Of a DNA stretch of 64,000 nucleotides, positions 1 through 64,000 are shown piece by piece; position 1 is the first letter of the stretch; the number at the start of each line of letters is the position of its first letter. A program made the translations under genes and the position numbers. The stretch is from Cryomorpha ignava. GTDB taxonomy: Bacteria > Bacteroidota > Bacteroidia > Flavobacteriales_D > Cryomorphaceae. Below the pieces are notes generated by a model. The model was not told the origin of the DNA, made no database searches, and saw nothing but the letters and a program-made list of their open reading frames with translations. Where the stretch lies: assembly GCF_010686655.1 (NCBI RefSeq), contig NZ_JAAGVY010000002.1, positions 124,001 to 188,000 on the forward strand. Direction: 5' to 3'.

Positions 1-2
1 AA

Positions 3-428
3 AAAGTTGGCTATTATGTTCCTTTTCCTGTAAAGTATGGCCATGAAGAGAAAGACCTTGGAATTCGAATGCTGGATGAAGGGTATGAAATATGGATGCT
101 TCCGGGAGTACATGTATGGCATGATTACACTCCCATAGAGAGGAATATGACTGATCAAAATCGTGGTTTCATTATAAATGATTTGGTGTATAAATTTAGA
201 AGAGTGCCGTTGCTATATCTTCCTCCTGTTTTAGGCTTGAGTATTTATCGCACCTTAAGAAATAAAGTACGCTCGGGATTTAATGGCCGGCAACACGTTT
301 TAGATTTTTTGAAGTTAATACCTTCGCAACTCAAATATGTGAACCGCGTAAAGATTAGTACGTATAATGATTACAGGGTACTTTCTAAATCTTATCTGGA
401 GTATAAATTTAAAAACAGACAAGAGTAA
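3..428 (+). CDS. Glycosyltransferase family 2, C-terminal part (cut by window edge)
   Basis: The reading frame is open from base 3, so the N-terminus lies outside the window. The visible part starts with a G-H-E-E-K-D-L-G pattern (around base 40), the acceptor/catalytic acidic ED-type motif of GT-A fold family 2 enzymes, followed by W-x-D-Y-T-P and a basic C-terminal tail of about 80 residues. It would add a sugar to a lipid-linked polysaccharide intermediate at the inner face of the membrane. The genes that follow are polysaccharide genes on the same strand. The 183-bp gap to the next gene holds nothing recognisable. The acceptor and the donor sugar cannot be read from the sequence. Confidence 0.75.
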   Translation, partial: KVGYYVPFPVKYGHEEKDLGIRMLDEGYEIWMLPGVHVWHDYTPIERNMTDQNRGFIINDLVYKFRRVPLLYLPPVLGLSIYRTLRNKVRSGFNGRQHVLDFLKLIPSQLKYVNRVKISTYNDYRVLSKSYLEYKFKNRQE

Positions 429-611
429 GCCTATACTAAAAGCGCATAGTCAACCTTTTAAGAAGGCAGTGAGAAAAAAAATTATGACTTATAAAAGCCA
501 CAAAATAATCTTGATAATTATCAATAAAGTGTTTATATCCTCGTCTTTTAGGTGCTATCTTGATCGCCGAAATCGGTTGTTATCCAGATTAACACACTGA
601 AGGGTTATTCT

Positions 612-1859
612 ATGAAAGTTCTTGTATCTCATCCTACGGGCAATGCAAATGTACGCGCAGTGATTGATGCTTTTAATCGCAGCGGCATCCTGTTTGAATT
701 TAATACCACAGTAGCTGTTAATCCGGAAGCTTCGTGGCTAAAGGTTTTACCTAAATCGCTACGAGATGAACTCTTGCGTCGAAAATATGATATCCACCGA
801 GACTTAATTGTTTCTTATCCTTTTCGAGAAATGGGAAGGTTGGGCTTCGGAAAGCTTGGATGGAAGAATTTTACTAAACATGAATATGGGAAATTTTCTG
901 TTGATGCGGTCTATAGGTCTTTAGATACTAGAGTGACAAAGAGAATAGAAGAGCTTGAAATTTCAAAAAAGCCTGACGCAGTATATACATACGAGGATGG
1001 GGCTTTAGCAACATTTAAAAAAGCCAGCCAGCTTAATATTAAGTGTATTTATGATTTACCAAAAGGGTATTGGCGAGCTGAAAGAGATCTATTGGGAAAA
1101 GAACGCGAAAAGCGACCTGAATGGGCCACCACACTAGCAGGTTTTAAAGATTCGGATCAAAAATTACGAAGAAAAGACCTTGAGCTGGAATATGCCCAAC
1201 ATATAATTGTCGCGAGCAGTTTTACAAAAAGTACACTTTCATACTATCCAGGAAACTTACCGCATATAACTGTAATACCCTATGGTTTCCCTCCGGTTAT
1301 TGAAGATCGCGAATACACATATACTAAAAATCGTAAGTTGAAACTACTTTTTGTGGGTAGTCTGTCGCAGCTGAAAGGTATTGCCAACGTGCTTGAGGCA
1401 GTTAATGTTCTTGGGAACCAAGTAGAACTTACAATTGTAGGTCGGAAATCTACGGAGGCTTGCCTTCCTTTGAATGTGGGTTTAAGTGAGCATCGATATA
1501 TTTCCAGTTTGCCGCATCAGGAAGTTCTACGCGAGATGAGCAATCATGATGTTTTTGTTTTCCCATCACTTTTTGAAGGTTTCGGTATGGTGGTTACCGA
1601 AGCTATGTCGCAGGGAACTCCGGTAATAACGACGAATAGAACTTGTGGAGCTGATGTAATATCTCATAATGAAAATGGATGGATTGTAGAAGCGAGCTCA
1701 ACAAGTGCAATAGTAAGTCAAATTAAATTAATTTTGGAAAGCCCTTATTTAATTGAGAAGGTGGGAAGAGCGGCAATGGATAAAGCGCGAACCAGACCAT
1801 GGGCCCAATATGGAATTGAGCTTGTTGAAGTAATTAGCAGTATTTGTAAAGACAGATAA
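612..1859 (+). CDS. Glycosyltransferase family 4 (GT-B fold)
   Basis: A 415-residue protein, a normal length for GT4. The C-terminal Rossmann half begins at LLFVGSLSQLKGI (about residue 243) and carries the nucleotide-sugar site LFEGFGMVVTEA (about residues 317-330), the E-x7-E signature of the family. There is no signal peptide or membrane segment, so it should act in the cytoplasm at the membrane on undecaprenyl-linked sugars. The ATG at 612 is the first plausible start. It lies 2 bases upstream of the next gene, so it is part of a polysaccharide operon. The specific sugar linkage is not predictable. Confidence 0.85.
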   Translation: MKVLVSHPTGNANVRAVIDAFNRSGILFEFNTTVAVNPEASWLKVLPKSLRDELLRRKYDIHRDLIVSYPFREMGRLGFGKLGWKNFTKHEYGKFSVDAVYRSLDTRVTKRIEELEISKKPDAVYTYEDGALATFKKASQLNIKCIYDLPKGYWRAERDLLGKEREKRPEWATTLAGFKDSDQKLRRKDLELEYAQHIIVASSFTKSTLSYYPGNLPHITVIPYGFPPVIEDREYTYTKNRKLKLLFVGSLSQLKGIANVLEAVNVLGNQVELTIVGRKSTEACLPLNVGLSEHRYISSLPHQEVLREMSNHDVFVFPSLFEGFGMVVTEAMSQGTPVITTNRTCGADVISHNENGWIVEASSTSAIVSQIKLILESPYLIEKVGRAAMDKARTRPWAQYGIELVEVISSICKDR

Positions 1860-1861
1860 AA

Positions 1862-3262
1862 TTGGAAACCACTTTAAAAAATAATGGCTCTAATCAACCA
1901 ATACTTCTCGAGTATCAAAAGAGAATAGAAAAATCGGAGGCGAGAAGACAATTTGTAGTTAAAGGAATTTGGCTTTATTTCATTTTACTTATTTTCGAAG
2001 GAGCTCTAAGAAAATGGGTGCTTCCCTCTTTAGCCACTCCTTTGCTAATTGTGAGAGACCCTGTCGCAATTGGTTTATTACTGTATGCTTGGTACTATGA
2101 TTTCTTTCCTAAATCGATTTTTATTGTTTGGATAACCATAATAACCTTGGTTTCAGCCTTTGCATCTTTGTTTATTGGACATGGTAATATATTTGTCACC
2201 TTGTACGGAGCGCGCATTCTACTGATCCATTTTCCTTTTATTTTCCTAGTTGGATCTATCCTTAATAAAAATGATGTTATAAGAATTGGTAAGGCGCTGC
2301 TGTGGATTTCTATCCCAATGGCAGTGCTCATTGTACTGCAGTTTTATAGTCCGCAATCAGCTTGGGTTAATACCGGTGTGGGTGGAGATATGGATTCAGG
2401 TTTCGGAGGAGCAATGGGTTATTTCCGACCCCCGGGCACTTTTTCTTTTAATAATGGAACATCTGCATTCTTTCGCATGGCTGCGGCGTTCATATTTTAT
2501 TTTTGGCTTAGACCGGGAAATATTCGTAAGGTCGTTTTAATCGCTGCAACTGTAGGTCTCATTCTTGCTATTCCTTTTTCAATTAGTAGAGCGCTCACAT
2601 TTTCGGTGGTGGTCATGATCGTTTTTGTTTTATTGACTCTTTCAAGAAATCCAAAATATCTTGGTAAAATTCTCGGGGGTATTATTGGAATTAGCATTTT
2701 GGTGATTTTGCTTATGCAAACAGGTTTTCTAGATACTCCAATGGAAGTGTTTTTGAACCGTTTTGAGCAGGCGGCAAAATCAGAAGGTGGAGTGGAAGGG
2801 ACACTGGGAGAAAGATATTTGGGTGGTATGTATAATGCTATTGTTGGAAGTGGTAATGAACCATTTTTTGGTAAAGGATTAGGGATGGGAACTAATGCAG
2901 GAAGTGTAATGCTTGGTGCAGGTGAGAGAACGTTTTTGATATCAGAAGGTGAATGGGGAAGGCTAGTGGGCGAAATGGGAGCACTCTTGGGTATTAGTGT
3001 AATCGCTATACGCTTGATAATTAGTGTAAAACTCACTTTGGCAAGCTATTTTAAAATTCCAGATGGTGAGGTACTTCCTTGGATGTTACTTAGTTATGTA
3101 TTATTGATCTTCCCACAGGGCGCTTGGGCCCAACCAACTACCCTGGGATTTAGCACCCTTGTTACCGGTCTCTTAATCGCATCATTTAACGAAGCGCCCG
3201 AACCTAAATTGGATTCTACGGGTATAACTGAAGAAAGTGACAAAAAACCAACGCGGGCGTGA
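1862..3262 (+). CDS. O-antigen polymerase/ligase-like membrane protein
   Basis: A 466-residue polytopic membrane protein with roughly 10-12 hydrophobic segments. A large loop between about residues 290 and 350 (R-F-E-Q-A-A-K... G-E-R-Y-L-G-G) resembles the periplasmic loop of Wzy/WaaL-type (Wzy_C) proteins. Such proteins polymerise repeat units or ligate the glycan to its acceptor at the periplasmic face. The start is a TTG two bases after the previous stop; no ATG lies closer. The last codons overlap the next gene's GTG start (GTGA). The basic N-terminus (R-I-E-K-S-E-A-R-R) fits a cytoplasmic start. Polymerase versus ligase cannot be decided here. Confidence 0.7.
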   Translation: METTLKNNGSNQPILLEYQKRIEKSEARRQFVVKGIWLYFILLIFEGALRKWVLPSLATPLLIVRDPVAIGLLLYAWYYDFFPKSIFIVWITIITLVSAFASLFIGHGNIFVTLYGARILLIHFPFIFLVGSILNKNDVIRIGKALLWISIPMAVLIVLQFYSPQSAWVNTGVGGDMDSGFGGAMGYFRPPGTFSFNNGTSAFFRMAAAFIFYFWLRPGNIRKVVLIAATVGLILAIPFSISRALTFSVVVMIVFVLLTLSRNPKYLGKILGGIIGISILVILLMQTGFLDTPMEVFLNRFEQAAKSEGGVEGTLGERYLGGMYNAIVGSGNEPFFGKGLGMGTNAGSVMLGAGERTFLISEGEWGRLVGEMGALLGISVIAIRLIISVKLTLASYFKIPDGEVLPWMLLSYVLLIFPQGAWAQPTTLGFSTLVTGLLIASFNEAPEPKLDSTGITEESDKKPTRA

Positions 3263-4329
3263 GCAATAAAAATAACATATTAATTTATCGGCTTGGAAGC
3301 CTCGGAGATACAGTGATAGCCCTGCCGATATTTCACAAAATTCTGGAGATTTATCCCGACGTAGAAAATATTACACTGCTAACCAATAAACCGGTTGCTT
3401 CTAAAGCAGCACCGCTGGAAGCTGTTTTGGGCAGTGGACTTTTCTTTAACGAGGTGCTTTCATATCCCGTAGGTACGCGAAACCCGCTAGTTCTTGCCAG
3501 ATTAATAGCAGAAATCAGAAAAAGGAAGATCCATACTGTTATCAATATCACCGCGTTGCGCTCGCCCGAAGCAGATAAGCGCGATAAAGTATTCTTTAAA
3601 GCGGCTGGCGTAAAAAAGCTAATAGGATTTGATAACGCACCCGAAGATTACAAAGTTCAAACAGATCCTGAAACAGGATTTTTTGAATGGGAAACAGCAA
3701 GGCTTGCACGCAAAATTCGCGAGCTGGGTTCATTAGATTTTAACCTGGATAAAAACTGGGACTTAAAACTAACCAATGCTGAAATCTCCCGGTCAGACGA
3801 GCTTTTAAACTCAATTCCCTCTGAAACATCTTTTATTGCCATGAATGTAGGTACCAAAATGGAAATAAAAGACTGGGGAATTGATAATTGGGTACAGCTC
3901 GTAAAATCCTTGAGGCTGCGTTTCTCTAAATTTACTCTTGTATTAATTGGTGTAGATGAAGAGTCGCCATTGGCGGAAGCCTGCCTTAAAGCATGGGCTG
4001 GCGAAGGATTAAACCTTTGCGGAAAATCTTCTCCGCGCGTCTCAGCTGCCATTTTGAAAAAAGCTAGTTTATTTATAGGCCACGATAGCGGCCCAATGCA
4101 TCTTGCCGCTTGTATGGGAACACCGTGTGTGGCAGTGTTTTCATGCATTAACCAGCCTCGACAATGGTATCCGCGAGGCGATAGAAATAAGCTTATCTTT
4201 CCCAAAACTGATTGTGCTCAAAGTCCACAAAAAAAATGTGTCAACAATGAAAAATGTGTTCTCACTATAAAACCCGCCGAGGTGCAAAGCGCAGTGCTTG
4301 ACATTTTGGGTAAAAAACAGCTCGCATGA
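3259..4329 (+). CDS. Glycosyltransferase family 9 (heptosyltransferase-like)
   Basis: A 356-residue protein of GT9. The N-terminal RLGSLGDTVIALPIFHKI pattern is the family's G-x-x-G-D loop. The C-terminal GHDSGPMHLAACMGTP (around residue 275) is the ADP-sugar binding D-S-G-x-x-H motif. GT9 enzymes such as WaaC/WaaF transfer heptoses from ADP-heptose to LPS core, but relatives in Bacteroidota polysaccharide loci can use other donors. A Cys-rich stretch near the C-terminus (D-C-A-Q-S-P-Q-K-K-C-V) may bind metal or form disulfides. The GTG start overlaps the previous stop and its own TGA overlaps the next ATG, so the genes are translationally coupled. Confidence 0.85.
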   Translation: MSNKNNILIYRLGSLGDTVIALPIFHKILEIYPDVENITLLTNKPVASKAAPLEAVLGSGLFFNEVLSYPVGTRNPLVLARLIAEIRKRKIHTVINITALRSPEADKRDKVFFKAAGVKKLIGFDNAPEDYKVQTDPETGFFEWETARLARKIRELGSLDFNLDKNWDLKLTNAEISRSDELLNSIPSETSFIAMNVGTKMEIKDWGIDNWVQLVKSLRLRFSKFTLVLIGVDEESPLAEACLKAWAGEGLNLCGKSSPRVSAAILKKASLFIGHDSGPMHLAACMGTPCVAVFSCINQPRQWYPRGDRNKLIFPKTDCAQSPQKKCVNNEKCVLTIKPAEVQSAVLDILGKKQLA

Positions 4330-5540
4330 AAATTTTGCGTGTAATAGCGAGTATGGATCCTAAATCTGGAGGTCCTTGCCAGGGAATTCGGAATACCACT
4401 GAAGCGCTTTCTTTACTTGGAGTTCAAAATGAGGTGGTTTGTGTAGATGCTCCTGATTCTCCATATTTAGGAAATGATTCTTTTCCCATCCACGCTCTGG
4501 GGCCGGCTAATAACTTTTGGGCTTATTCTGCTAAATTATTTCCCTGGCTGATTAATAATATTGGTCGGTTTGATTCCGTGATTGTTCACGGTTTATGGCT
4601 GTATCCGTCTCATGCAGTTAAAAATGCAATGAAAGAACTGTCAAAATCACCGACTGCAAAAAGCATTCCCTGGTTTATAATGCCTCATGGCATGTTAGAT
4701 CCCTATTTTCAAAACACTCCGGATAGAAAAATCAAGGCTATTCGCAATAAGTATTACTGGAAGATTATTGAAAACAAAGTAGTTGAGTCTGCAACTGGTC
4801 TGTTATTCACTTGCGAAGAAGAACTTTTATTGGCAAAAAAACCGTTTGAACCTTATAAGCCAAAAGCCGAATTAAATGTAGGATATGGTATTCAGTCACC
4901 ACCTGATTATTCTCCTGAAATGTCTACGGCCTTCTATGAGCAATGCGAACTGAATAGTGATGAGAAATATTTGCTTTTTTTAAGCCGTATACATCCCAAA
5001 AAGGGAATTGATAACTTAATTAGGGCCTATCAAAAATTGATTGAAAGCGAAGGAAATCAGCCCATTCCTCTTTTGGTTATTGCCGGACCGGGTTTAGAAA
5101 CTTCTTTCGGAGAAGAAATGCGTGCGTTGTCAGAAAGTGATGAGATGTCAAAAAATCGTATTTCCTTTCCAGGAATGTTGCACGGAAAAGCAAAGTGGGG
5201 AGCTTTTTATGGATGCGAAGCCTTTGTTCTCCCGAGTCACCAAGAGAATTTTGGAATTGCTGTAGCTGAAGCATTGGCGTGCGCTAAACCGGTTTTGATA
5301 TCTGATAAGATTAACATTTGGAGAGAAATTACTGAAGGCAAAGGAGGGTTGGTTGAAAGTGATACGGAATCAGGTACCTTTGCACTTTTAAAAAATTGGG
5401 TAAATCTTTCTTTAACTGATAAAAGTGCACTTTCTACAAATGCTTTTTCTACTTATCACCGCTTTTTTAAAATAAATAACAATATTCAAACTTTGGTTAA
5501 AACCCTTGAAGAGTATATTTCAGTAGAAAAACAATCATGA
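4326..5540 (+). CDS. Glycosyltransferase family 4
   Basis: A 404-residue GT-B enzyme. The N-terminal P-K-S-G-G-P motif (about residues 11-18) is typical of GT4 donor/acceptor sites. The C-terminal half shows LFLSRIHPKKGIDNLI and the E-x7-E region QENFGIAVAEALAC (about residues 304-317). It overlaps the upstream GT9 gene by four bases (ATGA) and ends three bases before the acetyltransferase ATG. It is predicted to extend a lipid-linked oligosaccharide in the cytoplasm. Donor and linkage are unknown. Confidence 0.85.
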   Translation: MKILRVIASMDPKSGGPCQGIRNTTEALSLLGVQNEVVCVDAPDSPYLGNDSFPIHALGPANNFWAYSAKLFPWLINNIGRFDSVIVHGLWLYPSHAVKNAMKELSKSPTAKSIPWFIMPHGMLDPYFQNTPDRKIKAIRNKYYWKIIENKVVESATGLLFTCEEELLLAKKPFEPYKPKAELNVGYGIQSPPDYSPEMSTAFYEQCELNSDEKYLLFLSRIHPKKGIDNLIRAYQKLIESEGNQPIPLLVIAGPGLETSFGEEMRALSESDEMSKNRISFPGMLHGKAKWGAFYGCEAFVLPSHQENFGIAVAEALACAKPVLISDKINIWREITEGKGGLVESDTESGTFALLKNWVNLSLTDKSALSTNAFSTYHRFFKINNNIQTLVKTLEEYISVEKQS

Positions 5541-5543
5541 TTG

Positions 5544-6113
5544 ATGCATAACGTTGATACACATACCGGTCCATCCTTTTCCTTTCAAAATAGATTGGCG
5601 CGTATGATATGGAATGTGTTCTATGTAATTTTTATTCGGTATTCGCCTAACCTCCTTCATGGATGGCGTGTACATTGGCTGCGTGTGTTCGGTGCTAAAA
5701 TCGGCAAAGGGGTACACGTTTATCCGAAAGTAACTGTTTGGGCTCCTTGGAATGTTGAAATAGCCGATTACAGCGGAATAGGAAATGGTGTTAAATTGTA
5801 TTCTCAAGGCAAAATCTTTATTGGTCGTAAGGTGGTAATTTCTCAAGGTGCTCATATTTGTGCGGGAACGCACGACTACACCAATCCGGGATTCCCATTA
5901 ATTTCAAAACCCATTTCTATTGCCGATTTTGCCTGGGTAGCCGCCGAGGCATTTGTGCATCCCGGAGTTAATATTGCGGAAGGATGCGTAATTGGGGCAC
6001 GCTCTGTGGTGACGAATGATATGCCCGCATGGACAATTTGTTCCGGATTTCCGTGTAAACCTTTACGCGAAAGAATCAAACAGGAAGAAATAGAAACATT
6101 TAAGAACCATTAA
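5544..6113 (+). CDS. WcaF-like hexapeptide-repeat acyltransferase
   Basis: A protein of about 189 residues with left-handed beta-helix hexapeptide repeats from about residue 45 to 165 (for example VHVYPKVTVWAP, IGARSVVTNDMP). The order of elements, including the A-G-T-H-D-Y loop with the likely catalytic His and the closing G-F-P-C-K-P-L, matches colanic-acid-type WcaF O-acetyltransferases. It would acetylate a sugar of the repeat unit using acetyl-CoA. I chose the ATG at 5544 over the TTG at 5541; both sit just after the previous stop. A short N-terminal hydrophobic patch could attach it to the membrane. Confidence 0.8.
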   Translation: MHNVDTHTGPSFSFQNRLARMIWNVFYVIFIRYSPNLLHGWRVHWLRVFGAKIGKGVHVYPKVTVWAPWNVEIADYSGIGNGVKLYSQGKIFIGRKVVISQGAHICAGTHDYTNPGFPLISKPISIADFAWVAAEAFVHPGVNIAEGCVIGARSVVTNDMPAWTICSGFPCKPLRERIKQEEIETFKNH

Positions 6114-6131
6114 AGGAACTTTTCTCTAAAC

Positions 6132-6986
6132 ATGCTCGATCTCACAATTGCTATACCTGTTAAAAATGAAGAGAAAAATCTCGGTGGTTGCCTGGAAGCT
6201 ATTGGTAGGGGATTGGTGCGAAAAATTGTAATTATCGACTCCGGAAGTACAGACAATACCAAAGCTATTGCAAAAGAGTTTGGGGCAGATGTACTTGATT
6301 TTTACTGGGACGGAAAATTTCCCAAAAAGCGTAACTGGTTTTTGAGAAATCATACTCCAAAAACAACATGGGTACTTTTTCTCGATGCCGATGAATATCT
6401 GACTGCTGATTTTAAAGCAGATTTAAAAGATGCCCTCACGGCAAATTCTGATAAAAATGGGATTTATGGTTTTTGGCTCAATTATTCAATTTACTTTCTC
6501 GGTAAAAAGTTAAAAGGCGGATATCCGCTTACCAAACTCGCGCTATTTAGAGTGGGAGCGGGTGAGTATGAGAAAATTGATGAAAATCAATGGAGTAAGA
6601 TGGATATGGAGATTCATGAACATCCTATTTTAAAAGGTAAAATCTCCAATATTAAAAGTAAAATAGACCACCGCGATTTTAGAGGGATTGACAGCTATGT
6701 GGATAAGCATAATCAATATGCAGCATGGGAAGCAGCCAGATTTTCACAAATTTTGAATGACGCTGATTTGAGTAACCAATTTACATGGAAACAGCGTATA
6801 AAGTACCGGATGATTCATTCGATTTGGATTGGTCCGTTATTTTTTATTGGAAGTTATATATTTATGGGTGGTTTCAGAGATGGATCGCGTGGATTTGCCT
6901 TCGCTATTCTAAAAATGTCTTATTTTACGCAGATTTACTGTCGTCTCAGAGAATTGAAACAAAAAGAAGAAAATAGATTAATTTAA
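6132..6986 (+). CDS. Glycosyltransferase family 2, WaaE/KdtX-like
   Basis: A 284-residue GT-A enzyme. It begins LTIAIPVKNEEKNLGGCL, the first nucleotide-binding strand, and has the metal-binding D-x-D within LFLDADEYL (about residue 85). A C-terminal hydrophobic segment (I-G-P-L-F-F-I-G-S-Y-I-F) may anchor it to the membrane. The length and the P-K-K-R-N-W block fit the WaaE/KdtX subgroup, which adds glucose to LPS core in Gram-negatives. In this locus it more likely builds the exopolysaccharide repeat. It lies 18 bp after the acetyltransferase and 9 bp before the next glycosyltransferase. Confidence 0.8.
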   Translation: MLDLTIAIPVKNEEKNLGGCLEAIGRGLVRKIVIIDSGSTDNTKAIAKEFGADVLDFYWDGKFPKKRNWFLRNHTPKTTWVLFLDADEYLTADFKADLKDALTANSDKNGIYGFWLNYSIYFLGKKLKGGYPLTKLALFRVGAGEYEKIDENQWSKMDMEIHEHPILKGKISNIKSKIDHRDFRGIDSYVDKHNQYAAWEAARFSQILNDADLSNQFTWKQRIKYRMIHSIWIGPLFFIGSYIFMGGFRDGSRGFAFAILKMSYFTQIYCRLRELKQKEENRLI

Positions 6987-6995
6987 CCAAAACCA

Positions 6996-7970
6996 ATGAT
7001 CGGAGTTGTTATTATAACGTACAATAATGAAAAGCATATAATAGATGCTTTTCAATCTGTTGTAGATCAGGAATTCACAGATTGGATCTGTGTGATGATC
7101 GATAATGGGAGTACGGATTCAACTTTTGAAATCATGCAGCGTTTAGTTGCCGGCGACCCTCGCTTTTCTGCCTTCAAAAAAACAAATGAGGGCCCCGCAG
7201 CCGGGAGAAATTTGGGTTTCTCTAAGCTTCCTGATCATATTGATTATGTCCATTTTCTTGACGGCGACGATATGCTCCACCCATCATATCTCTCTACAAT
7301 GGTTGAATATTTAGATACACATTTGAATGTTGGGCTGGTTGCTTGCCAGTTTGAAGAAATTGATAACGATGGAAATTACCTGGGAAAAGGTCATCGAAGT
7401 AGATTTTCTCCTTCCTCCTTTTTTGGTTTTCCGCGCGATCTACCTTTAAAAATAGTTAAAACACCATTTGTAGCTTTCTTTGCAAGCACTGGAGCTGGGC
7501 CATTTGGTACTTATAGAAGATCTGTTTTTGTAAAGACAAATGGATACGAACTCAAATCTCATGAAGACACCGATATGTTTTGTAAGATGAGTTTGCTTGC
7601 TGAGGTACATTATTTACCTAAATATCTCTACACAAAAAGACAAACATTAAACAATCTGGCACATGCCCCGGCTTATCGTTCTACCCATGGGTTTTTTAGA
7701 CGTAAGTGGGACTTTTACCAAACCGATAATCCTACGCTAAATCTTTTAATTGATAGAAGTATTCGTTATTATTATATCAAACATGTACCATTGCGCCATT
7801 TTAAGGTGTCAGTGAAAGCATTTAAACAATTTACTAGAAATAAGAAATTCAACTCCCTTTCGTGGTCCATGCGTTGTTTTAAAAATGGTGTAATGGAATT
7901 GCTTTTTAAGAAGTCGTATAAACGCATAATTAATAAACGAAAGTCACTTCAGTCCCAGCGAGTGCAATAG
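6996..7970 (+). CDS. Glycosyltransferase family 2
   Basis: A 324-residue GT-A fold protein starting MIGVVIITYNNEKHI, with D-N-G-S-T-D-S-T (about residues 37-44) for donor binding and the D-x-D motif in HFLDGDDML (about residues 86-94). An E-D-T-D-M-F acidic motif follows at about residue 190. The C-terminal 80 residues are very basic, suggesting membrane-surface association. It follows the previous gene by 9 bp in the same operon. The acceptor and sugar are not predictable. Confidence 0.82.
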   Translation: MIGVVIITYNNEKHIIDAFQSVVDQEFTDWICVMIDNGSTDSTFEIMQRLVAGDPRFSAFKKTNEGPAAGRNLGFSKLPDHIDYVHFLDGDDMLHPSYLSTMVEYLDTHLNVGLVACQFEEIDNDGNYLGKGHRSRFSPSSFFGFPRDLPLKIVKTPFVAFFASTGAGPFGTYRRSVFVKTNGYELKSHEDTDMFCKMSLLAEVHYLPKYLYTKRQTLNNLAHAPAYRSTHGFFRRKWDFYQTDNPTLNLLIDRSIRYYYIKHVPLRHFKVSVKAFKQFTRNKKFNSLSWSMRCFKNGVMELLFKKSYKRIINKRKSLQSQRVQ

Positions 7971-8002
7971 CTGCGCTGAATCCAAAAAACACATTTTACT
8001 AA

Positions 8003-9247
8003 TTGAGAAAGCGCGTTTTATTGCTTGGTTACAATTTTTTTCCTGAGCCAACCGGAATTGGGAAATATAGCGGCGAAATGATTGAATGGCTCGCTAATAG
8101 TGGTTGCGAATGCACTGTACTCACCACTTACCCATATTATCCTTATTGGAAGGTGCAGGAACCTTATAGAAAAAACAGATTTTGGTATAAAATTGAAAAG
8201 CAGAATTTTGATTCTGGTGGAAGTATTAAAATTATCAGATGCCCCATATACGTCCCCTCAAACCCTTCGGGATTAAAACGTATTGTTCTTGATTTTACAT
8301 TTCTTTTTACTTCTGCATTTCCTTTAGTTTATCTCCTTTTTAAAAAAAAGAAAGATTTGGTAATGGCCGTGGCACCTTCATTTTTAATAGGGCTTCCGGC
8401 TGTATTGTATAAATTTTTTAAGCGTTCAAAATTTATCTACCATATTCAAGATATGCAAATAGAAGCCGCACGCGACCTCGGTATGATAAAATCCAAATTT
8501 CTAATCAAGACCTTATTCGGAATAGAGAATTTTATTTTTAGAAAGGCAGATATAATTAGCAGTATTTCTGACGGAATGACGCTGAAGCTGCGGCATAAGA
8601 GTAATCGCGAAATATATTTCTTTCCCAACTGGGCTGATATCAAAACATTTCATCCTATTCATAATAAGACCGAAATCAAAAAGGAGTATGGCTTTGAGGA
8701 CAAAGATGAAATTGTTTTATATTCAGGAGCTATAGGTCAGAAGCAAGGCCTCGATGCAATTTTGTCGGCTGCTGATTTTCTGCGTGAAGAGGCAGATATT
8801 AAATTTATAATTTGCGGACAGGGGCCTTATAAGTCGGCGCTCGAAAAAACGGCATCAGAACTTAAGCTTAATAATACTTTCTTTTTTCCACTTCAGCCAT
8901 TAGAAAAGTTTAATGATTTTTTGAATCTTGCAGATGTGCACCTGGTCATTCAGAAAGCCGACGCCAGCGATTTGATGATGCCATCAAAGCTTACCTCAAT
9001 TCTTGCTGTTGGTGGGCTTGCCTTAATTACAGCAAATGAAAATTCAGGGCTCCATTCAATTGTAAAAAATCATGGAGTGGGGATGGTAGTTCCAGCAGAA
9101 AATCAAGAAGCATTAAACCTCTCTATCCGGATGGCATTGCGCGAAAAAGAAAAAAACCGCCTAATCAGAGAAAAAGCGAGAAGCTATGCCGAGCAATTCC
9201 TCGATAAAAATGAGATAATGAGCAGGTTTAAAGGTGATATGCTCTGA
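8003..9247 (+). CDS. WcaI-like glycosyltransferase family 4
   Basis: A 414-residue protein beginning RKRVLLLGYNFFPEPTGIGK, the N-terminus typical of the colanic-acid WcaI group. The C-terminal half has VLYSGAIGQKQGLDAIL and then D-V-H-L-V-I-Q-K-A-D-A in place of the standard E-x7-E, as WcaI relatives show. A hydrophobic segment at about residues 95-115 may contact the membrane. The start is a TTG; no ATG occurs before conserved sequence begins. It ends the polysaccharide run, 567 bp before the initiating transferase gene. Confidence 0.8.
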   Translation: MRKRVLLLGYNFFPEPTGIGKYSGEMIEWLANSGCECTVLTTYPYYPYWKVQEPYRKNRFWYKIEKQNFDSGGSIKIIRCPIYVPSNPSGLKRIVLDFTFLFTSAFPLVYLLFKKKKDLVMAVAPSFLIGLPAVLYKFFKRSKFIYHIQDMQIEAARDLGMIKSKFLIKTLFGIENFIFRKADIISSISDGMTLKLRHKSNREIYFFPNWADIKTFHPIHNKTEIKKEYGFEDKDEIVLYSGAIGQKQGLDAILSAADFLREEADIKFIICGQGPYKSALEKTASELKLNNTFFFPLQPLEKFNDFLNLADVHLVIQKADASDLMMPSKLTSILAVGGLALITANENSGLHSIVKNHGVGMVVPAENQEALNLSIRMALREKEKNRLIREKARSYAEQFLDKNEIMSRFKGDML

Positions 9248-9604
9248 ATGTGATCATATTTATCTAAAATAATGCAACATGAACTTCTTTGCGCTGTTTC
9301 AGAATTAAATAGTTTAGAATTGGGGAATGCTGAGAACTCTGAAGTGTGGAATTTATCCTACAATTAACTTAGTTTGTCGACGGATCATGCTTTTCTATCC
9401 TAATGGGTTGGTGAAAAAATATTTCGTTAACAAAGATTTATAGGCAGTTAATACTCAATATTTCAGCGTTTTATGAGCCTCAAGTATAATCAAACGCAGG
9501 CATGCTTTTCCTTTTAAAATTATTTGGGCAAGCTTTTTGGCAAGTTGTTGTGACGAATTACAAATTCATGTTTCAAAAAAAAATTACAAGTTTTATGAAA
9601 TATA

Positions 9605-9636
9605 TTGGACAATATGGGTATTTTGTCTTATATTTG
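9605..9636 (+). promoter_or_regulatory. Bacteroidota-type promoter for the initiating sugar transferase
   Basis: TTG at 9605-9607 and TATATTTG at 9629-9636 are separated by 21 bases, matching the Bacteroidota sigma consensus of TTTG then TAnnTTTG. Transcription would start near 9643, giving a leader of about 170 nucleotides. Confidence 0.55.
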
Positions 9637-9690
9637 TCCCTGTTCGTCGAAAGATTCAATTTGAAATAATAAAAACGAAACAGTAACAAT

Positions 9691-9774
9691 CCGGTCGTTT
9701 TGACTTAACCGGTACGTAGTGCAAAGTTAATCTAGGCATTACACAAAACGATCAGGGTTTAACAACCTTTGCAC
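9691..9774 (+). promoter_or_regulatory. Interleaved inverted repeats in the mRNA leader (possible pseudoknot)
   Basis: TCGTTTTG (9695-9702) is the exact complement of CAAAACGA (9744-9751). GTGCAAAG (9719-9726) is the exact complement of CTTTGCAC (9767-9774). The arms interleave, so they could form a pseudoknot or two alternative folds. A third pair, CCGGT (9691-9695) with ACCGG (9708-9712), competes with the first. All lie between the predicted promoter and the start codon. Confidence 0.45.
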
Positions 9775-9814
9775 AACCACACTTTGGTTTGTTGAGGCCA
9801 AATTAAGATGCTTT

Positions 9815-11212
9815 ATGGAATATCGCTACGCTACCTTTTTTAAACTGCTTAATGCAGCAGTTGACTACTTTCTGCTAAATATTCTGCTCCTTACAGGGCT
9901 GCTCATTATTTCTCCAAATGCCATGGAGACATCTTTAGTAAGCAATCTGGGGTTTCATCTCCTCATTGTAAATCTGCTATGGTTTTTTGCTTCAACACAA
10001 AGCAAACTTTACGAACGTGTATTAAAAACAGAGGCCGTCCCATTTTTGAAAAAAACTATTTGGGCGCTTGTAACTTTTTCTCTGGCTCCTTTGTTTTTGA
10101 ATCTGGTTACCCCAAATCTTCTGATATCACTTGAGTTTGTAATACCATTTTTATTGGTGTTTTCTCTTATCATTCTTGCAAATAAGATTCTGTTTTTATC
10201 TGTACGGAAGTCGCAGCGTCGATTTTGGGTAGATTACAAAAAAATTGTCATTTTGGGAACAGGCGAATCATGTAGAGAACTTTATGACCATTTTTTAGAT
10301 AATACCAATTCGGGCTATGTAGTGCAAGGGTACTTTAGTGATAAGCCATGTGCCGATCTATCTACAGAATTCAAATACCTGGGTAAGCTTGAGCAGTCAG
10401 TTGCTTATGCTGCCAAAAATGGTATTTCCGAAATATTTAGCGCCCTTTCTTCTGATAAAAAAGAATTGGTGAAAAGATTAATGCAGGAGGCTGACCAAAA
10501 TTTAATCAGATTTAGATTTGTGCCGGATCTTTCCGCATTTATGGACAAAAATGTAATGATAGAGTACTATGGTGCATTGCCTATTATATCTCATCGAAGA
10601 GAGCCACTTCAGGTAAAAGTAAATGAGATAATCAAGAAAATATTTGATTTTGTATTTGCGGCTTTTACAACTGTTTTTATACTTAGCTGGCTCGTTCCAC
10701 TTATTGCCATTGCCATTAAAATAGATTCTCGCGGACCTGTGTTTTTTCGTCAGTTACGTTCTGGTAAGGACAATAAGCCATTCTTCTGCTTGAAGTTTAG
10801 AAGTATGTATGTGAATAACGACTCTGACTCAGTACAGGCAAGTAAAAATGATAAAAGGATTACTCGCGTAGGTGCTTTTTTGAGAAAAAGTAGCCTCGAT
10901 GAGTTTCCGCAATTCATTAATGTTCTTCTTGGTGATATGTCTATTGTAGGGCCGCGCCCGCACATGCTTAAGCACACTGAAGATTATTCAAATGTAATAG
11001 AAGACTTTATGGTGCGACAGTTTGTTAACCCCGGCATTACCGGCTGGGCGCAGGTAAATGGTCTTCGTGGAGAAACAAAAGAAACCGAATCTATGACCAA
11101 GCGGGTTAAAGCTGACCTGTGGTACATGGAAAACTGGAGCTTTTTGCTCGATATAAAAATTGTATTTCTAACAATGATTCAGACATTGAAAAAGAATGAA
11201 AATGCTTTTTAA
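9815..11212 (+). CDS. Undecaprenyl-phosphate sugar phosphotransferase (polysaccharide initiation)
   Basis: A 465-residue polyprenyl glycosylphosphotransferase that starts glycan synthesis by moving a sugar-1-phosphate from a nucleotide sugar to undecaprenyl phosphate. It has four N-terminal hydrophobic segments (residues 10-125), a CoA-binding-like Rossmann domain (about 145-260, KIVILGTGESCREL), one more membrane segment (about 270-300), and the catalytic domain. The catalytic domain shows DSRGPVFFRQ, KFRSM, the Asp-Glu pair in SLDEFPQ, VGPRPHM and ITGWAQVNGLRGET. This layout is that of WcaJ/WbaP-type enzymes. The ATG at 9815 follows a structured leader, and a strong terminator follows the stop. 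Confidence 0.9.
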   Translation: MEYRYATFFKLLNAAVDYFLLNILLLTGLLIISPNAMETSLVSNLGFHLLIVNLLWFFASTQSKLYERVLKTEAVPFLKKTIWALVTFSLAPLFLNLVTPNLLISLEFVIPFLLVFSLIILANKILFLSVRKSQRRFWVDYKKIVILGTGESCRELYDHFLDNTNSGYVVQGYFSDKPCADLSTEFKYLGKLEQSVAYAAKNGISEIFSALSSDKKELVKRLMQEADQNLIRFRFVPDLSAFMDKNVMIEYYGALPIISHRREPLQVKVNEIIKKIFDFVFAAFTTVFILSWLVPLIAIAIKIDSRGPVFFRQLRSGKDNKPFFCLKFRSMYVNNDSDSVQASKNDKRITRVGAFLRKSSLDEFPQFINVLLGDMSIVGPRPHMLKHTEDYSNVIEDFMVRQFVNPGITGWAQVNGLRGETKETESMTKRVKADLWYMENWSFLLDIKIVFLTMIQTLKKNENAF

Positions 11213-11232
11213 CCTTTATTTTTGTTAAGTTT

Positions 11233-11265
11233 AAAGCCCGGTCTTATAGATCGGGCTTTTGTTTT
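11233..11265 (+). terminator. Rho-independent terminator after the polysaccharide cluster
   Basis: AAAGCCCG and CGGGCTTT form an 8-bp stem around a short loop (11233-11259) followed by TTGTTTT. It lies 20 bp after the sugar transferase stop. Confidence 0.85.
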
Positions 11266-11508
11266 ATAAAACGCTTATCTTGAACAGGCTATCTGCCCTG
11301 GAATTTAATTAAACTTTTGAAGATTAAGGAGTATTAGTCGAGATTTAAAGTTAAATATTCGCGTAGTACTATCTCTTCTATATGATTAGCAACATGCCTA
11401 ATATCAGGATATATCCTAAATACTGCTTGTAATCTTGATTGAATGAAGTAATTTCGAGAAATAAAAAATTGAGAAGGATTCTTTTTTACTCTTATCTTGC
11501 GCTTCATC

Positions 11509-12315
11509 ATGAACCACTTATTTGTATTTGTTGATTTTTCCGAAACGTCTATTCTTGCGTTTAATCAGGCATTGGCTATAGCTGAATATAAAGGTTCCAA
11601 AATCAGCATTTGCCATATTGTAGCCAATCTTACTAAAGAAATACAGGCGGCTGTAGAATTAAAATTGAAGCCGTTTATTGAAACTGCTCAAAAAAAGGGT
11701 GTCAAATTAGATTCGGTAATTGTTGAAGGCGAACTTTTTGAAACTGCAAAATCCGTTGTAACGCGATTAAAGCCTGACCTTATTGTGGTTGGTACGCACG
11801 GTAGAGATGGAATTCATTTGCGCCTCTTTGGTAGCGCAATCCACAAACTTGTGCGCGAAGTTCCAGCACCTTCTTTGGTTCTTGGCAAAACTTGTTCAAT
11901 CATGCGAAGCGGTTTCAGAAAAGTGCTTGTCCCTGCTAGTTCACAGCCAGCTTATCTTATTCAGGTAGAGCGCGCCTGCGAATTGCTTGCGCCGGATGGT
12001 GAGATAACGCTATTTGCTATAGAAAACGCCAACTTTCCCGTTGATAATGCTTCGATGGTAAATATGGACAATGCCAGGGAATTGCTCGAAGCAAGAAATG
12101 TGAAGTGGAAATATGTAGAAGTTCAGGCAAAGCCGCATCAAACGGGGATGGCAGCTCAAACATTGGAATATATTCTGTCAGAGAAAATAGAAATGATAGC
12201 CATAGCTGCCGAAATCGCCGAACGATTCAGGCATTTTGGAAAGCTTGATAAAGAGGCCATTTTGCTAAATGAAGATGGAATAAAAGTGCTCTGCGTAAAT
12301 CGGCAATTGGTTTAA
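11509..12315 (+). CDS. Universal stress protein, tandem UspA domains
   Basis: A 268-residue cytoplasmic protein made of two UspA-like alpha/beta domains (about 1-130 and 140-265). The first has the ATP-binding signature GTHGRDGIHLRLFGSAIHKL, the G-2x-G-9x-G-S pattern of nucleotide-binding Usp proteins. The second lacks a clear copy, as is common for tandem Usps. I chose the ATG at 11509 over an upstream in-frame TTG at 11497 because MNHLFVFVDFSE begins exactly at the first beta strand. The target process is unknown. It ends two bases from the convergent NUDIX gene. Confidence 0.85.
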   Translation: MNHLFVFVDFSETSILAFNQALAIAEYKGSKISICHIVANLTKEIQAAVELKLKPFIETAQKKGVKLDSVIVEGELFETAKSVVTRLKPDLIVVGTHGRDGIHLRLFGSAIHKLVREVPAPSLVLGKTCSIMRSGFRKVLVPASSQPAYLIQVERACELLAPDGEITLFAIENANFPVDNASMVNMDNARELLEARNVKWKYVEVQAKPHQTGMAAQTLEYILSEKIEMIAIAAEIAERFRHFGKLDKEAILLNEDGIKVLCVNRQLV

Positions 12316-12317
12316 TC

Positions 12318-12743
12318 TTATTTTTTGAAAAATTTTATCGCATCTTTTAGAATCTCGGAATGATCGAAACCTAATTGGGGTAAATCATTCAGGTCAAACC
12401 ATTTTGCAGCCTCCGCATCTGAAGCAGCTTTAGTTTTTACAGCATCAGCATTCACTTGTCCTATAAATGCAACAGTTACCGTATGTCCGCGTGGATCACG
12501 CCCAGGATCGCCATACGCTTTTAATTGTGAGAGGTTTTCCATCCTCAGAGATGTTTCTTCCTCTAATTCTCTGATGGCGGCTGTTTCCAGATTTTCGCCA
12601 TCATCTACAAACCCTCCGGGGAATACCCACTGCCCTTTGAAAGGATCATTCTTGCGCTGCACAAGAAGCACTTTTTTGATGTTAGCTGCAAAAGAAAATA
12701 TCACAGCATCTACAGCTAGCCTTATATCCTGTTTTATTGCCAT
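12318..12743 (-). CDS. NUDIX hydrolase
   Basis: A 141-residue protein with a complete Nudix box (G-x5-E-x7-R-E-x2-E-E-x-G/S pattern): GGFVDDGENLETAAIRELEE, where the Arg, Glu and two Glu residues bind magnesium. It hydrolyses nucleoside diphosphates linked to another group. The closing W-F-D-L-N-D-L-P and the N-terminal D-A-V-I-F-S place it near ADP-ribose pyrophosphatase/NrtR-type Nudix proteins, but the C-terminal regulator domain of NrtR is absent. It is read divergently from the gene at 12841 and convergently with uspA. Confidence 0.88.
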   Translation of the reverse strand: MAIKQDIRLAVDAVIFSFAANIKKVLLVQRKNDPFKGQWVFPGGFVDDGENLETAAIRELEEETSLRMENLSQLKAYGDPGRDPRGHTVTVAFIGQVNADAVKTKAASDAEAAKWFDLNDLPQLGFDHSEILKDAIKFFKK

Positions 12744-12840
12744 CGCATAAAGATAGTAGATTTTGCATTTTCAGTATTCAAACAAAGTTTTATTTCTAAT
12801 CTAAAGAGTTTTATATTTATCGCCAGCTCACTATCACTTT

Positions 12841-13929
12841 ATGACTACGATTATTTTTTACACGCTTGCAAGCATTTTGATCATTTTAAACCTGCTGCCC
12901 ATTGTCCCAAATCAGCATTGGGCTTTTAGAGCTTGGGATTTTGGACGTATTCAACTGCTTATATTAGAGTTACTTGTTTCTATATTCGGGTGGGCTTTGA
13001 TAAGTGATGCTGACACAGTTTTTTACATCATTCAAGCCTTAATTATTCTGGTGATAGTCCAAAACATGTGGTTGCTATTTCCATATACACCTCTCTACAA
13101 CAAAAAGTCTCGATCAAAAACGGAAAATTCTTCAAAGTTGATGTCCATTCTTTCGGTAAATGTTTATCAATTTAATACAGATTATCACTTGCTCATAAAC
13201 CTAATAGCGGAGCAAAAGCCAGATATCGTTTTCACGGTGGAATCTAATAGCGACTGGGAAAAACAGCTTTGTGTAATTGAAAACGACTATCCTTATCATC
13301 ATAAACACACGCTGGAAAATACATATGGAATGCATTTTTATTCCAAGCATGAAATCGTAAATGCCAAAACCCATACTTTTGTTTCAGATGATATACCCAG
13401 TTTTGAGATTGACTTGAAACTGAAAGATGATACCGATTTTACTTTTTTCGGAGTACACCCGCCCCCGCCCAGCCCAAGCGAAGAACAAACGTCAAAGGAA
13501 CGTGATGGAGATTTACTTTCAGTGGCTAAGCGCATTGACAAACTAGATCAACCCATAATTGTGGCAGGTGATTTCAACAATGTAGCATGGGCACGATCGT
13601 CCAAATTGTTTCATAGAACGTCAGGACTCATTGACCCTCGTCTTGGCTATGGACTTGTCTCTACTTTTCATGCAAAATATAAGTTTCTACGTGTCCCCAT
13701 AGATTTGCTCTTTCATTCAAGTCATATTTATATCGAAGATTTTAAAAGACTGAGTGCTATCGGATCAGATCACTTTCCCATGTTCTGTAGTTTTTATATA
13801 GATAAGATTAGCCACTCGCAAGAAGATGAAATAGAAGAGAAGGAGCCCGGTGATAAGGAAGATGTGGAGGAGAAAATTGAGGCTGGCAAAAAGGAAAATG
13901 GTGATCGCCATATAGTGGCAAGTGAATAA
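12841..13929 (+). CDS. Membrane-anchored endonuclease/exonuclease/phosphatase family protein
   Basis: A 362-residue protein with three hydrophobic N-terminal segments (residues 1-85) and an EEP-fold catalytic domain (about 100-320). Motifs are S-V-N-V-Y-Q-F-N (metal-site Asn), V-E-S-N (catalytic Glu), A-G-D-F-N (Asp/Asn) and the terminal S-D-H-F-P (Asp-His pair). Proteins of this layout are often annotated as phosphodiesterases or nucleases acting outside the membrane. The last 40 residues are a charged, acidic repeat-like tail (E-E-K-E-P-G-D-K-E-D) with no known function. The substrate is unknown. Confidence 0.8.
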   Translation: MTTIIFYTLASILIILNLLPIVPNQHWAFRAWDFGRIQLLILELLVSIFGWALISDADTVFYIIQALIILVIVQNMWLLFPYTPLYNKKSRSKTENSSKLMSILSVNVYQFNTDYHLLINLIAEQKPDIVFTVESNSDWEKQLCVIENDYPYHHKHTLENTYGMHFYSKHEIVNAKTHTFVSDDIPSFEIDLKLKDDTDFTFFGVHPPPPSPSEEQTSKERDGDLLSVAKRIDKLDQPIIVAGDFNNVAWARSSKLFHRTSGLIDPRLGYGLVSTFHAKYKFLRVPIDLLFHSSHIYIEDFKRLSAIGSDHFPMFCSFYIDKISHSQEDEIEEKEPGDKEDVEEKIEAGKKENGDRHIVASE

Positions 13930-14190
13930 TTTGTCGCTACATCATACGAAATTGTAGTTTAGATTTCTTATTAATGTGAGTGAGGAGAATCACGTCCGAT
14001 ACCGAAATAAATCCCGAAATTTAATTGAGGCAGAATTATTTCTTCCAAACCATAGATTCTACTGAGCTTGATTCTTTTTCAAGGGGTAGCTACTTAAGAA
14101 ATGAGGTACAGCAATTGAAGTCAAACTTATAATTTCAACCCAAAAAGGGATTAGTGGTTAAGTGAAAATATAATACTATGTTTGAACATA

Positions 14191-15198
14191 ATGACACAGA
14201 GAAAATATAAGGTTTTAGAAATTTGTGCTGGTGCGGGAGGTCAGGCACTTGGCTTAGAGGATGCTGGCTTTGATCACAGTTGTTTAGTTGAAATTGAAAA
14301 ACTCGCATGTGAAACGTTGAAATTTAATAGGCCTGATTGGAATGTGGTTGAATTGGATGTCAAGCTGTTTAGCGCAGAGGATCTAAAAAATATTGATTTA
14401 CTTGCCGGTGGGGTTCCTTGTCCTCCTTTTTCAATTGCCGGAAAACAGGAAGGAGAAGACGATGAGCGTGATTTATTTCCTCAAATGATAAGGTTGGCAA
14501 AAGAATGTGATCCTAAAGCTATTCTTATTGAGAATGTAAAAGGCTTACTAAGTAAAAAATTCGATAATTATAGGTATAATATTGATAATCAATTTTATAA
14601 ATTGGGTTATAGAGGGAGATGGCAATTGTTGTACTCATCGGACTTTGGTGTTTCTCAACTTAGACCTCGTGCTGTATATGTTGCGTTTAAGCAGGAGTAT
14701 ATTGATTATTTTCAATGGCCGCAGAAACTTAATAAATTGCCAGTTTCAGTGGGCGAATTGTTACACGAGGAAATGTCTGCCAATAAATGGAAGCTTTCTA
14801 ACAATTGGAAAAACACAGCTAATAGTATTGCACCTACATTAGTTGGTGGCTCAAAAAAACATGGAGGCCCTGATCTTGGCCCTTCAAGGGCAAGAAAAGC
14901 CTGGGCGAAACTAGGAGTTAATGGTTCTAGTTTAGCTGATAGTGCCCCACAAGAAGATTTTGATGGCCCTCCTAGGTTGACCGTTCAGATGGCTGCCCTT
15001 GTTCAGGGTTTTCCCGCAAGCTGGAGATTTATTGGACGTAAAACTGCAGCGTACCGACAAGTCGGTAACGCTTTTCCGCCGCCAGTTGCTAAACATATTG
15101 GAATTCAAATTATTTCAGCTCTAAATAAAGAAAATAAAAATGAATGGTCGCACAAAAGAGAAAAGGTGCTCGAACTAAACTTCGAGAGTATTTCTTGA
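14191..15198 (+). CDS. DNA (cytosine-5) methyltransferase of a type II R-M system
   Basis: A protein of about 335 residues with the ordered m5C methyltransferase motifs. These are motif I (ICAGAGGQALGLEDAGF) for S-adenosylmethionine, motif IV GGVPCPPFS with the catalytic Cys near residue 77, motif VI ENVKG, motif VIII QLRPRAV, a target-recognition region (about 170-275), and motif X RQVGNAFPPPVA. I prefer the ATG at 14191 to an upstream TTG at 14182. Its 3' end overlaps the HNH gene by 55 bp in another frame. It should protect host DNA from the partner nuclease. The recognition sequence cannot be read from the protein. Confidence 0.92.
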   Translation: MTQRKYKVLEICAGAGGQALGLEDAGFDHSCLVEIEKLACETLKFNRPDWNVVELDVKLFSAEDLKNIDLLAGGVPCPPFSIAGKQEGEDDERDLFPQMIRLAKECDPKAILIENVKGLLSKKFDNYRYNIDNQFYKLGYRGRWQLLYSSDFGVSQLRPRAVYVAFKQEYIDYFQWPQKLNKLPVSVGELLHEEMSANKWKLSNNWKNTANSIAPTLVGGSKKHGGPDLGPSRARKAWAKLGVNGSSLADSAPQEDFDGPPRLTVQMAALVQGFPASWRFIGRKTAAYRQVGNAFPPPVAKHIGIQIISALNKENKNEWSHKREKVLELNFESIS

Positions 15199-15725
15199 AC
15201 AATATTGGAAAAATTCTGAATTCTGATGAGTTAAGAGAAGTTGCTGGTATTAGTGAGTGGGCGAGACGAATTCGTGAATTGAGAAACGAAGAAGGTTTGA
15301 ACATTCTTACCCATAATGATCGAAGCGATTTGAAACCTGGACAATATATTTTGGTTACTTCGAAACCTTTACCAGCATTTGAGCGAGGTATTTCCAAAGA
15401 AACAAGAGCATTTGTGTTGGATAGAAATGGATTCACCTGCCAAATGTGCGGAGTTGCGGAGGGTGAACCACATCCATACGACAATAACAGAAAGACTCGT
15501 TTGCATATTGGCCATATAGTTGATAAATCAATGGGTGGAATGGATGAAGCAAATAATTTAAGAGCAATTTGCTCGCTATGTAATGAAGGAGCCTCTAATC
15601 TGACCTTGAATAGACCTAGTACTATAAAATTGATTGCGCAAGTGAGAAGAGCATCAGCAAATGATCAACTAGACATTCTAAAATGGTTAATTCAAAAATT
15701 TCCCAATCAATCAAGAAAAATATAG
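15144..15725 (+). CDS. HNH restriction endonuclease, partner of the m5C methyltransferase
   Basis: A 193-residue protein. Residues 1-85 look like a winged-helix domain (L-N-S-D-E-L-R-E-V-A-G-I-S-E-W-A-R-R-I). Residues 90-170 are an HNH nuclease with a zinc site from C-Q-M-C (about 99-102) and C-S-L-C (about 143-146), and the catalytic block HIGHIVDKSMGG. The winged-helix plus HNH build is seen in restriction enzymes beside m5C methyltransferases. The ATG at 15144 lies inside the methyltransferase gene, which would couple nuclease translation to methylase translation. I infer from position and fold that it cuts the same site the methylase modifies. Confidence 0.82.
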   Translation: MVAQKRKGARTKLREYFLNNIGKILNSDELREVAGISEWARRIRELRNEEGLNILTHNDRSDLKPGQYILVTSKPLPAFERGISKETRAFVLDRNGFTCQMCGVAEGEPHPYDNNRKTRLHIGHIVDKSMGGMDEANNLRAICSLCNEGASNLTLNRPSTIKLIAQVRRASANDQLDILKWLIQKFPNQSRKI

Positions 15726-16157
15726 ATAGCTGTTTCCCTTGTAGATTATACTTCCCCATACCATTTCTTAAAAAGTAGTCATAATGCTTTACCTGTGGAT
15801 GTGATTTTAAAATAAAATAGTTTTCTCAATGCTAAAATCTGAAGAGACACTTTACGATTTCTTACCATTAGAGCGCTGAAACGGAGTTAAATTTATTTTC
15901 GATATCAATCACGAGCTGATGTTAAAATAAATTTAGGGAGAAAAGTGTCAATAAATTAGTAGATTAAAAGGCTTATGTTATTCATTACCATTGTTGATCA
16001 TTTATGTAAAACTCGTGTCAAGAGCCCACTTGACTTGCAATCTATCTTTGTATATTTCCGCATACATTTAAAACGCTATTACTTTTGTAACCTGCTTAAA
16101 ATCAATTTGTAAAAAATTTAAGATTTATTCAAATTTTAAACAAAACATAAAAACTCG
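15726..16157 (+). other. 432-bp noncoding region with composite inverted repeat
   Basis: No gene was recognised. GACACTTT (15845-15852) pairs exactly with AAAGTGTC (15942-15949). Inside it TAAATTTATTTT (15888-15899) pairs exactly with AAAATAAATTTA (15924-15935). The nested arms could make a stem about 105 nt long with bulges. Function is unknown: it may terminate the R-M transcript or be a small mobile-element remnant. A TAnnTTTG element for the next gene lies at 16043-16050. Confidence 0.45.
16043..16050 (+). promoter_or_regulatory. Possible -7 element for PEP synthase
   Basis: TATCTTTG matches the Bacteroidota -7 consensus TAnnTTTG. No good TTTG is found 19-21 bases upstream, so the call is weak. 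It would give a leader of about 100 nucleotides. Confidence 0.3.
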
Positions 16158-18593
16158 ATGAACCAAAACCCATTTATAGTTGATCTCAATGAAGTAGATC
16201 TTTCCATGCTCGACACTGTGGGTGGTAAGAACGCTTCCCTAGGCGAGATGATACAGAACCTTTCAAATCGCGGGATTTCAGTACCTGGCGGATTCGTAAT
16301 TACTGTTCACGCTTTTAATAGTTATATAGAACACAATGATTTGCGGGGGCGAATTGATAAAGTGCTCGACAATCTCGATCATTCAGATATTGTTTCGTTA
16401 AGAAGGGCGGGATCAAATATTAGGCGAATGGTTGCAGACGGGGTGTTCTCTCCTGAATTGCAGCAGGAAATTAGAGAAAAATACATTGCTCTTTCTGAAA
16501 AGTATGGCAATGAGGGTACTGACGTTGCCGTGCGCTCATCGGCTACAGCCGAAGATTTACCAGACGCTTCATTTGCCGGTCAACAGGAAACATTTTTGAA
16601 TGTTCGTGGAACACAATCATTGCTCGTTTCTGTTAAGAGTTGCTTTGCGTCTTTGTACAATGACCGGGCAATATCTTACCGCCAGGAACGCGGATTCGAT
16701 CACAGTGCAGTACGCCTTTCTGTTGGTGTGCAAAAAATGGTTCGATCTGATTTAGGTGCATCCGGTGTGGCTTTTTCGATTGATACCGAAAGTGGTTTTC
16801 GCGATGCAGTGATCATTAATGGTGCTTACGGTCTTGGGGAGCTCATTGTGCAGGGAGAAATTTCTCCTGATGAGTTTATCGTTTATAAACCAAAGTTAAA
16901 AGACAAAAATCTAAATCCCATAATCGAAAAGAAAATGGGTCAGAAGCACCATAAAATGGTCTATGGTACTACGCTCACGGAATTGGTGAAGCGCGTTCCG
17001 GTAGATAAAAAGCTAAGTGAAAGCTTTTGTATTACCGAAGATCAGATTTTACAGCTCGCCAGATGGGTTGTCGAAATTGAAGATTACTATACTCAGAAAC
17101 GCGGTGTATGGACTCCAATGGATGTAGAATGGGCTTTGGACGGCCTAAACCATCAATTGTATATTGTGCAGGCAAGACCGGAAACCATTCATTCGCAGAT
17201 CGAAACAGGTAGGGTTTTGGAGTATCAGCTCGACGAAACTCCAGGTGATGACAAGCTACTCATGGAGGGTATTGCAGTTGGCGATAGAATTGGTGCAGGA
17301 AAAGTGCATAAGCTTTTTACGCTTGACGGCAGAGATGGGAGTGAGGATGAAGAATCTTTTAAAGAGGGCGAAGTACTTGTTACCGAAATGACCGACCCGG
17401 ACTGGGAGCCAATTATGAAAAAGGCATCTGCGATAATTACCGACAAGGGTGGTCGTACCTGTCATGCGGCCATTGTAGCACGAGAAATGGGGATCCCAGC
17501 GATAGTTGGTACCGGCAATGCCAGTAAAAAGTTTGAAAATGGGCAAGAGCTTACAGTGTCTTGCGCCGAAGGTGAAGTAGGAAAGGTTTATAAAGGGAAG
17601 ATTAGTTTTTCCAAAACGGAAACTATGCTTGATGACCTTCCGGTAACGAAAACGCCTATAATGATGAATGTGGCGTCGCCAGATCTGGCTTTTAAATTTT
17701 CGCGCATACCCAGCGCAGGAGTTGGACTTGCAAGAGAAGAGTTTATCATCAATAATTATATCAAAGCACACCCTCTGGCATTGCTCAATCACAAAACGCT
17801 GGGCGATGAGAAATTAAGTAAGAAAATTGCAACGCTTGCGCATGGTTTTGAGGATGAACGTGATTTCTTTATCAAAAAGCTTTCTTATGGTATTGGACGA
17901 ATTGCGGCAGCTTTTTATCCAAAGGATGTTATTGTTCGTTTCTCCGATTTTAAATCAAATGAGTACATGAATCTTTTGGGCGGCAGCTATTTTGAGCCCA
18001 ATGAAGAAAACCCAATGATAGGTTGGCGTGGTGCATCTCGTTACTATTCAAAAGAATACAAAGAAGCTTTTGGGATGGAGTGCGCTGCAATAAAAAAAGT
18101 GCGCCAAGAAATGGGCCTCGAAAATGTAATTGTGATGATTCCTTTTTGCCGAACGCCGGAAGAAATGCAGCGTGTCCTCGCTACCATGGCAGAATTTGGC
18201 TTGACACGGGGCGAAAATGGATTGAAAGTTTTCCTTATGGCCGAGCTTCCATCCAATATTTTACTCGCTGATGAATTTGCTGACCATATTGATGGTTTCT
18301 CTATAGGATCAAACGATTTAACTCAACTTACGCTGGGGCTTGATCGTGATTCAAGTCTGGTTGCTCATCTCTATGACGAACGAAACAGAGCGGTGAAAAC
18401 CATGATTAGCATGTTGATAAAAACGGCAAAAGCCAAAGGTGTGAAAGTAGGAATATGTGGGCAGGGGCCTTCTGACTTTCCTGACTTTGCCGAGTTTTTG
18501 GTTAATGAAGGGATAGACACAATATCGGTAACCCCAGACTCAATTCTTAAAACGCTGAAAGCCATCCATAAACTGGAAAATGGATTGCAATAA
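16158..18593 (+). CDS. ppsA: Phosphoenolpyruvate synthase (pyruvate, water dikinase)
   Basis: An 811-residue protein, the usual length for PpsA. It converts pyruvate plus ATP and water to PEP, AMP and phosphate in gluconeogenesis. The N-terminal ATP-grasp domain (about 15-340) has VGGKNASLGEMI and AVRSSATAEDLPDASFAGQQ. The mobile swivel domain has the phosphorylated His in GGRTCHAAIVAREMGIPAIV (His about residue 436). The C-terminal barrel binds PEP and ends with G-I-C-G-Q-G-P-S-D, containing the catalytic Cys. It is a single gene with its own terminator. All catalytic motifs are intact. Confidence 0.95.
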   Translation: MNQNPFIVDLNEVDLSMLDTVGGKNASLGEMIQNLSNRGISVPGGFVITVHAFNSYIEHNDLRGRIDKVLDNLDHSDIVSLRRAGSNIRRMVADGVFSPELQQEIREKYIALSEKYGNEGTDVAVRSSATAEDLPDASFAGQQETFLNVRGTQSLLVSVKSCFASLYNDRAISYRQERGFDHSAVRLSVGVQKMVRSDLGASGVAFSIDTESGFRDAVIINGAYGLGELIVQGEISPDEFIVYKPKLKDKNLNPIIEKKMGQKHHKMVYGTTLTELVKRVPVDKKLSESFCITEDQILQLARWVVEIEDYYTQKRGVWTPMDVEWALDGLNHQLYIVQARPETIHSQIETGRVLEYQLDETPGDDKLLMEGIAVGDRIGAGKVHKLFTLDGRDGSEDEESFKEGEVLVTEMTDPDWEPIMKKASAIITDKGGRTCHAAIVAREMGIPAIVGTGNASKKFENGQELTVSCAEGEVGKVYKGKISFSKTETMLDDLPVTKTPIMMNVASPDLAFKFSRIPSAGVGLAREEFIINNYIKAHPLALLNHKTLGDEKLSKKIATLAHGFEDERDFFIKKLSYGIGRIAAAFYPKDVIVRFSDFKSNEYMNLLGGSYFEPNEENPMIGWRGASRYYSKEYKEAFGMECAAIKKVRQEMGLENVIVMIPFCRTPEEMQRVLATMAEFGLTRGENGLKVFLMAELPSNILLADEFADHIDGFSIGSNDLTQLTLGLDRDSSLVAHLYDERNRAVKTMISMLIKTAKAKGVKVGICGQGPSDFPDFAEFLVNEGIDTISVTPDSILKTLKAIHKLENGLQ

Positions 18594-18616
18594 ATCGCAA
18601 GTAGAATAGAATAAAA

Positions 18617-18650
18617 AATAATAGCCACTCAATTTAAGTGGCTATTATTT
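18617..18650. terminator. Bidirectional terminator after ppsA
   Basis: AATAGCCACT (18620-18629) and AGTGGCTATT (18637-18646) form a perfect 10-bp stem. A-rich sequence precedes it and T-rich sequence follows, so it could work from both sides. Confidence 0.85.
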
Positions 18651-18652
18651 AT

Positions 18653-18808
18653 TCAATTAATATGATGGATGTTGCTATGATAAATTGATTTTATCACTAT
18701 CCAACCCTGGCGCTTTAGCTTCGCTCTATACCTATTTTGGATCTGCTTTGCAGCAATGTTTAATATGTCATTCTTGGTTGATTGTGCTATAGCTCTGTGA
18801 ATTCGCAT
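18653..18808 (-). CDS. Small ORF of unknown function (51 residues)
   Basis: The minus strand has an open frame from an ATG at 18806-18808 to a stop at 18653. It encodes a basic, helix-like peptide with R-I-H-R-A-I-A-Q-S-T-K-N-D-I and Y-R-A-K-L-K-R-Q-G-W. The composition is more protein-like than nearby frames, and the stop abuts the ppsA terminator. I recognise no family. It could be a small gene or the end of a decayed one. Confidence 0.25.
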   Translation of the reverse strand: MRIHRAIAQSTKNDILNIAAKQIQNRYRAKLKRQGWIVIKSIYHSNIHHIN

Positions 18809-18862
18809 ACTTGCTCTTTCGTACCATTTTTAATTTGATTCAACTTATTTTTTTGCCTTCAT

Positions 18863-19258
18863 TTATTCGGGGCGCTTGTGCCAAATCGCTAAAAATAAAC
18901 CTGTTGACATACGCCTTGCGGCTGCTTTTGCCTTTTCTGCCCGTTCTCCCTCAAAGAGTTGATCCAGCGTTTCATACCAAAGCTGTAGCCATTTCCCAAA
19001 GTGAGCCTGGCTAATTGTATGGCCTTCCTTCTCGTCCATACGTTGATGGGCGGCCGGAGGATTTCCTTTGAACTTAACAACCCCAAAGAGATTTGTTTCC
19101 CAAAAATCAGTCAGTTTTTCTAAGTGTAAAGGCCAATGATCATCTGGAATACTCCCATTAAAAATGGGTCCGAGAAGCTTGTCTTTACGAATTTTTACGT
19201 AAAAGGTATTTACCAGCAAGCTTACGTCATCGCGACTATCAATTGTTTTCATTTTCAA
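18863..19258 (-). CDS. Group III truncated hemoglobin
   Basis: A 131-residue globin of the truncated type. It shows F-Y-x-K-I-R-K-D-K-L-L-G-P-I-F near the N-terminus, the H-L-E-K-L-x-D-F-W-E segment, A-H-F-G-K-W-L with the likely proximal His, and a terminal G-L-F-L-A-I-W-H. Group III (P-type) trHbs bind oxygen and NO in the cytoplasm and are linked to NO or peroxide handling. The gene overlaps the cupin gene by four bases (ATGA), and the pair share an operator upstream. A methionine two residues in is an alternative start. Confidence 0.85.
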   Translation of the reverse strand: MKMKTIDSRDDVSLLVNTFYVKIRKDKLLGPIFNGSIPDDHWPLHLEKLTDFWETNLFGVVKFKGNPPAAHQRMDEKEGHTISQAHFGKWLQLWYETLDQLFEGERAEKAKAAARRMSTGLFLAIWHKRPE

Positions 19259-19602
19259 GATTTTTGAGCTACATCTTCTACGCGCTCAGGCTTATCGAGT
19301 TTAGAAAGTGAAAGTCGTACAACGCTGTCCTCGTGTGCCAGCAGGTCGTGTGGAACATTTCCCGAAAGGGTAAGAATGGCTCCTTTTGTCAATTTATGTG
19401 TTTCGCCCTCAATGCCAAAATCAATGCTGCCTTCCAGCAAATGCACAATAATAGGGAAGGGTGCTTTATGCTCTCGCATGGCCTGACCTTTTTTGAGCAA
19501 TATGCGTATTTCTTTCGTGAAGGAAGTTTCAAGTATTACTTCTGTCCGAACTTTTGCATCGTTGTATGTTAAGTCTGAGTTGAATGAGTGATTGTTTGTC
19601 AT
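19255..19602 (-). CDS. Small cupin-domain protein
   Basis: A 115-residue single-domain cupin with H-K-A-P-F-P-I-I-V-H-L-L-E-G and G-x-I-L-T-L-S-G-N-V-P-H-D-L-L-A-H, the two short cupin motifs. Several His residues could hold a metal. Cupins of this size next to globins are common in Bacteroidota and are thought to take part in NO or nitrite stress responses; that role is inference. It is the first gene of a two-gene operon with the truncated hemoglobin. Promoter and operator lie just upstream. Confidence 0.75.
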   Translation of the reverse strand: MTNNHSFNSDLTYNDAKVRTEVILETSFTKEIRILLKKGQAMREHKAPFPIIVHLLEGSIDFGIEGETHKLTKGAILTLSGNVPHDLLAHEDSVVRLSLSKLDKPERVEDVAQKS

Positions 19603-19639
19603 AATCTATCTATCCCTTGCGGTAGTTGTATTGTTTCTG

Positions 19640-19672
19640 CAAAGATACGCGATTTTTATCAGGGATAAAAAT
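19640..19672 (-). promoter_or_regulatory. Promoter and palindromic operator of the cupin-hemoglobin operon
   Basis: On the minus strand TATCTTTG (19640-19647) fits the -7 consensus. ATTTTTATC AGG GATAAAAAT (19652-19672) is a perfect 9-3-9 palindrome that covers the spacer and the place of the -33 element, where a repressor would block RNA polymerase. The GATAAAAAT half-site resembles operators of redox/NO-sensing Rrf2-family repressors; that assignment is inference. Confidence 0.55.
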
Positions 19673-19894
19673 GTCCGAAATATGTTTTGACAAGTTTTGT
19701 GCTCAGTTTTAATTTACAACTCTTAATGAAAGATAACCAAATCTTAAGGCTTTTCATTTGTCGTTGTGATGAAGTGGCCCGCTATTTTGGGCTTCTTACG
19801 CATCTTGCGGCTTCACCTTGCAGCTAAAAGCTTATCACAACACCATATTCCATTCCAGTTTTTTCCCTATTTTGGCTTTTTAAAGTCACTTCGA

Positions 19895-21085
19895 ATGCAG
19901 GCTTTCCGCACCTTAAAAGATTTTATTCGCGCTCTGGCAAATAACGAGGCGTTTTTCTCGGCTCTATTTGCTCGGCGAAATGTGAGTATTCGCTATGAAG
20001 ATGCGATGGATTTGCTGGATGGCCGACCAGACAGATTGGCGTTTTTGATTGAGCACGGACTGGTTCAACAAAATGGTGAATTCTTGGAATTGGACGAGCA
20101 GTTTCAAGAATTTTTTGAGCAAATTCTGGAAGTGAATATTGAAGTGAGTACCGCTTATATTCAGGAAAGTGTGGAGAGCATCCAAAGCAATATCACTTAT
20201 TTTCTCAATGAAAACAGCTCTTCGCGAAAGCATCAATATTTGCGGAAAGTAAAAAGCGATTTGCGGAAGCTCTACAAAAATATATGGCGCAATACACTCG
20301 ATTTGCGCCGCAATATTGAAGATACTTACAAAACCGAACCAAACTACAAGATCAAAATTGCCAAGCTGGAACGCTATGATCAAAAAGCTGGCGATATTGA
20401 AAAGTTGATTGCTGTGGTTGAAGATTTATGCTTTGAGAAAGAAAAGCTCTTTTTTATTCGCGCTACCGACGAAGAGCTGAATAGAATAAAGTGGCAATTG
20501 CGAAGTACGTTTAGTGATACCCGCCACCAATTGATTGAAATACAGCGGCAAATAATCAATTATCTGAATCTTGTTCGTCAGCAATCTCTTCTCGTTGAGC
20601 GGCTTAGAAAGGTGAAATTCTTGAAAGACCAGTTTGAACTGAAAGAAAAATCGAATATTACACAAGTTCTCGATAGACGTCATGATTTGATATTTGAAAA
20701 ACGTCCGACCTATCCGCTCAAGCTTTCAATTCGTGAGCTGCAAACCGATTCTGCACGTGAAATTATTGCTGCTGTTTTGGCTAACAAAAAGCAGAAAGCA
20801 CAATTAAAAAGGCAAGTTGCAGATGCATTTACTGCCGGTGAGCTGGAAGCTGAAAAAGATGAAAGTGCTTTTGTAAATATTGATGAAGTGAAGAATAGCT
20901 TTTTGGCTTCGGGACGCGAGCTTTTGGATTTTTTGCTTCAGTACCCCTTGCCGGGAAATATGGATTTTGACGCCAGGCTTACCTTGTATTGCCGCTTGGT
21001 GGCTTTGTTTCCCAATGAAATTGATGTTTCGGAAAATTATGCTTTAAAAAATGGTGTTGAATATGCGATGGCCTATCCAGCCTAA
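19895..21085 (+). CDS. jetA: JetA/MksF-like kleisin of a Wadjet-type condensin
   Basis: About 396 residues from the ATG at 19895 (M-Q-A-F-R-T-L-K-D-F-I). An in-frame ATG at 19766 would add 43 residues that look noncoding, so I reject it. The N-terminal part resembles a winged helix (about 30-75) and the middle is long helices (about 80-290), as in MukF-type kleisins. The kleisin bridges SMC heads in a complex that recognises and cleaves plasmid DNA. The call rests mainly on gene order: jetA, jetB, SMC ATPase and a Toprim protein follow on the same strand. It ends 15 bp before jetB. Confidence 0.72.
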   Translation: MQAFRTLKDFIRALANNEAFFSALFARRNVSIRYEDAMDLLDGRPDRLAFLIEHGLVQQNGEFLELDEQFQEFFEQILEVNIEVSTAYIQESVESIQSNITYFLNENSSSRKHQYLRKVKSDLRKLYKNIWRNTLDLRRNIEDTYKTEPNYKIKIAKLERYDQKAGDIEKLIAVVEDLCFEKEKLFFIRATDEELNRIKWQLRSTFSDTRHQLIEIQRQIINYLNLVRQQSLLVERLRKVKFLKDQFELKEKSNITQVLDRRHDLIFEKRPTYPLKLSIRELQTDSAREIIAAVLANKKQKAQLKRQVADAFTAGELEAEKDESAFVNIDEVKNSFLASGRELLDFLLQYPLPGNMDFDARLTLYCRLVALFPNEIDVSENYALKNGVEYAMAYPA

Positions 21086-21100
21086 CTAAACCAAGAAAAG

Positions 21101-21673
21101 ATGCAAGACCTACCCAGACAAACCACCCGAATTTTTGAGATTCTTAGTAAAGGCTATTTCGTAAATTCCAATAGTAACGACTCCGAACAACGCGAGCTTT
21201 ACACGATTATTGATGAACACAGCGACCAGTTAAAAAGCTACTTTGTACAGATTGGTTTTCAGTTGGAGCAGGGCGACGATTATTTCTATTTTTCCCGAAA
21301 GGAAGACAAAGCCACAATGAGTCGCAAAATTGAAACGGCTTATAAATGGATAGATATTTTGGATTTTTTCAAAACGTTTAATACCGGATTTGCTCCCGGA
21401 TTTCGGTTTTATTCCACCCAAGTAGTTGAAGAAGTGCGGGTAAACGGGCTATTGCGAAACAAACTGAACGATATTGACAAGGGGAAAGGCGTATCTGCCC
21501 GAGACCAGATTGAAAAGATTCTTACACGCATGGAGCGTGAAGGTTTTATTGAGAAAATAGATGATTTTAACGATACCTGGAAAGTGACGGCGGCTTTGCA
21601 TTATATGGAGCAATTGATTCTTGCGCTCGATGTTACTGAAGATGAAACGGATATTAAAGCAGAAAAAAGCTAA
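21101..21673 (+). CDS. jetB: JetB/MksE-like condensin subunit
   Basis: A 190-residue protein with two winged-helix-like regions, the plan of MukE/MksE. Features are L-S-K-G-Y-F-V-N-S near the N-terminus, a central W-I-D-I-L-D-F-F-K-T-F, and a C-terminal I-L-T-R-M-E-R-E-G-F-I-E-K that looks like a wing. It would bind the kleisin and help control the SMC heads. The C-terminal tail is acidic. It lies 15 bp after jetA and is followed after only 3 bp by a DUF1016 gene instead of jetC, which is unusual. Confidence 0.72.
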   Translation: MQDLPRQTTRIFEILSKGYFVNSNSNDSEQRELYTIIDEHSDQLKSYFVQIGFQLEQGDDYFYFSRKEDKATMSRKIETAYKWIDILDFFKTFNTGFAPGFRFYSTQVVEEVRVNGLLRNKLNDIDKGKGVSARDQIEKILTRMEREGFIEKIDDFNDTWKVTAALHYMEQLILALDVTEDETDIKAEKS

Positions 21674-21676
21674 AAG

Positions 21677-22204
21677 ATGAAGTTCACAAATCTCATATCT
21701 GTTATTTCTGAAACGCATTCGTATTTGCAAGCCGAAGCGGTTAATGGTTTAAATAGTGTCTGGATCAGAAAGTTGGATACCAAGGCGCAAGCAGTATTGA
21801 AAAACAAGGAGTTGACATTTGTCAATGACTGTTTTCAATACAATTGCAACGCTGGTAGCGTACATTATGGACGGACACTGAATAGGTTGCTGACTGCTCG
21901 TACTTGGCTTATTGGTTTTTATATTGTGGAGTATGAGCAGAATGGCGAAGACAGAGCAAAGTATGGAGAAAATTTGCTCAAAGCTATTGAAGAGAATCTA
22001 ACCGATCAGAATGATTTTGTGATAAATCAAAGACGTTTGAGAGAATTTCGACAGTTTTATCTTGCCTATCCGCAAATGTGGCGGTCGCTGTCCGCCATTT
22101 TGGAAGTAACATCAATTTGGCGGTCGCTGACCGCCATTTCTGACGAAGCAACCAACATAAACATTCTCCAGTTGCTGACTGGAGAATTCGAAAATACCAA
22201 ATAA
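21677..22204 (+). CDS. DUF1016 N-terminal-domain protein, inserted in the Wadjet operon
   Basis: A 175-residue protein matching only the N-terminal half of DUF1016 (YhcG family): A-R-T-W-L-I-G-F-Y-I-V-E-Y-E, YGENLLKAIEENL and RLREFRQFYLAYPQMW. The C-terminal PD-(D/E)XK nuclease half is absent. The last 40 residues carry a duplicated W-R-S-L-S/T-A-I segment encoded by two near-identical palindromes, then a third palindrome. It lies 3 bp after jetB and 6 bp before a full-length DUF1016 gene. It may be a truncated paralogue or a dedicated adaptor. Function unknown. Confidence 0.7.
   Translation: MKFTNLISVISETHSYLQAEAVNGLNSVWIRKLDTKAQAVLKNKELTFVNDCFQYNCNAGSVHYGRTLNRLLTARTWLIGFYIVEYEQNGEDRAKYGENLLKAIEENLTDQNDFVINQRRLREFRQFYLAYPQMWRSLSAILEVTSIWRSLTAISDEATNINILQLLTGEFENTK
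22079..22187 (+). repeat. Three in-frame palindromes in the DUF1016_N gene
   Basis: TGGCGGTCGCTGTCCGCCA (22079-22097) and TGGCGGTCGCTGACCGCCA (22118-22136) are direct copies 39 bp apart; the second is a perfect 8-3-8 palindrome. ATTCTCCAGT (22163-22172) pairs with ACTGGAGAAT (22178-22187) around a 5-base loop. All three are translated in frame. Confidence 0.85.
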
Positions 22205-22210
22205 ACACAT

Positions 22211-23299
22211 ATGATGGAGAAGGCCTATACTGACTGGATTGAATATCTGAAACAAAAAATTAAATCAGCACAGCTTAAAGCAAGTATTGCTGTAAATGAA
22301 GAGCTATTACGTTTGTATTGGGATATTGGAAAAAGCATAGTTGAGAAACAAGAAGCCTTTGCGTGGGGTAGCAAAATAGTAGAGCAAATGGCTAAAGATT
22401 TAAAAAGAGAATTACCCGATACCCATGGCTTTTCAAGAACGAATTTGTTTGCCATGCGCAAGTTTTATTCGTTTTACAAGCATCAAGACATGGTTCAACC
22501 AACTAATGAACAAATAAAGAATACGGATATTCGAGAAAATATCCAATTAGTCCACCAAGCTGGTGGACAATTGCCAGCAGATAGTATTTTGTGTAAAATT
22601 CCTTGGAGACATCACGTAGCTATCATGAGTAAATGCAGCACTTTAACAGAAGCAATATTCTATATTCAACATACTATACATAACAATTGGAGTAGAAATG
22701 TTTTAGAAATACAGCTGGAGTCAAATTTGATTGAAAGACAAGGAAAGGCACAGAACAATTTTGAACTAACACTACCAAAACCGCAAAGCAACCTTGCTCA
22801 AGAAACTCTGAAAGATCCTTATAAATTTGATTTTTTGACGCTGGAAACGAATGTGCAAGAACTTGACTTAGAACGAAATTTAACAGAAAATATTACCCAA
22901 TTTTTATTGGAACTGGGTAAAGGTTTCGCTTTTGTAGGCAGACAATACCCCTTACAAGTGGGAAATAAGGAGCGCAGACTTGACCTTTTATTTTACCACA
23001 TTAAAATGCATTGTTATGTGGTAATAGATATTAAAATGGGTGAGTTTGAACCCGAGCATGCTGGTAAAATGAATTACTACCTTTCTGCAATAGACAATCT
23101 TTTGAAAACGGAAAAAGAAAACCCAAGTATTGGCATTATTCTGTGCAAGTCCAAAGATAGTTTAGATGTAGAGTACACGCTGCAAGACATGAACAAGCCA
23201 ATGGGAATAAGTGAATTTACATTTAGTGAATTGCCGAAAACGATTAGGCAAAATATGCCCACAGTAGAAGAATTAGAAAACGAACTTAGCAGACTATAA
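22211..23299 (+). CDS. DUF1016 / YhcG-type PD-(D/E)XK nuclease, inserted in the Wadjet operon
   Basis: A 362-residue protein with both DUF1016 parts. The N-terminal helical domain (about 1-95) has L-R-L-Y-W-D-I-G-K-S-I. The C-terminal nuclease-like domain (about 215-350) has DLLFYHIKMHCYVVIDIKMG and E-P-E-H-A-G-K-M-N-Y-Y, giving the Asp and the D-x-K catalytic pattern. YhcG proteins are found with type I restriction loci and other defence genes, and their action is poorly known. The linker (about 105-135) is encoded by two palindromes. It lies 8 bp before jetC, so it is transcribed with the condensin genes. Confidence 0.8.
   Translation: MMEKAYTDWIEYLKQKIKSAQLKASIAVNEELLRLYWDIGKSIVEKQEAFAWGSKIVEQMAKDLKRELPDTHGFSRTNLFAMRKFYSFYKHQDMVQPTNEQIKNTDIRENIQLVHQAGGQLPADSILCKIPWRHHVAIMSKCSTLTEAIFYIQHTIHNNWSRNVLEIQLESNLIERQGKAQNNFELTLPKPQSNLAQETLKDPYKFDFLTLETNVQELDLERNLTENITQFLLELGKGFAFVGRQYPLQVGNKERRLDLLFYHIKMHCYVVIDIKMGEFEPEHAGKMNYYLSAIDNLLKTEKENPSIGIILCKSKDSLDVEYTLQDMNKPMGISEFTFSELPKTIRQNMPTVEELENELSRL
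22525..22568 (+). repeat. Two adjacent in-frame palindromes in the DUF1016 nuclease gene
   Basis: GGATATT (22525-22531) pairs with AATATCC (22538-22544). GTCCACCA (22550-22557) pairs with TGGTGGAC (22561-22568) around a 3-base AGC loop, the same 8-3-8 build as in the upstream gene. They encode the linker between the two domains. Confidence 0.85.
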
Positions 23300-23307
23300 A
23301 CCAATCC

Positions 23308-26300
23308 ATGCGTCAACTCAATAAAATAGTTTTTATAAATTCGGCGACCATTCGCTACCAGGAAGTTTTGCTCGATGGCAATGTGCATTTTATCGGAACG
23401 CAGGGCGTTGGAAAAAGTACCTTGCTGCGCGCTATCCTGTTTTTCTACAATGGAGACACACAAAAGCTGGGCATTCCCCGCGAGAAGAAAATTTTTGCAG
23501 AATACTATTTCCCAAATACCAACTCGTATATTCTTTACGAAGTGGAGCGTGAAACCGGCTCTTTTACCGTTTTGGTAATGCGCAGCGGCGCTGGAGTGGT
23601 TTTCCGGTTTATCGACTCGGCGTACAATCCCGAATGGATATTGCGCGATAATCAGGCACTGGAAAAATGGGGCGACATACGACAGCAGTTAGATAAACTC
23701 GGAATAGATTCTTCAAACCGTGTGGACAGATTGATGGATTACCGCGATATTATTTATGGGAATCCTGCCGTAAATGCAGCCAATCGAAAGTATGCGCTGC
23801 TTGAGAGCAAACAGTATCAGAATATTCCCAGAACTATCACCAATGTATTTTTGAATACCAAGCTCGAAGCCGGGTTTATCAAGGAGACTATTATCCATTC
23901 GCTTAGCGAAGAAGAGTTGGTGATTGATTTGATGACATATCGCCATCACCTGCATGATTTTGAAAAGGAATATGTTGATATTCAAAATTTTACGCAAGTT
24001 AAAACGCAAGATCAAGCCGAAAAGATAATTGCGTATTTCAATCAGATTAATGAGCGGCAAGCGGCACAAGCCATGAGTGCGGCACAACTTGGAAATGCAG
24101 TAAAACAAGCCGAAAAAGAAGCGCAAAGTCAAAAAACGAAACTGGAAATTGCTTTTCGCGAAAAGAACGAAAAGCAGAAGAAGTCTGACGAAAAAGAGAA
24201 ACGGCAGGCAAATCAGGTTTCGCTAATCAGGGGAAGCATAAAAAGTGTTGAAGCCAAAATTCGCGAAGCACAGAAAAAAGAGCGGGAATATAATGAGAAA
24301 GGAATTACAGAAATTCTAAATAGGGTTTCCAAACAAGATGAATGGTTAAATACCGAAAAGCGACTGGGTGAAGAACGCAGTTCGCTTACGGCAAAATTTG
24401 AGAGTATTGAGCAGGCTTTTCAAGTTCGCAAGCAGCAACTTGATAATGGTCTTGATCAACTTGTAAATGAGCAGGAAAAAGCTGGGAACCTGACCAATCA
24501 AGAGTTTCAAAACGAAAAGGAAAAACAAAATAATCTAAGGGAAAGTCAGATTAGCGAGCTGCAGAATTCTCTTGATGAAAAGCTGGAACTAATTCATAAA
24601 CAGCTTGATGTCGAAAATGAAGCGCTGACAAAAATTCGCGAAAAACGAAGCGGCTTAAAAGCAAAAGTTTGGTATGCCGATGAAATTCAAAACTTAAAAA
24701 AAGAAATTTTTCAGGCGGATAAAAAAGCTGACGAAGCAGAAGGGAAAATAGAACTTCACAAAGAAAAAATACGGACATTGAAAGGGGAATGGGAGCGTGA
24801 AGAAGAGCGGTTAGTAACAGCGAAAGAAGTGCATAAAGTAAAATTGGATGATGAGATTAATTCGCTTCAAAACCAATTGGCGTCAACGCAAGCAAAACTC
24901 GACGGATATAAAAATGCCTTGTACGGGTATTTGCAAGAGCACTACCCTGATTGGCAGGAAACTATTGGCAGAATAGCCCGTGAAGACATTCTCTTTAATG
25001 AAGATTTGCAACCCGAGCTAAAGAAAATTAGCGATTTATTTTTTGGACTGGAATTAAAACTGCAACACGTTGATGTGACAGCTAAAACGCTGGAGCAATA
25101 TGAATTGGAAAAGAAAAAGCTGACGGAAGCACTCGAAAAGTCACGAAAAGGATTGGCTCGACTCGATGTAGAGCATATTGCTGATTTAGACAAGCTCACG
25201 AAAAGATTTCGCCCAAAAATAAGGGAGCATAAAGACGCAACCCAAAAATGGGAACTCGAAAAGCAGCAAAGCCAAACCCAAATTGAGAAAAAGAACTTGC
25301 TTCTGGAAGAGCTGGAACAAAAGGCTAACACTGAAAAAGATACCGCACTTGCAAAAGTTGAAACCGAAATTGAAGCCGCAAACGCAAAGGTGAAATTGGT
25401 TTTAAGTCAAGTTGCGGCAGAGAAAAACGCTATTAAGGATGAGATAGAAAAGCTCGAAAAATCTTTTGCCAAGCTTGTCAAGGCATTTGCACAAACCAGA
25501 GATGAGAAGCAAGAAGAAATTGAGAGAATATTTTCTGTAAAGAAAAACGAAATAAAAAGACGAATAGCCGAACTGTTAAAACAGCAAAATGCAAAATTGA
25601 AAGATGCTGGTGCAGATACGGCCAGATTGAACGCCATTGATGCTGAATTGCAAAAAGTAATTTTAGAATTGCAATTTATTTCCGAAAATCAGGAATTGGT
25701 TATTGAATACCGCAAAGACAAACGCGAATTGTTTGATAGAATCCCGGAATTTAAGAAGGAACGTGATAAAGAAAACGGAAAGCTCGAAAATGCGGAAGGT
25801 CGTCTTGATGAACTTGAAAAAGAACACAGAAAAGAGCTCGCTGAACTTTCAAATGACATCAAATTAATTGAAGAGAAAATCAGAAAGTTAAAAGATGGCT
25901 TTGATGAACTTGAGCAATTTTCAAAAAGCGACCTGTTCAAGGACATCGAAACATGGATGGAAGCCGGCGATAAAGCGGGCGATCCGTATGCCATCCGAAA
26001 ACTGATAGATGAAATTCGCGACATTAGCCTAAGCTTAAACAGCTTAAAGGAAAATCTTCGCGACACGATCAACCGGTTTTTAAATCGCTTTTCGGATGCC
26101 AATCTTTTTCATTTCCCTACGTCGCTATCTGATTTGCAGGATTACATGGCTTTTGCCGCCAATCTCAAGGAGTTTATCGACGAAAACAAAATTGCAGAAT
26201 ACCAGCAAAGAGTGGAGCGCAGGTTCGCATCCATATTGAGTTCGGTAAGCAGGGAAACCGGCGATCTGATTAGCCGTGAAGGCGATATTCAAAAAGTGGT

Positions 26301-26982
26301 TTCCAATATCAACCGCGATTTTCGAGAGCGGAACTTTGTGGGTGTAATCCAATCTATGGAATTGCGATTGGAAGATAGTGCAAGTAGGGTTGTGAATACG
26401 CTAAAGCGGATACGTGAATACGAGCAGGAGCAAGGCCATTCGCTGGGCGAACACAATTTGTTCAATGCTCAAAATGGCGACGCAAACAATAAACGCGCAG
26501 TAGAATTTCTAAATCAACTGAATCGTGATATTCTGGAATCGAAACGCGACCGAATTTTACTTTCCGATGCTTTCGAGCTGCGGTTTAGAGTAGTAGAAAA
26601 CGAAAACGACAGCGGATGGGTCGAAAAACTATCGAATGTAGGCTCGGAAGGAACAGATGTGTTGGTAAAAGCAATGATCAATATTCTGTTACTCAACGTA
26701 TTCAAAAACAGTGCTTCACGAAAATTCAAAGATTTCCGCCTGCATTGCATGATGGACGAAGTGGGAAGGCTGCACCCAACAAATGTGCGTGGAATATTGA
26801 AATTTGCAAATGATCGCAACATCCTGTTGATCAATGGATCGCCCGTTGAGCAGGATGCTATGGCGTATCGGCATATTTATGAATTGCGGAAAGACAAGAA
26901 AAGTCAAACCCAAGTGCGCAGGCTTATTACCGTGAGACAACCGACAGAAACGCAACAAACAGAAAACCTGCCTGATGAATAA
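23308..26982 (+). CDS. jetC: JetC/MksB-like SMC ATPase of the Wadjet-type condensin
   Basis: A 1224-residue SMC/MukB-type ATPase. Walker A is GTQGVGKSTLL (about residues 31-41). Residues about 250-900 are long charged coiled coil. The C-terminal head has the ABC-signature-like L-S-N-V-G-S-E-G-T-D-V-L-V-K (about 1108-1121) and Walker B with catalytic Glu in HCMMDEVGRL (about 1145). Wadjet condensins extrude DNA loops and pass small circular DNA to JetD for cutting. The gene overlaps jetD by 8 bp. Both ATPase half-sites look intact, so the motor should be active. Confidence 0.82.
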   Translation: MRQLNKIVFINSATIRYQEVLLDGNVHFIGTQGVGKSTLLRAILFFYNGDTQKLGIPREKKIFAEYYFPNTNSYILYEVERETGSFTVLVMRSGAGVVFRFIDSAYNPEWILRDNQALEKWGDIRQQLDKLGIDSSNRVDRLMDYRDIIYGNPAVNAANRKYALLESKQYQNIPRTITNVFLNTKLEAGFIKETIIHSLSEEELVIDLMTYRHHLHDFEKEYVDIQNFTQVKTQDQAEKIIAYFNQINERQAAQAMSAAQLGNAVKQAEKEAQSQKTKLEIAFREKNEKQKKSDEKEKRQANQVSLIRGSIKSVEAKIREAQKKEREYNEKGITEILNRVSKQDEWLNTEKRLGEERSSLTAKFESIEQAFQVRKQQLDNGLDQLVNEQEKAGNLTNQEFQNEKEKQNNLRESQISELQNSLDEKLELIHKQLDVENEALTKIREKRSGLKAKVWYADEIQNLKKEIFQADKKADEAEGKIELHKEKIRTLKGEWEREEERLVTAKEVHKVKLDDEINSLQNQLASTQAKLDGYKNALYGYLQEHYPDWQETIGRIAREDILFNEDLQPELKKISDLFFGLELKLQHVDVTAKTLEQYELEKKKLTEALEKSRKGLARLDVEHIADLDKLTKRFRPKIREHKDATQKWELEKQQSQTQIEKKNLLLEELEQKANTEKDTALAKVETEIEAANAKVKLVLSQVAAEKNAIKDEIEKLEKSFAKLVKAFAQTRDEKQEEIERIFSVKKNEIKRRIAELLKQQNAKLKDAGADTARLNAIDAELQKVILELQFISENQELVIEYRKDKRELFDRIPEFKKERDKENGKLENAEGRLDELEKEHRKELAELSNDIKLIEEKIRKLKDGFDELEQFSKSDLFKDIETWMEAGDKAGDPYAIRKLIDEIRDISLSLNSLKENLRDTINRFLNRFSDANLFHFPTSLSDLQDYMAFAANLKEFIDENKIAEYQQRVERRFASILSSVSRETGDLISREGDIQKVVSNINRDFRERNFVGVIQSMELRLEDSASRVVNTLKRIREYEQEQGHSLGEHNLFNAQNGDANNKRAVEFLNQLNRDILESKRDRILLSDAFELRFRVVENENDSGWVEKLSNVGSEGTDVLVKAMINILLLNVFKNSASRKFKDFRLHCMMDEVGRLHPTNVRGILKFANDRNILLINGSPVEQDAMAYRHIYELRKDKKSQTQVRRLITVRQPTETQQTENLPDE

Positions 26983-27841
26983 TCTCTCATTGGCAATAGC
27001 CAAGAAATTGCTGATTCTCGAAAATGGCGAAATGCTAACCGGAAGTAGTTTTAATAAAATTCAGCTTGCGAAACTGGAACAAGAAGGCATTGTGGCAATT
27101 CAACGAATTGGACGTACAAAAACACGGGTGCGGCTCAATTCTGAAGCGGGACTTGCGAATTATTTGCGCAACCGGTATCAGATAGAAAATCTTGAAGCTT
27201 ATGTGGAAATGTTGCAGCAGATAGAAATCTCGGGAAGGGAAGCCCAGCAAATGGCGTCAAACACCAAATTGCGAACCAGCAGAACATTCAAAGGCTTTTT
27301 AGTCAATGTAATCAAACCCATAAAGGCCAAACTTCACGGCAAAGAAATTGTAATTGAACCGCGACCCGGAACCTTCACATTTATTCACGATTACGAGAAT
27401 TTTGAGATTGATAAAAAAGTGCTGATAATTGGCATGGAAAATCCCGAAAATTTCAGATTTATAGAGCTACAAGACGCCCTTTTCCCGAAAGGAGAAAAGC
27501 TTTTTTTAAGCCGCTACCCGCAAACCAACGATTTGGTTAATTGGCTAAGCACGATTCCTAATTCCTATTTGCATTTTGGAGATTTTGACCTGGCTGGAAT
27601 CTCAATTTTTGAAAATGAATATTCGAAAAAGTTGGGCGAGAAGGCATCTTTTTTTATTCCTGATGATATCGAAAAGCGAATTGCTGAAAAAGGTAATCGC
27701 GATTTGTATAATAAGCAATATGTAAAGTATAATACTTTAAAATCATCGGATACACGCTTGCAGGCTTTGATTGATTTGATTCATGCCAACAAGAAAGGGC
27801 TGGAGCAGGAAGCGTTTATTGGGAATGGAATGGATAGGTGA
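26975..27841 (+). CDS. jetD: JetD-like Toprim nuclease of the Wadjet system
   Basis: A 288-residue protein. The N-terminal half looks like a winged helix plus arm (about 20-120). The C-terminal half carries the Toprim metal motif in HFGDFDLAGISIF (about residues 200-212), with the D-x-D that JetD uses to cleave DNA, and an upstream Glu in V-L-I-I-G-M-E-N. It is shorter than the roughly 380-residue JetD proteins I know, mainly at the N-terminus. Its start overlaps jetC by 8 bp. A diverged second copy of its last 61 codons lies about 1.2 kb downstream (28871-29056). Confidence 0.78.
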   Translation: MNNLSLAIAKKLLILENGEMLTGSSFNKIQLAKLEQEGIVAIQRIGRTKTRVRLNSEAGLANYLRNRYQIENLEAYVEMLQQIEISGREAQQMASNTKLRTSRTFKGFLVNVIKPIKAKLHGKEIVIEPRPGTFTFIHDYENFEIDKKVLIIGMENPENFRFIELQDALFPKGEKLFLSRYPQTNDLVNWLSTIPNSYLHFGDFDLAGISIFENEYSKKLGEKASFFIPDDIEKRIAEKGNRDLYNKQYVKYNTLKSSDTRLQALIDLIHANKKGLEQEAFIGNGMDR

Positions 27842-27877
27842 AACTAATTTTTCTCACTGGTGATGATTTCTCAAGTT

Positions 27878-27976
27878 GAAGAATCTGAATTTCTTGCAAC
27901 TTTACGTGTGCGCGACACCAAAACTGGTAATTGTACTTTTGGTGGCTACTCTTAGATAAACGTGAAGAAATAGAGT
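27878..27976 (+). pseudogene. Scrap of an AlbA_2 ATPase gene
   Basis: About 100 bp that align by eye with 29821-29924 inside the intact AlbA_2 gene, sharing for example GGTAATTGTACTTTTGGTGG. It has lost several bases and the rest of the gene. It sits directly after the jetD 3' flank, where a complete copy sits after the second jetD fragment. Confidence 0.8.
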
Positions 27977-28006
27977 GGCGAATATGATATATTAAGAAAT
28001 TGAAAG

Positions 28007-28837
28007 ATGAAAAAAAATGTAGAAATAATTGTTCAGGGATTTACGATAAAAACCTTTAAAAGTAATTTTGGCGATTATATTTCATTGACTGCCATTGCAA
28101 GAAACAAAAATGCAAATGAGCCTAAAGATGTAGTAAAAAACTGGATGCGTTCTAAATCTACCATTGAATTTTTAGGACTTTGGGAACAAATAAACAATAC
28201 AAGTTTTAAAGGGGTCGAATTCGACTCCTTTAAAAATGAAGCGGGATCCAATGCTTTTACTTTATCTCCCAGTAAGTGGATTGAAAATACAAATGCCATC
28301 GGAATTATATCAAAACAAGGCAAAAATGGAGGCACTTATGCCCATAAGAATATTGCTTTTGAATTTGCGCCTTAGGTTAGTTCCGCTTTCAAACTCTATT
28401 TGATAAAAGAGTTTCAACGATTAAAAGAAGTTGAAAGTGATAGGCTTAAACTACAGTGGAATTTTCAAAGAATACTTGCCAAAGTAAACTACAAAATTCA
28501 TACGGATGCTATTAAAGCAAAACTTATTCCCATAACATTAAGTAGCAAACAAACTTCTATTATTTATGCCAATGAGGCTGATGTGCTTAATATGGCACTG
28601 TTTGGAAAAACAGCAAAGCAGTGGCGGGACGAGAATCCTAATGAAAAAGGAAATATAAGGGATTTTGCAACTATTCAGCAATTGGTTGTTTTGTCTAATC
28701 TTGAAAGCATAAACGCAATGCTTATTCATCAAAACGTATCACAAAAGGAGCGATTGATACAGCTCAATTCATTGGCAATTACACAAATAAAATCACTGGT
28801 GGAAAATACAACGATCAAGAAATTAGAAAATGAATAA
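28007..28837 (+). pseudogene. KilA-N domain protein interrupted by one amber codon
   Basis: The frame reads 122 residues, a TAG at 28373-28375, then another 153 codons in the same frame. Before the stop it has the KilA-N pattern G-D-Y-I-S-L-T-A-I-A, V-V-K-N-W-M-R and A-F-T-L-S-P-S-K-W-I. After it come F-K-L-Y-L-I-K-E-F-Q-R-L-K-E and a C-terminal ORF6N/RhuM-like part. At the stop, family members have Trp in the block F-A-S-W-(V/I)-S, so a TGG to TAG change explains it. KilA-N proteins are phage or defence-island DNA-binding proteins. It may be dead or rely on readthrough. Confidence 0.8.
28203..28234 (+). repeat. 32-bp near-perfect palindrome inside the KilA-N gene
   Basis: Arms 28203-28218 and 28219-28234 match at 15 of 16 positions with no loop, centred on GTCGAATTCGAC. 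It is translated as F-K-G-V-E-F-D-S-F-K within the KilA-N domain. Confidence 0.85.
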
Positions 28838-28870
28838 AGTAGTCTAAACCAAAATTTTAAGAGTTAAAGA

Positions 28871-29056
28871 ATTCCCGATGATATTGAAAAGCGACTTTCA
28901 GTAAATGGTAACCGAGATTTGTACAATAAGCAATACGGGCGGTATAAAACGATGAAAACTACGGATATAAGATTGCAGGTTTTGATTGATTTAATTCACA
29001 AGTATAAAAAAGGACTTGAGCAGGAAGCGTTTATTGGGTCTGGAGTAGATGGGTGA
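28871..29056 (+). pseudogene. Second, diverged copy of the jetD 3' end
   Basis: Sixty-one codons and a stop remain open, starting I-P-D-D-I-E-K-R and ending E-Q-E-A-F-I-G-S-G. By my count 45 of 61 residues equal the jetD C-terminus. Similarity continues past the stop into the 3' flank (about 29057-29095 versus 27842-27880). The rest of the gene is absent. Sequence at 28838-28870 and 29096-29261 holds no other recognisable gene. Confidence 0.85.
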
Positions 29057-29261
29057 AACTATTTTCTTTCACAGGTGATTGATTCTCGAGTCGTTATAAC
29101 CAATAAGATCTTATAATAATTCCAATTTGTATATATTTATGGCTTAGCTTTAAGAAAGATAAAATCTCATAGAGCCGGTAATACTCAAAAGTCTTACCAT
29201 ATTCCTAAGCTGATTAAGGAGTGCAAGGCAATTGCGCTCAGATCCAAAAAACTACGATGTA

Positions 29262-30767
29262 ATGACGAAAGGCGAGCTTATCCATAAAATAAACGACCTG
29301 GAGTGGGAAGATTTTGAAGTGAAAGAAGCGAAGGCTGAACTCCCTAAATCTGCCTGGAGTACAGTAAGTGCTTTTGCCAATACGTCGGGTGGATGGCTCG
29401 TATTTGGCGTGAAGCAAATTGGCAGAAAATTTGAAATTCAGGGAGTAAGGAATCCTGAAAAAATTGAACAGGATTTTCTCGCAACTCTTCGCAGCAAGCA
29501 AAAATTTAATGCAGCGACGAACGCAATATCGGTTAAGCATGTATTTGATGATAAAACTGTTATTGCTTTTTACATTCCGGCTTCGGACAAAAAGCCGATC
29601 TACTATAATACGCAATCAAACACTTTTATAAGAAGGGGGAGTGCTGACCAAAAAGCAACATCCGAAGAAATTGATGCCATGTACCGAGAACAGACTTTTG
29701 GCACTAAATCATCGGAGATAGTTCCGCGTTCATCCATAACTAATCTCAAAATAAAATCTGTAAAGGAATACCGTGATTATATGGCGCGTTTTAATCCGGA
29801 TGTAAGCTATAATCGGTTTGAAGAATCTGAATTTCTTACCAAGTTACGCGTACTCGACACCGAAACGGGTAATTGTACTTTTGGTGGTTTACTATTCTTT
29901 GGTAAACGCGAAGAATTAGAGCGATTTTTCCCCGATTTCCGTATTGATCTATTGCAAATTCCTGGGACTTCATACAGGAATGCACTATCTCGCTATACCT
30001 ATCGCTTGAATGAAGATGAGTATGAAAATCTTTGGGAGTGCTATTTCGCTTGTTTTAAAAGACTCAGAACAGAAGTAGATGTGGAGTTTAAGCTTTCTAC
30101 CGAGGGGTTTGGGGAAGAACTTTCTCCAGGATTAAAAGCCGTTAGAGAAGCTCTGATTAATATGTTGATGCACGCGGATTATTTTTCGCCGGCTCATTCG
30201 CGTATTCGTATTTTTTCCAATCACATTGAATTTTATAATCCGGGCGGATTGCCAAAACCACTCGAAGAATTGAAATTGAAAGACTTGTCAATTCCGAGAA
30301 ATCCCGTCTTGGCGAAACTTTTCAGGATGGTGAAATTGGCAGAAAATGCCGGTTACGGCTTTGATAAAATAGAATCAAATTGGTATTCTTACAATAAATC
30401 GGCACCAGAATACGTACTCGATTTTGACTCAATTATTTTAAAATTGTACACCAAACCCAAAGCCGTTTCCAGTGAACAGGCCGAGAATGATGGAAAGATG
30501 TCGGAAAGATGTCGGATTGATGTCGGAACGATGTCGGAAAGAATTCGGGAAGTTGTCGGAAAGAATGCAGATGCCGTATTTTTGATTTTAGCATCAAATC
30601 CGCATATATCCGCCGAGAGAATAGCGAATGAAATAAATAAATCGCAAAGAACAATAGAGCGTGAAATAGAGAAATTACGGTCTGCAGGCTTTATAGAACG
30701 TGTAGGGCCGAAACTCGGTGGGTATTGGAAAATAAAAACGGGTGAATCATCAAAAGAAGTGGAGTAA
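29262..30767 (+). CDS. AlbA_2 / HATPase_c_4 ATP-binding regulator with C-terminal winged helix
   Basis: About 501 residues from the ATG at 29262; a TTG at 29232 would add 10. The N-terminal AlbA_2 (Schlafen-like) domain (about 10-135) has FEVKEAKAELP and A-N-T-S-G-G-W-L-V-F-G-V. A GHKL-type ATPase region (about 280-390) has R-E-A-L-I-N-M-L-M-H-A-D-Y and N-P-G-G-L-P. The C-terminus (about 430-500) is a winged helix (I-N-K-S-Q-R-T-I-E-R-E-I). Such proteins are usually annotated as putative DNA-binding or helicase-related and are frequent in defence islands. The linker before the winged helix is encoded by an 11-bp tandem repeat. Confidence 0.8.
   Translation: MTKGELIHKINDLEWEDFEVKEAKAELPKSAWSTVSAFANTSGGWLVFGVKQIGRKFEIQGVRNPEKIEQDFLATLRSKQKFNAATNAISVKHVFDDKTVIAFYIPASDKKPIYYNTQSNTFIRRGSADQKATSEEIDAMYREQTFGTKSSEIVPRSSITNLKIKSVKEYRDYMARFNPDVSYNRFEESEFLTKLRVLDTETGNCTFGGLLFFGKREELERFFPDFRIDLLQIPGTSYRNALSRYTYRLNEDEYENLWECYFACFKRLRTEVDVEFKLSTEGFGEELSPGLKAVREALINMLMHADYFSPAHSRIRIFSNHIEFYNPGGLPKPLEELKLKDLSIPRNPVLAKLFRMVKLAENAGYGFDKIESNWYSYNKSAPEYVLDFDSIILKLYTKPKAVSSEQAENDGKMSERCRIDVGTMSERIREVVGKNADAVFLILASNPHISAERIANEINKSQRTIEREIEKLRSAGFIERVGPKLGGYWKIKTGESSKEVE
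30497..30562 (+). repeat. Six-unit 11-bp tandem repeat inside the AlbA_2 gene
   Basis: The units are GATGTCGGAAA, GATGTCGGATT, GATGTCGGAAC, GATGTCGGAAA, GAATTCGGGAA and GTTGTCGGAAA, contiguous at 11-bp spacing. Eleven is not a multiple of three, so the encoded peptide repeats every 11 residues (M-S-E-R-C-R-I-D-V-G-T, then M-S-E-R-I-R-E-V-V-G-K). Confidence 0.9.
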
Positions 30768-31254
30768 CACCAAATTGAAAGGGCGAAGTTTAATTTGCTG
30801 AATGCGTGTTAACGACCAATTAATCAGATGTTTACATATTGCGTTGAGCTGTCTGTGAGAGTTAACCCGAATTATTCATGACGAAATCATGAATAATGAC
30901 GATAACTATCTGTAAATATATTTATTACAGGTAGTTATGTTAGGGTTGACCCTAACATTTTTAAAATTTTGGACACCCACTTTTGGGTATCGAAAAGATT
31001 ATTGGTTTCGTGAACATATAGGTAACTAATTGATAATGAAAATTTTAAAAATCGTCAGCCGCAGACGAAATACTTAGTGAAACGATATCACAACCGACGA
31101 CCGGAGGGAGACCGTATGGTAGGGCGTAATTCCTATGAATTTACTGGGTTAAGTTTTCATATTGAAGGAGTAGCTAAAATGCGTGCATTGTTATCGAAAG
31201 TAGGATGTCGGTAACACAAGTATTGATAAAAATGGAAGCATTCGTTCAGATTAT
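30768..31254 (+). other. 487-bp noncoding region with a row of hairpins
   Basis: No gene was recognised. In order there are an 11-5-11 hairpin (30871-30897), a 14-9-14 hairpin with one G-U pair (30902-30938), a 9-2-9 hairpin (30938-30957) followed by TTTTT, and a small ACCCA/TGGGT hairpin near 30973-30990. The remaining 260 bp up to the RND gene contain nothing I can name. Confidence 0.6.
30938..30962 (+). terminator. Likely terminator of the defence-island transcript
   Basis: TGTTAGGG and CCCTAACA form an 8-bp stem around TTGA, followed by TTTTT. It is the last of three strong hairpins after the AlbA_2 gene. Confidence 0.65.
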
Positions 31255-34200
31255 TCAACCATTCTCAAGTACTGTCGAATATTCATTAATAGCGGACTTC
31301 TCCTTCTTCCCAAATTTCTCCTTAACCGCATCAACAGCGTAATAAACTACAGGAACCAAAAACACCGTAAGAATAAGCGACGAAAGTAATCCGCCAATAA
31401 TAACCCAGGCGAGTCCGTTTTTCCATTCAGCGGCCGTACCCGTAGCAAGTGCAATTGGAAGCATCCCAAAAACCATTGATAAAGTGGTCATCAAAATGGG
31501 GCGCATTCTGCCCTTGCCAGCAATAAGCAATGCTTCTTTAAAGTGCTTGCCTTCAGCTTTTAGCTGGTTGGTGAAATCGACAATCAAAATAGCATTCTTG
31601 GTCACCAGACCCATAAGCATAATCAATCCCAAAAGAGCAAATAGGCTCAAATTGTTTAGTGATAAATTCAACGCGAGAAAAGCGCCAATTGCAGCTACCG
31701 GTATTGAGAATAGCACAACAAACGGATAAATATAGCTGTCGTAAAGCGCTACGAGAATGAGATAAATGAGTAAAAACGAAATCATCAATACAGAGCCCAA
31801 AGCCCCAAAGCTGTCATTTTGCCGTTTGATATCGCTCCCCCAGGTCATCTGCATATTTCCCGGAAGGGGATTATCATTAACATACGCCACGACTTGGTCT
31901 GCAAGTGTTCCCGAAGGTCGACCCAGCGCATCGGCTGTGAGCGTTACCGCAGGCTGCCGGTCTTTACGCTCTAAAAGTGAAGGGGAATTATCGGGAATAA
32001 CCTTGGCAAAGTCGGCAAGTTTTACAGACATGCCCATCGGATTGATAAGTGGCAGATTATACAAGTCATCGTAATTTTTGCGGTCAAATTTATCGAGCTG
32101 GATCCGCACAGGATATTCTACACCTTCCTGTGTTATTGATGCATCGTCGTTTCCAGTATAGGCAGTCCGCAAGTTCATGCCCACGTATGCGGTGTTCAAA
32201 CCCAGACGCTGCATTTTGTCCTTATCGGGAACTACTTTGTATTCCGGACTTCCTTTCTCAACCGAAAGGCGGACATTATCGGCACCGGGAAATGTTTCGA
32301 TTACACCGCGCAAATGTCTGGCAGTAAGCATAACTTCATCGGCATCGCTTCCGCTAAAAGTGATTTCGATAGGGGCAGATCGGGGAATGAGACCAAGGGC
32401 GTAAATGGAATAATTAATGGCTGGAAATTTAGCCCGCAGTTCTTCCCTAAGGTTCTGCATATAAGCTTCAGTCGATATCTTATTTCGCTCTTTTTTTGGC
32501 TTGAGTTGGATGGTAAGCTCGGTGATGTAAGGCGAGCCTACGCCCATGCTTCCTATTCCCGTGCTCGGGCCGCCAACATTGCTGAAAAGTGTTTCTATTT
32601 CTGGCTGCTCCAAAATATAGGCTTCTACTTGATTTGAAATGAGATTGTTTTGTTGGATGGCTGTGGACTTATCAAACTCAAGCGTCATTTTAAATTTTCC
32701 TTGATCGCCTGTGGCAATAAGCTCTTTCCCAATAATCCCCTGCTTCATCATGGCTCCGGTAAAGACGAAAAGCAAAAGCACAATACCCGTGAAAATGAGC
32801 TTGTGCGCAAGTACCCAATTCAGTATTCGGCCATACCATTCTGTGAAGTCATCGAGTTGTTTTTCAAACCACAATAAAAATCGGTTGAAGAAATTGGTTG
32901 GCCTTAAATCTTCTTTTTTACCTATTCGCGAAGCCAGCCAGGGTGTAAGCGTAAATCCTACCAGTAGACTGGTGAGTGTAGAAGTGATAACAACCACCGA
33001 AAATTGCATGAGCATATCGGCTACGAATACTTGCAGGAACAGGATGGGAAGAAATACAACCACATCGACCAGCGTGATGGAAACGGCAGAGAATCCAATC
33101 TCCATCCTGCCATCCAGCGATGCTTTCCTTTTTTCCTTGCCCATATCAATATGGCGCTGAATATTCTCCAAAACTACGGTCGCATCATCAACTAAAATAC
33201 CGATAATGAGCGACATGGCGAGAAGGGTCATCAGGTTTAGCGTATATCCCAACAACCACATTACAGCAAAAGCGGTAATCAATGATGTAGGAATGGCTAC
33301 AATAACAATAAGCGCATTTCTGATGCTGCGCAAAAACAGCAGCATTACCAGCGAAACTAAAACTACAGCCAAAATAAGATCTATAACCACCGAGTTTACT
33401 GCGGCTTTGGTATTGTCGGTGCTATCATCGGCTATTACGAAGGCAATTCCCGATTCTGAATTTTGTTTTTCAATTCGCTCAAAAGCCAATCTTACCGCGT
33501 TTGAAACATCTACAGCATTGGCATCGCCTTGTTTTTTGAGCAACATACCAATGCCGTTTTTACCGTTGTATCGGCTTACCGAAGTGGTTTCTTTTATGCC
33601 ATCAACCACTTCTGCCAAATCTCTTACGTATATAGCGCTGCCCGGATCGGGCATAGCCACTTGCACATTTTCAATATCGCCAACCGTGTTAAATTTGCCA
33701 ACGAGCCGAACCGCCTTGCTCTCTGTGTCACTTCGCACAGCACCGGCCGGAATGTCTATTCCCGATCGATTAATCGCTTCAACAACCTGGGGCATCGAAA
33801 TGTGGTAATAGCTAAGTTTCTCCGGGTCGATGTTTACCTGAATCTCGCGCTCTTCGCCGCCGAGCAATGTGATTTCTGCCACTCCTTTAATCTGTTTTAC
33901 CTGTGGAAGAAACTCGTCTTTCATCCGCTGATAAAACTCCGTTTGTGGCAAATTGCTCGTTGCGCTAATCGACATAATGGGCAAGTCGTTTGGAGAGACT
34001 TTGCTCATTTCGGGACTAAGCACATCTGCTGGCAAATCCTTGCTAATATTGTCGATATACCGCTGGGCTTCCTGCATGGCTTTATCGAGATCGGTGCCGT
34101 AATCAAGGTTGGCAATAATCACCGACGCATTTGGCAATGATTTGGTAATCAAATAATCAACACCTTCCAAGTTTGAAAGCGCGTCTTCAATTTTTTCAGA

Positions 34201-34389
34201 TACCGATGTTTCTACTTCGCTGGGCTCGGCACCGGGATAAACGGTTTTGATAACGATTACCGGCTGATTAAAATCAGGCATGAGCTCGTAGCTTAAATTG
34301 TTGAAGCCGATAATTCCCAAAACTGCAAAAACGCTGAATAGAACGATGATGAGCGAAGGACGATTAATGGATATTTCTGTAATATTCAC
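31255..34389 (-). CDS. RND efflux transporter, HAE1/AcrB-like permease
   Basis: A 1044-residue inner-membrane proton-driven pump, the normal RND length. The first membrane helix is followed by the periplasmic porter domain starting Y-E-L-M-P-D-F-N-Q-P. Helices 2-6 lie at about 335-560, with the G-I-L-V-D-D-A-T-V-V-L-E-N motif whose Asp pair relays protons. The second porter domain spans about 570-860 and helices 8-12 end at about 1025. It is the last gene of a seven-gene minus-strand operon with its membrane-fusion and TolC-like partners. The substrate is unknown; the TetR gene at the operon head suggests toxic compounds. Confidence 0.92.
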   Translation of the reverse strand: MNITEISINRPSLIIVLFSVFAVLGIIGFNNLSYELMPDFNQPVIVIKTVYPGAEPSEVETSVSEKIEDALSNLEGVDYLITKSLPNASVIIANLDYGTDLDKAMQEAQRYIDNISKDLPADVLSPEMSKVSPNDLPIMSISATSNLPQTEFYQRMKDEFLPQVKQIKGVAEITLLGGEEREIQVNIDPEKLSYYHISMPQVVEAINRSGIDIPAGAVRSDTESKAVRLVGKFNTVGDIENVQVAMPDPGSAIYVRDLAEVVDGIKETTSVSRYNGKNGIGMLLKKQGDANAVDVSNAVRLAFERIEKQNSESGIAFVIADDSTDNTKAAVNSVVIDLILAVVLVSLVMLLFLRSIRNALIVIVAIPTSLITAFAVMWLLGYTLNLMTLLAMSLIIGILVDDATVVLENIQRHIDMGKEKRKASLDGRMEIGFSAVSITLVDVVVFLPILFLQVFVADMLMQFSVVVITSTLTSLLVGFTLTPWLASRIGKKEDLRPTNFFNRFLLWFEKQLDDFTEWYGRILNWVLAHKLIFTGIVLLLFVFTGAMMKQGIIGKELIATGDQGKFKMTLEFDKSTAIQQNNLISNQVEAYILEQPEIETLFSNVGGPSTGIGSMGVGSPYITELTIQLKPKKERNKISTEAYMQNLREELRAKFPAINYSIYALGLIPRSAPIEITFSGSDADEVMLTARHLRGVIETFPGADNVRLSVEKGSPEYKVVPDKDKMQRLGLNTAYVGMNLRTAYTGNDDASITQEGVEYPVRIQLDKFDRKNYDDLYNLPLINPMGMSVKLADFAKVIPDNSPSLLERKDRQPAVTLTADALGRPSGTLADQVVAYVNDNPLPGNMQMTWGSDIKRQNDSFGALGSVLMISFLLIYLILVALYDSYIYPFVVLFSIPVAAIGAFLALNLSLNNLSLFALLGLIMLMGLVTKNAILIVDFTNQLKAEGKHFKEALLIAGKGRMRPILMTTLSMVFGMLPIALATGTAAEWKNGLAWVIIGGLLSSLILTVFLVPVVYYAVDAVKEKFGKKEKSAINEYSTVLENG

Positions 34390-34440
34390 AATGCTTGTTT
34401 TTTCAATGGTTCAATGCTTATTGTAGATTTTTGCACAGTT

Positions 34441-35499
34441 CTAATCTGCGGAAGCGGTATTTGCTCCATCAAAAAGATTTACAAAACCACGGGTTATCAA
34501 AATGTCGCCAATATTTAATCCCTTGGTTATTATTACTTTATCGCCAATGCGTTGCCCCATCTCTACATTTCGCAACGCCGCTTTACCCTTGTCGGAAACA
34601 TATACCTGGGTTTTGCCATCATTTTCCTGAATGGCAGATGATGGGATAATAATGGCCTTTTCAGATTGAGAGCTTTGGTAATTCAATCGGCCAAACATGC
34701 CGGCTTTTATGCTTAAATCGGGGGTGTTTCTTACAGTAAATTGTACTGGAAAAGTATTTCCCATATTGGCTTTGCTGCCAATAAGCGTAGTAATTCCTTC
34801 CATGCTTATATTCGGGTAAGCGTCCGCAATAATCTTCTGCTTTTGGTTGATTTTAAATGTTGACAAATCATTTTCCGAAACGTTTGCTGTAAATTTTAAA
34901 GTAGCAATATCTGTGAGTTGCAGCAAGGGAACTCCCGGAGGAGCAAACCCACCTTCTTCGGTCATTTTAGCGGTTATTATACCGTCAAAAGGGGCTTTTA
35001 CAGTCGATTTTTGGATTTGCTCAATTAAGGTTGATCTTTGAATCTTTGCTGCTCTTAATCCCAGCTCTGCTTTTTCGCGTTTTATACCTTGTATGGCGTC
35101 GGCTTCCGCCAATATGGTATAGCGGTTTACATCGGCTTCAAGCCCTTCAATTGTAACTTCTGCCGACTGAAGCTGAAGTTGTAAGATTGTTTTGTCAAGC
35201 TCAACGAGTGGCTGGCCTTTTTTAACCATATCACCTGCATCGACCAACACAGCTTTAACTTTGCCTTGTGTTTCGGCACTTAGTTTTGATTCGCGATTGG
35301 GCGCAAAGTTTCCTGTAAAGGATTGGCTGTCTCCGATGTTTTGTGTTGCAACTTTTTGAGTAGTTACATGCACCACTTCTTCACTACTGTAGTGATATAC
35401 TTTATCTTCTGTAATTGTCTTATTGCCTTTAAGTTTAAAAATCATGAAGGCCACAAGTGCTACGGCTATGATAATTCCTATTATTTTCTTCCAATTCAT
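34441..35499 (-). CDS. Efflux periplasmic adaptor (membrane fusion protein)
   Basis: A 352-residue HlyD/AcrA-type adaptor. One N-terminal membrane anchor (about 5-22) is followed by a lipoyl-like half (ESKLSAETQGKVKAVLVDAG), a helical hairpin (about 105-165), the second lipoyl half (VKAPFDGIITAKMTEEGGFA) and beta-barrel domains to the end (G-D-K-V-I-I-T-K-G-L-N). It links the RND permease to the TolC-like channel in the periplasm. The start is 13 bp after the TolC gene's stop and its stop is 51 bp before the permease gene. Confidence 0.9.
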   Translation of the reverse strand: MNWKKIIGIIIAVALVAFMIFKLKGNKTITEDKVYHYSSEEVVHVTTQKVATQNIGDSQSFTGNFAPNRESKLSAETQGKVKAVLVDAGDMVKKGQPLVELDKTILQLQLQSAEVTIEGLEADVNRYTILAEADAIQGIKREKAELGLRAAKIQRSTLIEQIQKSTVKAPFDGIITAKMTEEGGFAPPGVPLLQLTDIATLKFTANVSENDLSTFKINQKQKIIADAYPNISMEGITTLIGSKANMGNTFPVQFTVRNTPDLSIKAGMFGRLNYQSSQSEKAIIIPSSAIQENDGKTQVYVSDKGKAALRNVEMGQRIGDKVIITKGLNIGDILITRGFVNLFDGANTASAD

Positions 35500-35512
35500 C
35501 GTTCCTTTGTTT

Positions 35513-36841
35513 TTACTTGTTTTGGCTAAAATTTCCCGTTATTTTCTTTAAATCCAGATCAGCTTTCAAATACTCGATTATCGCTGATAGGTAATCCTGT
35601 TGAGCGCTTCGCAATTCATTGTCGGCGAGCAATACATCGCTTAAGTTGGCAGTGCCTTCTCTGTGTTGTAAAATAGTTTGCTCGTAAATGTTTTTGGCAA
35701 GAGATACCTGACTATCCGTATTCTCTATCGCTTCCTGGGCCACCATTTTTTGATTGATTGCATTCTCGAGTTGCATTTCATTTTGGGCTTCGAGCATATT
35801 TAATTGAATCTGGTTATTGTCTATTTCCAGTACTTTTCTATTCATCTGGCGTTTGGTTACCATTCCATTAAATAGGGGGTAGCTAAATTGCAAACCCACG
35901 AAACCAATCGGGTAAAAATTAAGGAAATCATTGGGCTTTTCGGTATAACCAAAACCGCTGGTACCATAACTTCCAAATGCGTTTAGCGATGGCAATAAAC
36001 GCGTATTTTGTAGCGTGTTTAATTCGCTCTTTATAAGCTTGTTCTTGGCTTTTACTAAAGCGATATCTATCGATTTTTTTAATGTATAATTTTCAATGAT
36101 TTGGGGATTAATATTTTCTTCAATTTTCAGGTCTTTATCCAATGGCAGCCCCATGTAGAATTTTAAAGCATTCAAAATTTGTTGGTATTGGCTTTCTCCT
36201 GCTTTCTTTTTGGTTTTGAGCTGGGCAATTTGAAGTTGAATTTTGGCTACATCGCTGCCTTGGGCTAAAAGTTGTTGGTTGAGTAATGCTACCTTTTGCA
36301 AGAGTGAATTTGCATTAACCAGATTGCTGTCAATAAACAGAAGTTGGTGGTGAATGATTTGGGCGTTATAATAGAGATTGGAAATCTCAAAAAGGACATC
36401 TTCTTCGGTTTTTTGGTACTGTAAGTCAGTTAGCTCATTAGCAAGCTGCGCTGTTTTTATACTCCCGACTATTTTTGGATTGTAAAGTGGAACTGTTGCT
36501 TGAATATTGGCACCAATATTATGTGGTACACCAAATTGGATTTCTTTAAACTGCCCTTCGGGTCCGCCAAAAGCAGAAGTGGGCATAATCTGGTAGGGCA
36601 GATCAGTAAAGTATTTGTAATCGGCATTAAGGGTGACTTTTGGAATGAGATTCGACCTGGCTTCCTTGCTTTGCTCCTGACTTATGGCCTGGTTGTTACG
36701 GCCTATTTGCAGCTGCCTGTTTTGCACTATGGCTTTATCAATACATTGCTGCAGGCTCCAGGTTTGAGCCGTGGATTCTGAAGGATAGCCCATCATTATG
36801 ATGACTAAGGATAGCAGTATGTGAGCGTTCACTAACTTCAT
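35513..36841 (-). CDS. TolC-family outer-membrane efflux channel
   Basis: About 442 residues. I start at the ATG at 36841, where a clear signal peptide begins (K-L-V-N-A-H-I-L-L-S-L-V-I, cut after S-T-A-Q-T); an upstream in-frame ATG at 36904 adds 21 basic residues before it. The mature protein begins W-S-L-Q-Q-C-I-D-K-A-I, the typical TolC/OEP start, and has two repeats of helices with N-L-S-D-V-L-L-A-D-N near the end. It forms the outer-membrane exit duct of the tripartite pump. Confidence 0.9.
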   Translation of the reverse strand: MKLVNAHILLSLVIIMMGYPSESTAQTWSLQQCIDKAIVQNRQLQIGRNNQAISQEQSKEARSNLIPKVTLNADYKYFTDLPYQIMPTSAFGGPEGQFKEIQFGVPHNIGANIQATVPLYNPKIVGSIKTAQLANELTDLQYQKTEEDVLFEISNLYYNAQIIHHQLLFIDSNLVNANSLLQKVALLNQQLLAQGSDVAKIQLQIAQLKTKKKAGESQYQQILNALKFYMGLPLDKDLKIEENINPQIIENYTLKKSIDIALVKAKNKLIKSELNTLQNTRLLPSLNAFGSYGTSGFGYTEKPNDFLNFYPIGFVGLQFSYPLFNGMVTKRQMNRKVLEIDNNQIQLNMLEAQNEMQLENAINQKMVAQEAIENTDSQVSLAKNIYEQTILQHREGTANLSDVLLADNELRSAQQDYLSAIIEYLKADLDLKKITGNFSQNK

Positions 36842-36936
36842 TAGGTAAATTTTTTTACGTCGTTGAGTTGATAAAATACCCACCGCAAATTTTGCGGCAG
36901 GCATTTGAACTGTTATTGTAAACTTTCATAGTTCGT

Positions 36937-37371
36937 TTATGAAACAATGGTTGATTCCAAATTCACTTTTGTCTTAATAGAATTTGAAATAAGACAGGCA
37001 GCTTCAGATTTTTCTAAAATGCGTTCGGCTTTATCTTTTTTATCTGGATCTGATATTTTCAAAGTGGCTTTTAAATTAACTTCGGTCATCTGAAACCGCT
37101 TTTCCACTTTCTCCATAATCCCATCAGCAGTACAGTCGAAATCTTGGAATTCCAATTTTGAATATTCGGCTATAGCCAAAAAGGTTGTCATAAAGCAGCT
37201 AAGCACTGAAGCAGTGTAAAGGTGCTCGGGCGACCAGAACCCAGCTATGCCATTGTCAAACTCGGGCGGAGTTACAACAGTAATTTTCTGCTCCAATCCT
37301 GGGGCTTCCATGATTCCTTTGCGCCCTTCATCCCATTTTAGAGATACCTTATAACTGTGTTTATCTTCCAT
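36937..37371 (-). CDS. OsmC-family protein
   Basis: A 144-residue OsmC/Ohr-fold protein with P-P-E-F-D-N-G-I-A-G-F-W-S-P-E-H-L-Y-T-A and the catalytic Cys in S-V-L-S-C-F-M-T-T-F. A second Cys is in E-A-A-C-L-I-S-N-S. The two Cys placements match the peroxidase pair of OsmC proteins, which reduce organic hydroperoxides in the cytoplasm. It sits one base after the DUF302 gene and about 95 bp before the efflux channel gene. Confidence 0.85.
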   Translation of the reverse strand: MEDKHSYKVSLKWDEGRKGIMEAPGLEQKITVVTPPEFDNGIAGFWSPEHLYTASVLSCFMTTFLAIAEYSKLEFQDFDCTADGIMEKVEKRFQMTEVNLKATLKISDPDKKDKAERILEKSEAACLISNSIKTKVNLESTIVS

Positions 37372-37372
37372 T

Positions 37373-37762
37373 TTAAACGTTGTCTATCGCTCTGTTAAGC
37401 TTATCGTTTATTTCTTGTGCAGATTCTTCAATACCAGGAGTATCAACCATATTCATCGCTACGAGTGGCGCTACTGCCGAAACTTCAACATCCCCATTTT
37501 CCAACTGGCGCAGGGTAACGTTGCACGGCAATAGCGTGCTCATATGTGGATCGATGGAAAGAACCTTATCGGCATAAACAGGACTGCATGCACCGAGAAT
37601 GAGATGCGGCAGATAGTCTTTGTCAAGCTTCTTTTTCATCACAGCCTGAATGTCGATTTCTGTTAATACACCAAACCCTTCAGCCTTTAAGGCTTCTTCA
37701 ACTTTAGGTCGCAGATTGGCTACAGTAGTATCGGTTATAGTTTTTGAGATGTAGTATTTCAT
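37373..37762 (-). CDS. DUF302 domain protein
   Basis: A 129-residue protein with the DUF302 pattern: E-E-A-L-K-A-E-G-F-G-V-L-T-E-I-D, Y-L-P-H-L-I-L-G-A-C-S-P and L-P-C-N-V-T-L-R. The two Cys residues (G-A-C-S-P and L-P-C-N-V) are conserved in many members and hint at redox or metal binding. The molecular role is not established. It is sandwiched between a lipoprotein gene (8 bp gap) and the OsmC gene (1 bp gap). Confidence 0.8.
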   Translation of the reverse strand: MKYYISKTITDTTVANLRPKVEEALKAEGFGVLTEIDIQAVMKKKLDKDYLPHLILGACSPVYADKVLSIDPHMSTLLPCNVTLRQLENGDVEVSAVAPLVAMNMVDTPGIEESAQEINDKLNRAIDNV

Positions 37763-37770
37763 GATTTCTT

Positions 37771-38256
37771 TTATTGAAAGTGGGTATGGTAATTTTCGTA
37801 AGATGTTTTTAATTTTTCAATCACTTCGTCAGCTTCCTGTGGTGATTCAGCATTTTCTAAATCGCTTACCAGTGTTAAATGGGGGTGAAGCCATTTGTGC
37901 AATTCGTCGTGGCTTCTGCCATCCATGGTACAGCTAGAGATTAAGTTTTCATCGGCACTTTTTAACTCCTGAGCAAGCGATTTATAATCTCCGTTTTTTG
38001 AAGCCAAATGAGCGTTTAGTGCTTCTTCACCTTTCTCAACGCTCGGTTTCATTTCATCATTTACAAGCCATTTATCGCCGTTGTTTAATTGAAGTGATAG
38101 ATCAGAATTCTGATCCAGGTCATCGCCATGGTCAGCAACATTTTCATCAGAGTGCATTTCAGCATCTGTTGTGCTGTGATCGTTTGATCCATCTCCACAA
38201 GAAATAAGCGCAGAGCTGAAAAAAAGAATTGAAGCATACTTAACTAATAGATTCAT
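37771..38256 (-). CDS. Small periplasmic or surface lipoprotein of unknown function
   Basis: A 161-residue protein with a lipoprotein signal peptide (hydrophobic residues 5-17, lipobox A-L-I-S-C with Cys at about 20). An acidic Asp/His-rich stretch follows (D-H-S-T-T-D-A-E-M-H-S-D-E-N), which could bind metal. The mature part is helical and has His residues in D-E-L-H-K-W-L-H-P-H. I do not recognise a family. It is the second gene of the TetR-led efflux operon, 6 bp after the regulator. Confidence 0.7.
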   Translation of the reverse strand: MNLLVKYASILFFSSALISCGDGSNDHSTTDAEMHSDENVADHGDDLDQNSDLSLQLNNGDKWLVNDEMKPSVEKGEEALNAHLASKNGDYKSLAQELKSADENLISSCTMDGRSHDELHKWLHPHLTLVSDLENAESPQEADEVIEKLKTSYENYHTHFQ

Positions 38257-38262
38257 AGTGTT

Positions 38263-38871
38263 TTATTTTTTTATAAGTGTTAATAAAGATTGAAGCATTT
38301 TGTCGTTTCTGGCTTTCAGATTGAATTCAAAGTTGGATATTCTCCACTTGTACATTAATAATCTAAAAGTTCCCATAATAATATGTACCAATTCTTCCGG
38401 AGTTAGATCCGTTTTTAGAAATCCGTTTTTCTGGCCGGAGACAATTATTGGCATGAGATGGCTAATTTTTGTTTCCATTATCTTTGTGATTGCCTTGTTT
38501 ATCCGTTCGCTTTCTTCCAATAAACCATCAGAAAAAACCACAATCACGAAATATGGATTTTCGGTAAAGAAGGCTGCCTGATTTCTGAAGAGTTTCAGAA
38601 ACCGAGTCTCGGTGTCTTCCGATTTGTTCATTGCTTGAGTAAATCGGTTGTCCATATCATAAGCCAAGTAGTAAAGCATGGAGACAATTATTTCTTCCTT
38701 GCTTGAAAAATGTCGGTAAATAGCACTTTCAGAAAACTGCATTTCCTTCGCAAGGTTCTTTATAGTGAGCCCCATTACTCCAGAGCGGGTTAATAATTTA
38801 CCGGCTGCGGTAATAATCTCAAACTGCCGTTCAGATAAGTCGATTCTTGAAGAAGGAGCAAGGGCTGTCAT
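38263..38871 (-). CDS. TetR/AcrR-family repressor of the efflux operon
   Basis: About 202 residues from the ATG at 38871. A GTG at 38907 is in frame but overlaps the predicted promoter -7 element and the operator, so I reject it. The N-terminal helix-turn-helix is L-T-I-K-N-L-A-K-E-M-Q-F-S-E-S-A-I-Y-R-H (about residues 34-53). The rest is the helical ligand domain. It should bind the palindrome just upstream and repress its own operon, including the efflux genes, until an inducer binds. Confidence 0.87.
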   Translation of the reverse strand: MTALAPSSRIDLSERQFEIITAAGKLLTRSGVMGLTIKNLAKEMQFSESAIYRHFSSKEEIIVSMLYYLAYDMDNRFTQAMNKSEDTETRFLKLFRNQAAFFTENPYFVIVVFSDGLLEESERINKAITKIMETKISHLMPIIVSGQKNGFLKTDLTPEELVHIIMGTFRLLMYKWRISNFEFNLKARNDKMLQSLLTLIKK

Positions 38872-38891
38872 TTCTTGTTTTAAATTAGTAA

Positions 38892-38914
38892 GTGAGTAAT
38901 CACTCACAAAGGTA
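38892..38914 (-). promoter_or_regulatory. TetR operator and -7 element of the efflux operon
   Basis: GTGAGT AATC ACTCAC (38892-38907) is a perfect palindrome. On the minus strand TACCTTTG (38907-38914) fits TAnnTTTG, so the operator covers the transcription start. No clear -33 element is visible. Confidence 0.6.
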
Positions 38915-39202
38915 ATATAATATTTTTGATGTGCGTATTTCTTTCAAAAATACTTAGGATTGGGGTTGTTTTGTGTGACCTAAGTCATACAGAGCTTTCA
39001 CAAAAGGGAAGATGAAAGAAAGTCAATCAGAATTCCCTATATATGTTGTAACTTGATGTTTATAAGGTATATATATAGACATCTGCGGTTAAAGTATAGC
39101 GATCATCAGATTTTCATCTTTCACTTTTGCACCGCCGTTATAGGCTAGCATTTCTGTTGTCATCTACCAATCCAACATCATAACTCGCTTTGATAAAAAC
39201 CT

Positions 39203-39249
39203 AAAAATAAACACGCCCCGAATCCTTGCGGAATGGGGCGTGTTTAGTA
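39203..39249 (-). terminator. Terminator of the beta-barrel gene
   Basis: AAACACGCCCC and GGGGCGTGTTT form an 11-bp GC-rich stem (about 39209-39245) just after the barrel gene's stop. On the minus strand it is followed by TTATTTTTAG. Confidence 0.85.
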
Positions 39250-39268
39250 TTCATTTGATTTTGTTAAA

Positions 39269-39895
39269 TCAGTCAATCACAAAGCGGGCTCCTACGTTCA
39301 GCACGAATGAATTGTGCTTGATGTCCTTAAAGTTTTCAGATGCAGAGTCACCTTCGTATGAACTGCTTAGGCCGAACTCGTAACCTGCTTCCAAAAAGAG
39401 GAAAGCCAAATCAACACCTGCGCCTATTTGAGCACCCCAAGTATTTTTCTTCCACTTAATTTCATCACTGCCAAATCCATCCGAAAACTTATTCGTGGTA
39501 TTGAAATTCACCGAGGGACCGGCAAAAACTCTAAAATTAAGCAAAGGATCAGTTTCCGGATCAATGAACCTAAAACCTAACAATACCGGAATCTTTACAC
39601 CGGCAGTTTTTTCATCCGAAGTGATTGCGGTCGTGCTACCATCCGGATTATCTATTACATATTGAGTTACTTGTTGGAAATAAAAAATACCAGGAGAAAG
39701 GTAAAGGCGATTTCCAAACATAACCGAACCACCAAATTGGTAGCCTATTTTCGCTGTTGTTTTTGTTCCGTTGGGTGTGGTGCTTACGTTACTTAGGTTT
39801 ATTCCGGCGGTTGGTTTAATTTCTAGCTGTGCATTTGCGGTAAAAGCAAATAGCAATGCAACTAAAGTTGCTGTGAGTAATTTTTTCGTATTCAT
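39269..39895 (-). CDS. Outer-membrane beta-barrel protein, PorT-like
   Basis: About 208 residues from the ATG at 39895, where the signal peptide begins (N-T-K-K-L-L-T-A-T-L-V-A-L-L-F-A, cut at A-N-A-Q). The mature part alternates polar and aromatic strands (G-I-N-L-S-N-V-S, Y-L-S-P-G-I-F-Y, A-G-Y-E-F-G-L-S-S) and ends in N-V-G-A-R-F-V-I-D, as in the porin-family barrel proteins common in Bacteroidota. Its role is unknown. It is a single gene with a strong terminator. Confidence 0.75.
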   Translation of the reverse strand: MNTKKLLTATLVALLFAFTANAQLEIKPTAGINLSNVSTTPNGTKTTAKIGYQFGGSVMFGNRLYLSPGIFYFQQVTQYVIDNPDGSTTAITSDEKTAGVKIPVLLGFRFIDPETDPLLNFRVFAGPSVNFNTTNKFSDGFGSDEIKWKKNTWGAQIGAGVDLAFLFLEAGYEFGLSSSYEGDSASENFKDIKHNSFVLNVGARFVID

Positions 39896-40274
39896 AATTT
39901 TCATTTTTTAATGTTTATGGTGATTATTGAATTATTCTATTTTGTGAATAATCTCTTACACACCGAACACTTTTATCTTAATAAAGTTTAAGAATAAACA
40001 TTCCAATTTGTACCAAGTAGGCGTATTTTAACTATTTTGTTTAAATAAAAATGGGTGTCATTTATTTGAAAACATGTTTTATAAAGTAAAAAATACAAAA
40101 ATTCGATTAGACCTAGCTTTATTGTTAAGTATTAAAGCGTGTGCAAACACAGTATCAACATTCTGTAATGAATAGTGTAAAGTTGGTGGTGGAGTAATTG
40201 AGTCTTCAACAGCCATGACTTCTCTGGCGATTGACATTTCTACCTTTACCGGTTCGGCCAATTGAGCTAACTAG

Positions 40275-40512
40275 AATGCCTTCAGTATTTATCCAAACCC
40301 AACGACAACCCTAAATACAGTGAAAGCGAAAGGCCTCAACGCCATTTCTAATTTTAAAGATCTATTCTGCAAATGGAAAACTAACGAAAGCAATAAGGAT
40401 CAACAGAAATGAGAAAATTGATGTTTCTTACCTGTCTCCGGTTATCTCCTTTGCTGTAACGCTGATAGATGGAAACCAATATGACCAAAAAGCGTTTTCA
40501 ATAGTTCGTTAA
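40275..40512 (+). pseudogene. Decayed T9SS type A C-terminal sorting domain
   Basis: Reading with one frameshift near 40358-40363 gives the family pattern. It starts F-S-I-Y-P-N-P-T-T-T, then G-L-N-A-I-S-N-F-K, then I-Y-S-A-N-G-K-L-T, K-I-D-V-S-Y-L-S-P and D-G-N-Q-Y-D-Q-K-A-F-S-I-V-R before a TAA at 40510. This is the domain that targets proteins to the type IX secretion pore. The main body of the cargo protein is missing. Confidence 0.75.
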
Positions 40513-40564
40513 CTGTGTTTAGCCGGGCTTGGTTTTGTGGTGAAACACTAATTGGAGTCTGTCA

Positions 40565-41150
40565 ACTACTCCCTTCCGTACGGACTCTCTCTGGTCGCCG
40601 GTAATGAGGTCACCCCGAAAAACGGGGTAAACTTTATTAAGTTCACTAAGATGGCTGGATCAGAATGTTCGATAGCCCATACGGGCCGCCCTCCGGTTGC
40701 AAGCGCTGTGCTGAGCGAAGTCGAAGTAGCGCACGCAGTTCTAAATACTTACGACTGAAAGGAGAGCGCATGTTCGGCTGAAAGGAGAGCGTATGTCGCG
40801 TAGTTTACCCCGTCTTTTCGGGTCGATTTCAGGATCGAAGTGATTCCGTATGGACAACCGTCGACCTTTTTGGGAGTGCCCCGCTGAAAAAGCCACGCGA
40901 CGGCGTGGTAGACTAAGATAAACTTCTGTAAGGGTGTAAATAAGGCGTCCCGCCAGGTCGGGATCCGATGTCTTGAGCGGTGGCCATCGCGCGCTGGTTA
41001 TCGAGCGCAGTCGAGATAAGTCGAAAGGACTGTCATGCTGAAATAGCTTGATCTTCGATTTTCAATACAAGGCTTTAGACCAAGCCAATGGCATGGTGCA
41101 ACGCAGATCGAAGACCAAGCCACAGGCATGGTAGTGGACTGTATGGACAG
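40565..41150 (+). repeat. Cluster of short direct and inverted repeats
   Basis: Seen are CTGAAAGGAGAGCGyATGT twice (40755 and 40778, 23-bp period), GAGCGmAGTCGA twice (40713-40724 and 41003-41014), hairpins ACCCCG/CGGGGT and CCACGC/GCGTGG, and two CCAAGCC-nnn-GGCATGG palindromes near 41075-41135. GGGGTAAAC (about 40624) is the inverse of GTTTACCCC (about 40803). A 17-mer at 40571-40587 recurs at 62686-62702. Confidence 0.7.
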
Positions 41151-41221
41151 AAACTATTCAGTGTGACTTAGGTCATGTAGATTTAGATCCATAACTAAAG
41201 TAAGTAAAACTTGAGTAAATG

Positions 41222-41256
41222 TTATACGGATAAATTTGTTATATTTGAACGTATAA
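41222..41256 (+). promoter_or_regulatory. Promoter and flanking operator of the DUF6364/PIN pair
   Basis: TATATTTG (41240-41247) fits the -7 element. TTATACG (41222-41228) and CGTATAA (41250-41256) are exact inverse copies on both sides of it, a likely autoregulatory site for the antitoxin. Confidence 0.5.
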
Positions 41257-41265
41257 GAAAGCGAT

Positions 41266-41514
41266 ATGGATACTAAACTTACATTAAAACTAAACAAGAA
41301 TATCATCGAGAAAGCAAAGCAATATGCTTCCGACAAAAAAATCAGTTTGTCGCGATTAATTGAGTTTTATCTTCAATCCATAACAGCAGAGTCAGAGTCT
41401 GATGATTTTGAAATTTCACCTTATGTTAAAAGTATTTCTTCTGGCAAGAGCATCCCAGCTGACATAGATTATAAGAAAGAATATTCTGAACATTTAATGA
41501 AGAAGTATAAATGA
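41266..41514 (+). CDS. DUF6364-type antitoxin
   Basis: An 82-residue protein. The N-terminal part (T-K-L-T-L-K-L-N-K-N-I-I-E-K-A-K-Q-Y-A) has the strand-helix start of ribbon-helix-helix DNA-binding antitoxins of the DUF6364 family. S-L-S-R-L-I-E-F-Y-L continues it. The C-terminal half is charged and should bind the toxin. It overlaps the PIN gene by four bases (ATGA). It would neutralise the toxin and repress the operon through the palindrome upstream. Confidence 0.78.
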   Translation: MDTKLTLKLNKNIIEKAKQYASDKKISLSRLIEFYLQSITAESESDDFEISPYVKSISSGKSIPADIDYKKEYSEHLMKKYK

Positions 41515-41927
41515 AAGCTAAGGTTTTCATAGATACCAATGTCATGTTAGATTTCCTTGGAGAGAGGAAAGGATTTTACCAATCAGCTGCCAAACTGATA
41601 TCCCTTTCAGATAAGAAGAAGTTGGAAATGTTTGTTTCTCCTATCTCGTTAGCAACTGTAAATTATCTTCTCACAAAATATGAAAGTATAGAAATTGCGA
41701 TTGAAAAGCTGCGAAAGTTTAAAGTATTATGCAATATTTCGCCAATTGATGAGCTTATTATTGAAAAAGGATTAAATTCAAAATTTAAAGATTTTGAAGA
41801 TGCGCTACAATATTTTTGCGCAGTTGAATCTGGTTGTGATTTGATTATTACGAGAGATGGAAAAGATTTTAAAGAATCGAAGATTCCTGTAATGACACCT
41901 GCAGAATATTTAGCAAGCATAAAATAA
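41511..41927 (+). CDS. PIN-domain toxin (VapC-like ribonuclease)
   Basis: A 138-residue PIN protein. The acidic residues that hold the metal are visible: D in F-I-D-T-N-V-M-L-D (residue 8), the Glu/Asp in F-K-D-F-E-D-A-L-Q (about 95-103), and I-I-T-R-D-G-K-D-F (about 116-124). Such toxins cut tRNA or rRNA to halt translation. The order antitoxin then toxin with a 4-bp overlap is standard. It ends 11 bp from the convergent ABC gene. Confidence 0.85.
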   Translation: MKAKVFIDTNVMLDFLGERKGFYQSAAKLISLSDKKKLEMFVSPISLATVNYLLTKYESIEIAIEKLRKFKVLCNISPIDELIIEKGLNSKFKDFEDALQYFCAVESGCDLIITRDGKDFKESKIPVMTPAEYLASIK

Positions 41928-41938
41928 GTCATTTTGCA

Positions 41939-43807
41939 TCAAACATACCCCTTAGCCTGCAACTTAAACAAACCAGCGTATTTACCATCAAGCTCCATCA
42001 ATTCTTCATGGCTTCCAAGCTCCAAAAGCTGGCCATTTTCTAAAAATAGAATTCTATCAGCCATTCGAACCGTACTAAAGCGGTGGGAAATAAGCACTGC
42101 GGTTTTTCCTTGCATCAATTCGGCGAAGCGAATAAAGACTTCGTTTTCTGCACGGGCGTCAAGAGCACTCGTAGGTTCATCGAGTATCATGAGCTGTGCA
42201 TTGCCCATATAGGCGCGGGCAAGCGCAATTTTTTGCCATTCACCACCGCTTAATTCTACACCACCCAAAAACCGCTTTCCAAGCATTTGCTGGTATTTTC
42301 CGGGTAGCTTTTCTATTACGGTATCTGCCAGGCTTTTTCCTGCGCTGGTTTCAATATGTTCTTGATTTTCAATTCCTTCAATGTCACCAACAGCTATGTT
42401 TTCGCGGGCTTCCAGCTGAAATTTCATGTAGTCCTGAAAGATGATGCTCACATTTTTCCGAAGCTCATCTAGCTTGTAATCACGCAAGTCGTGCCCATCG
42501 AGCAGTATACGACCTTCTGTTGGTTCGTATAGTCTGGCAAGTAATTTTACTAGTGTTGTTTTTCCGGCTCCGTTTTCACCAACGAGAGCTAGCTTTTCGC
42601 CAACATCTAAATGAAACGACAGATGGCGCAATGACCAGTTTTCACTTCCGCGGTATTGAAATCCAACATTCTCAAATGTAAAACCCCGCTTGATTGGATT
42701 GGGAATTGGAAGTCCGCTATCTGCTTGCCTAATATCCGGCTTAATTTCAAAGAAGTCGAACAAATCCTGAAGATAAAGCGCACTTTCGGCTATTTGGCTA
42801 AACCGGTTCATAATGCTTTGCAGCATATTGCGCATTTGCAAAAACGATCCTGCCAGAAAGGTGAGTTGTCCTACAGATATTTTACCTTCCACGGTATCCA
42901 TGGCAATGAAAACGTAAGCACCGTAATAAGCTCCCGTTCCAATAATAGCGAGAAGCGATCCCCAAAAGGCGCGCTTGATTGCTAGCTTTCTGTTGGCTTC
43001 ATAATATTGATCTGCAAGTCTTTTAAACCGATCGGAAATAAAACCGGCCAGGCCAAAAATCTTGACTTCTTTGGCTGTTTGATCACTGGCACCAATAAAG
43101 CGCAGGTAATCGAGCTCGCGCCGCTGCGGTGTCCAGCTTCGCGTAAGGCTGTAGCTGGCTTCACTAAAATGAGTTTCGCCCAGAAAGGATGGGATTATGG
43201 CTATGATCAAAATCACTATTAAAATGGGTTTGAACGCAATAATCCCAACAGCGAAAAAGGCAATCGTAATAATGTCTTGAACCTGCGTAAGCACTTGGCT
43301 CATAAGCACCGTTCGACTTGTCGTTTGGCGTCGTGCGCGTTCTAACTTGTCGTAAAATTCGCTATCTTCAAATTGGTGCAAATCAAGTGAAGCAGCGTGG
43401 TGAATAAGCTTAACCGAAGTTTTATTGCTGAATAAATCGCCAAGCTGACCATCTAATAAGGTAATACCACGATTGATCAAATCGCTGATTATTGCCAAGC
43501 CAAATTCCATTGCCAGATAAATCCATATCATGCTGAAATCGTGAGCAGGATTATCTATTTGAAAAATGATTTCATCGATAATCAACTTTCCCACCCAGAG
43601 CATTACGACGGGGATTGCTGCTTTGATAATCCGCAGCAGCACATTACCCAAAGTCATTGAGCGACTGGTTTCCCAAATCATTTTAAAAAAGCGCGGAAGG
43701 TTTTTGAAGGCTTCTAAGCGTTCTTTGAAACTTAGTTTGGGTTTTGTGTCCGAATCTGGAGAGATTGACCCCGAGGGATTTTTTTGGTCTTTTTTTGGCA
43801 TTTTCAA
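41939..43807 (-). CDS. ABC exporter with fused permease and ATPase
   Basis: A 622-residue half-transporter. The permease region (about 55-345) has six hydrophobic helices. The ATPase domain has Walker A GENGAGKTTLVKLL (about 405), the Q-loop in I-F-Q-D-Y-M-K-F, the signature LSGGEWQKIALARAYM and Walker B LMILDEPTSALD, with H-loop L-I-S-H-R-F-S. It would work as a homodimer exporting lipid or small molecules. The N-terminal 35 residues are charged and likely disordered. The cargo is unknown. Confidence 0.9.
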   Translation of the reverse strand: MKMPKKDQKNPSGSISPDSDTKPKLSFKERLEAFKNLPRFFKMIWETSRSMTLGNVLLRIIKAAIPVVMLWVGKLIIDEIIFQIDNPAHDFSMIWIYLAMEFGLAIISDLINRGITLLDGQLGDLFSNKTSVKLIHHAASLDLHQFEDSEFYDKLERARRQTTSRTVLMSQVLTQVQDIITIAFFAVGIIAFKPILIVILIIAIIPSFLGETHFSEASYSLTRSWTPQRRELDYLRFIGASDQTAKEVKIFGLAGFISDRFKRLADQYYEANRKLAIKRAFWGSLLAIIGTGAYYGAYVFIAMDTVEGKISVGQLTFLAGSFLQMRNMLQSIMNRFSQIAESALYLQDLFDFFEIKPDIRQADSGLPIPNPIKRGFTFENVGFQYRGSENWSLRHLSFHLDVGEKLALVGENGAGKTTLVKLLARLYEPTEGRILLDGHDLRDYKLDELRKNVSIIFQDYMKFQLEARENIAVGDIEGIENQEHIETSAGKSLADTVIEKLPGKYQQMLGKRFLGGVELSGGEWQKIALARAYMGNAQLMILDEPTSALDARAENEVFIRFAELMQGKTAVLISHRFSTVRMADRILFLENGQLLELGSHEELMELDGKYAGLFKLQAKGYV

Positions 43808-43821
43808 GTACGAAGATAAAG

Positions 43822-43845
43822 AGAAAGGGTCTGATTGACCCTCTC
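43822..43845 (-). terminator. Terminator between the CotH gene and the ABC gene
   Basis: AGGGTC and GACCCT pair (43826-43842) around TGATT. On the minus strand a T-rich stretch (TTTCTCTTTAT) follows. It would end the CotH transcript. Confidence 0.5.
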
Positions 43846-43916
43846 ACTTTGCTTACCTGAATATCGATAAAATCTATTCACACGGTATAAATCCAAATTT
43901 TCTTCACGATTCGGGA

Positions 43917-45587
43917 TTATCGCACAATAATTTTCTCACTTAGATTGTTAATTCTCACAATATAAAAACCACCGTCCATATCAGATACAGAAATCTCTTC
44001 ACCGTTGTACAATCCAGACTTTACCACTTTTCCCTGAATATCAATAATTTGAAATTCTTCATTAGTCAGGTCGTAAGCAGATTGAATTCTGAAATTTTTA
44101 TCTGCCGGGTTTGGATATATCCTGAAATGCGTTTTCTCATATTGAGAAACTGATAAAGGATTGTAATTGAAATAGATATCGAGAAATGCGATGCGTTCCT
44201 GAATCCATCCAGTGGTATAATCAAAGCTCGCCTGATCAAATGAATAGTTTGGGAAAACCAGCGCTTCGCGTTCATACACATTATTTGCTATGAGCAGATT
44301 GTACGCCTCAGTAAAATCGCCAATGAGACTAGTAATTGTCAACGGCCCGGTACGTAGCGCTGCCCATCTCGCGTTAACATCTGCCGTGTAGTTGTTCACA
44401 TCATTATCAATCACCCGATTCATAAATCCATTGGTAAGAATATCGTTGGTGATATTTTCCACCGTTCCATTCCATTTTGTACCAAAACTTCCATTGAGTT
44501 GGGCTGGAACATAAAAATAGGGGGCAGCACTATCGTATTTTGCTATGTAAATATTCTTGCCGGTATTATCTGCCGTGCGCGTTAAGTTTAGGAAAATGAA
44601 GTAGTCAAGATAGTTTTGGTAGTCAAACTTTGTCCAGATATTTTCAAAATCCAGACTATCAGAATTTAAAACAAAATCAGTAAAATCGTAAAGATTCTCC
44701 CAATTGATGGTGTCTACAGGATAAATCATGGTGTGCCCGGCCCAGAAGCGCAGGGTGTCATTAAAATCTGGCAGTCCCGTAAATAAAGTTGCTGCCTGGG
44801 CTTCTTTCCCTCTGTAGAGTTCGCCTTTTATAGCTTCATCATTTTGGCGAAGGCTGAGAAGTTCTGGTTCTATTTGCTGCGAAAGCAGGTAAATACCAGA
44901 ATAATGACCACTAACAAAAACTTCCACATATTGCACATCGGTACCTGCCAAGGCATTGGGCTCTTCTTGCAGGTAAGAAGGCTCGTGCATGGCAAGCCAT
45001 AATTTATGTGCATTGAGCGTTCGGATTCGAAGCGGGTCGTTGTACATGGAATTGAGCACCCAGTCATCGTTGCTTTGCATATCGCCAAATTGGGCATTTG
45101 TTGGGATTTGACTTCCCGATTCTGTCCAAAATTCAATGGAATAGCTCTTTTTGGGATTATTTGATAAATACGAGCTTTGAAAGTTAATGCCGATTGGAGC
45201 AACCAAAATCTGCTGGTCGTCAGCGTATGAAAATTCAGCTGGAATTTTGTTTCCGCTTGAAATTACACCTCCTTGAATTTTAAGGAGTGGCAGCTGCGTA
45301 AAAAAAAGTTGATAGTCATCTGTGTCGTTTGCCACAGTATAAGAATCGATATAATCAAGGCTAGTGGGGACAGCATTAAACTGAAATTCGAAAGTGTTTA
45401 GAACTAGGTCAATCCCATCATAATCAGCTAGATTTGAATATTCATCAAGGTTTTGACGTTGAACCACTATTATATGGTCATACGGATCGATTCGAAATCG
45501 ATGTTCGGGAATATCGATTGTGAGAACTTGAGAAAAAGCTGTGGCTTGGGTAAGCAGAAGCAAGGCAAAGAGGTATAATCTTTTCAT
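43917..45587 (-). CDS. CotH-kinase-like secreted protein with T9SS sorting domain, likely catalytically altered
   Basis: About 556 residues from the ATG at 45587, where a signal peptide begins (K-R-L-Y-L-F-A-L-L-L-L-T-Q-A, cut at A-F-S-Q). A CotH-like domain spans about 120-420, with N-D-D-W-V-L-N-S-M-Y-N-D, V-E-V-F-V-S-G-H-Y-S-G-I-Y and Y-L-D-Y-F-I-F-L-N. Where the paralogue at 52572 has P-W-D-L-D-G-C-F-G, this protein has P-A-Q-L-N-G-S-F-G, so a probable metal-binding Asp is lost. The C-terminus (F-R-I-Y-P-N-P-A to I-I-V-R) is a T9SS type A sorting domain, so it is exported to the cell surface or medium. Confidence 0.82.
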   Translation of the reverse strand: MKRLYLFALLLLTQATAFSQVLTIDIPEHRFRIDPYDHIIVVQRQNLDEYSNLADYDGIDLVLNTFEFQFNAVPTSLDYIDSYTVANDTDDYQLFFTQLPLLKIQGGVISSGNKIPAEFSYADDQQILVAPIGINFQSSYLSNNPKKSYSIEFWTESGSQIPTNAQFGDMQSNDDWVLNSMYNDPLRIRTLNAHKLWLAMHEPSYLQEEPNALAGTDVQYVEVFVSGHYSGIYLLSQQIEPELLSLRQNDEAIKGELYRGKEAQAATLFTGLPDFNDTLRFWAGHTMIYPVDTINWENLYDFTDFVLNSDSLDFENIWTKFDYQNYLDYFIFLNLTRTADNTGKNIYIAKYDSAAPYFYVPAQLNGSFGTKWNGTVENITNDILTNGFMNRVIDNDVNNYTADVNARWAALRTGPLTITSLIGDFTEAYNLLIANNVYEREALVFPNYSFDQASFDYTTGWIQERIAFLDIYFNYNPLSVSQYEKTHFRIYPNPADKNFRIQSAYDLTNEEFQIIDIQGKVVKSGLYNGEEISVSDMDGGFYIVRINNLSEKIIVR

Positions 45588-45812
45588 AGTCGTTTTTAAT
45601 TGCACGAAATTTACTTCGAAATTAACTTGGAAACAAAGATTTGTGGCAAAATGTTTAAAATAAATCTCCGATTATTTGATGCTTAAGCCGAGGTAATTGG
45701 CGACTAAAGAAAATAATATGTAGATAAATCATTTTCTCCATTGGTGAAGAGATCGATTTCTCCAACCTTAATAAGAAACTTTTTTTTGGGTCTCTCTCCC
45801 ATTTAGATCTCA

Positions 45813-46898
45813 TCAAAAAGCCTCTCCAATGGTCAAATAATAAGCAGCTTCTCCGTTTCCAATACCCACATCAAACCTTATATTGATCCGATCTTCTTTA
45901 TTTAGTGCCATGCGGAGACCGGCGCCATAAGTGCCACGCAAATTAGTGAGCTCCATATTCTTATAGCCATCCGCAACAGCGCCCACACCACCAAAAACCA
46001 CGGCGCCAAGCCGTCCAACAATATCGCGTCTATATTCTGCTTGGAATATTGCGGAATTATTATCGCGGTATCGGCCTTCATAAAATCCACGCATACGCTT
46101 ATTGCCGCCCAATAAGGCCAGCGAAATAAATGGCGCTTCACCATATATGGCCTCGCTATAAAAATTTAGTCCAAGAAAGTTATTTTCTGAAATGGTGAAA
46201 AAACGCCTTACATCAAGTTGGAAATGGGTGTAGTCAAAATCGCTGCCGAGATAGGCACCTAACTCACCGATATGAACCTCGGCATACCAACCCTTGTGAG
46301 ATTCAAAATAATTGTCGCGCGTGTCATAAGTAAATGCCATCCCAGCTCCGCTGTTAAGTCCGCCATTTGAACCGTTAATATTTTGAGTTTCGAGAGCACC
46401 TTCGGGATTTAATTCGGTTATTTTAAAATCATCTGCCGTAAAGCGAACTCCGGCATAAATATTCGGAAAAATTTCGCGCAAAAAAGTAGCCCGCACACGG
46501 GGATAGTTTACTCCGTAAAGTTCTTCTAAATCTACAGGGTTTTTGTTTCCAATACCAAAATAGTAATAATTGTAGCGATACCACCCCAGTTCTCCAAAAA
46601 TCGTGTATTTTTCTTCGCCCCACCACAGCTGGTAAGATGAGTAGGTTAGGATTTGATCGTTAAGTGTATAGGCACCTCCCAGCTGAATTTGAGAAGGGCG
46701 TGAATTGTCTGACTCGCTTTTAAAGCGCCAGGACAAAAAGGCTGCTCCCCCAAATGCCCAGCGTGTTTCGGGTGTGTAGTATATGAGTGGCAAAGGAAAG
46801 AAGGTTGTTCTTTTTTTAAGGGAATCTGGTTTTTCTTGCGCTTTTGCCGAAAGGCAAACCAAGAGCACGGCCATAAGAAAAAACCAAAACTTTTTCAC
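45813..46898 (-). CDS. BamA/TamA-like outer-membrane barrel protein
   Basis: About 361 residues from a GTG at 46898, which opens a clean signal peptide (K-K-F-W-F-F-L-M-A-V-L-L-V, cut at A-K-A-Q). In-frame ATGs further up would put charged sequence before it and run into the divergent gene. The mature part is a 12-16-strand barrel of the Omp85/bacterial surface antigen type, with D-T-R-D-N-Y-F-E-S-H-K-G-W, G-N-K-R-M-R-G-F-Y-E-G-R-Y-R-D (the RGF motif) and terminal L-T-I-G-E-A-F. No POTRA domains are present, as in the short D15-like proteins of Bacteroidota. Confidence 0.82.
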   Translation of the reverse strand: MKKFWFFLMAVLLVCLSAKAQEKPDSLKKRTTFFPLPLIYYTPETRWAFGGAAFLSWRFKSESDNSRPSQIQLGGAYTLNDQILTYSSYQLWWGEEKYTIFGELGWYRYNYYYFGIGNKNPVDLEELYGVNYPRVRATFLREIFPNIYAGVRFTADDFKITELNPEGALETQNINGSNGGLNSGAGMAFTYDTRDNYFESHKGWYAEVHIGELGAYLGSDFDYTHFQLDVRRFFTISENNFLGLNFYSEAIYGEAPFISLALLGGNKRMRGFYEGRYRDNNSAIFQAEYRRDIVGRLGAVVFGGVGAVADGYKNMELTNLRGTYGAGLRMALNKEDRINIRFDVGIGNGEAAYYLTIGEAF

Positions 46899-47015
46899 GT
46901 TGCTAATTAACGATTTGTAGTGCTTTTTGGTTCTTGAAAATGAAATAAACATCAATTTTTTCCCGAAAGGGCATAATAACTGCTCTAGTTTCGGCAGAAA
47001 CCTTAAATTTCGCAA

Positions 47016-48089
47016 ATGGGATTATTAATAACGTTTTTCTTACTTTCTATTGTGTTTTCATTTCTCTGCTCAATTTGGGAGGCAGTTTTATTGAGCATTA
47101 CACCTTCTTTTATAAAGAGTAAACAGCAAGACAATCCTGGGTTGGGTGATTTGCTAGCAAAGCTAAAAAACGACATTGATACACCGCTTTCGGCTGTATT
47201 AACGCTTAACACCATTGCTCATACTGTAGGCGCGATAGGGGTGGGGGCGCAAGCCGCAGCGATTTTCGGAACTAAATCTGCCAGTATTTTCGGGTTTGAA
47301 TTTGGTTATGAATCTATTATTGCCGCGGCCATGACTCTGGCTATCTTGCTGCTTTCTGAAATTATTCCCAAGACTTTAGGTGCCAATAACTGGAAGGAAC
47401 TTGCAAACTTCACTGCAAGGTCGCTTGTGGTACTCACATTTGTGCTAAAACCTTTTGTATGGATTGCCAAACTGATCACAAAGTCGCTGAATAGAGGAGA
47501 TAAGAAGAGTGTTTTTAGCCGACGCGATTTTGCGGCAATGACCGATGTAGTAGGTGAAAGTGGCCAAATAGGTCAAGCAGATCACACTTTGATAAAAAAT
47601 GTGCTTGGCTTTGATGAGCTTACAGCTAAAGATGTAATGACACCACGTATCGTTATGGTGATGGCCAATGAAAATCAATCGATTTCGGAGTATTTTGAGC
47701 AAAAAAAGTTTTTACAATTTTCGAGAATACCCGTTTATAGCGGCTCCAAGGATACGGTAACCGGAACAATTCTTAAAGATGATTTGCTGCTGGCTGTAAT
47801 AGAAGGTAAAGGTGATGAATCGCTAAAATCTATAAAGCGGGAAATAACCATAGTACCCGAAAATTTTTCACTACGGAAAGTTTTTGAAGAAATGAACGAA
47901 CGCCGGGTTCACATAGCAGTCGCGGTTGACGATTATGGAGGTTTGAGTGGTTTGATTTCTATGGAAGACGTGTTTGAGACGCTATTTGGAAGAGAAATAA
48001 TGGATGAGACAGATTCCATTGGCGACTTGCAAGCGTACGCGCGTAAAAAATGGGAGGAGCGCGCGAAGAACTTGGGGTTAATTGAATAA
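47016..48089 (+). CDS. CNNM/CorC-type membrane protein with CBS pair
   Basis: A 357-residue protein often annotated as hemolysin family. A DUF21 (CNNM) membrane domain (about 1-175) has three to four helices and the motif S-E-I-I-P-K-T-L-G-A-N. It is followed by two CBS domains (about 205-320; V-M-T-P-R-I-V-M and G-G-L-S-G-L-I-S-M-E-D-V-F-E-T-L). Members transport or regulate magnesium and other divalent cations. The C-terminal CorC_HlyC domain is absent. It diverges from the barrel gene across 117 bp. Confidence 0.85.
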   Translation: MGLLITFFLLSIVFSFLCSIWEAVLLSITPSFIKSKQQDNPGLGDLLAKLKNDIDTPLSAVLTLNTIAHTVGAIGVGAQAAAIFGTKSASIFGFEFGYESIIAAAMTLAILLLSEIIPKTLGANNWKELANFTARSLVVLTFVLKPFVWIAKLITKSLNRGDKKSVFSRRDFAAMTDVVGESGQIGQADHTLIKNVLGFDELTAKDVMTPRIVMVMANENQSISEYFEQKKFLQFSRIPVYSGSKDTVTGTILKDDLLLAVIEGKGDESLKSIKREITIVPENFSLRKVFEEMNERRVHIAVAVDDYGGLSGLISMEDVFETLFGREIMDETDSIGDLQAYARKKWEERAKNLGLIE

Positions 48090-48095
48090 GAAATG

Positions 48096-48827
48096 CTACT
48101 TCATCTCTGCTTTGGGATGCTTAATAAGATATAGATATATGTTGAGCAGTTTCTCGGGGCTTACGCCGCAATAGTAAAGCGAGAAAACGATAAAATTGGC
48201 CCAATTTACCCTCAAGTATGAGTTTTGTTCATATTTTCGGGTAGAAACCTGCACATCATCTTGGATGAGGGTAAACTCTGACAGTTTTTTGCCTCTTCTG
48301 ATAATATCGTAATCTTCCATCACAACGTGCGATTCGTCATAGCCGCCGAGCTTGTCAAACAACGATTTCTGAATAAAAAGGGATTGATCGCCGCCGCGAA
48401 ACATCATAATGGGAAAGCGTGTACAATACGAATTGAATTTTAGCATTCCCTTATTCTTATCAAATTTAAACCTGAAACAGCCAAACCGCGCGCCGTTTTT
48501 AACAGCGGTTACAATTTGTTCGGCAAAATCGGTGGGAGGCAAAGTATCGGCATGCACGAAATACAGGATATCGGCTTTAGCAATATCCGCGCCTATATTA
48601 AGCTGAGCCGGGCGAGACGGCTTTTTTAAATTGACAACTTTTGCTCCGGCATGTTGCGCGTTAGCAATAGTATTATCTGTACTTCCTCCATCTGCGATAA
48701 TGATTTCAATAGGTGCGGAGCAAGATTCCAGTCGTTCAATCAATTGTATAATATGGCCTTCCTCATTAAGAGTGGGAATAATTATAGATATTGCGGGAAC
48801 ATTTGAGCTTTTGATAGCTTGTATAAT
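48096..48827 (-). CDS. Glycosyltransferase family 2 (TIGR04283-like), start uncertain
   Basis: A GT-A protein with I-S-I-I-I-P-T-L-N-E-E-G (about 48758-48793), I-I-I-A-D-G-G-S-T-D-N-T, and the metal motif F-V-H-A-D-T-L-P-P. This subgroup is called arsenosugar-biosynthesis-type, though that role is not shown for most members. The conserved first strand lies upstream of the only TTG start (48743), and no ATG, GTG or TTG occurs between it and the stop at 48833. I placed the start at an ATT (48827) as a stand-in. An out-of-frame ATG at 48802 would fit if one base were lost. There is no arsenic gene nearby. Confidence 0.65.
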   Translation of the reverse strand: MIQAIKSSNVPAISIIIPTLNEEGHIIQLIERLESCSAPIEIIIADGGSTDNTIANAQHAGAKVVNLKKPSRPAQLNIGADIAKADILYFVHADTLPPTDFAEQIVTAVKNGARFGCFRFKFDKNKGMLKFNSYCTRFPIMMFRGGDQSLFIQKSLFDKLGGYDESHVVMEDYDIIRRGKKLSEFTLIQDDVQVSTRKYEQNSYLRVNWANFIVFSLYYCGVSPEKLLNIYLYLIKHPKAEMK

Positions 48828-48892
48828 TGATTAAAAACTACTCTTCAAAATGGAGCGTATATCCATTACGAAATCAAATTAAAACTAGATTT

Positions 48893-49717
48893 ATGAAAAA
48901 CATACTAATAGCCTTATTGTTCACATTTGCAGCAGTAAGCTGCTCACAGGCTAGCCAAACAGGTGACACAAATAACGCAAAAGCATCTGTGAAATCAGAA
49001 AAAATGATGGACTCAAATTCTCAAACCGCTTTATCAAACCCGGTAGATCACAGTGCATGGGATGCTTTACTAAAAAAACATGTAAATGATAAAGGGCTGG
49101 TAAATTATAAGGCTATGATGAAGGATAGTGTGGCCTTGAACAAGTATTTGGATATGTTGAGTGTAAACGTGCCCGATGAAGATGTGTGGACAGACGCGGG
49201 GCAACTGGCCTACTGGATAAACGCTTATAATGCCTTTACGGTAAAATTAATTTTGAATAACTACCCCGTAAAATCTATTAAAGATATTGCCGGCGGCATT
49301 CCGTTTGTAAATACGCCTTGGGATGTGAAGTTCATTAAAATAGGAGATGAAACCTACGATTTGAATAATATTGAGCACGGAATAATCAGGAAGCAATTTG
49401 ATGAAGAGCGAATTCACTTTGCAGTAGTTTGTGCCGCTATGTCTTGTCCGCGTTTGCGAAACGAAGCGTACACTGCAGAAAAGCTTAATGCACAACTTGA
49501 CGATCAAGCCAGAACATTTTTTAACGACGAGAGCCAGAACAAAATTTCGAAAGATCAAGCCAGTATATCGCCTATTTTAAAATGGTACGGTGGCGATTTT
49601 AAAGATAAGGCTCCCAGCTTGCGCGAATATGTAAATCAGTACAGCAAAGTGCAGATAAACCAAGGTGTTGATGTTGGCTTTACAGACTACGATTGGGCAC
49701 TTAACGAACAGAAATAA
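48893..49717 (+). CDS. DUF547 lipoprotein
   Basis: A 274-residue protein from the ATG at 48893, with a lipoprotein signal peptide (N-I-L-I-A-L-L-F-T-F-A-A-V-S-C, Cys about 17). The DUF547 domain (about 60-270) shows L-A-Y-W-I-N-A-Y-N-A-F-T-V-K-L-I, C-A-A-M-S-C-P-R-L-R and W-Y-G-G-D-F. DUF547 proteins have a papain-like fold, and the Cys of the S-C-P motif with a nearby His may be catalytic, but no reaction is established. It should be anchored in the envelope. A terminator follows. Confidence 0.85.
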   Translation: MKNILIALLFTFAAVSCSQASQTGDTNNAKASVKSEKMMDSNSQTALSNPVDHSAWDALLKKHVNDKGLVNYKAMMKDSVALNKYLDMLSVNVPDEDVWTDAGQLAYWINAYNAFTVKLILNNYPVKSIKDIAGGIPFVNTPWDVKFIKIGDETYDLNNIEHGIIRKQFDEERIHFAVVCAAMSCPRLRNEAYTAEKLNAQLDDQARTFFNDESQNKISKDQASISPILKWYGGDFKDKAPSLREYVNQYSKVQINQGVDVGFTDYDWALNEQK

Positions 49718-49750
49718 TTCCAGATGCAATTCCGGAAAAGGAATAAATAA

Positions 49751-49785
49751 AAGGTCCGAAGAATGAATTTTCTTCGGACTTTATT
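49751..49785 (+). terminator. Terminator after the DUF547 gene
   Basis: GTCCGAAGAA (49754-49763) and TTCTTCGGAC (49770-49779) form a perfect 10-bp stem followed by TTTATTTTAT. Confidence 0.88.
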
Positions 49786-49799
49786 TTATCTGTTGATTA

Positions 49800-49934
49800 T
49801 TAATAGCTTAAAACTGGTGTTGGCCTTATATTATTTTTTTGAGCCTGCACAGTTTGCGGTGCTACTTTTTGGGTAGAGATTGCTTTATCAATAATGGGCT
49901 TCCATTTGTCTACAAGCTGCAATTCGCCTACCAA
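49800..49934 (-). pseudogene. Possible remnant of a protein C-terminus
   Basis: The minus strand has 44 codons from a TTG to a stop with protein-like content (G-E-L-Q-L-V-D-K-W-K-P-I-I-D-K-A-I). A stop lies just upstream in frame and there is no ATG. I recognise no family. It could be the decayed end of a gene once present between the DUF547 and MFS genes. Confidence 0.3.
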
Positions 49935-50013
49935 TTGAAAAGTTTAACTTCTGCCGCCAGAATAAAACACAGGGCAACCGCTATGGGACTTCGAAACCGA
50001 ACAAAAATATCTT

Positions 50014-51228
50014 TCATGACAATTGCGGGTTTAGCGTTTCAGCTGGCGAAACATTCAAGACTTTCTGCGACGGCGGTATGGAAATAAAATAAGCAATAAC
50101 AATTGATGTGGCGATTGCTGAAAACAAAAATGCAGCAGTGGAGCCGTATTGAAACCAAATAAACCCGGTAAGGCTGCTGGCTACCATGGCACTGATGCTT
50201 TGCAAGGCCGTGTAAGTACCTACTGCCGTGGCTGTTTCGTTGCTTTTGCAAATGTTGGTAATCCATGCTTTTGAAATACCTTCCGTGGCAGCACCGTATA
50301 TTCCGTAAAGGACAAATAGGACGATATAAACCACGAAATGATCATTTAGCGCAAAGCCGAAATAGACGATCGCAAAAAGGCAAAGTCCGAATACAAATGT
50401 GTTTTTCAGTCCCATCCTGTCGGCCAAAATGCCCAGCGGATACGCGCATAACGCATAAATGAAATTGTAAAAGATATAGATGCCAATTACGGCGGTATCG
50501 GTCATTCCCGATTGCTTTAATTGCAATAACAGAAACACGTCAGAGCTGTTTACCAATGCAAAAGCAAGCAATCCCACAAGCAGTTTTCGGTAATGGCTGT
50601 CGCTTGTTTTCCAATAATTGAGAAACGAGAAAAAGCCCTTTTTGTCAACCTGTTTCGGTGGGGTGTTTTTATCTTTTTTTAGTAAGAAAGTTGCACCGAC
50701 GGCAATCATGCCAGGCAAGAAGGCGATGATAAACAGGTGGAAGTAATCATTTGGAAAATAGTAGAGATAGACCAATGCCAATGCAGGGCCAAACACCGCA
50801 CCGAGCGTATCCATTGAGCGGTGAAAACCAAAAATACGCGCTTTGTTTGCGGGCGTGGCTTCCGCCGAAAGGATGGCATCGCGGGCTCCTGTAAGTATTC
50901 CTTTTCCAAGGCGGTCTATGGTACGCGAAAAGAAAATCCAAACAGGAAAAACGAATAATGCCAGCATGGGTTTTGAGATGGCGCTTAGTGCGTAGCCCAT
51001 TTGCACAAAAGGGGTGCGCTTTCCCGAAATGTCCGACCGTTGTCCGAAGTACCCCTTGCTTAAGCCGGCCGTGGCTTCTGCAAATCCTTCCAAAATTCCA
51101 ATCAGAAAGATTGAAAACCCGATTTGCTTTAGGTATAAGGGCATGATGGGGTACAGCATTTCGCTGGCCATATCGGTAAAAAGGCTTACCAAAGATAATA
51201 TCCAAACAGCGCGGCTTATCTGTTTCAT
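50014..51228 (-). CDS. Major facilitator superfamily transporter
   Basis: A 404-residue protein with 12 predicted membrane helices. Helix 1 opens with S-L-F-T-D-M-A-S-E-M-L-Y-P. The loop 2-3 region has G-Q-R-S-D-I-S-G-K-R, an MFS signature, and the second half has G-I-L-A-D-R-M-G-L-K. The S-R-T-I-D-R-L-G-K-G-I sequence in loop 4-5 is typical of a Bacteroidota subgroup whose substrate is unknown. It ends with a polar tail. No regulator is adjacent. Confidence 0.85.
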   Translation of the reverse strand: MKQISRAVWILSLVSLFTDMASEMLYPIMPLYLKQIGFSIFLIGILEGFAEATAGLSKGYFGQRSDISGKRTPFVQMGYALSAISKPMLALFVFPVWIFFSRTIDRLGKGILTGARDAILSAEATPANKARIFGFHRSMDTLGAVFGPALALVYLYYFPNDYFHLFIIAFLPGMIAVGATFLLKKDKNTPPKQVDKKGFFSFLNYWKTSDSHYRKLLVGLLAFALVNSSDVFLLLQLKQSGMTDTAVIGIYIFYNFIYALCAYPLGILADRMGLKNTFVFGLCLFAIVYFGFALNDHFVVYIVLFVLYGIYGAATEGISKAWITNICKSNETATAVGTYTALQSISAMVASSLTGFIWFQYGSTAAFLFSAIATSIVIAYFISIPPSQKVLNVSPAETLNPQLS

Positions 51229-51255
51229 GCTTGTGTCAATTTTCCATTTCGTTTG

Positions 51256-51396
51256 TTATGCCACACGAGCTATATCGGTCAGTCCAAATTGGCTGGTGTT
51301 TAGTATTCTAGCCCGTTCGTCAAATTGGGGCGACAATATTTCTACCAAACTGTCGGTTTCCAATCCTTTTTTGATGTCAATTCGAACTGCGGTAAA
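51256..51396 (-). pseudogene. C-terminal scrap of a periplasmic efflux adaptor
   Basis: Forty-six codons plus a stop read R-I-D-I-K-K-G-L-E-T-D-S-L-V-E-I-L then N-T-S-Q-F-G-L-T-D, the usual end of a heavy-metal-type (CzcB-like) membrane fusion protein. Nothing upstream continues the frame. It lies 27 bp upstream of the MFS start on the same strand. Confidence 0.55.
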
Positions 51397-51480
51397 TTGG
51401 GAGAGAGAATTTCGGCGAAATTTAAACGCCTACTATCTCTGTATTATGGTAACTGGTAAGACTTTATGGGAACAGTTTTA

Positions 51481-52230
51481 TTATCGATCAGTTGCTAAAT
51501 AATTGGTGCTTTTTTGAACAATCTTTACAGAAATATACCACAAGAGCATAATAAAAAAGGCAACAATCCAGAACTGATTGTTTTCTAAAATAGGGAGATC
51601 GTTTACCAAATTTCCAATAATCTCAAAAATCAAAATCACCATAAATAAATAGAGCAAGCCTGACTTTTCTTGTCTTATAATTTTTTTCCAGCTAAAGGTA
51701 TTTTGGGGCTTTACCCACAATTTAAAAGTTGGAACAAATACAGGCGTATGTGCAGCATATTCTAAGTAAGAGTCCTTGTATTTAGAAATTAGATATGATT
51801 CTTCTGCGTACATAATACGCTCGTAATAAAGCCAGTAAAAGAAAACGAAAGCAATAATAAACCAAAAATTTTCTGTGAAACAGGCAATACCCAACCACAT
51901 AAAGAAGTTGCCGACATAGAGTGGATGCCTGCATAAAGCATACAAGCCTGTAGTATTTATAGAGTCGGCTATTTGTCCATCGGTGGTATTTCTGCCCGAA
52001 GTATTGTCGCCGGAATATCCTACAGCTACAGAACGAATTATAAGACCAAATAAGCCAATAGCCAAAAACAGGAATGCTGAATATGAATGCATTGACGCAC
52101 TTGGTTCTGTGTTCTGAATTTTGCCAAAAATGAATACTGCGAGACCAACGAGAATAATAATTACCGGAAGATAGCTTCTGTGTTTAAATAAAAAATTTCC
52201 TTGGTCTCTAAATTCATCTTGTAATGCCAT
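51481..52230 (-). CDS. ICMT/PEMT-like membrane methyltransferase
   Basis: A 249-residue membrane protein with about five to six helices. G-L-Y-A-L-C-R-H-P-L-Y-V-G-N and then Y-E-R-I-M-Y-A-E-E-S-Y-L, K-Y-K-D-S-Y-L-E-Y form the R-H-P...E-E signature of isoprenylcysteine carboxyl methyltransferase and phospholipid methyltransferase relatives that use S-adenosylmethionine. In bacteria the acceptor is usually unknown; lipids are likely. It is read towards the MFS gene. An unassigned small ORF lies 16 bp upstream. Confidence 0.78.
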   Translation of the reverse strand: MALQDEFRDQGNFLFKHRSYLPVIIILVGLAVFIFGKIQNTEPSASMHSYSAFLFLAIGLFGLIIRSVAVGYSGDNTSGRNTTDGQIADSINTTGLYALCRHPLYVGNFFMWLGIACFTENFWFIIAFVFFYWLYYERIMYAEESYLISKYKDSYLEYAAHTPVFVPTFKLWVKPQNTFSWKKIIRQEKSGLLYLFMVILIFEIIGNLVNDLPILENNQFWIVAFFIMLLWYISVKIVQKSTNYLATDR

Positions 52231-52246
52231 ATTGTATAGATTTTAT

Positions 52247-52432
52247 TTATTCTGGATTGTTAGTCCATTTTATCCTGTAGCCCAGATTCCATTCTACAAA
52301 ATCGGAGATGTGAAATGAATAGCCACGTAAGGTAATACCTTCATAAAAGGCATCGCTTGCGTGGTATTCCAATTCTATTTTTTTGGCAAATATACATTTC
52401 TGTTTGAATTGTAAGGTAAAAGCGATTTCCAA
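52247..52432 (-). CDS. Small ORF of unknown function (61 residues)
   Basis: An open frame from an ATG, encoding an aromatic-rich peptide (E-L-E-Y-H-A-S-D-A-F-Y-E-G and H-I-S-D-F-V-E-W-N-L-G-Y). The composition is plausible for a real protein or the end of a decayed one, and it sits 16 bp before the methyltransferase gene on the same strand. No family is recognised. Confidence 0.3.
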   Translation of the reverse strand: MEIAFTLQFKQKCIFAKKIELEYHASDAFYEGITLRGYSFHISDFVEWNLGYRIKWTNNPE

Positions 52433-52571
52433 CTAATTGAAATGGAGCTATAGTGCTAATTTGGATTTTGATCCCAAATATACCAGGTACTAGTTCAAGG
52501 TCATCCTTTCCTGCGGCCACTAAGGCATCGAGTGTAACTTCGTGATTTTTAGATTGATTAAAAATAACACT

Positions 52572-54248
52572 CTACTCTACAACAATCTTTTGAGTCAAAT
52601 TGCCAACTTTAAAAATATAAAAACCGGCTCTAATGCTTGAGATATCGATAGTGTTCTTGCTAATATTTCCGGTTTGAACAGTCTGTCCCTGAAGGTTGTA
52701 AATTGAATATTGCTTGTTTTTGTAGAATAGGTTATGTGTCACATAAATTAAATTAGTTGCAGGCACAGGGTAAACGAAATTTTGCCTTTCTGAAATCTCA
52801 TCAATAGAGACAGTATACCCAAAATAAATATCCAGAAAGGCTATACGCTCTTCTGTCCAGTTTGCTATATAGTCAAAACTTTCCTGATCGTAAGGATAGT
52901 TTGGAAATACCAATGCCTCTCTCGCATAGATATTATTTGCCTTGAGCAGCTCATACGCTTCACTAAACCTGCCAATTAAGCTATCGGGATGCAAGACTCC
53001 CTCACGAAGCTCAAAATATCGAGTGCTCACCTCTGCTGCGTAATTACTTACATCGCTTTCTATAACCCGGCTCATGAACCCATTCTCTAAAATTGAGTCA
53101 GTAGCAGTGAGATAAGTTCCATTCCATTTTGTACCAAAACAACCATCAAGATCCCACGGCAAGTAAAAGTATGGGCTTTCGCTGTTTAGTCTGGCGGTAT
53201 AAATGTTTTTGCCGTAATTATCTGTGGCACGGAGAACATTTAAGAAAATGAAATAATCTAGATAATTATCATAATTAAACTTGATCCAAACATCTTCAAA
53301 TTCTGAATCAGATGAATTTATAACAAAATCTGTAAAGTCGTACAGATTTTGCCAGTTCGTGGTATCCTGGGCTTTGGGATATTCATATTCATATCCTTCC
53401 CAATTGCGGCTCTGGTTATCAAAATCAGGTAGATCCCAGAAGTTATTCGCATCGCCGTGGTAAACTCCTTTGTAAATTTCCCCTTTAATCTCACCATCAA
53501 AATGTTCGACTTTTAAAAGCTTTCTATCAATCTGCTCAGACAGCATATAAATTCCATTGTATCGCCCATTTAGAAATAGCTCAACGTATTGTACATTTGC
53601 GCCTGATTTGGCATTTGGTTTTTCTTGCAAATAATGGGGTTGATGAATATCGAGCCACAACTGATGTGCATTTTTTGACCGAATGCGAAGAGGCTCGTTG
53701 TACATGGCGTCTAGTATCCAGTCGTCGTCATTTCTCATATTTCCGAACTGAACGTCTATACTTATTTCCGTCTCGGCATCTTCCCAAAACTCAATGTCAT
53801 ATGTTTTTTTAGGATAGCTTTGAGAAATTCCGCCTCTACGCTCAATTCCAATGGTGGCAATCAAAATCTGATCTGCATCAGCGTAATAGAACTCGGCAGG
53901 GACTTTTGGTTCGTCGGGAATATTGCCAGGGCTTTGAATTTTAATAAGGGGCAACGTCGTAAAAAAGAGGTTGTAATTTACACTACCATTATTCACAATG
54001 TACCATCCGGTAAATTCTAGACTTTCCGGAATTTCCACAAAGGTGAACTCGAAATTTAATAAAGTGAGCTCTAATTCGTCAAAACCTGATAGATCGCTGT
54101 ACTCGTCAAGGTTTTGTCTTTGAATAACAATGATTTTATTATAGGGATCAATTCGAAATCGATGTTCGGGGACATCTATGTTGAGCGATTGAGAAAATCC
54201 CGCTGTGGCTAATAGAATAAAGGTAATGAGTAGAGCAATTATTTTCAT
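52572..54248 (-). CDS. CotH-kinase-family secreted protein with T9SS sorting domain
   Basis: A 558-residue protein with a signal peptide (K-I-I-A-L-L-I-T-F-I-L-L-A, cut at G-F-S-Q) and a CotH domain (about 120-420). The catalytic-type motifs are T-D-N-Y-G-K-N-I-Y and P-W-D-L-D-G-C-F-G-T-K-W. CotH proteins are atypical secreted kinases that phosphorylate surface proteins in spore formers; in Bacteroidota their targets are unknown. The C-terminus (Y-P-V-P-A-T-N-L to I-V-V-E) is a T9SS type A domain. It is a paralogue of the gene at 43917 along its whole length. Confidence 0.85.
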   Translation of the reverse strand: MKIIALLITFILLATAGFSQSLNIDVPEHRFRIDPYNKIIVIQRQNLDEYSDLSGFDELELTLLNFEFTFVEIPESLEFTGWYIVNNGSVNYNLFFTTLPLIKIQSPGNIPDEPKVPAEFYYADADQILIATIGIERRGGISQSYPKKTYDIEFWEDAETEISIDVQFGNMRNDDDWILDAMYNEPLRIRSKNAHQLWLDIHQPHYLQEKPNAKSGANVQYVELFLNGRYNGIYMLSEQIDRKLLKVEHFDGEIKGEIYKGVYHGDANNFWDLPDFDNQSRNWEGYEYEYPKAQDTTNWQNLYDFTDFVINSSDSEFEDVWIKFNYDNYLDYFIFLNVLRATDNYGKNIYTARLNSESPYFYLPWDLDGCFGTKWNGTYLTATDSILENGFMSRVIESDVSNYAAEVSTRYFELREGVLHPDSLIGRFSEAYELLKANNIYAREALVFPNYPYDQESFDYIANWTEERIAFLDIYFGYTVSIDEISERQNFVYPVPATNLIYVTHNLFYKNKQYSIYNLQGQTVQTGNISKNTIDISSIRAGFYIFKVGNLTQKIVVE

Positions 54249-54372
54249 CGGTTGTTAATTGACTGGCAAAGGATTAAAAGTACAATTTTAAATCTAAATA
54301 CCCTCTTTTTTTCTCAGTACATATTTGGGTTGAGATGTAATGTGTTAGACCTGGATGGTTAAAATTCGGAAT

Positions 54373-54783
54373 TTATTTTTTTCGAAAAACCATAAAGTCA
54401 ACCGAAAATTTACCTGCCCCTTTTACCAGTATTACCAAATAAATCATAAGGTAAAGAAAAGCTTTTTCCTGGATGGCGATAGGATCAGTGCGGTGTACAA
54501 TAAATGCGGCTGAAATCATCGTAATAAGCAAAGGTACAGTGGCTAGTCTGGTTTTTAGGCCTATACCTACAAGAGTGGCACAAATAACTTCTGCAAAAAC
54601 GGCCAGTACCAGTGAGATCGTCATCCCCATACCAAAAGGGTCTGCAAATTTAATCTCTCCACCATTAATAAGCTTCATTGCTTTTGGCCACCCATGGGTT
54701 AGCATCAAACCAGCAGATCCCAAACGGATGATTAATAAAATAAAATTTGAGACGGTTTCTCTGGTTTTTGAAGATGCAGACAT
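54373..54783 (-). CDS. DoxX-family membrane protein
   Basis: A 136-residue protein with four hydrophobic segments. R-L-G-S-A-G-L-M-L-T-H-G-W-P-K (about 19-34) is the start typical of DoxX/YphA proteins, and A-E-V-I-C-A-T-L-V-G-I-G-L-K-T-R marks helix 3. DoxX proteins are linked to redox and thiol metabolism in some bacteria, but their role here is unknown. It is a single gene between CotH and lipocalin genes. Confidence 0.8.
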   Translation of the reverse strand: MSASSKTRETVSNFILLIIRLGSAGLMLTHGWPKAMKLINGGEIKFADPFGMGMTISLVLAVFAEVICATLVGIGLKTRLATVPLLITMISAAFIVHRTDPIAIQEKAFLYLMIYLVILVKGAGKFSVDFMVFRKK

Positions 54784-54858
54784 AAGTGTGATTTACGTCA
54801 GCAAAAATAGAATAACTAAGGAATTAAAAATGTCAATTATTGAATTAAAAATCACGTC

Positions 54859-55407
54859 CTAATCCTGGTTGTGCTCTACCCAAATAAGTCTTGAAGTTTT
54901 GTATCCAAGTTTTTTGGCTTTCGATAAAAAATTGTCTTTAACCTTTCCGGGAATGTCGGTTTTGCGAGAGAGAATCCACAAATAATCCAAATTATCTCCA
55001 GCTACGAGCATATGATTGTAATCTTCGTCTACTTCAATTACGTTATAACCGGCATAGAAGGGTCCGAAGAATGATACTTTAAGTGCTCCCCGGTTTTCAT
55101 CATCTTTAAATTTAGCCTTTCCGTCGGCCTCTTTCCAGTTAAACTCAAATTCGTTGTACCCGCGGTTCACCACCTCAATTTTCCCGTTACTTTTTTTGGA
55201 ATAAGTAGCGGTAACATTGGTAAGATTTTTTTCAAAGGGATGATCTAAGCGTGCAATTTCATACCATTTTCCCAAGAATTTCTCTTTGTCAAATGGTTTT
55301 ATTACAGCCAGTTTCTTGGGTAAGGCATTTCCCGATTTAAATAGTAAATATCCGCCGACGGCTAGAAGTGCCGAGCCGATTAAATTTCTTGTGGTTTCGC
55401 GTTCCAT
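54859..55407 (-). CDS. blc: Bacterial lipocalin
   Basis: A 182-residue lipocalin. An uncleaved-looking N-terminal hydrophobic stretch (I-G-S-A-L-L-A-V-G-G-Y-L-L-F) lacks a lipobox Cys, so it may be a membrane anchor. The lipocalin signature F-L-G-K-W-Y-E-I-A-R-L-D-H-P-F-E (about 45-60), A-T-Y-S-K-K-S-N-G and L-D-Y-L-W-I-L-S-R follow. Blc proteins bind lysophospholipids and help with membrane stress. E. coli Blc is an outer-membrane lipoprotein; this one differs in anchor. Confidence 0.85.
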   Translation of the reverse strand: MERETTRNLIGSALLAVGGYLLFKSGNALPKKLAVIKPFDKEKFLGKWYEIARLDHPFEKNLTNVTATYSKKSNGKIEVVNRGYNEFEFNWKEADGKAKFKDDENRGALKVSFFGPFYAGYNVIEVDEDYNHMLVAGDNLDYLWILSRKTDIPGKVKDNFLSKAKKLGYKTSRLIWVEHNQD

Positions 55408-55481
55408 GGTATAACTGTATTCTTTAAAATGTATAACAAGATAGCGCTACAATAGTTTTGATCTATGCAAATATCAGATAA

Positions 55482-56792
55482 TCAATCAAGTACACTTATT
55501 CTTACTTTCTTTTTTTTGAGCCTGCTATTATTGAGTGTCGTCACCATATCTTCGGCTTTTTGATGAGGTACAGCCACGTATGCGCAATCTTGCTTAAGCT
55601 CTATTTCGCCCAGCTCGCCTTTTTCCAGTTTTCCTTCTTTAAAAAACAATCCGGCGATATCGCCTTTAGAAATTTTGTCTTTTCTGCCGCCGGTTATAAA
55701 AAGTGTTTCCCATAAAGTATCGGCTGGCGCTTCCGCGAATGGGATCTCAAAAGTTTCAGCATTTGCAATAAACTCGGGAAGCGATCTCTTCTCAGATTTT
55801 AAAATATAGGCAGTTCCTTCGCTATGCATTCGTGCCGTGCGTCCATTTCGGTGGGTAAATTCGTCTGCCTTTGGCGGCAATTCAAAATGAATTATAAAAT
55901 CAAGTTCAGGCACGTCTATTCCGCGCGCTGCGAGGTCTGTCGCCAAAAGCAATCTATGCGTGCCATTCCGAAATTTGATTAAAGCGTGCTCTCTTTCTTT
56001 TTGCTCCAGACTTCCGTGAAAAGTGGCGTGGCGTATTTCGGCTTCGGCCAGAAAATCGCTTACTTCCTGAATGGAATCTTTAAAATTGCAAAAGATGATT
56101 CCATTTCCTGTTCCCAGATATTTCAAGAGGTTCACAAGGCCCTCAAGTTTATCGTCGCCCGGTGATTCAATAACTCTAAGCGTCAGTTTGCTTTCTGCTT
56201 CTTCCGGAAAGTGCAGATATTGCGGAGTAGTTATTTCCAGAAAATCAGGAATAGCTGTTTTTTCAGTCGCGGAAGTCAGAATTTTCTTTTTGAGGTTTGG
56301 CAGCGCGGCCATTATTTCGCGGAGCTCTTTTTCAAATCCCACTTCCAGCGATTTGTCAAACTCATCTAGAATCAGGATTTCAATACTTGCGGCATCTATA
56401 GCATCTCTGCGCAAATGGTCGGCGAGCCTTCCCGGGGTGGCAATGAGAATAGCGGGCGGGTGGCTCAGCTCAATTTTATCTTTGGCCCCTGATCTTCCGC
56501 CATATACAGCATTGGCTTTAAAGCCCGTTCCCATATCGCGCACTACCTGCTCAATTTGAAGCGCCAGTTCGCGCGAAGGAACGATAATAACGACCTGAAC
56601 CTTATCCAGATCCGGATTTAGCATTTCTAAAACCGGCAGCAGAAAAGCCACAGTCTTGCCCGTTCCTGTAGGAGAAATAATCACTGTATCTTTAGAATCG
56701 GCAATTACGGCTTGCGCAGCGTGCTGCATTTCATTTAGCGCGCTGATTCCCAATTTTTCAAGAATCTCCTGCTGGTTTTTGATGTTTGACAT
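55482..56792 (-). CDS. DEAD-box-like RNA helicase, DbpA-like
   Basis: A 436-residue ATP-dependent RNA helicase. Motif Q region, Walker A S-P-T-G-T-G-K-T (about 39-46), P-S-R-E-L-A, A-T-P-G-R-L, motif II as D-E-F-D instead of D-E-A-D, S-A-T, then the second RecA domain with A-T-D-L-A-A-R-G-I-D-V and H-R-N-G-R-T-A-R-M. The last 75 residues (K-G-D-I-A-G-L-F-F to the end) are a DbpA-type RNA-binding domain, which in E. coli targets 23S rRNA. A role in ribosome assembly is likely. The Phe in motif II is a variant of the box. Confidence 0.85.
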   Translation of the reverse strand: MSNIKNQQEILEKLGISALNEMQHAAQAVIADSKDTVIISPTGTGKTVAFLLPVLEMLNPDLDKVQVVIIVPSRELALQIEQVVRDMGTGFKANAVYGGRSGAKDKIELSHPPAILIATPGRLADHLRRDAIDAASIEILILDEFDKSLEVGFEKELREIMAALPNLKKKILTSATEKTAIPDFLEITTPQYLHFPEEAESKLTLRVIESPGDDKLEGLVNLLKYLGTGNGIIFCNFKDSIQEVSDFLAEAEIRHATFHGSLEQKEREHALIKFRNGTHRLLLATDLAARGIDVPELDFIIHFELPPKADEFTHRNGRTARMHSEGTAYILKSEKRSLPEFIANAETFEIPFAEAPADTLWETLFITGGRKDKISKGDIAGLFFKEGKLEKGELGEIELKQDCAYVAVPHQKAEDMVTTLNNSRLKKKKVRISVLD

Positions 56793-56879
56793 AGTGCAAA
56801 AGTAGGATAAAGAATAGAATGGCTTCTGTTTACTTTGCCTGTGTTTCGGACAATTTTAGCGAAAGGATTCTTCTTTTAT

Positions 56880-56936
56880 AAGATTACCCTTCTACTAGAA
56901 GATTACCCATCTACTAGAAGATTACCCATCTACGTC
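56880..56936 (+). repeat. Three-unit 19-bp tandem repeat
   Basis: AAGATTACCCTTCTACTAG, AAGATTACCCATCTACTAG and AAGATTACCCATCTACGTC lie head to tail, differing at one base plus the last three. Regular 19-bp spacing in a divergent promoter region suggests a protein-binding array. Confidence 0.85.
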
Positions 56937-57110
56937 GCAAATTTTGTACTTTAACCGCAAAGTGCGCGAAGGTTCTACGCAAAGCACTTAAAGAGAACAT
57001 ATCTTTTTTTAGAATGAAGCATCTTTCCTGTCATGAATCCACTTAAATAGAGCAAATTACCCAATCAACCAATCTTTCACTAAAACGCGCTACATTATTT
57101 CAATTAACAT

Positions 57111-57118
57111 TACCTTTG
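57111..57118 (+). promoter_or_regulatory. -7 element of the amidoligase operon
   Basis: TACCTTTG matches TAnnTTTG. The start codon is 45 bases downstream. A clear TTTG at the -33 position is missing. Confidence 0.4.
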
Positions 57119-57162
57119 TAACTCATTATTAACGCTTTTAAGACCAATCTTTTCCCCATTTT

Positions 57163-57879
57163 ATGTCATACGGAATTAAGGAAGACTACAAACGCTGGTA
57201 TTCGCCAACTCTGGGAAAAGAAATGGAAATGTTTGTTTACGGACATTTTGGAACCCCAGTAGTTGTTTTTCCAACTACAATGGGCAGGTTTTTTGAGCCA
57301 CGCGATTTTAAATTAATAGATTCAGCTGCGCATGCCATCAACAATGGAAAAGCCAAGGTTTTTTGCGTTGACAGTATAGACAAACACAGCTGGTACAACA
57401 AAAGCGTGCACCCTGCCATACGGGTTAAAAACCATATCCTTTACGATAAATTTATTGAAGAAGAAGTGGTAGACGCCCTTCGTCACGACTATGGAATACA
57501 AAAAGTAGCCCTGGCCGGGGCGAGTTTTGGCGCTTACCACGCCGCAAATTTTGCTTTTAAACATCCCGAAAAGGTGAGCCATCTTTTCTGTATGAGCGGC
57601 TCGTATGATATTCGTACTTTCCTAAATGGGTATTACGACAGCAATGTATATTTCAACAATCCTGTAGATTACCTGCCCGGAAGTGAAAACCCCGAATTGA
57701 GAAATATGAAAATTATTCTCGGTTATGGTGAGTGGGATATCTGTAAAGATGCTACCTTGCAGCTTTCGGCCATATTAAACCAAAAAGGAATAGACCACTG
57801 GCTGGACGAGCGCAAATGGGCCAAGCACGATTGGCCGCTATGGCGCATGATGTTTCCACATTATTTATCAACTTTGTAA
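57163..57879 (+). CDS. Alpha/beta hydrolase, esterase-D-like, first gene of the amidoligase operon
   Basis: A 238-residue alpha/beta hydrolase. The nucleophile elbow is G-A-S-F-G-A-Y-H-A-A (Ser about residue 127). A catalytic Asp is likely in G-Y-G-E-W-D and the His in K-H-D-W-P-L-W near the C-terminus. No signal peptide is present. It resembles the esterase family next to Fes/EstD. As first gene of a five-gene unit with three ligases, it may release or trim an ester or amide product. The substrate is unknown. Confidence 0.78.
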   Translation: MSYGIKEDYKRWYSPTLGKEMEMFVYGHFGTPVVVFPTTMGRFFEPRDFKLIDSAAHAINNGKAKVFCVDSIDKHSWYNKSVHPAIRVKNHILYDKFIEEEVVDALRHDYGIQKVALAGASFGAYHAANFAFKHPEKVSHLFCMSGSYDIRTFLNGYYDSNVYFNNPVDYLPGSENPELRNMKIILGYGEWDICKDATLQLSAILNQKGIDHWLDERKWAKHDWPLWRMMFPHYLSTL

Positions 57880-57909
57880 CTAATTAATTACCACAATAAA
57901 CCATTTAAA

Positions 57910-59328
57910 ATGAAGAAAATAGGAATTCTCTTCGGACAGGAAAACACCTTCCCCCAAGCTTTTATAGAACGTATTAATGAGAAAAAGATCAATGGAATTA
58001 TGGCTGAAGCCGTATCTATTGAAAAAGTTGCTCAAGGCGAACCTACCGATTATGCAGTAATTGTAGATCGTATTTCGCAAGACGTTCCTTTTTACAGAGC
58101 GTATCTTAAAAATGCAGCTATTGGCGGTGCAGCCGTAATCAACAATCCATTTTGGTGGAGTGCTGACGAAAAGTTTTTTAACAACGCTCTTGCTATGCAC
58201 GTGGGTGTAGCTGTACCAAAAACGGTTATTTTGCCATCGCATGGTCGTCCTGCCGATACCACTGAAAACTCATTTCGCAATCTTAAATTTCCAATGGATT
58301 GGAAAGGGATTTTTGAGTACATCGGATTTCCCGCTTACATGAAACCCCACGCCGGTGGTGGCTGGAAAAGTGTGTATCAGGTAAAAGATGCGCAAGACTT
58401 GTTTAATAAGCATTCAGAAACCGATCAGTTGGTAATGATGCTTCAGGAAGAAATAGATTTTAAAGAATATTTCAGATGCTATTGCCTTGGTGGGAATGAT
58501 GTGCACATTATGCAATACGAGCCGCGCAATCCGCATCACTTACGCTATGTAAAAGACGGACCACCGATGCAGAAAGCCCTTTTAGACAAGGTGCGTCAGG
58601 GTGTTATAAAATTAAATAAAGCGCTTGGTTATGATTTTAATACCGTTGAATTTGCAGTGCGCGATGGCATTCCATACGCGATTGATTTCTGCAATCCGGC
58701 GCCCGATGCTGATGTGAATTCTGTAGGTGAGGAAAATTTTGAATGGATCGTTGAGCATTCAGCAAATATGGCCATTGAAAGAGCGAAAGCTCAAAAACCG
58801 GGTCAGATGAATCTTACTTGGGGTTCGTTTATAAAAAATCAAGTTTCTGCACCGGCAAAAGGTGGCGCTTCCGCGAAAAAGAACGCAAAGTCTACTGCTA
58901 AAAAATCAGCTCCGAAAGCTGCCGCAAAACCTGCCGCTAAAAAGGAATCTGCTCCGAAAGCTGGCCCTAAAGCAGCCGCAAAACCTGCTGTTAAAAAGGA
59001 GTCTGCCCCAAAGTCAACATCCGCGGAAGCGAAACCCAAAACAGCCAAGCCGGCACCCTCTAAGCCAGGGCCAAAGCCAAAAGGCGTACCCGTAAAACGA
59101 AAGATGACCGCAAAAGCTACCGAAGCTCCTAAACGCATGGTAGATAAAGAGATGGGCACGGAAAAGCCAACGAGGGCTGAAGCAATTAAAAAAGCAACTG
59201 CCAAAAAACCTGCTACTGCTAAAAAGACTGCAGCTAAAAAAGTAGGTGGAAAAACCGGCGGTGCTAAGAAGACCACAGCTAAGAAACCGGCATCGAAAGA
59301 AGCTAAGAATAAGACAGATAAGAAATAA
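57910..59328 (+). CDS. ATP-grasp ligase with histone-H1-like C-terminal tail
   Basis: A 472-residue protein. Residues 1-310 are a RimK-type ATP-grasp enzyme. The ATP-binding Lys and glycine loop are in Y-M-K-P-H-A-G-G-G-W-K-S-V-Y, and the magnesium-binding acidic and Asn residues are in T-V-E-F-A-V-R-D-G and I-D-F-C-N-P-A-P-D. Residues about 311-472 are a Lys/Ala/Pro tail like histone H1 with repeated K-P-A-A-K-K and K-K-T-A-A-K-K. ATP-grasp ligases join a carboxylate to an amine or thiol. The tail could bind DNA, RNA or polyanions, or be a substrate itself. Gaps to neighbours are 30 and 24 bp. Confidence 0.8.
   Translation: MKKIGILFGQENTFPQAFIERINEKKINGIMAEAVSIEKVAQGEPTDYAVIVDRISQDVPFYRAYLKNAAIGGAAVINNPFWWSADEKFFNNALAMHVGVAVPKTVILPSHGRPADTTENSFRNLKFPMDWKGIFEYIGFPAYMKPHAGGGWKSVYQVKDAQDLFNKHSETDQLVMMLQEEIDFKEYFRCYCLGGNDVHIMQYEPRNPHHLRYVKDGPPMQKALLDKVRQGVIKLNKALGYDFNTVEFAVRDGIPYAIDFCNPAPDADVNSVGEENFEWIVEHSANMAIERAKAQKPGQMNLTWGSFIKNQVSAPAKGGASAKKNAKSTAKKSAPKAAAKPAAKKESAPKAGPKAAAKPAVKKESAPKSTSAEAKPKTAKPAPSKPGPKPKGVPVKRKMTAKATEAPKRMVDKEMGTEKPTRAEAIKKATAKKPATAKKTAAKKVGGKTGGAKKTTAKKPASKEAKNKTDKK
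58912..59019 (+). repeat. Two 54-bp tandem units in the H1-like tail
   Basis: 58912-58965 and 58966-59019 encode P-K-A-A-A-K-P-A-A-K-K-E-S-A-P-K-A-G and P-K-A-A-A-K-P-A-V-K-K-E-S-A-P-K-S-T, 15 of 18 residues equal. The third codon positions differ in places, so the duplication is not recent. Confidence 0.8.
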
Positions 59329-59352
59329 GGCGAAAGCCGATCTTGAATTCTG

Positions 59353-60447
59353 ATGGAATTTACACTGGGAATAGAAGAGGAGTATCAGGTAATAAATCCT
59401 GAAACCCGCGAATTGATATCGCACGATCAACAATTGGTGAGTCGCGGAGAGGCGCTTTTGCCCGATAGAGTTAAGGCAGAGCTGCACGAATCTCAGGTAG
59501 AAGTTGATACTTCAATTTGTCGCGATATCAGCGAAGCTGAAGACCAGATTAAAATGCTGCGCCGTACCGTGTGCGGAATGGCAGATGAGCTTGGCTTTGC
59601 GATAGGTGCTGCCGGAACGCATCCTTTTTCTACCTGGCATACACAGCGCATTACTGCCAATCCGCGGTACGACGAGATTATTACCGAGCTGCAAGATGCC
59701 GCAAGGAGCAACCTTATTTTTGGAATGCATGTGCATGTAGGAATTCCCGACAGGCACGTGGCGCTTCAAATGGCCAATGCCATGCGGTATTTTCTGCCTC
59801 ATTTATATGCTTTGTCGTCAAACTCACCGTTTTGGGAAGGCCGAAATACAGGTTTTAGATCTTTCAGGTCGCGCGTTTTTGACAAGTTTCCGCGCACCGG
59901 AATTCCAGATCATTTTGAAACGCTGGCCGAATACGATGGCTATGTAGATTTATTGGTGAAAACCAAGTGTATAGACAGTGCCAAGAAAATATGGTGGGAT
60001 ATTCGCGTGCACCCCATATACCCTACAGTAGAAGTGCGGGTGTGTGATGTAATGCTACGTGCAGATGAAACCATAGCCATTGCTGCTTTGGTGCAGGCAT
60101 TGGTGGCCAAGCTGCATAAATTGCGCGAGGCAAATCTTAGCTTTAACTCATACCGCCGTATGCTGATTAATGAAAATAAATGGCGCGCCGGTAGATATGG
60201 AATTCACGGAAAATTAATAGATTTCGGAAAGGAAACCGAGGTGCCGTGTAAGGATTTGATAATGGAAATGCTTGATTTTGTAGATGATGTGTCCGTGTCG
60301 CTTAATTCGCGAAAGCATTTAAGCTACATAGAGCAAATGATTAAAACCGGCACTGGGGCTGATAGGCAGCTAAATGTGTATGAAGAAACGGGAGATTTAC
60401 TGAAAGTGGTAGATTTTGTAATTGAAGAAACGAAATACGGAATATGA
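59353..60447 (+). CDS. GCS2-type carboxylate-amine ligase (YbdK-like)
   Basis: A 364-residue enzyme of the glutamate-cysteine ligase 2 family. It opens with F-T-L-G-I-E-E-E-Y-Q-V (the metal-binding Glu block) and has A-A-G-T-H-P-F-S-T-W and F-G-M-H-V-H-V-G, with the His-x-His-x-Gly metal motif, then D-I-R-V-H-P-I-Y-P-T-V-E-V-R-V-C-D. YbdK relatives ligate Cys or other amines to Glu with weak activity in E. coli. In this operon it likely makes an amide bond in a small peptide. It overlaps the next gene by four bases. Confidence 0.88.
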   Translation: MEFTLGIEEEYQVINPETRELISHDQQLVSRGEALLPDRVKAELHESQVEVDTSICRDISEAEDQIKMLRRTVCGMADELGFAIGAAGTHPFSTWHTQRITANPRYDEIITELQDAARSNLIFGMHVHVGIPDRHVALQMANAMRYFLPHLYALSSNSPFWEGRNTGFRSFRSRVFDKFPRTGIPDHFETLAEYDGYVDLLVKTKCIDSAKKIWWDIRVHPIYPTVEVRVCDVMLRADETIAIAALVQALVAKLHKLREANLSFNSYRRMLINENKWRAGRYGIHGKLIDFGKETEVPCKDLIMEMLDFVDDVSVSLNSRKHLSYIEQMIKTGTGADRQLNVYEETGDLLKVVDFVIEETKYGI

Positions 60448-61271
60448 TGAAAAGACGGTTGGCGTTGCTCAATTTGTACGATGGATTGCCAAACCAGGGA
60501 ATGCGTGCTATTCGCGAAATTCTCGATGAGTTTAACAACGAAATAGAATATACAGAATTTGACGTACGCGGAAAACACGAAATTCCGGGTACTGATTTCG
60601 ATATTTATCTCTCTTCCGGTGGTCCGGGAAATCCGAACGAGGGTGATGGAATCTGGGATAAAAACTGGAATAATCTCATCGACTCGCTTTGGAGTCACAA
60701 TAGAGCTGCCATTTATCCGCAAGATAAAAAGTACGTTTTCTTTATTTGTCATTCCTTTCAAATGGCTTGTGCCCACTTTGAGCTAGGCGAAATAACGCGC
60801 CGGGTAGTTACTTCATTTGGAATATACCCATGTCACAAAACGGCTGCCGGCCGCAAGGACAGCTTGCTTGCAGAATTAAATGATCCGTATTATGTGGTTG
60901 ATAGTCGCGACTGGCAGTTAATTCAGCCAAAGATGAAAGTGTTTAAAGATCACGGTGCTACGATTCTTTCAATTGAAAAAATACGCACTCATTTGGAGTA
61001 CGAAAGGGCTATAATGGCTGTTCGCTTTAGCAACGAAATGGTTGGCACACAGTATCATCCAGAGGCCGATCCGGACGGTATGCTTCTCCATTTTTCGAAA
61101 GATGAGAATAAAGAAGTTATTTTGAAGAATTACAGTTTGCGAAAATATACCGCCATGATGAAGAGCCTTGAGCAACCCGAGCGAATAGAGCGTACGAGGG
61201 CATCTATCATTCCATCATTTTTAAAAGATTCGATTAAAAAATTGAACACCAAGGAAAAAGTACAGTTTTAA
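60444..61271 (+). CDS. Class I glutamine amidotransferase-like protein
   Basis: A 275-residue protein. The glutaminase Cys is in F-F-I-C-H-S-F-Q-M-A (about residue 100) and the His-Glu pair is in G-T-Q-Y-H-P-E-A-D-P (about 203-207), so the triad looks complete. It releases ammonia from glutamine or hydrolyses a gamma-glutamyl bond. There is no fused synthase domain, so it probably works with one of the neighbouring ligases. Its start overlaps the GCS2 gene and its stop is one base before the next gene. Confidence 0.82.
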   Translation: MMKRRLALLNLYDGLPNQGMRAIREILDEFNNEIEYTEFDVRGKHEIPGTDFDIYLSSGGPGNPNEGDGIWDKNWNNLIDSLWSHNRAAIYPQDKKYVFFICHSFQMACAHFELGEITRRVVTSFGIYPCHKTAAGRKDSLLAELNDPYYVVDSRDWQLIQPKMKVFKDHGATILSIEKIRTHLEYERAIMAVRFSNEMVGTQYHPEADPDGMLLHFSKDENKEVILKNYSLRKYTAMMKSLEQPERIERTRASIIPSFLKDSIKKLNTKEKVQF

Positions 61272-61272
61272 G

Positions 61273-62469
61273 ATGATAAAAGAGATTAGAAAGGCCTATA
61301 ATGATGGCTTTACTCCAGAGAAGTATGCCGATATGAAAGCGTATATCGACAGGGTGTGGAATCATAAAACCAATTTTAGAATTGCCGAAACGCCAATTTT
61401 TATTCCGGACAGCTTAAAGCAGCAATTGCTCGAGGCCTGCACCGAAATCAATAAAGTAATTACGCAGACAGATTTTAAGGAACTTACAAAAGATGCCATT
61501 AAACACCCGTCTTTACAGGTGCCCAATGAAGACTATCACACCCGTTTTCTTCAAATGGATTTTGGAATTTGCAAAGATGCCAATGGCGAACTTATACCAC
61601 AGCTCATTGAGGTACAGGGATTTCCGTCACTATACTTTTTTCAGGATTTGCTTTACAATGCGTACTCTAAGTTTTTTGATATTCCCAAGGGCTTAACAGT
61701 TCATTTTGATGGGCTCGATTCAAAAGCGTACATCAATCTGCTTCACGAAATCATTGTTGGTGATTTTGATCCGAAAAATGTTGTTTTGCTTGAAATTGAA
61801 CCCGAAAAACAAGTTACCTCTATAGATTTTTACGGAGCACAACATCATTTAGGTATCAAAGTGCTTTGTATTAGCAATATGAAAAAGCGGGGTAAGAACC
61901 TCTTTTATCTTGATGATGCAGGCAAGGAAGTGCCGATAAAGCGAATTTATAATCGGGTAATTTTTGATGAGCTAAATGCCCGCGACGATTTAAAAAGGGA
62001 GTTTTATTTTAAAGATGAGGTAGATGTGGAATGGGTAGGGCATCCCAACTGGTTTTTTCGGATAAGCAAATACACAATGCCCCTTTTTAAGAACAAATAT
62101 GTGCCCGAATGTTTTTATCTCAATGCCCTTAAAGCCTATCCCGACGATCTTGAAAACTATGTACTCAAGCCGTTGTATTCATTTGCCGGCAGCGGCGTGA
62201 AACTGAATGTGACCAAAGCCGATCTGGATGCAATAACTGATAAAGAGAATTTTATTCTTCAGAAGAAAGTGACTTATGCACCTGTAATAGATACACCTAC
62301 CGGGCCGGCTAAATGCGAAATCAGAATGCTAATGCTTTGGGAATCTGAAAAAGCTGAAGTGCGGATTGTGAATAATTTAGTGCGTATCAGCAAAGGTGAG
62401 ATGGTTGGTGTGAGGTACAATAAAGATAAGGATTGGGTAGGGGGTAGTGTTGCTTTTTTTAGTAGGTAG
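61273..62469 (+). CDS. ATP-grasp-like ligase (possibly circularly permuted type)
   Basis: A 398-residue protein. The C-terminal half has Y-V-L-K-P-L-Y-S-F-A-G-S-G-V (about residues 296-309), the ATP-grasp lysine plus glycine loop, then A-K-C-E-I-R-M-L-M and V-R-I-S-K-G-E-M-V-G-V-R-Y-N-K. The N-terminal half is rich in acidic residues (E-V-Q-G-F-P-S-L-Y). The order resembles circularly permuted ATP-grasp proteins such as glutathionylspermidine-synthase-like enzymes. It would form the last amide bond of the pathway. Last gene of the operon; no close named relative is recognised. Confidence 0.65.
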   Translation: MIKEIRKAYNDGFTPEKYADMKAYIDRVWNHKTNFRIAETPIFIPDSLKQQLLEACTEINKVITQTDFKELTKDAIKHPSLQVPNEDYHTRFLQMDFGICKDANGELIPQLIEVQGFPSLYFFQDLLYNAYSKFFDIPKGLTVHFDGLDSKAYINLLHEIIVGDFDPKNVVLLEIEPEKQVTSIDFYGAQHHLGIKVLCISNMKKRGKNLFYLDDAGKEVPIKRIYNRVIFDELNARDDLKREFYFKDEVDVEWVGHPNWFFRISKYTMPLFKNKYVPECFYLNALKAYPDDLENYVLKPLYSFAGSGVKLNVTKADLDAITDKENFILQKKVTYAPVIDTPTGPAKCEIRMLMLWESEKAEVRIVNNLVRISKGEMVGVRYNKDKDWVGGSVAFFSR

Positions 62470-62875
62470 ATTACTTTTGAGAAGGCTTTGATAGAACATT
62501 GAAATTTGACCTTGGTAAATGCTCTTTAATCAAAAGCTTGCCGCGCTTTTAGATTTACATCAATTCTTCGTTCCATCTCTGTAGTATTCTCTTTAGAAAT
62601 TGTATGTGAAATTGTATGTGCAAATTTAGCTTTTAAGATTTTATCGCTTTAAAAATTTGATAATCAAATACCTCTCGCGCCCCGACCCTTCCGTACGGAC
62701 TCATAAAATCGAAAGGGAGTCCCCCCACGACTTATTCAAAATTTCATGTCTCATCCTTTATCAAATTAGAGTTTGAAAGTGGTGCCGATGCATTGTCGCT
62801 GACTGAATAATGTAGAATAATGGCTTCAAGTGAAATGAGCGAGTTTTGAGCATCCCAAAATCTGGCTAATTCCAA
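62470..62875 (+). other. Noncoding stretch after the amidoligase operon
   Basis: No intact gene is seen. It contains a coding scrap on the minus strand (62526-62645), a doubled 12-mer GAAATTGTATGT (62596-62619), and the 17-mer shared with 40571-40587 at 62686-62702. Confidence 0.55.
62526..62645 (-). pseudogene. Possible gene remnant, C-terminal end
   Basis: The minus strand encodes a protein-like stretch ending E-M-E-R-R-I-D-V-N-L-K-A-R-Q-A-F-D with no start codon and a stop just upstream. The doubled H-T-I-S comes from the 12-bp direct repeat. I recognise no family. Confidence 0.3.
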
Positions 62876-62911
62876 TTTGCTTTGTATTTCATTTGTACGT
62901 AATTTTGTACA
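62876..62911 (+). promoter_or_regulatory. Promoter and YefM-type operator
   Basis: TTTG (62876-62879), a 20-base spacer, then TAATTTTG (62900-62907) fit the Bacteroidota promoter. TGTACG (62894-62899) and TGTACA (62906-62911) lie 12 bp apart and flank the -7. E. coli YefM binds TGTACA cores with the same spacing, so this is a likely autorepression site. Confidence 0.65.
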
Positions 62912-62926
62912 TATAAATTCAAACCT

Positions 62927-63178
62927 ATGATTACAACTACAATTTCAGATTTCAGAAAGGACATTAAAAAGTATTTAAAGAGAGTAACAGAGAACTTTGA
63001 AACGTTAATCATTAACCGCGGAAAAGATTCTGGTGTGGTGGTAATATCTCTCGACGAATATAATTCGTTAATGACTACTCAACATGAGCTCTCATCCGAA
63101 AAAAACAAAGCAAGACTTGATTCCGCAATAGCGAAATTCAAAAAGGGTGATTCATTTAGTAAGGACTTAATAGACTAA
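62927..63178 (+). CDS. yefM: Antitoxin of the Phd/YefM family
   Basis: An 83-residue protein. The N-terminus (T-T-I-S-D-F-R-K-D-I-K-K-Y-L-K-R-V) and G-V-V-V-I-S-L-D-E-Y-N-S-L are the Phd/YefM DNA-binding fold. The C-terminal third is charged and should wrap the toxin. Its stop overlaps the YoeB ATG by one base. It should bind the TGTACA sites upstream and repress the pair. Confidence 0.88.
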   Translation: MITTTISDFRKDIKKYLKRVTENFETLIINRGKDSGVVVISLDEYNSLMTTQHELSSEKNKARLDSAIAKFKKGDSFSKDLID

Positions 63179-63435
63179 TGAAATACAGTTTCGTTGATGA
63201 ATCATGGGAAGATTATTTGTATTGGCAAAAAGTCGATAAGAAAGTGGTCAAGCGAATAAATGCTTTGATCAAGGACATTTCAAGACAACCATACGAAGGT
63301 ATTGGAAAACCCGAACCTCTAAAGCACAACTATCGGGGTTATTGGTCGAGAAGGATCGATGAGGAACATAGGTTAATTTATCAGGTAAACGAAGATGAAA
63401 TTCACATTATAAAATGCAGATTTCATTATGACTAA
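63178..63435 (+). CDS. yoeB: YoeB-type ribosome-dependent mRNA interferase
   Basis: An 85-residue RelE-fold toxin. L-K-H-N-Y-R-G-Y-W-S-R-R-I-D-E-E-H-R-L-I-Y and the terminal C-R-F-H-Y-D are conserved in YoeB; the Glu, Arg and the His-Tyr pair near the end are catalytic residues in the E. coli enzyme. It cuts mRNA in the ribosomal A site when freed from YefM. All key residues are present, so the pair looks active. Confidence 0.9.
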   Translation: MKYSFVDESWEDYLYWQKVDKKVVKRINALIKDISRQPYEGIGKPEPLKHNYRGYWSRRIDEEHRLIYQVNEDEIHIIKCRFHYD

Positions 63436-63449
63436 ATGACAAAGAGTAG

Positions 63450-63548
63450 GAAGGTGAAGAGCAGGTAATTGTCATGCGGGATTATCGAGGGAAGGAAGTT
63501 CCTACAGGAACGGCGATTAGTATTCTTAAAAAAGCTGGATTAAAATGA
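63450..63548 (+). pseudogene. C-terminal remnant of a HicA toxin
   Basis: Thirty-two codons after a TAG read V-I-V-M-R-D-Y-R-G-K-E-V-P-T-G-T-A then S-I-L-K-K-A-G-L-K and a stop, the usual HicA end. The catalytic His part is missing. The stop overlaps the HicB start by four bases. Confidence 0.65.
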
Positions 63549-63930
63549 TAACCTATAAACTGATAATAGAAAAGAACAAAGACGGATTTTGGGGGCGAAT
63601 CGATAAGCTCGACTCTGTGTTTTCTCAAGGAGAATCTGTTAAGATTTGAAAGTCAATATAAAGGAGGCGATTGATCTGTACTACGAAACCACAAACAAAA
63701 AAACGCCAAATTATGATTTTGAACTTGTTATAGATATTCAAGAATTTTTTAAAGCTAAAAGCTACATTAATGTCTCAACTCTTGCAGAGCGAATAGGTAT
63801 GAATGCCAGTTTGCTTAGACAGTATTTAAAAGGGTTAAAATTTCCAAGCATGGCTCAAGTCGGTCGAATAGAAAGCACTATTAGACAAATTGGTGATGAA
63901 TTAAGTAGAACAGAACTTCAAGCAAGTTAG
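63545..63930 (+). pseudogene. HicB antitoxin with a one-base frameshift
   Basis: The first part reads M-I-T-Y-K-L-I-I-E-K-N-K-D-G-F-W-G and reaches Q-G-E-S-V-K-I before a TGA at about 63647. From 63646 the next frame continues L-K-V-N-I-K-E-A-I-D-L-Y-Y-E to 63930, with a C-terminal helix-turn-helix (S-T-L-A-E-R-I-G-M-N-A-S-L-L-R-Q-Y-L). Restoring one base near 63643 joins both parts into a normal HicB of about 128 residues. The helix-turn-helix part alone could still be made from the TTG at 63646. Confidence 0.75.
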
Positions 63931-63959
63931 AATAGCTGATTTAAAAACGAAAAACAGCG

Positions 63960-64000
63960 ATGAGTACATTCGGAATTAAAAAGTCAAATAGTTCCCAAAA
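63960..64000 (+). CDS. Possible gene start, cut by window edge
   Basis: An ATG at 63960 opens 13 codons (S-T-F-G-I-K-K-S-N-S-S) to the window end. Too little is visible to name it. Confidence 0.2.
   Translation, partial: MSTFGIKKSNSSQ

Follow-up and report, generated by a model that had tools for sequence, protein, structure and literature searches.

A Wadjet-type operon in Cryomorpha ignava probably opened between jetB and jetC by two DUF1016 passenger genes

Wadjet (MksBEFG) systems, as set out in excerpts of PMC10123090 and PMC10586767, combine a kleisin, a KITE protein (MksE), an SMC ATPase and a Toprim protein, encoded in the order mksFEBG. In the 64,000-nucleotide stretch of the Cryomorpha ignava genome analysed here (the window), six plus-strand open reading frames occupy positions 19895-27841, separated by gaps of 15, 3, 6 and 8 bp and then an 8-bp overlap, exactly as a preliminary description of this DNA had it, and two DUF1016 genes, D1 and D2, stand between jetB and jetC. 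The question raised by this locus is whether D1 and D2 belong to the system, making up a variant of Wadjet with an additional effector or modulator, as the preliminary description suggested they could, or are passengers that left the operon intact, which it offered as its own alternative.

By sequence comparison, four of the six genes are a Bacteroidota MksFEBG/Wadjet operon, jetA-B-C-D, for which plasmid restriction is predicted. Pfam matches above cut-off were obtained for jetB (mksE; 21101..21673, plus strand, 190 aa; MksE, 2.8e-42, 145.3 bits, cut-off 27), for jetC (mksB, the SMC ATPase; 23308..26982, plus strand, 1224 aa; DUF3584, 6.6e-63, 213.2 bits, cut-off 31) and for jetD (mksG, a short form of the Toprim-like nuclease; 26975..27841, plus strand, 288 aa; DUF7281, 38.1 bits, cut-off 27), the JetD_C match of the last reaching 18.7 bits, below its cut-off of 22. 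The residues of the Walker A motif of jetC, GTQGVGKST, are invariant in seven aligned sequences, and the conserved HCMMDE motif is also present, while E155-N156, G202-D203-x-D205 and E277-Q278-E279 of jetD are invariant in five sequences. The kleisin-like jetA (mksF; 19895..21085, plus strand, 396 aa) had no Pfam match above cut-off and was placed by alignment and structure. In nine relatives, genes of 396-413 aa that immediately precede jetB align with the whole or the greater part of it, and these alignments back the start at 19895, although the open frame reaches back to a GTG at 19766. In Foldseek, the AF2 model of its product (pLDDT 77.5, pTM 0.44) retrieved MukF, MukEF or MukBEF chains as the first six hits (best E 7.9e-5), with TM-scores of 0.2-0.3 and therefore as a remote match, followed at rank 7 by the E. 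coli JetABCD chain 8q72_E (E 6.1e-3). VIA-align returned mostly generic helical bundles, MukF chains among them, and the structural assignment uses the Foldseek ranking alone. The Wadjet assignment of the preliminary description, condensin-like JetA and JetB included, is thus upheld. PADLOC Jet models matched the window genes weakly, searches with jetC and jetD profiles gave no convincing relative among PDB sequences, and a single-protein jetC query gave no relative among viral contigs. Just after jetD, a remnant (27876..27975, plus strand) of an AlbA_2/SLFN-type gene, like that at 29232-30767, is a sign of gene turnover.

Pfam likewise agrees with the earlier reading of the two intervening genes as a DUF1016_N protein and a full DUF1016 PD-(D/E)XK nuclease-like protein. 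D1 (21677..22204, plus strand, 175 aa) matched DUF1016_N (5e-11) and no nuclease domain, and D2 (22211..23299, plus strand, 362 aa) matched both DUF1016_N (5.8e-39) and YhcG_C (1.5e-61). Residues E217, D258 and K275 of D2 occupy positions that do not vary among 90 aligned full-length DUF1016 proteins, so that the nuclease-domain residues invariant across the family are intact. No convincing relative of D2 was found among PDB sequences, and its AF2 model failed (pLDDT 43). DUF1016 is an uncharacterised family found in several phyla. GC3 is 0.426 in D1, 0.403-0.419 in the jet genes and 0.32 in D2, and D1 has kept an open frame, which with its jet-like GC3 could mean long residence or use; D1 is probably a decayed passenger. 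Both genes are packed into the operon as tightly as functional members would be.

At the jetB/jetC junction, the window departs from its relatives. The 80 named relative loci were the best 80 of 469, some on contigs that end inside the operon. Of 89 operons having both genes, 84 have jetB and jetC overlapping or at most 30 bp apart, the overlap being 17 bp in 70, while long inserts of differing content occur in five. The 3' end of jetB in the window, unlike those of relatives, does not overlap jetC; 1634 bp lie between them, so jetB is not directly followed by jetC. The neighbourhood survey proposed in the preliminary description placed DUF1016 between jetB and jetC in two of the 89 operons, the window and locus L030, whose DUF1016_N product has no nuclease domain in Pfam; the arrangement is therefore not confined to this genome. 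Other genes occupy the same junction in L032, L049 and L076, and RhuM, GxxExxY, REase-ARP and others are found at jetB/jetC or jetA/jetB in relatives. That unrelated genes turn up here again and again suggests a site into which insertions have occurred repeatedly, not a co-evolved partner.

The manner of insertion can be followed best in L030, where the 17-bp jetB/jetC overlap is present twice, one copy on each side of the DUF1016 gene (16/17 bp identical), and both neighbours therefore stay whole. The overlap is duplicated over at least 24 bp in L049 and occurs in three imperfect copies in L032. A search of the window's three junctions for such a target repeat gave nothing above noise (SW scores 8-10). 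Empty sites were shown for jetB/jetC only. A jetC search of 395 whole genomes of the phylum recovered one carrier besides the window's own, and a search of 40 nearer relatives added no further carrier; hence no close empty-site genome was available for the window. D1, D2 and the L030 DUF1016 gene fall in three different supported clades of a quick version of the DUF1016 tree, in which the L030 gene sits on a long branch flagged unsure and both D1 and L030 fill less than half of the columns; they thus probably arrived independently.

Similar traces surround DUF1016 and RhuM genes elsewhere. Flanking direct repeats scoring at least 20 were found at 11/105 DUF1016 genes (the other 94 have no strong repeat), 4/37 RhuM genes and 3/540 controls, after genes without 150 bp of flank had been dropped (6/111, 3/40 and 128/668, respectively). 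In eight of the 11 DUF1016 cases the repeats are copies of the host gene's end, and with L030 a repeat copy at the end of the host gene is seen in nine DUF1016 loci. In L131, L157 and L195 no recognised host gene ends at the repeat. These counts contain some overlap: L137 and L145 (one genus, same gene) are probably one insertion event, L194, where a copy coincides with the end of an adjacent RhuM passenger and which brings the DUF1016 loci with a copy at a gene end to ten, is counted under both DUF1016 and RhuM, and L128 and L233 share the same RhuM gene and hold overlapping DUF1016 pieces. One of the four RhuM repeats (L251) consists of tandem RhuM pieces and is not a target repeat, and in one control (L199) two adjacent genes resemble each other. 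Several copies sit at tRNA-synthetase (asnS-like), thiH-like, carB-like and glycosyltransferase genes. For the asnS-like insertion, the pattern had no match in G536 (65% complete), the genus's third genome, and therefore no empty site was obtained there.

A further shared trait lies within the genes. In D1 as in D2, the variable part of DUF1016_N contains perfect palindromic sequence. In D1, a palindrome with one mismatch, the first of two tandem copies (22079..22097, plus strand, peptide WRSLSA), is followed by a perfect one with 8-bp arms (22118..22136, plus strand, peptide WRSLTA) and, near the 3' end, by another perfect one with 10-bp arms (22163..22187, plus strand); that of D2 has 8-bp arms (22550..22568, plus strand, peptide VHQAGGQ). 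Stems of at least 12 bp were found in the coding sequence of 38/111 DUF1016 genes, 12/40 RhuM genes and 4/668 controls. The palindromes are concentrated at one or two set positions in each family, the second site seen in some DUF1016 genes not being counted apart, and E. coli K-12 yhcG has one too. In both families they covary. Over 81 DUF1016 genes, the 30 of 111 without the SW motif being left out, pairing reaches 75.0%, against at most 53.5% in 100 synonymous recodings. For RhuM, removing members below 200 aa reduced the set from 40 to 33, and taking out a gapped row and an empty row reduced it to 31; three of the covariation measures were reached by none of 500 shuffles. The observed number of further pair types was reached by 459/500 shuffles and that of pairs changed on both sides by 17/500; these two results speak against covariation.

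We therefore consider it probable that a jetABCD (MksFEBG) operon had its jetB/jetC junction opened by two separately acquired passengers, DUF1016 and RhuM genes being single-gene mobile passengers. That D1 and D2 are instead functional additions to Wadjet, D2 as a second nuclease and D1 as its helper or antidote, acting on plasmids held by JetABC, would accord with their co-directional tight packing, with the conserved nuclease residues of D2 and with the DUF1016_N gene at the same junction in L030. We regard it as very improbable, as the arrangement is limited to two operons, draws on three different clades, includes two products (those of D1 and L030) without a nuclease domain in Pfam, and shares its junction with other genes in three further loci, while DUF1016 genes elsewhere have many unrelated neighbourhoods. 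The DUF1016 genes do not appear to be part of Wadjet, and the effector proposed in the preliminary description was set aside on rarity and separate clades, its alternative of a passenger insertion gaining support. A chimera or assembly artefact has next to no probability: although the draft genome comprises 149 contigs, the window lies inside a 295-kb contig with frames intact, and the same kind of insertion recurs in L030, itself a metagenome bin.

Two broader alternatives concern the families as a whole. DUF1016 and RhuM might be independent small defence or anti-mobile-element genes kept for host benefit, with defence operons as convenient expression sites and the repeats left by illegitimate recombination in ordinary gene transfer. 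The commonest neighbour families of DUF1016 are the restriction-modification families N6_Mtase (8/116), Methylase_S (5/116) and Eco57I (5/116), and PADLOC lists DUF1016 models under the name PDC-S02, both of which suit this alternative. Taken as a whole, immediate neighbours at 60 DUF1016 loci range from restriction-modification to metabolic genes (first 25 of 137 families listed), and an Aeromonas plasmid has the order hsdM-DUF1016-hsdS-rhuM-hsdR; these two observations favour the passenger reading. Integrase genes are also among the neighbours (5/116), so other elements may have brought in part of the copies, which speaks against that reading. Yet several copies sit at the asnS-like, thiH-like, carB-like and glycosyltransferase genes, and in the genome that holds the window a number of RhuM matches are cut short or contain stops, so that we hold a host-benefit origin to be rather unlikely, if a serious competitor. 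The palindromes, in turn, could be a functionless by-product of replication, in which template switching perfects imperfect palindromes. Their Watson-Crick symmetry with few G-U cells (7/403 in RhuM, 57/972 in DUF1016) is what DNA-level correction would leave, but the fixed places, pairing beyond synonymous recoding, the rarity of long palindromes in control genes and a palindrome in all seven DUF1016 genes inspected outside Bacteroidota speak otherwise, and we think such an origin unlikely.

If DUF1016 and RhuM genes are passengers, the following course may be envisaged. A passenger would insert within a host gene's end or beside it, leaving that end (about 15-100 bp) on both sides, and with both neighbours whole it could be transcribed with the operon. 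Its own predicted PD-(D/E)XK nuclease may help to move it, possibly in a homing-like way, and the palindrome would be the DNA site read by its own protein; D1 would then be a decayed earlier arrival and D2 an intact one. We propose only tentatively, giving it somewhat less than an even chance, that the two families form a class of transposase-free mobile gene cassettes, whose fast-changing yet symmetric in-gene site is read by their own protein and which are copied in at a host gene's end, duplicating it, so that operons, defence ones above all, are colonised undamaged. The passenger reading would explain why DUF1016 and RhuM genes occur within operons of restriction-modification and other kinds, and it cautions that guilt by association is a poor ground for naming them subunits. 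Were the cassette proposal true, single genes would have a route into operons without harm, and the palindrome, even that of E. coli K-12 yhcG, would offer a simple experimental handle on DUF1016.

Compared with known systems, the window has the same four subunits as Wadjet/MksBEFG in the same order, but its jetB and jetC, a pair that usually overlaps, are separated by two DUF1016 genes, and its jetD is short. Within the DUF1016/YhcG family (PDC-S02), D2 is a complete representative that keeps the conserved E, D and K, and D1 an N-terminal-only member; in the open PMC literature we found no report that places the family in a Wadjet operon or that describes its in-gene palindrome or a duplication of target ends. 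RhuM resembles DUF1016 in its insertion at jetA/jetB or jetB/jetC in relatives, its fixed-site palindrome and its target-end repeats in some loci, but is a separate Pfam family (PF13310) and is absent from the window's operon. Rickettsia palindromic elements, described in part of PMC4316617 as mobile repeats inserting in many places, also place palindromic DNA within coding sequence without breaking the frame. The DUF1016 and RhuM palindromes, however, are tied to particular sites of two families and vary from gene to gene, and scatter over unrelated genes was not seen, the 668 other genes yielding only the four long stems counted above. Free-standing homing endonuclease genes are single nuclease genes that lie at gene boundaries, recur at one site, have no transposase of their own and are copied into alleles lacking them. 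DUF1016 passengers share with them a lone (predicted) nuclease gene, gene boundaries, a recurrent site and the lack of an own transposase, but differ in having many targets and a target-end duplication of variable length.

Six plus-strand genes occupy 19895-27841, with spacings of 15, 3, 6 and 8 bp followed by an 8-bp overlap, exactly as the preliminary description had read them. Its identification of a Wadjet-like condensin operon was also borne out: Pfam names jetB as MksE, jetC as DUF3584 and jetD as DUF7281, and jetA, with no Pfam match above the cut-off, can be aligned, along its whole length or the greater part of it, with the gene directly upstream of jetB in nine relatives. The predicted structure of jetA (pLDDT 77.5) retrieved MukF, MukEF or MukBEF chains as its first six matches and a JetABCD chain as the seventh, all of them remote, at TM-scores of 0.3 or less. 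Based on these names, alignments and structural matches, the four outer genes are, as judged from sequence and model, a jetABCD (MksFEBG) operon. Between jetB and jetC lie a short DUF1016_N gene (D1, 21677..22204) and a full-length gene with DUF1016_N and YhcG_C domains by Pfam (D2, 22211..23299). D2 retains E217, D258 and K275, invariant among the full-length DUF1016 proteins aligned and taken by us to be catalytic, and the nuclease domain is absent from D1, which by eye ends within the palindromic part of the family. Four compared loci (L007, L008, L013 and L014) hold MksBEF-like jetABC operons with no jetD match nearby, and other relatives in the set have jetD. Studied jetABCD/MksFEBG systems restrict plasmids (PMC10123090, PMC10586767), and by analogy the JetABCD complex of the window would do the same.

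The surroundings of the operon show gene turnover, as jetD is closely followed by a remnant of an AlbA_2/SLFN + HATPase gene (27876-27975) and, 1.3 kb beyond the remnant, by an intact gene of this kind (29232-30767). A KilA-N domain gene (28007-28375, Pfam 51.9 bits) directly follows the operon; such genes are often seen with phages. Four kb upstream, a C5 DNA methylase overlaps a gene with a weak type II restriction enzyme match (14182-15725, PADLOC 37.7 bits), probably forming a type II restriction-modification pair. The genome as a whole holds 11 matches to RhuM (PF13310) and five to DUF1016_N, and since several of the RhuM matches are truncated or contain stops, both families seem to turn over quickly there.

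Genes of several families enter the junctions of jetABCD operons. We compared 90 jetC loci, comprising the window, one locus from a 395-genome search, eight plasmid records (the best 8 of 19 with a match) and 80 named-genome relatives (the best 80 of 469). Of the 89 loci in which jetB and jetC are both present, 84 show an overlap or a spacing of no more than 30 bp between them, and the overlap measures 17 bp in 70, with the sequence ATGAGATACCTGAATAA or one close to it. Long inserts occur in five: D1 and D2 in the window; 527 bp with one DUF1016_N gene (165 aa) in L030; about 8 kb each in L032 and L049, with RhuM, a REase-ARP nuclease (Pfam) and other genes; and HicB/HicA-like and GNAT-like genes, named by eye, in L076. 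The inserts of L032 and L049 are alike and probably represent one lineage; they contain internal duplications and several copies of the jetB/jetC overlap, and by eye their other genes include nucleotidyltransferase-like, phosphoesterase-like and TPR genes. Gaps above 150 bp were found between jetA and jetB in 3 of 87 loci, namely L058 (RhuM), L041 (a PDDEXK_3 gene of GxxExxY type at 1767-2285, with 35-nt repeats of 89% identity on either side) and L020 (no ORF of 60 aa). The jetC-jetD interval exceeds 150 bp in 4 of 76 loci; the gap in L025 is not an insert because its jetC is itself split.

DUF1016 at jetB|jetC is therefore not confined to this genome, yet it was found in only 2 of 89 operons, the window and L030. 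D1, D2 and the L030 gene fall in three different starred clades when 107 DUF1016 proteins are placed in a quick tree, although the L030 gene sits on a long branch whose placement the tree program flagged as unsure, and D1 and the L030 gene, both short, fill less than half of the columns. Their nearest BLAST rows also differ, and the simplest reading of these sequences is that the three genes arrived separately. A partner evolved with Wadjet would not look so rare and so scattered, and the suggestion that the pair serves as an effector or modulator of a Wadjet variant is thus not supported.

Repeats at the junction point to the mode of arrival. In L030 the 17-bp overlap is present in two copies, one at the jetB end with one base different and the other at the jetC start 544 bp later, beyond the DUF1016 gene; in L049 at least 24 bp of the overlap site are repeated; and in L032 three imperfect copies occur, of which the second lies at the RhuM gene's end; the RhuM protein there terminates in NNEIPE, compared with NEIPE at the terminus of JetB proteins (NEILE in the JetB of L032 itself). 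Set against the 70 relatives with an uninterrupted single copy, these repeats show that the target at jetB|jetC was duplicated. No target repeat is found at the junctions in the window itself (scores 8-10) and its jetB end has diverged, so that its insertion may be old.

Flanking repeats, often of gene ends, accompany DUF1016 and RhuM more often than other genes. Counting direct repeats of score at least 20 within 150 bp outside and 60 bp inside each gene end, we found them at 11 of 105 DUF1016 and 4 of 37 RhuM genes vs 3 of 540 other genes of the same loci (Fisher p 3e-7 and 4e-4, respectively). The repeated copy is the 3' end of an asnS-like class II tRNA synthetase in L145 and L137 (possibly one event), the end of a thiH-like gene, named by eye, in L171, a carB-like 3' end in L141, the start of the next gene in L185, L169 and L222, and a glycosyltransferase start in L165, where the first 16 residues of the DUF1016 protein resemble that start; the L030 copy at a host gene end scores 16. 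The RhuM-DUF1016 tandem of L194 contains one sequence three times, the second time where RhuM ends, and the repeats of L131, L157 and L195 could not be matched to the end of any host gene. Three of the four junctions in hsdM-DUF1016-hsdS-rhuM-hsdR on an Aeromonas plasmid are 4-bp overlaps, and the starts of DUF1016 and hsdS have 15 bp in common. At L128:3680-6541 the DUF1016 start NKKDFFPPR resembles SKKEFFPPRP, the start of an 843-aa gene downstream of the adjoining RhuM, which suggests stacked insertions at one gene start. DUF1016_N matches occur in 65 of 149 genomes of the class, and the 116 immediate neighbour proteins of 60 DUF1016 loci include N6_Mtase (8), Methylase_S (5), Eco57I (5) and phage integrase (5); the remaining families among the 25 shown of 137 have 1-4 members each, including tRNA synthetase, carbamoyl-phosphate synthase, lyase, MeaB and ThiF. 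Two of the 116 match 23S-IVP, and at L160:5605-7339 a DUF1016 gene lies between two similar 119-aa genes, perhaps of this kind.

Unexpectedly, both families also carry covarying palindromes within their coding sequences, perfect DNA palindromes in the case of DUF1016. Stems of at least 12 bp occur in 38 of 111 DUF1016, 12 of 40 RhuM and 4 of 668 control genes (at least 10 bp: 47, 23 and 11); a first, smaller sample gave 20 of 67 DUF1016 genes vs 2 of 314 controls at 12 bp, and the most extreme outlier of the first controls, in both tests, turned out afterwards to be a RhuM gene. Of 23 RhuM genes with stems of at least 8, 20 have the palindrome centred on one alignment column. Across 31 RhuM genes both sides changed in 12 of 13 pairs (reached by 17 of 500 shuffles), with 100 doubly changed cells vs 29.7 in shuffles (0 of 500 as high), a covariation score of 0.646 vs at most 0.159 with partners slid, and G-U in 7 of 403 cells. 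In DUF1016 the centre lies five codons upstream of the SW motif, and across 81 genes 75.0% of cells pair there vs 30-39% at six neighbouring centres, with 283 doubly changed cells vs 117.5 in shuffles (maximum 141). Random synonymous recoding pairs at most 53.5%, thus protein sequence alone does not explain the palindrome. Template-switch correction could keep palindromes perfect, but would not by itself account for their fixed place. Some DUF1016 genes possess another palindrome site upstream of the first. D1 contains three palindromes, two of them perfect and one with a single mismatch, and D2 contains one. E. coli K-12 yhcG (L255:9828-10955) carries a 33-nt palindrome with 15-bp arms at nt 378 of its coding sequence, and stems of 8-14 bp were found in each of six hand-picked DUF1016 genes on plasmids of cyanobacteria, proteobacteria and actinobacteria, giving 7 of 7 when yhcG is included; the one Aeromonas RhuM gene examined has none.

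While jetABCD and DUF1016 are already known, the palindrome and the duplication are likely new, short of proof because most subscription journals and preprints lie outside the open literature searched. In open PMC we found no paper on Wadjet together with DUF1016 or on RhuM with hsdR, hsdM and hsdS, and nothing relevant on YhcG or RhuM with palindromes among the matches listed, including PMC7967276 and PMC5771137. One paper describes DUF1016 within a conjugative element, replacing a gene that most others carry, and terms this piggybacking (PMC4316617), and another lists both RhuM and DUF1016 in a table of transferred genes (PMC10782964).

We propose that DUF1016 and RhuM are passengers, single genes that arrive in a host operon and would benefit from its transcription, the host genes being spared by duplication of the target end. 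A cut by the D2 nuclease may be what lets the gene copy itself in. The palindrome would act at the DNA level because G-U pairs are few, most simply as a putative binding site of the passenger's own dimer, serving self-control or self-recognition. Apart from its DUF1016 gene the L030 insert has no ORF of 60 aa, therefore no transposase was brought in there. Moreover, ordinary transposases make fixed short target duplications, whereas the passenger repeats described here, of about 15-100 bp, do not fit that pattern.
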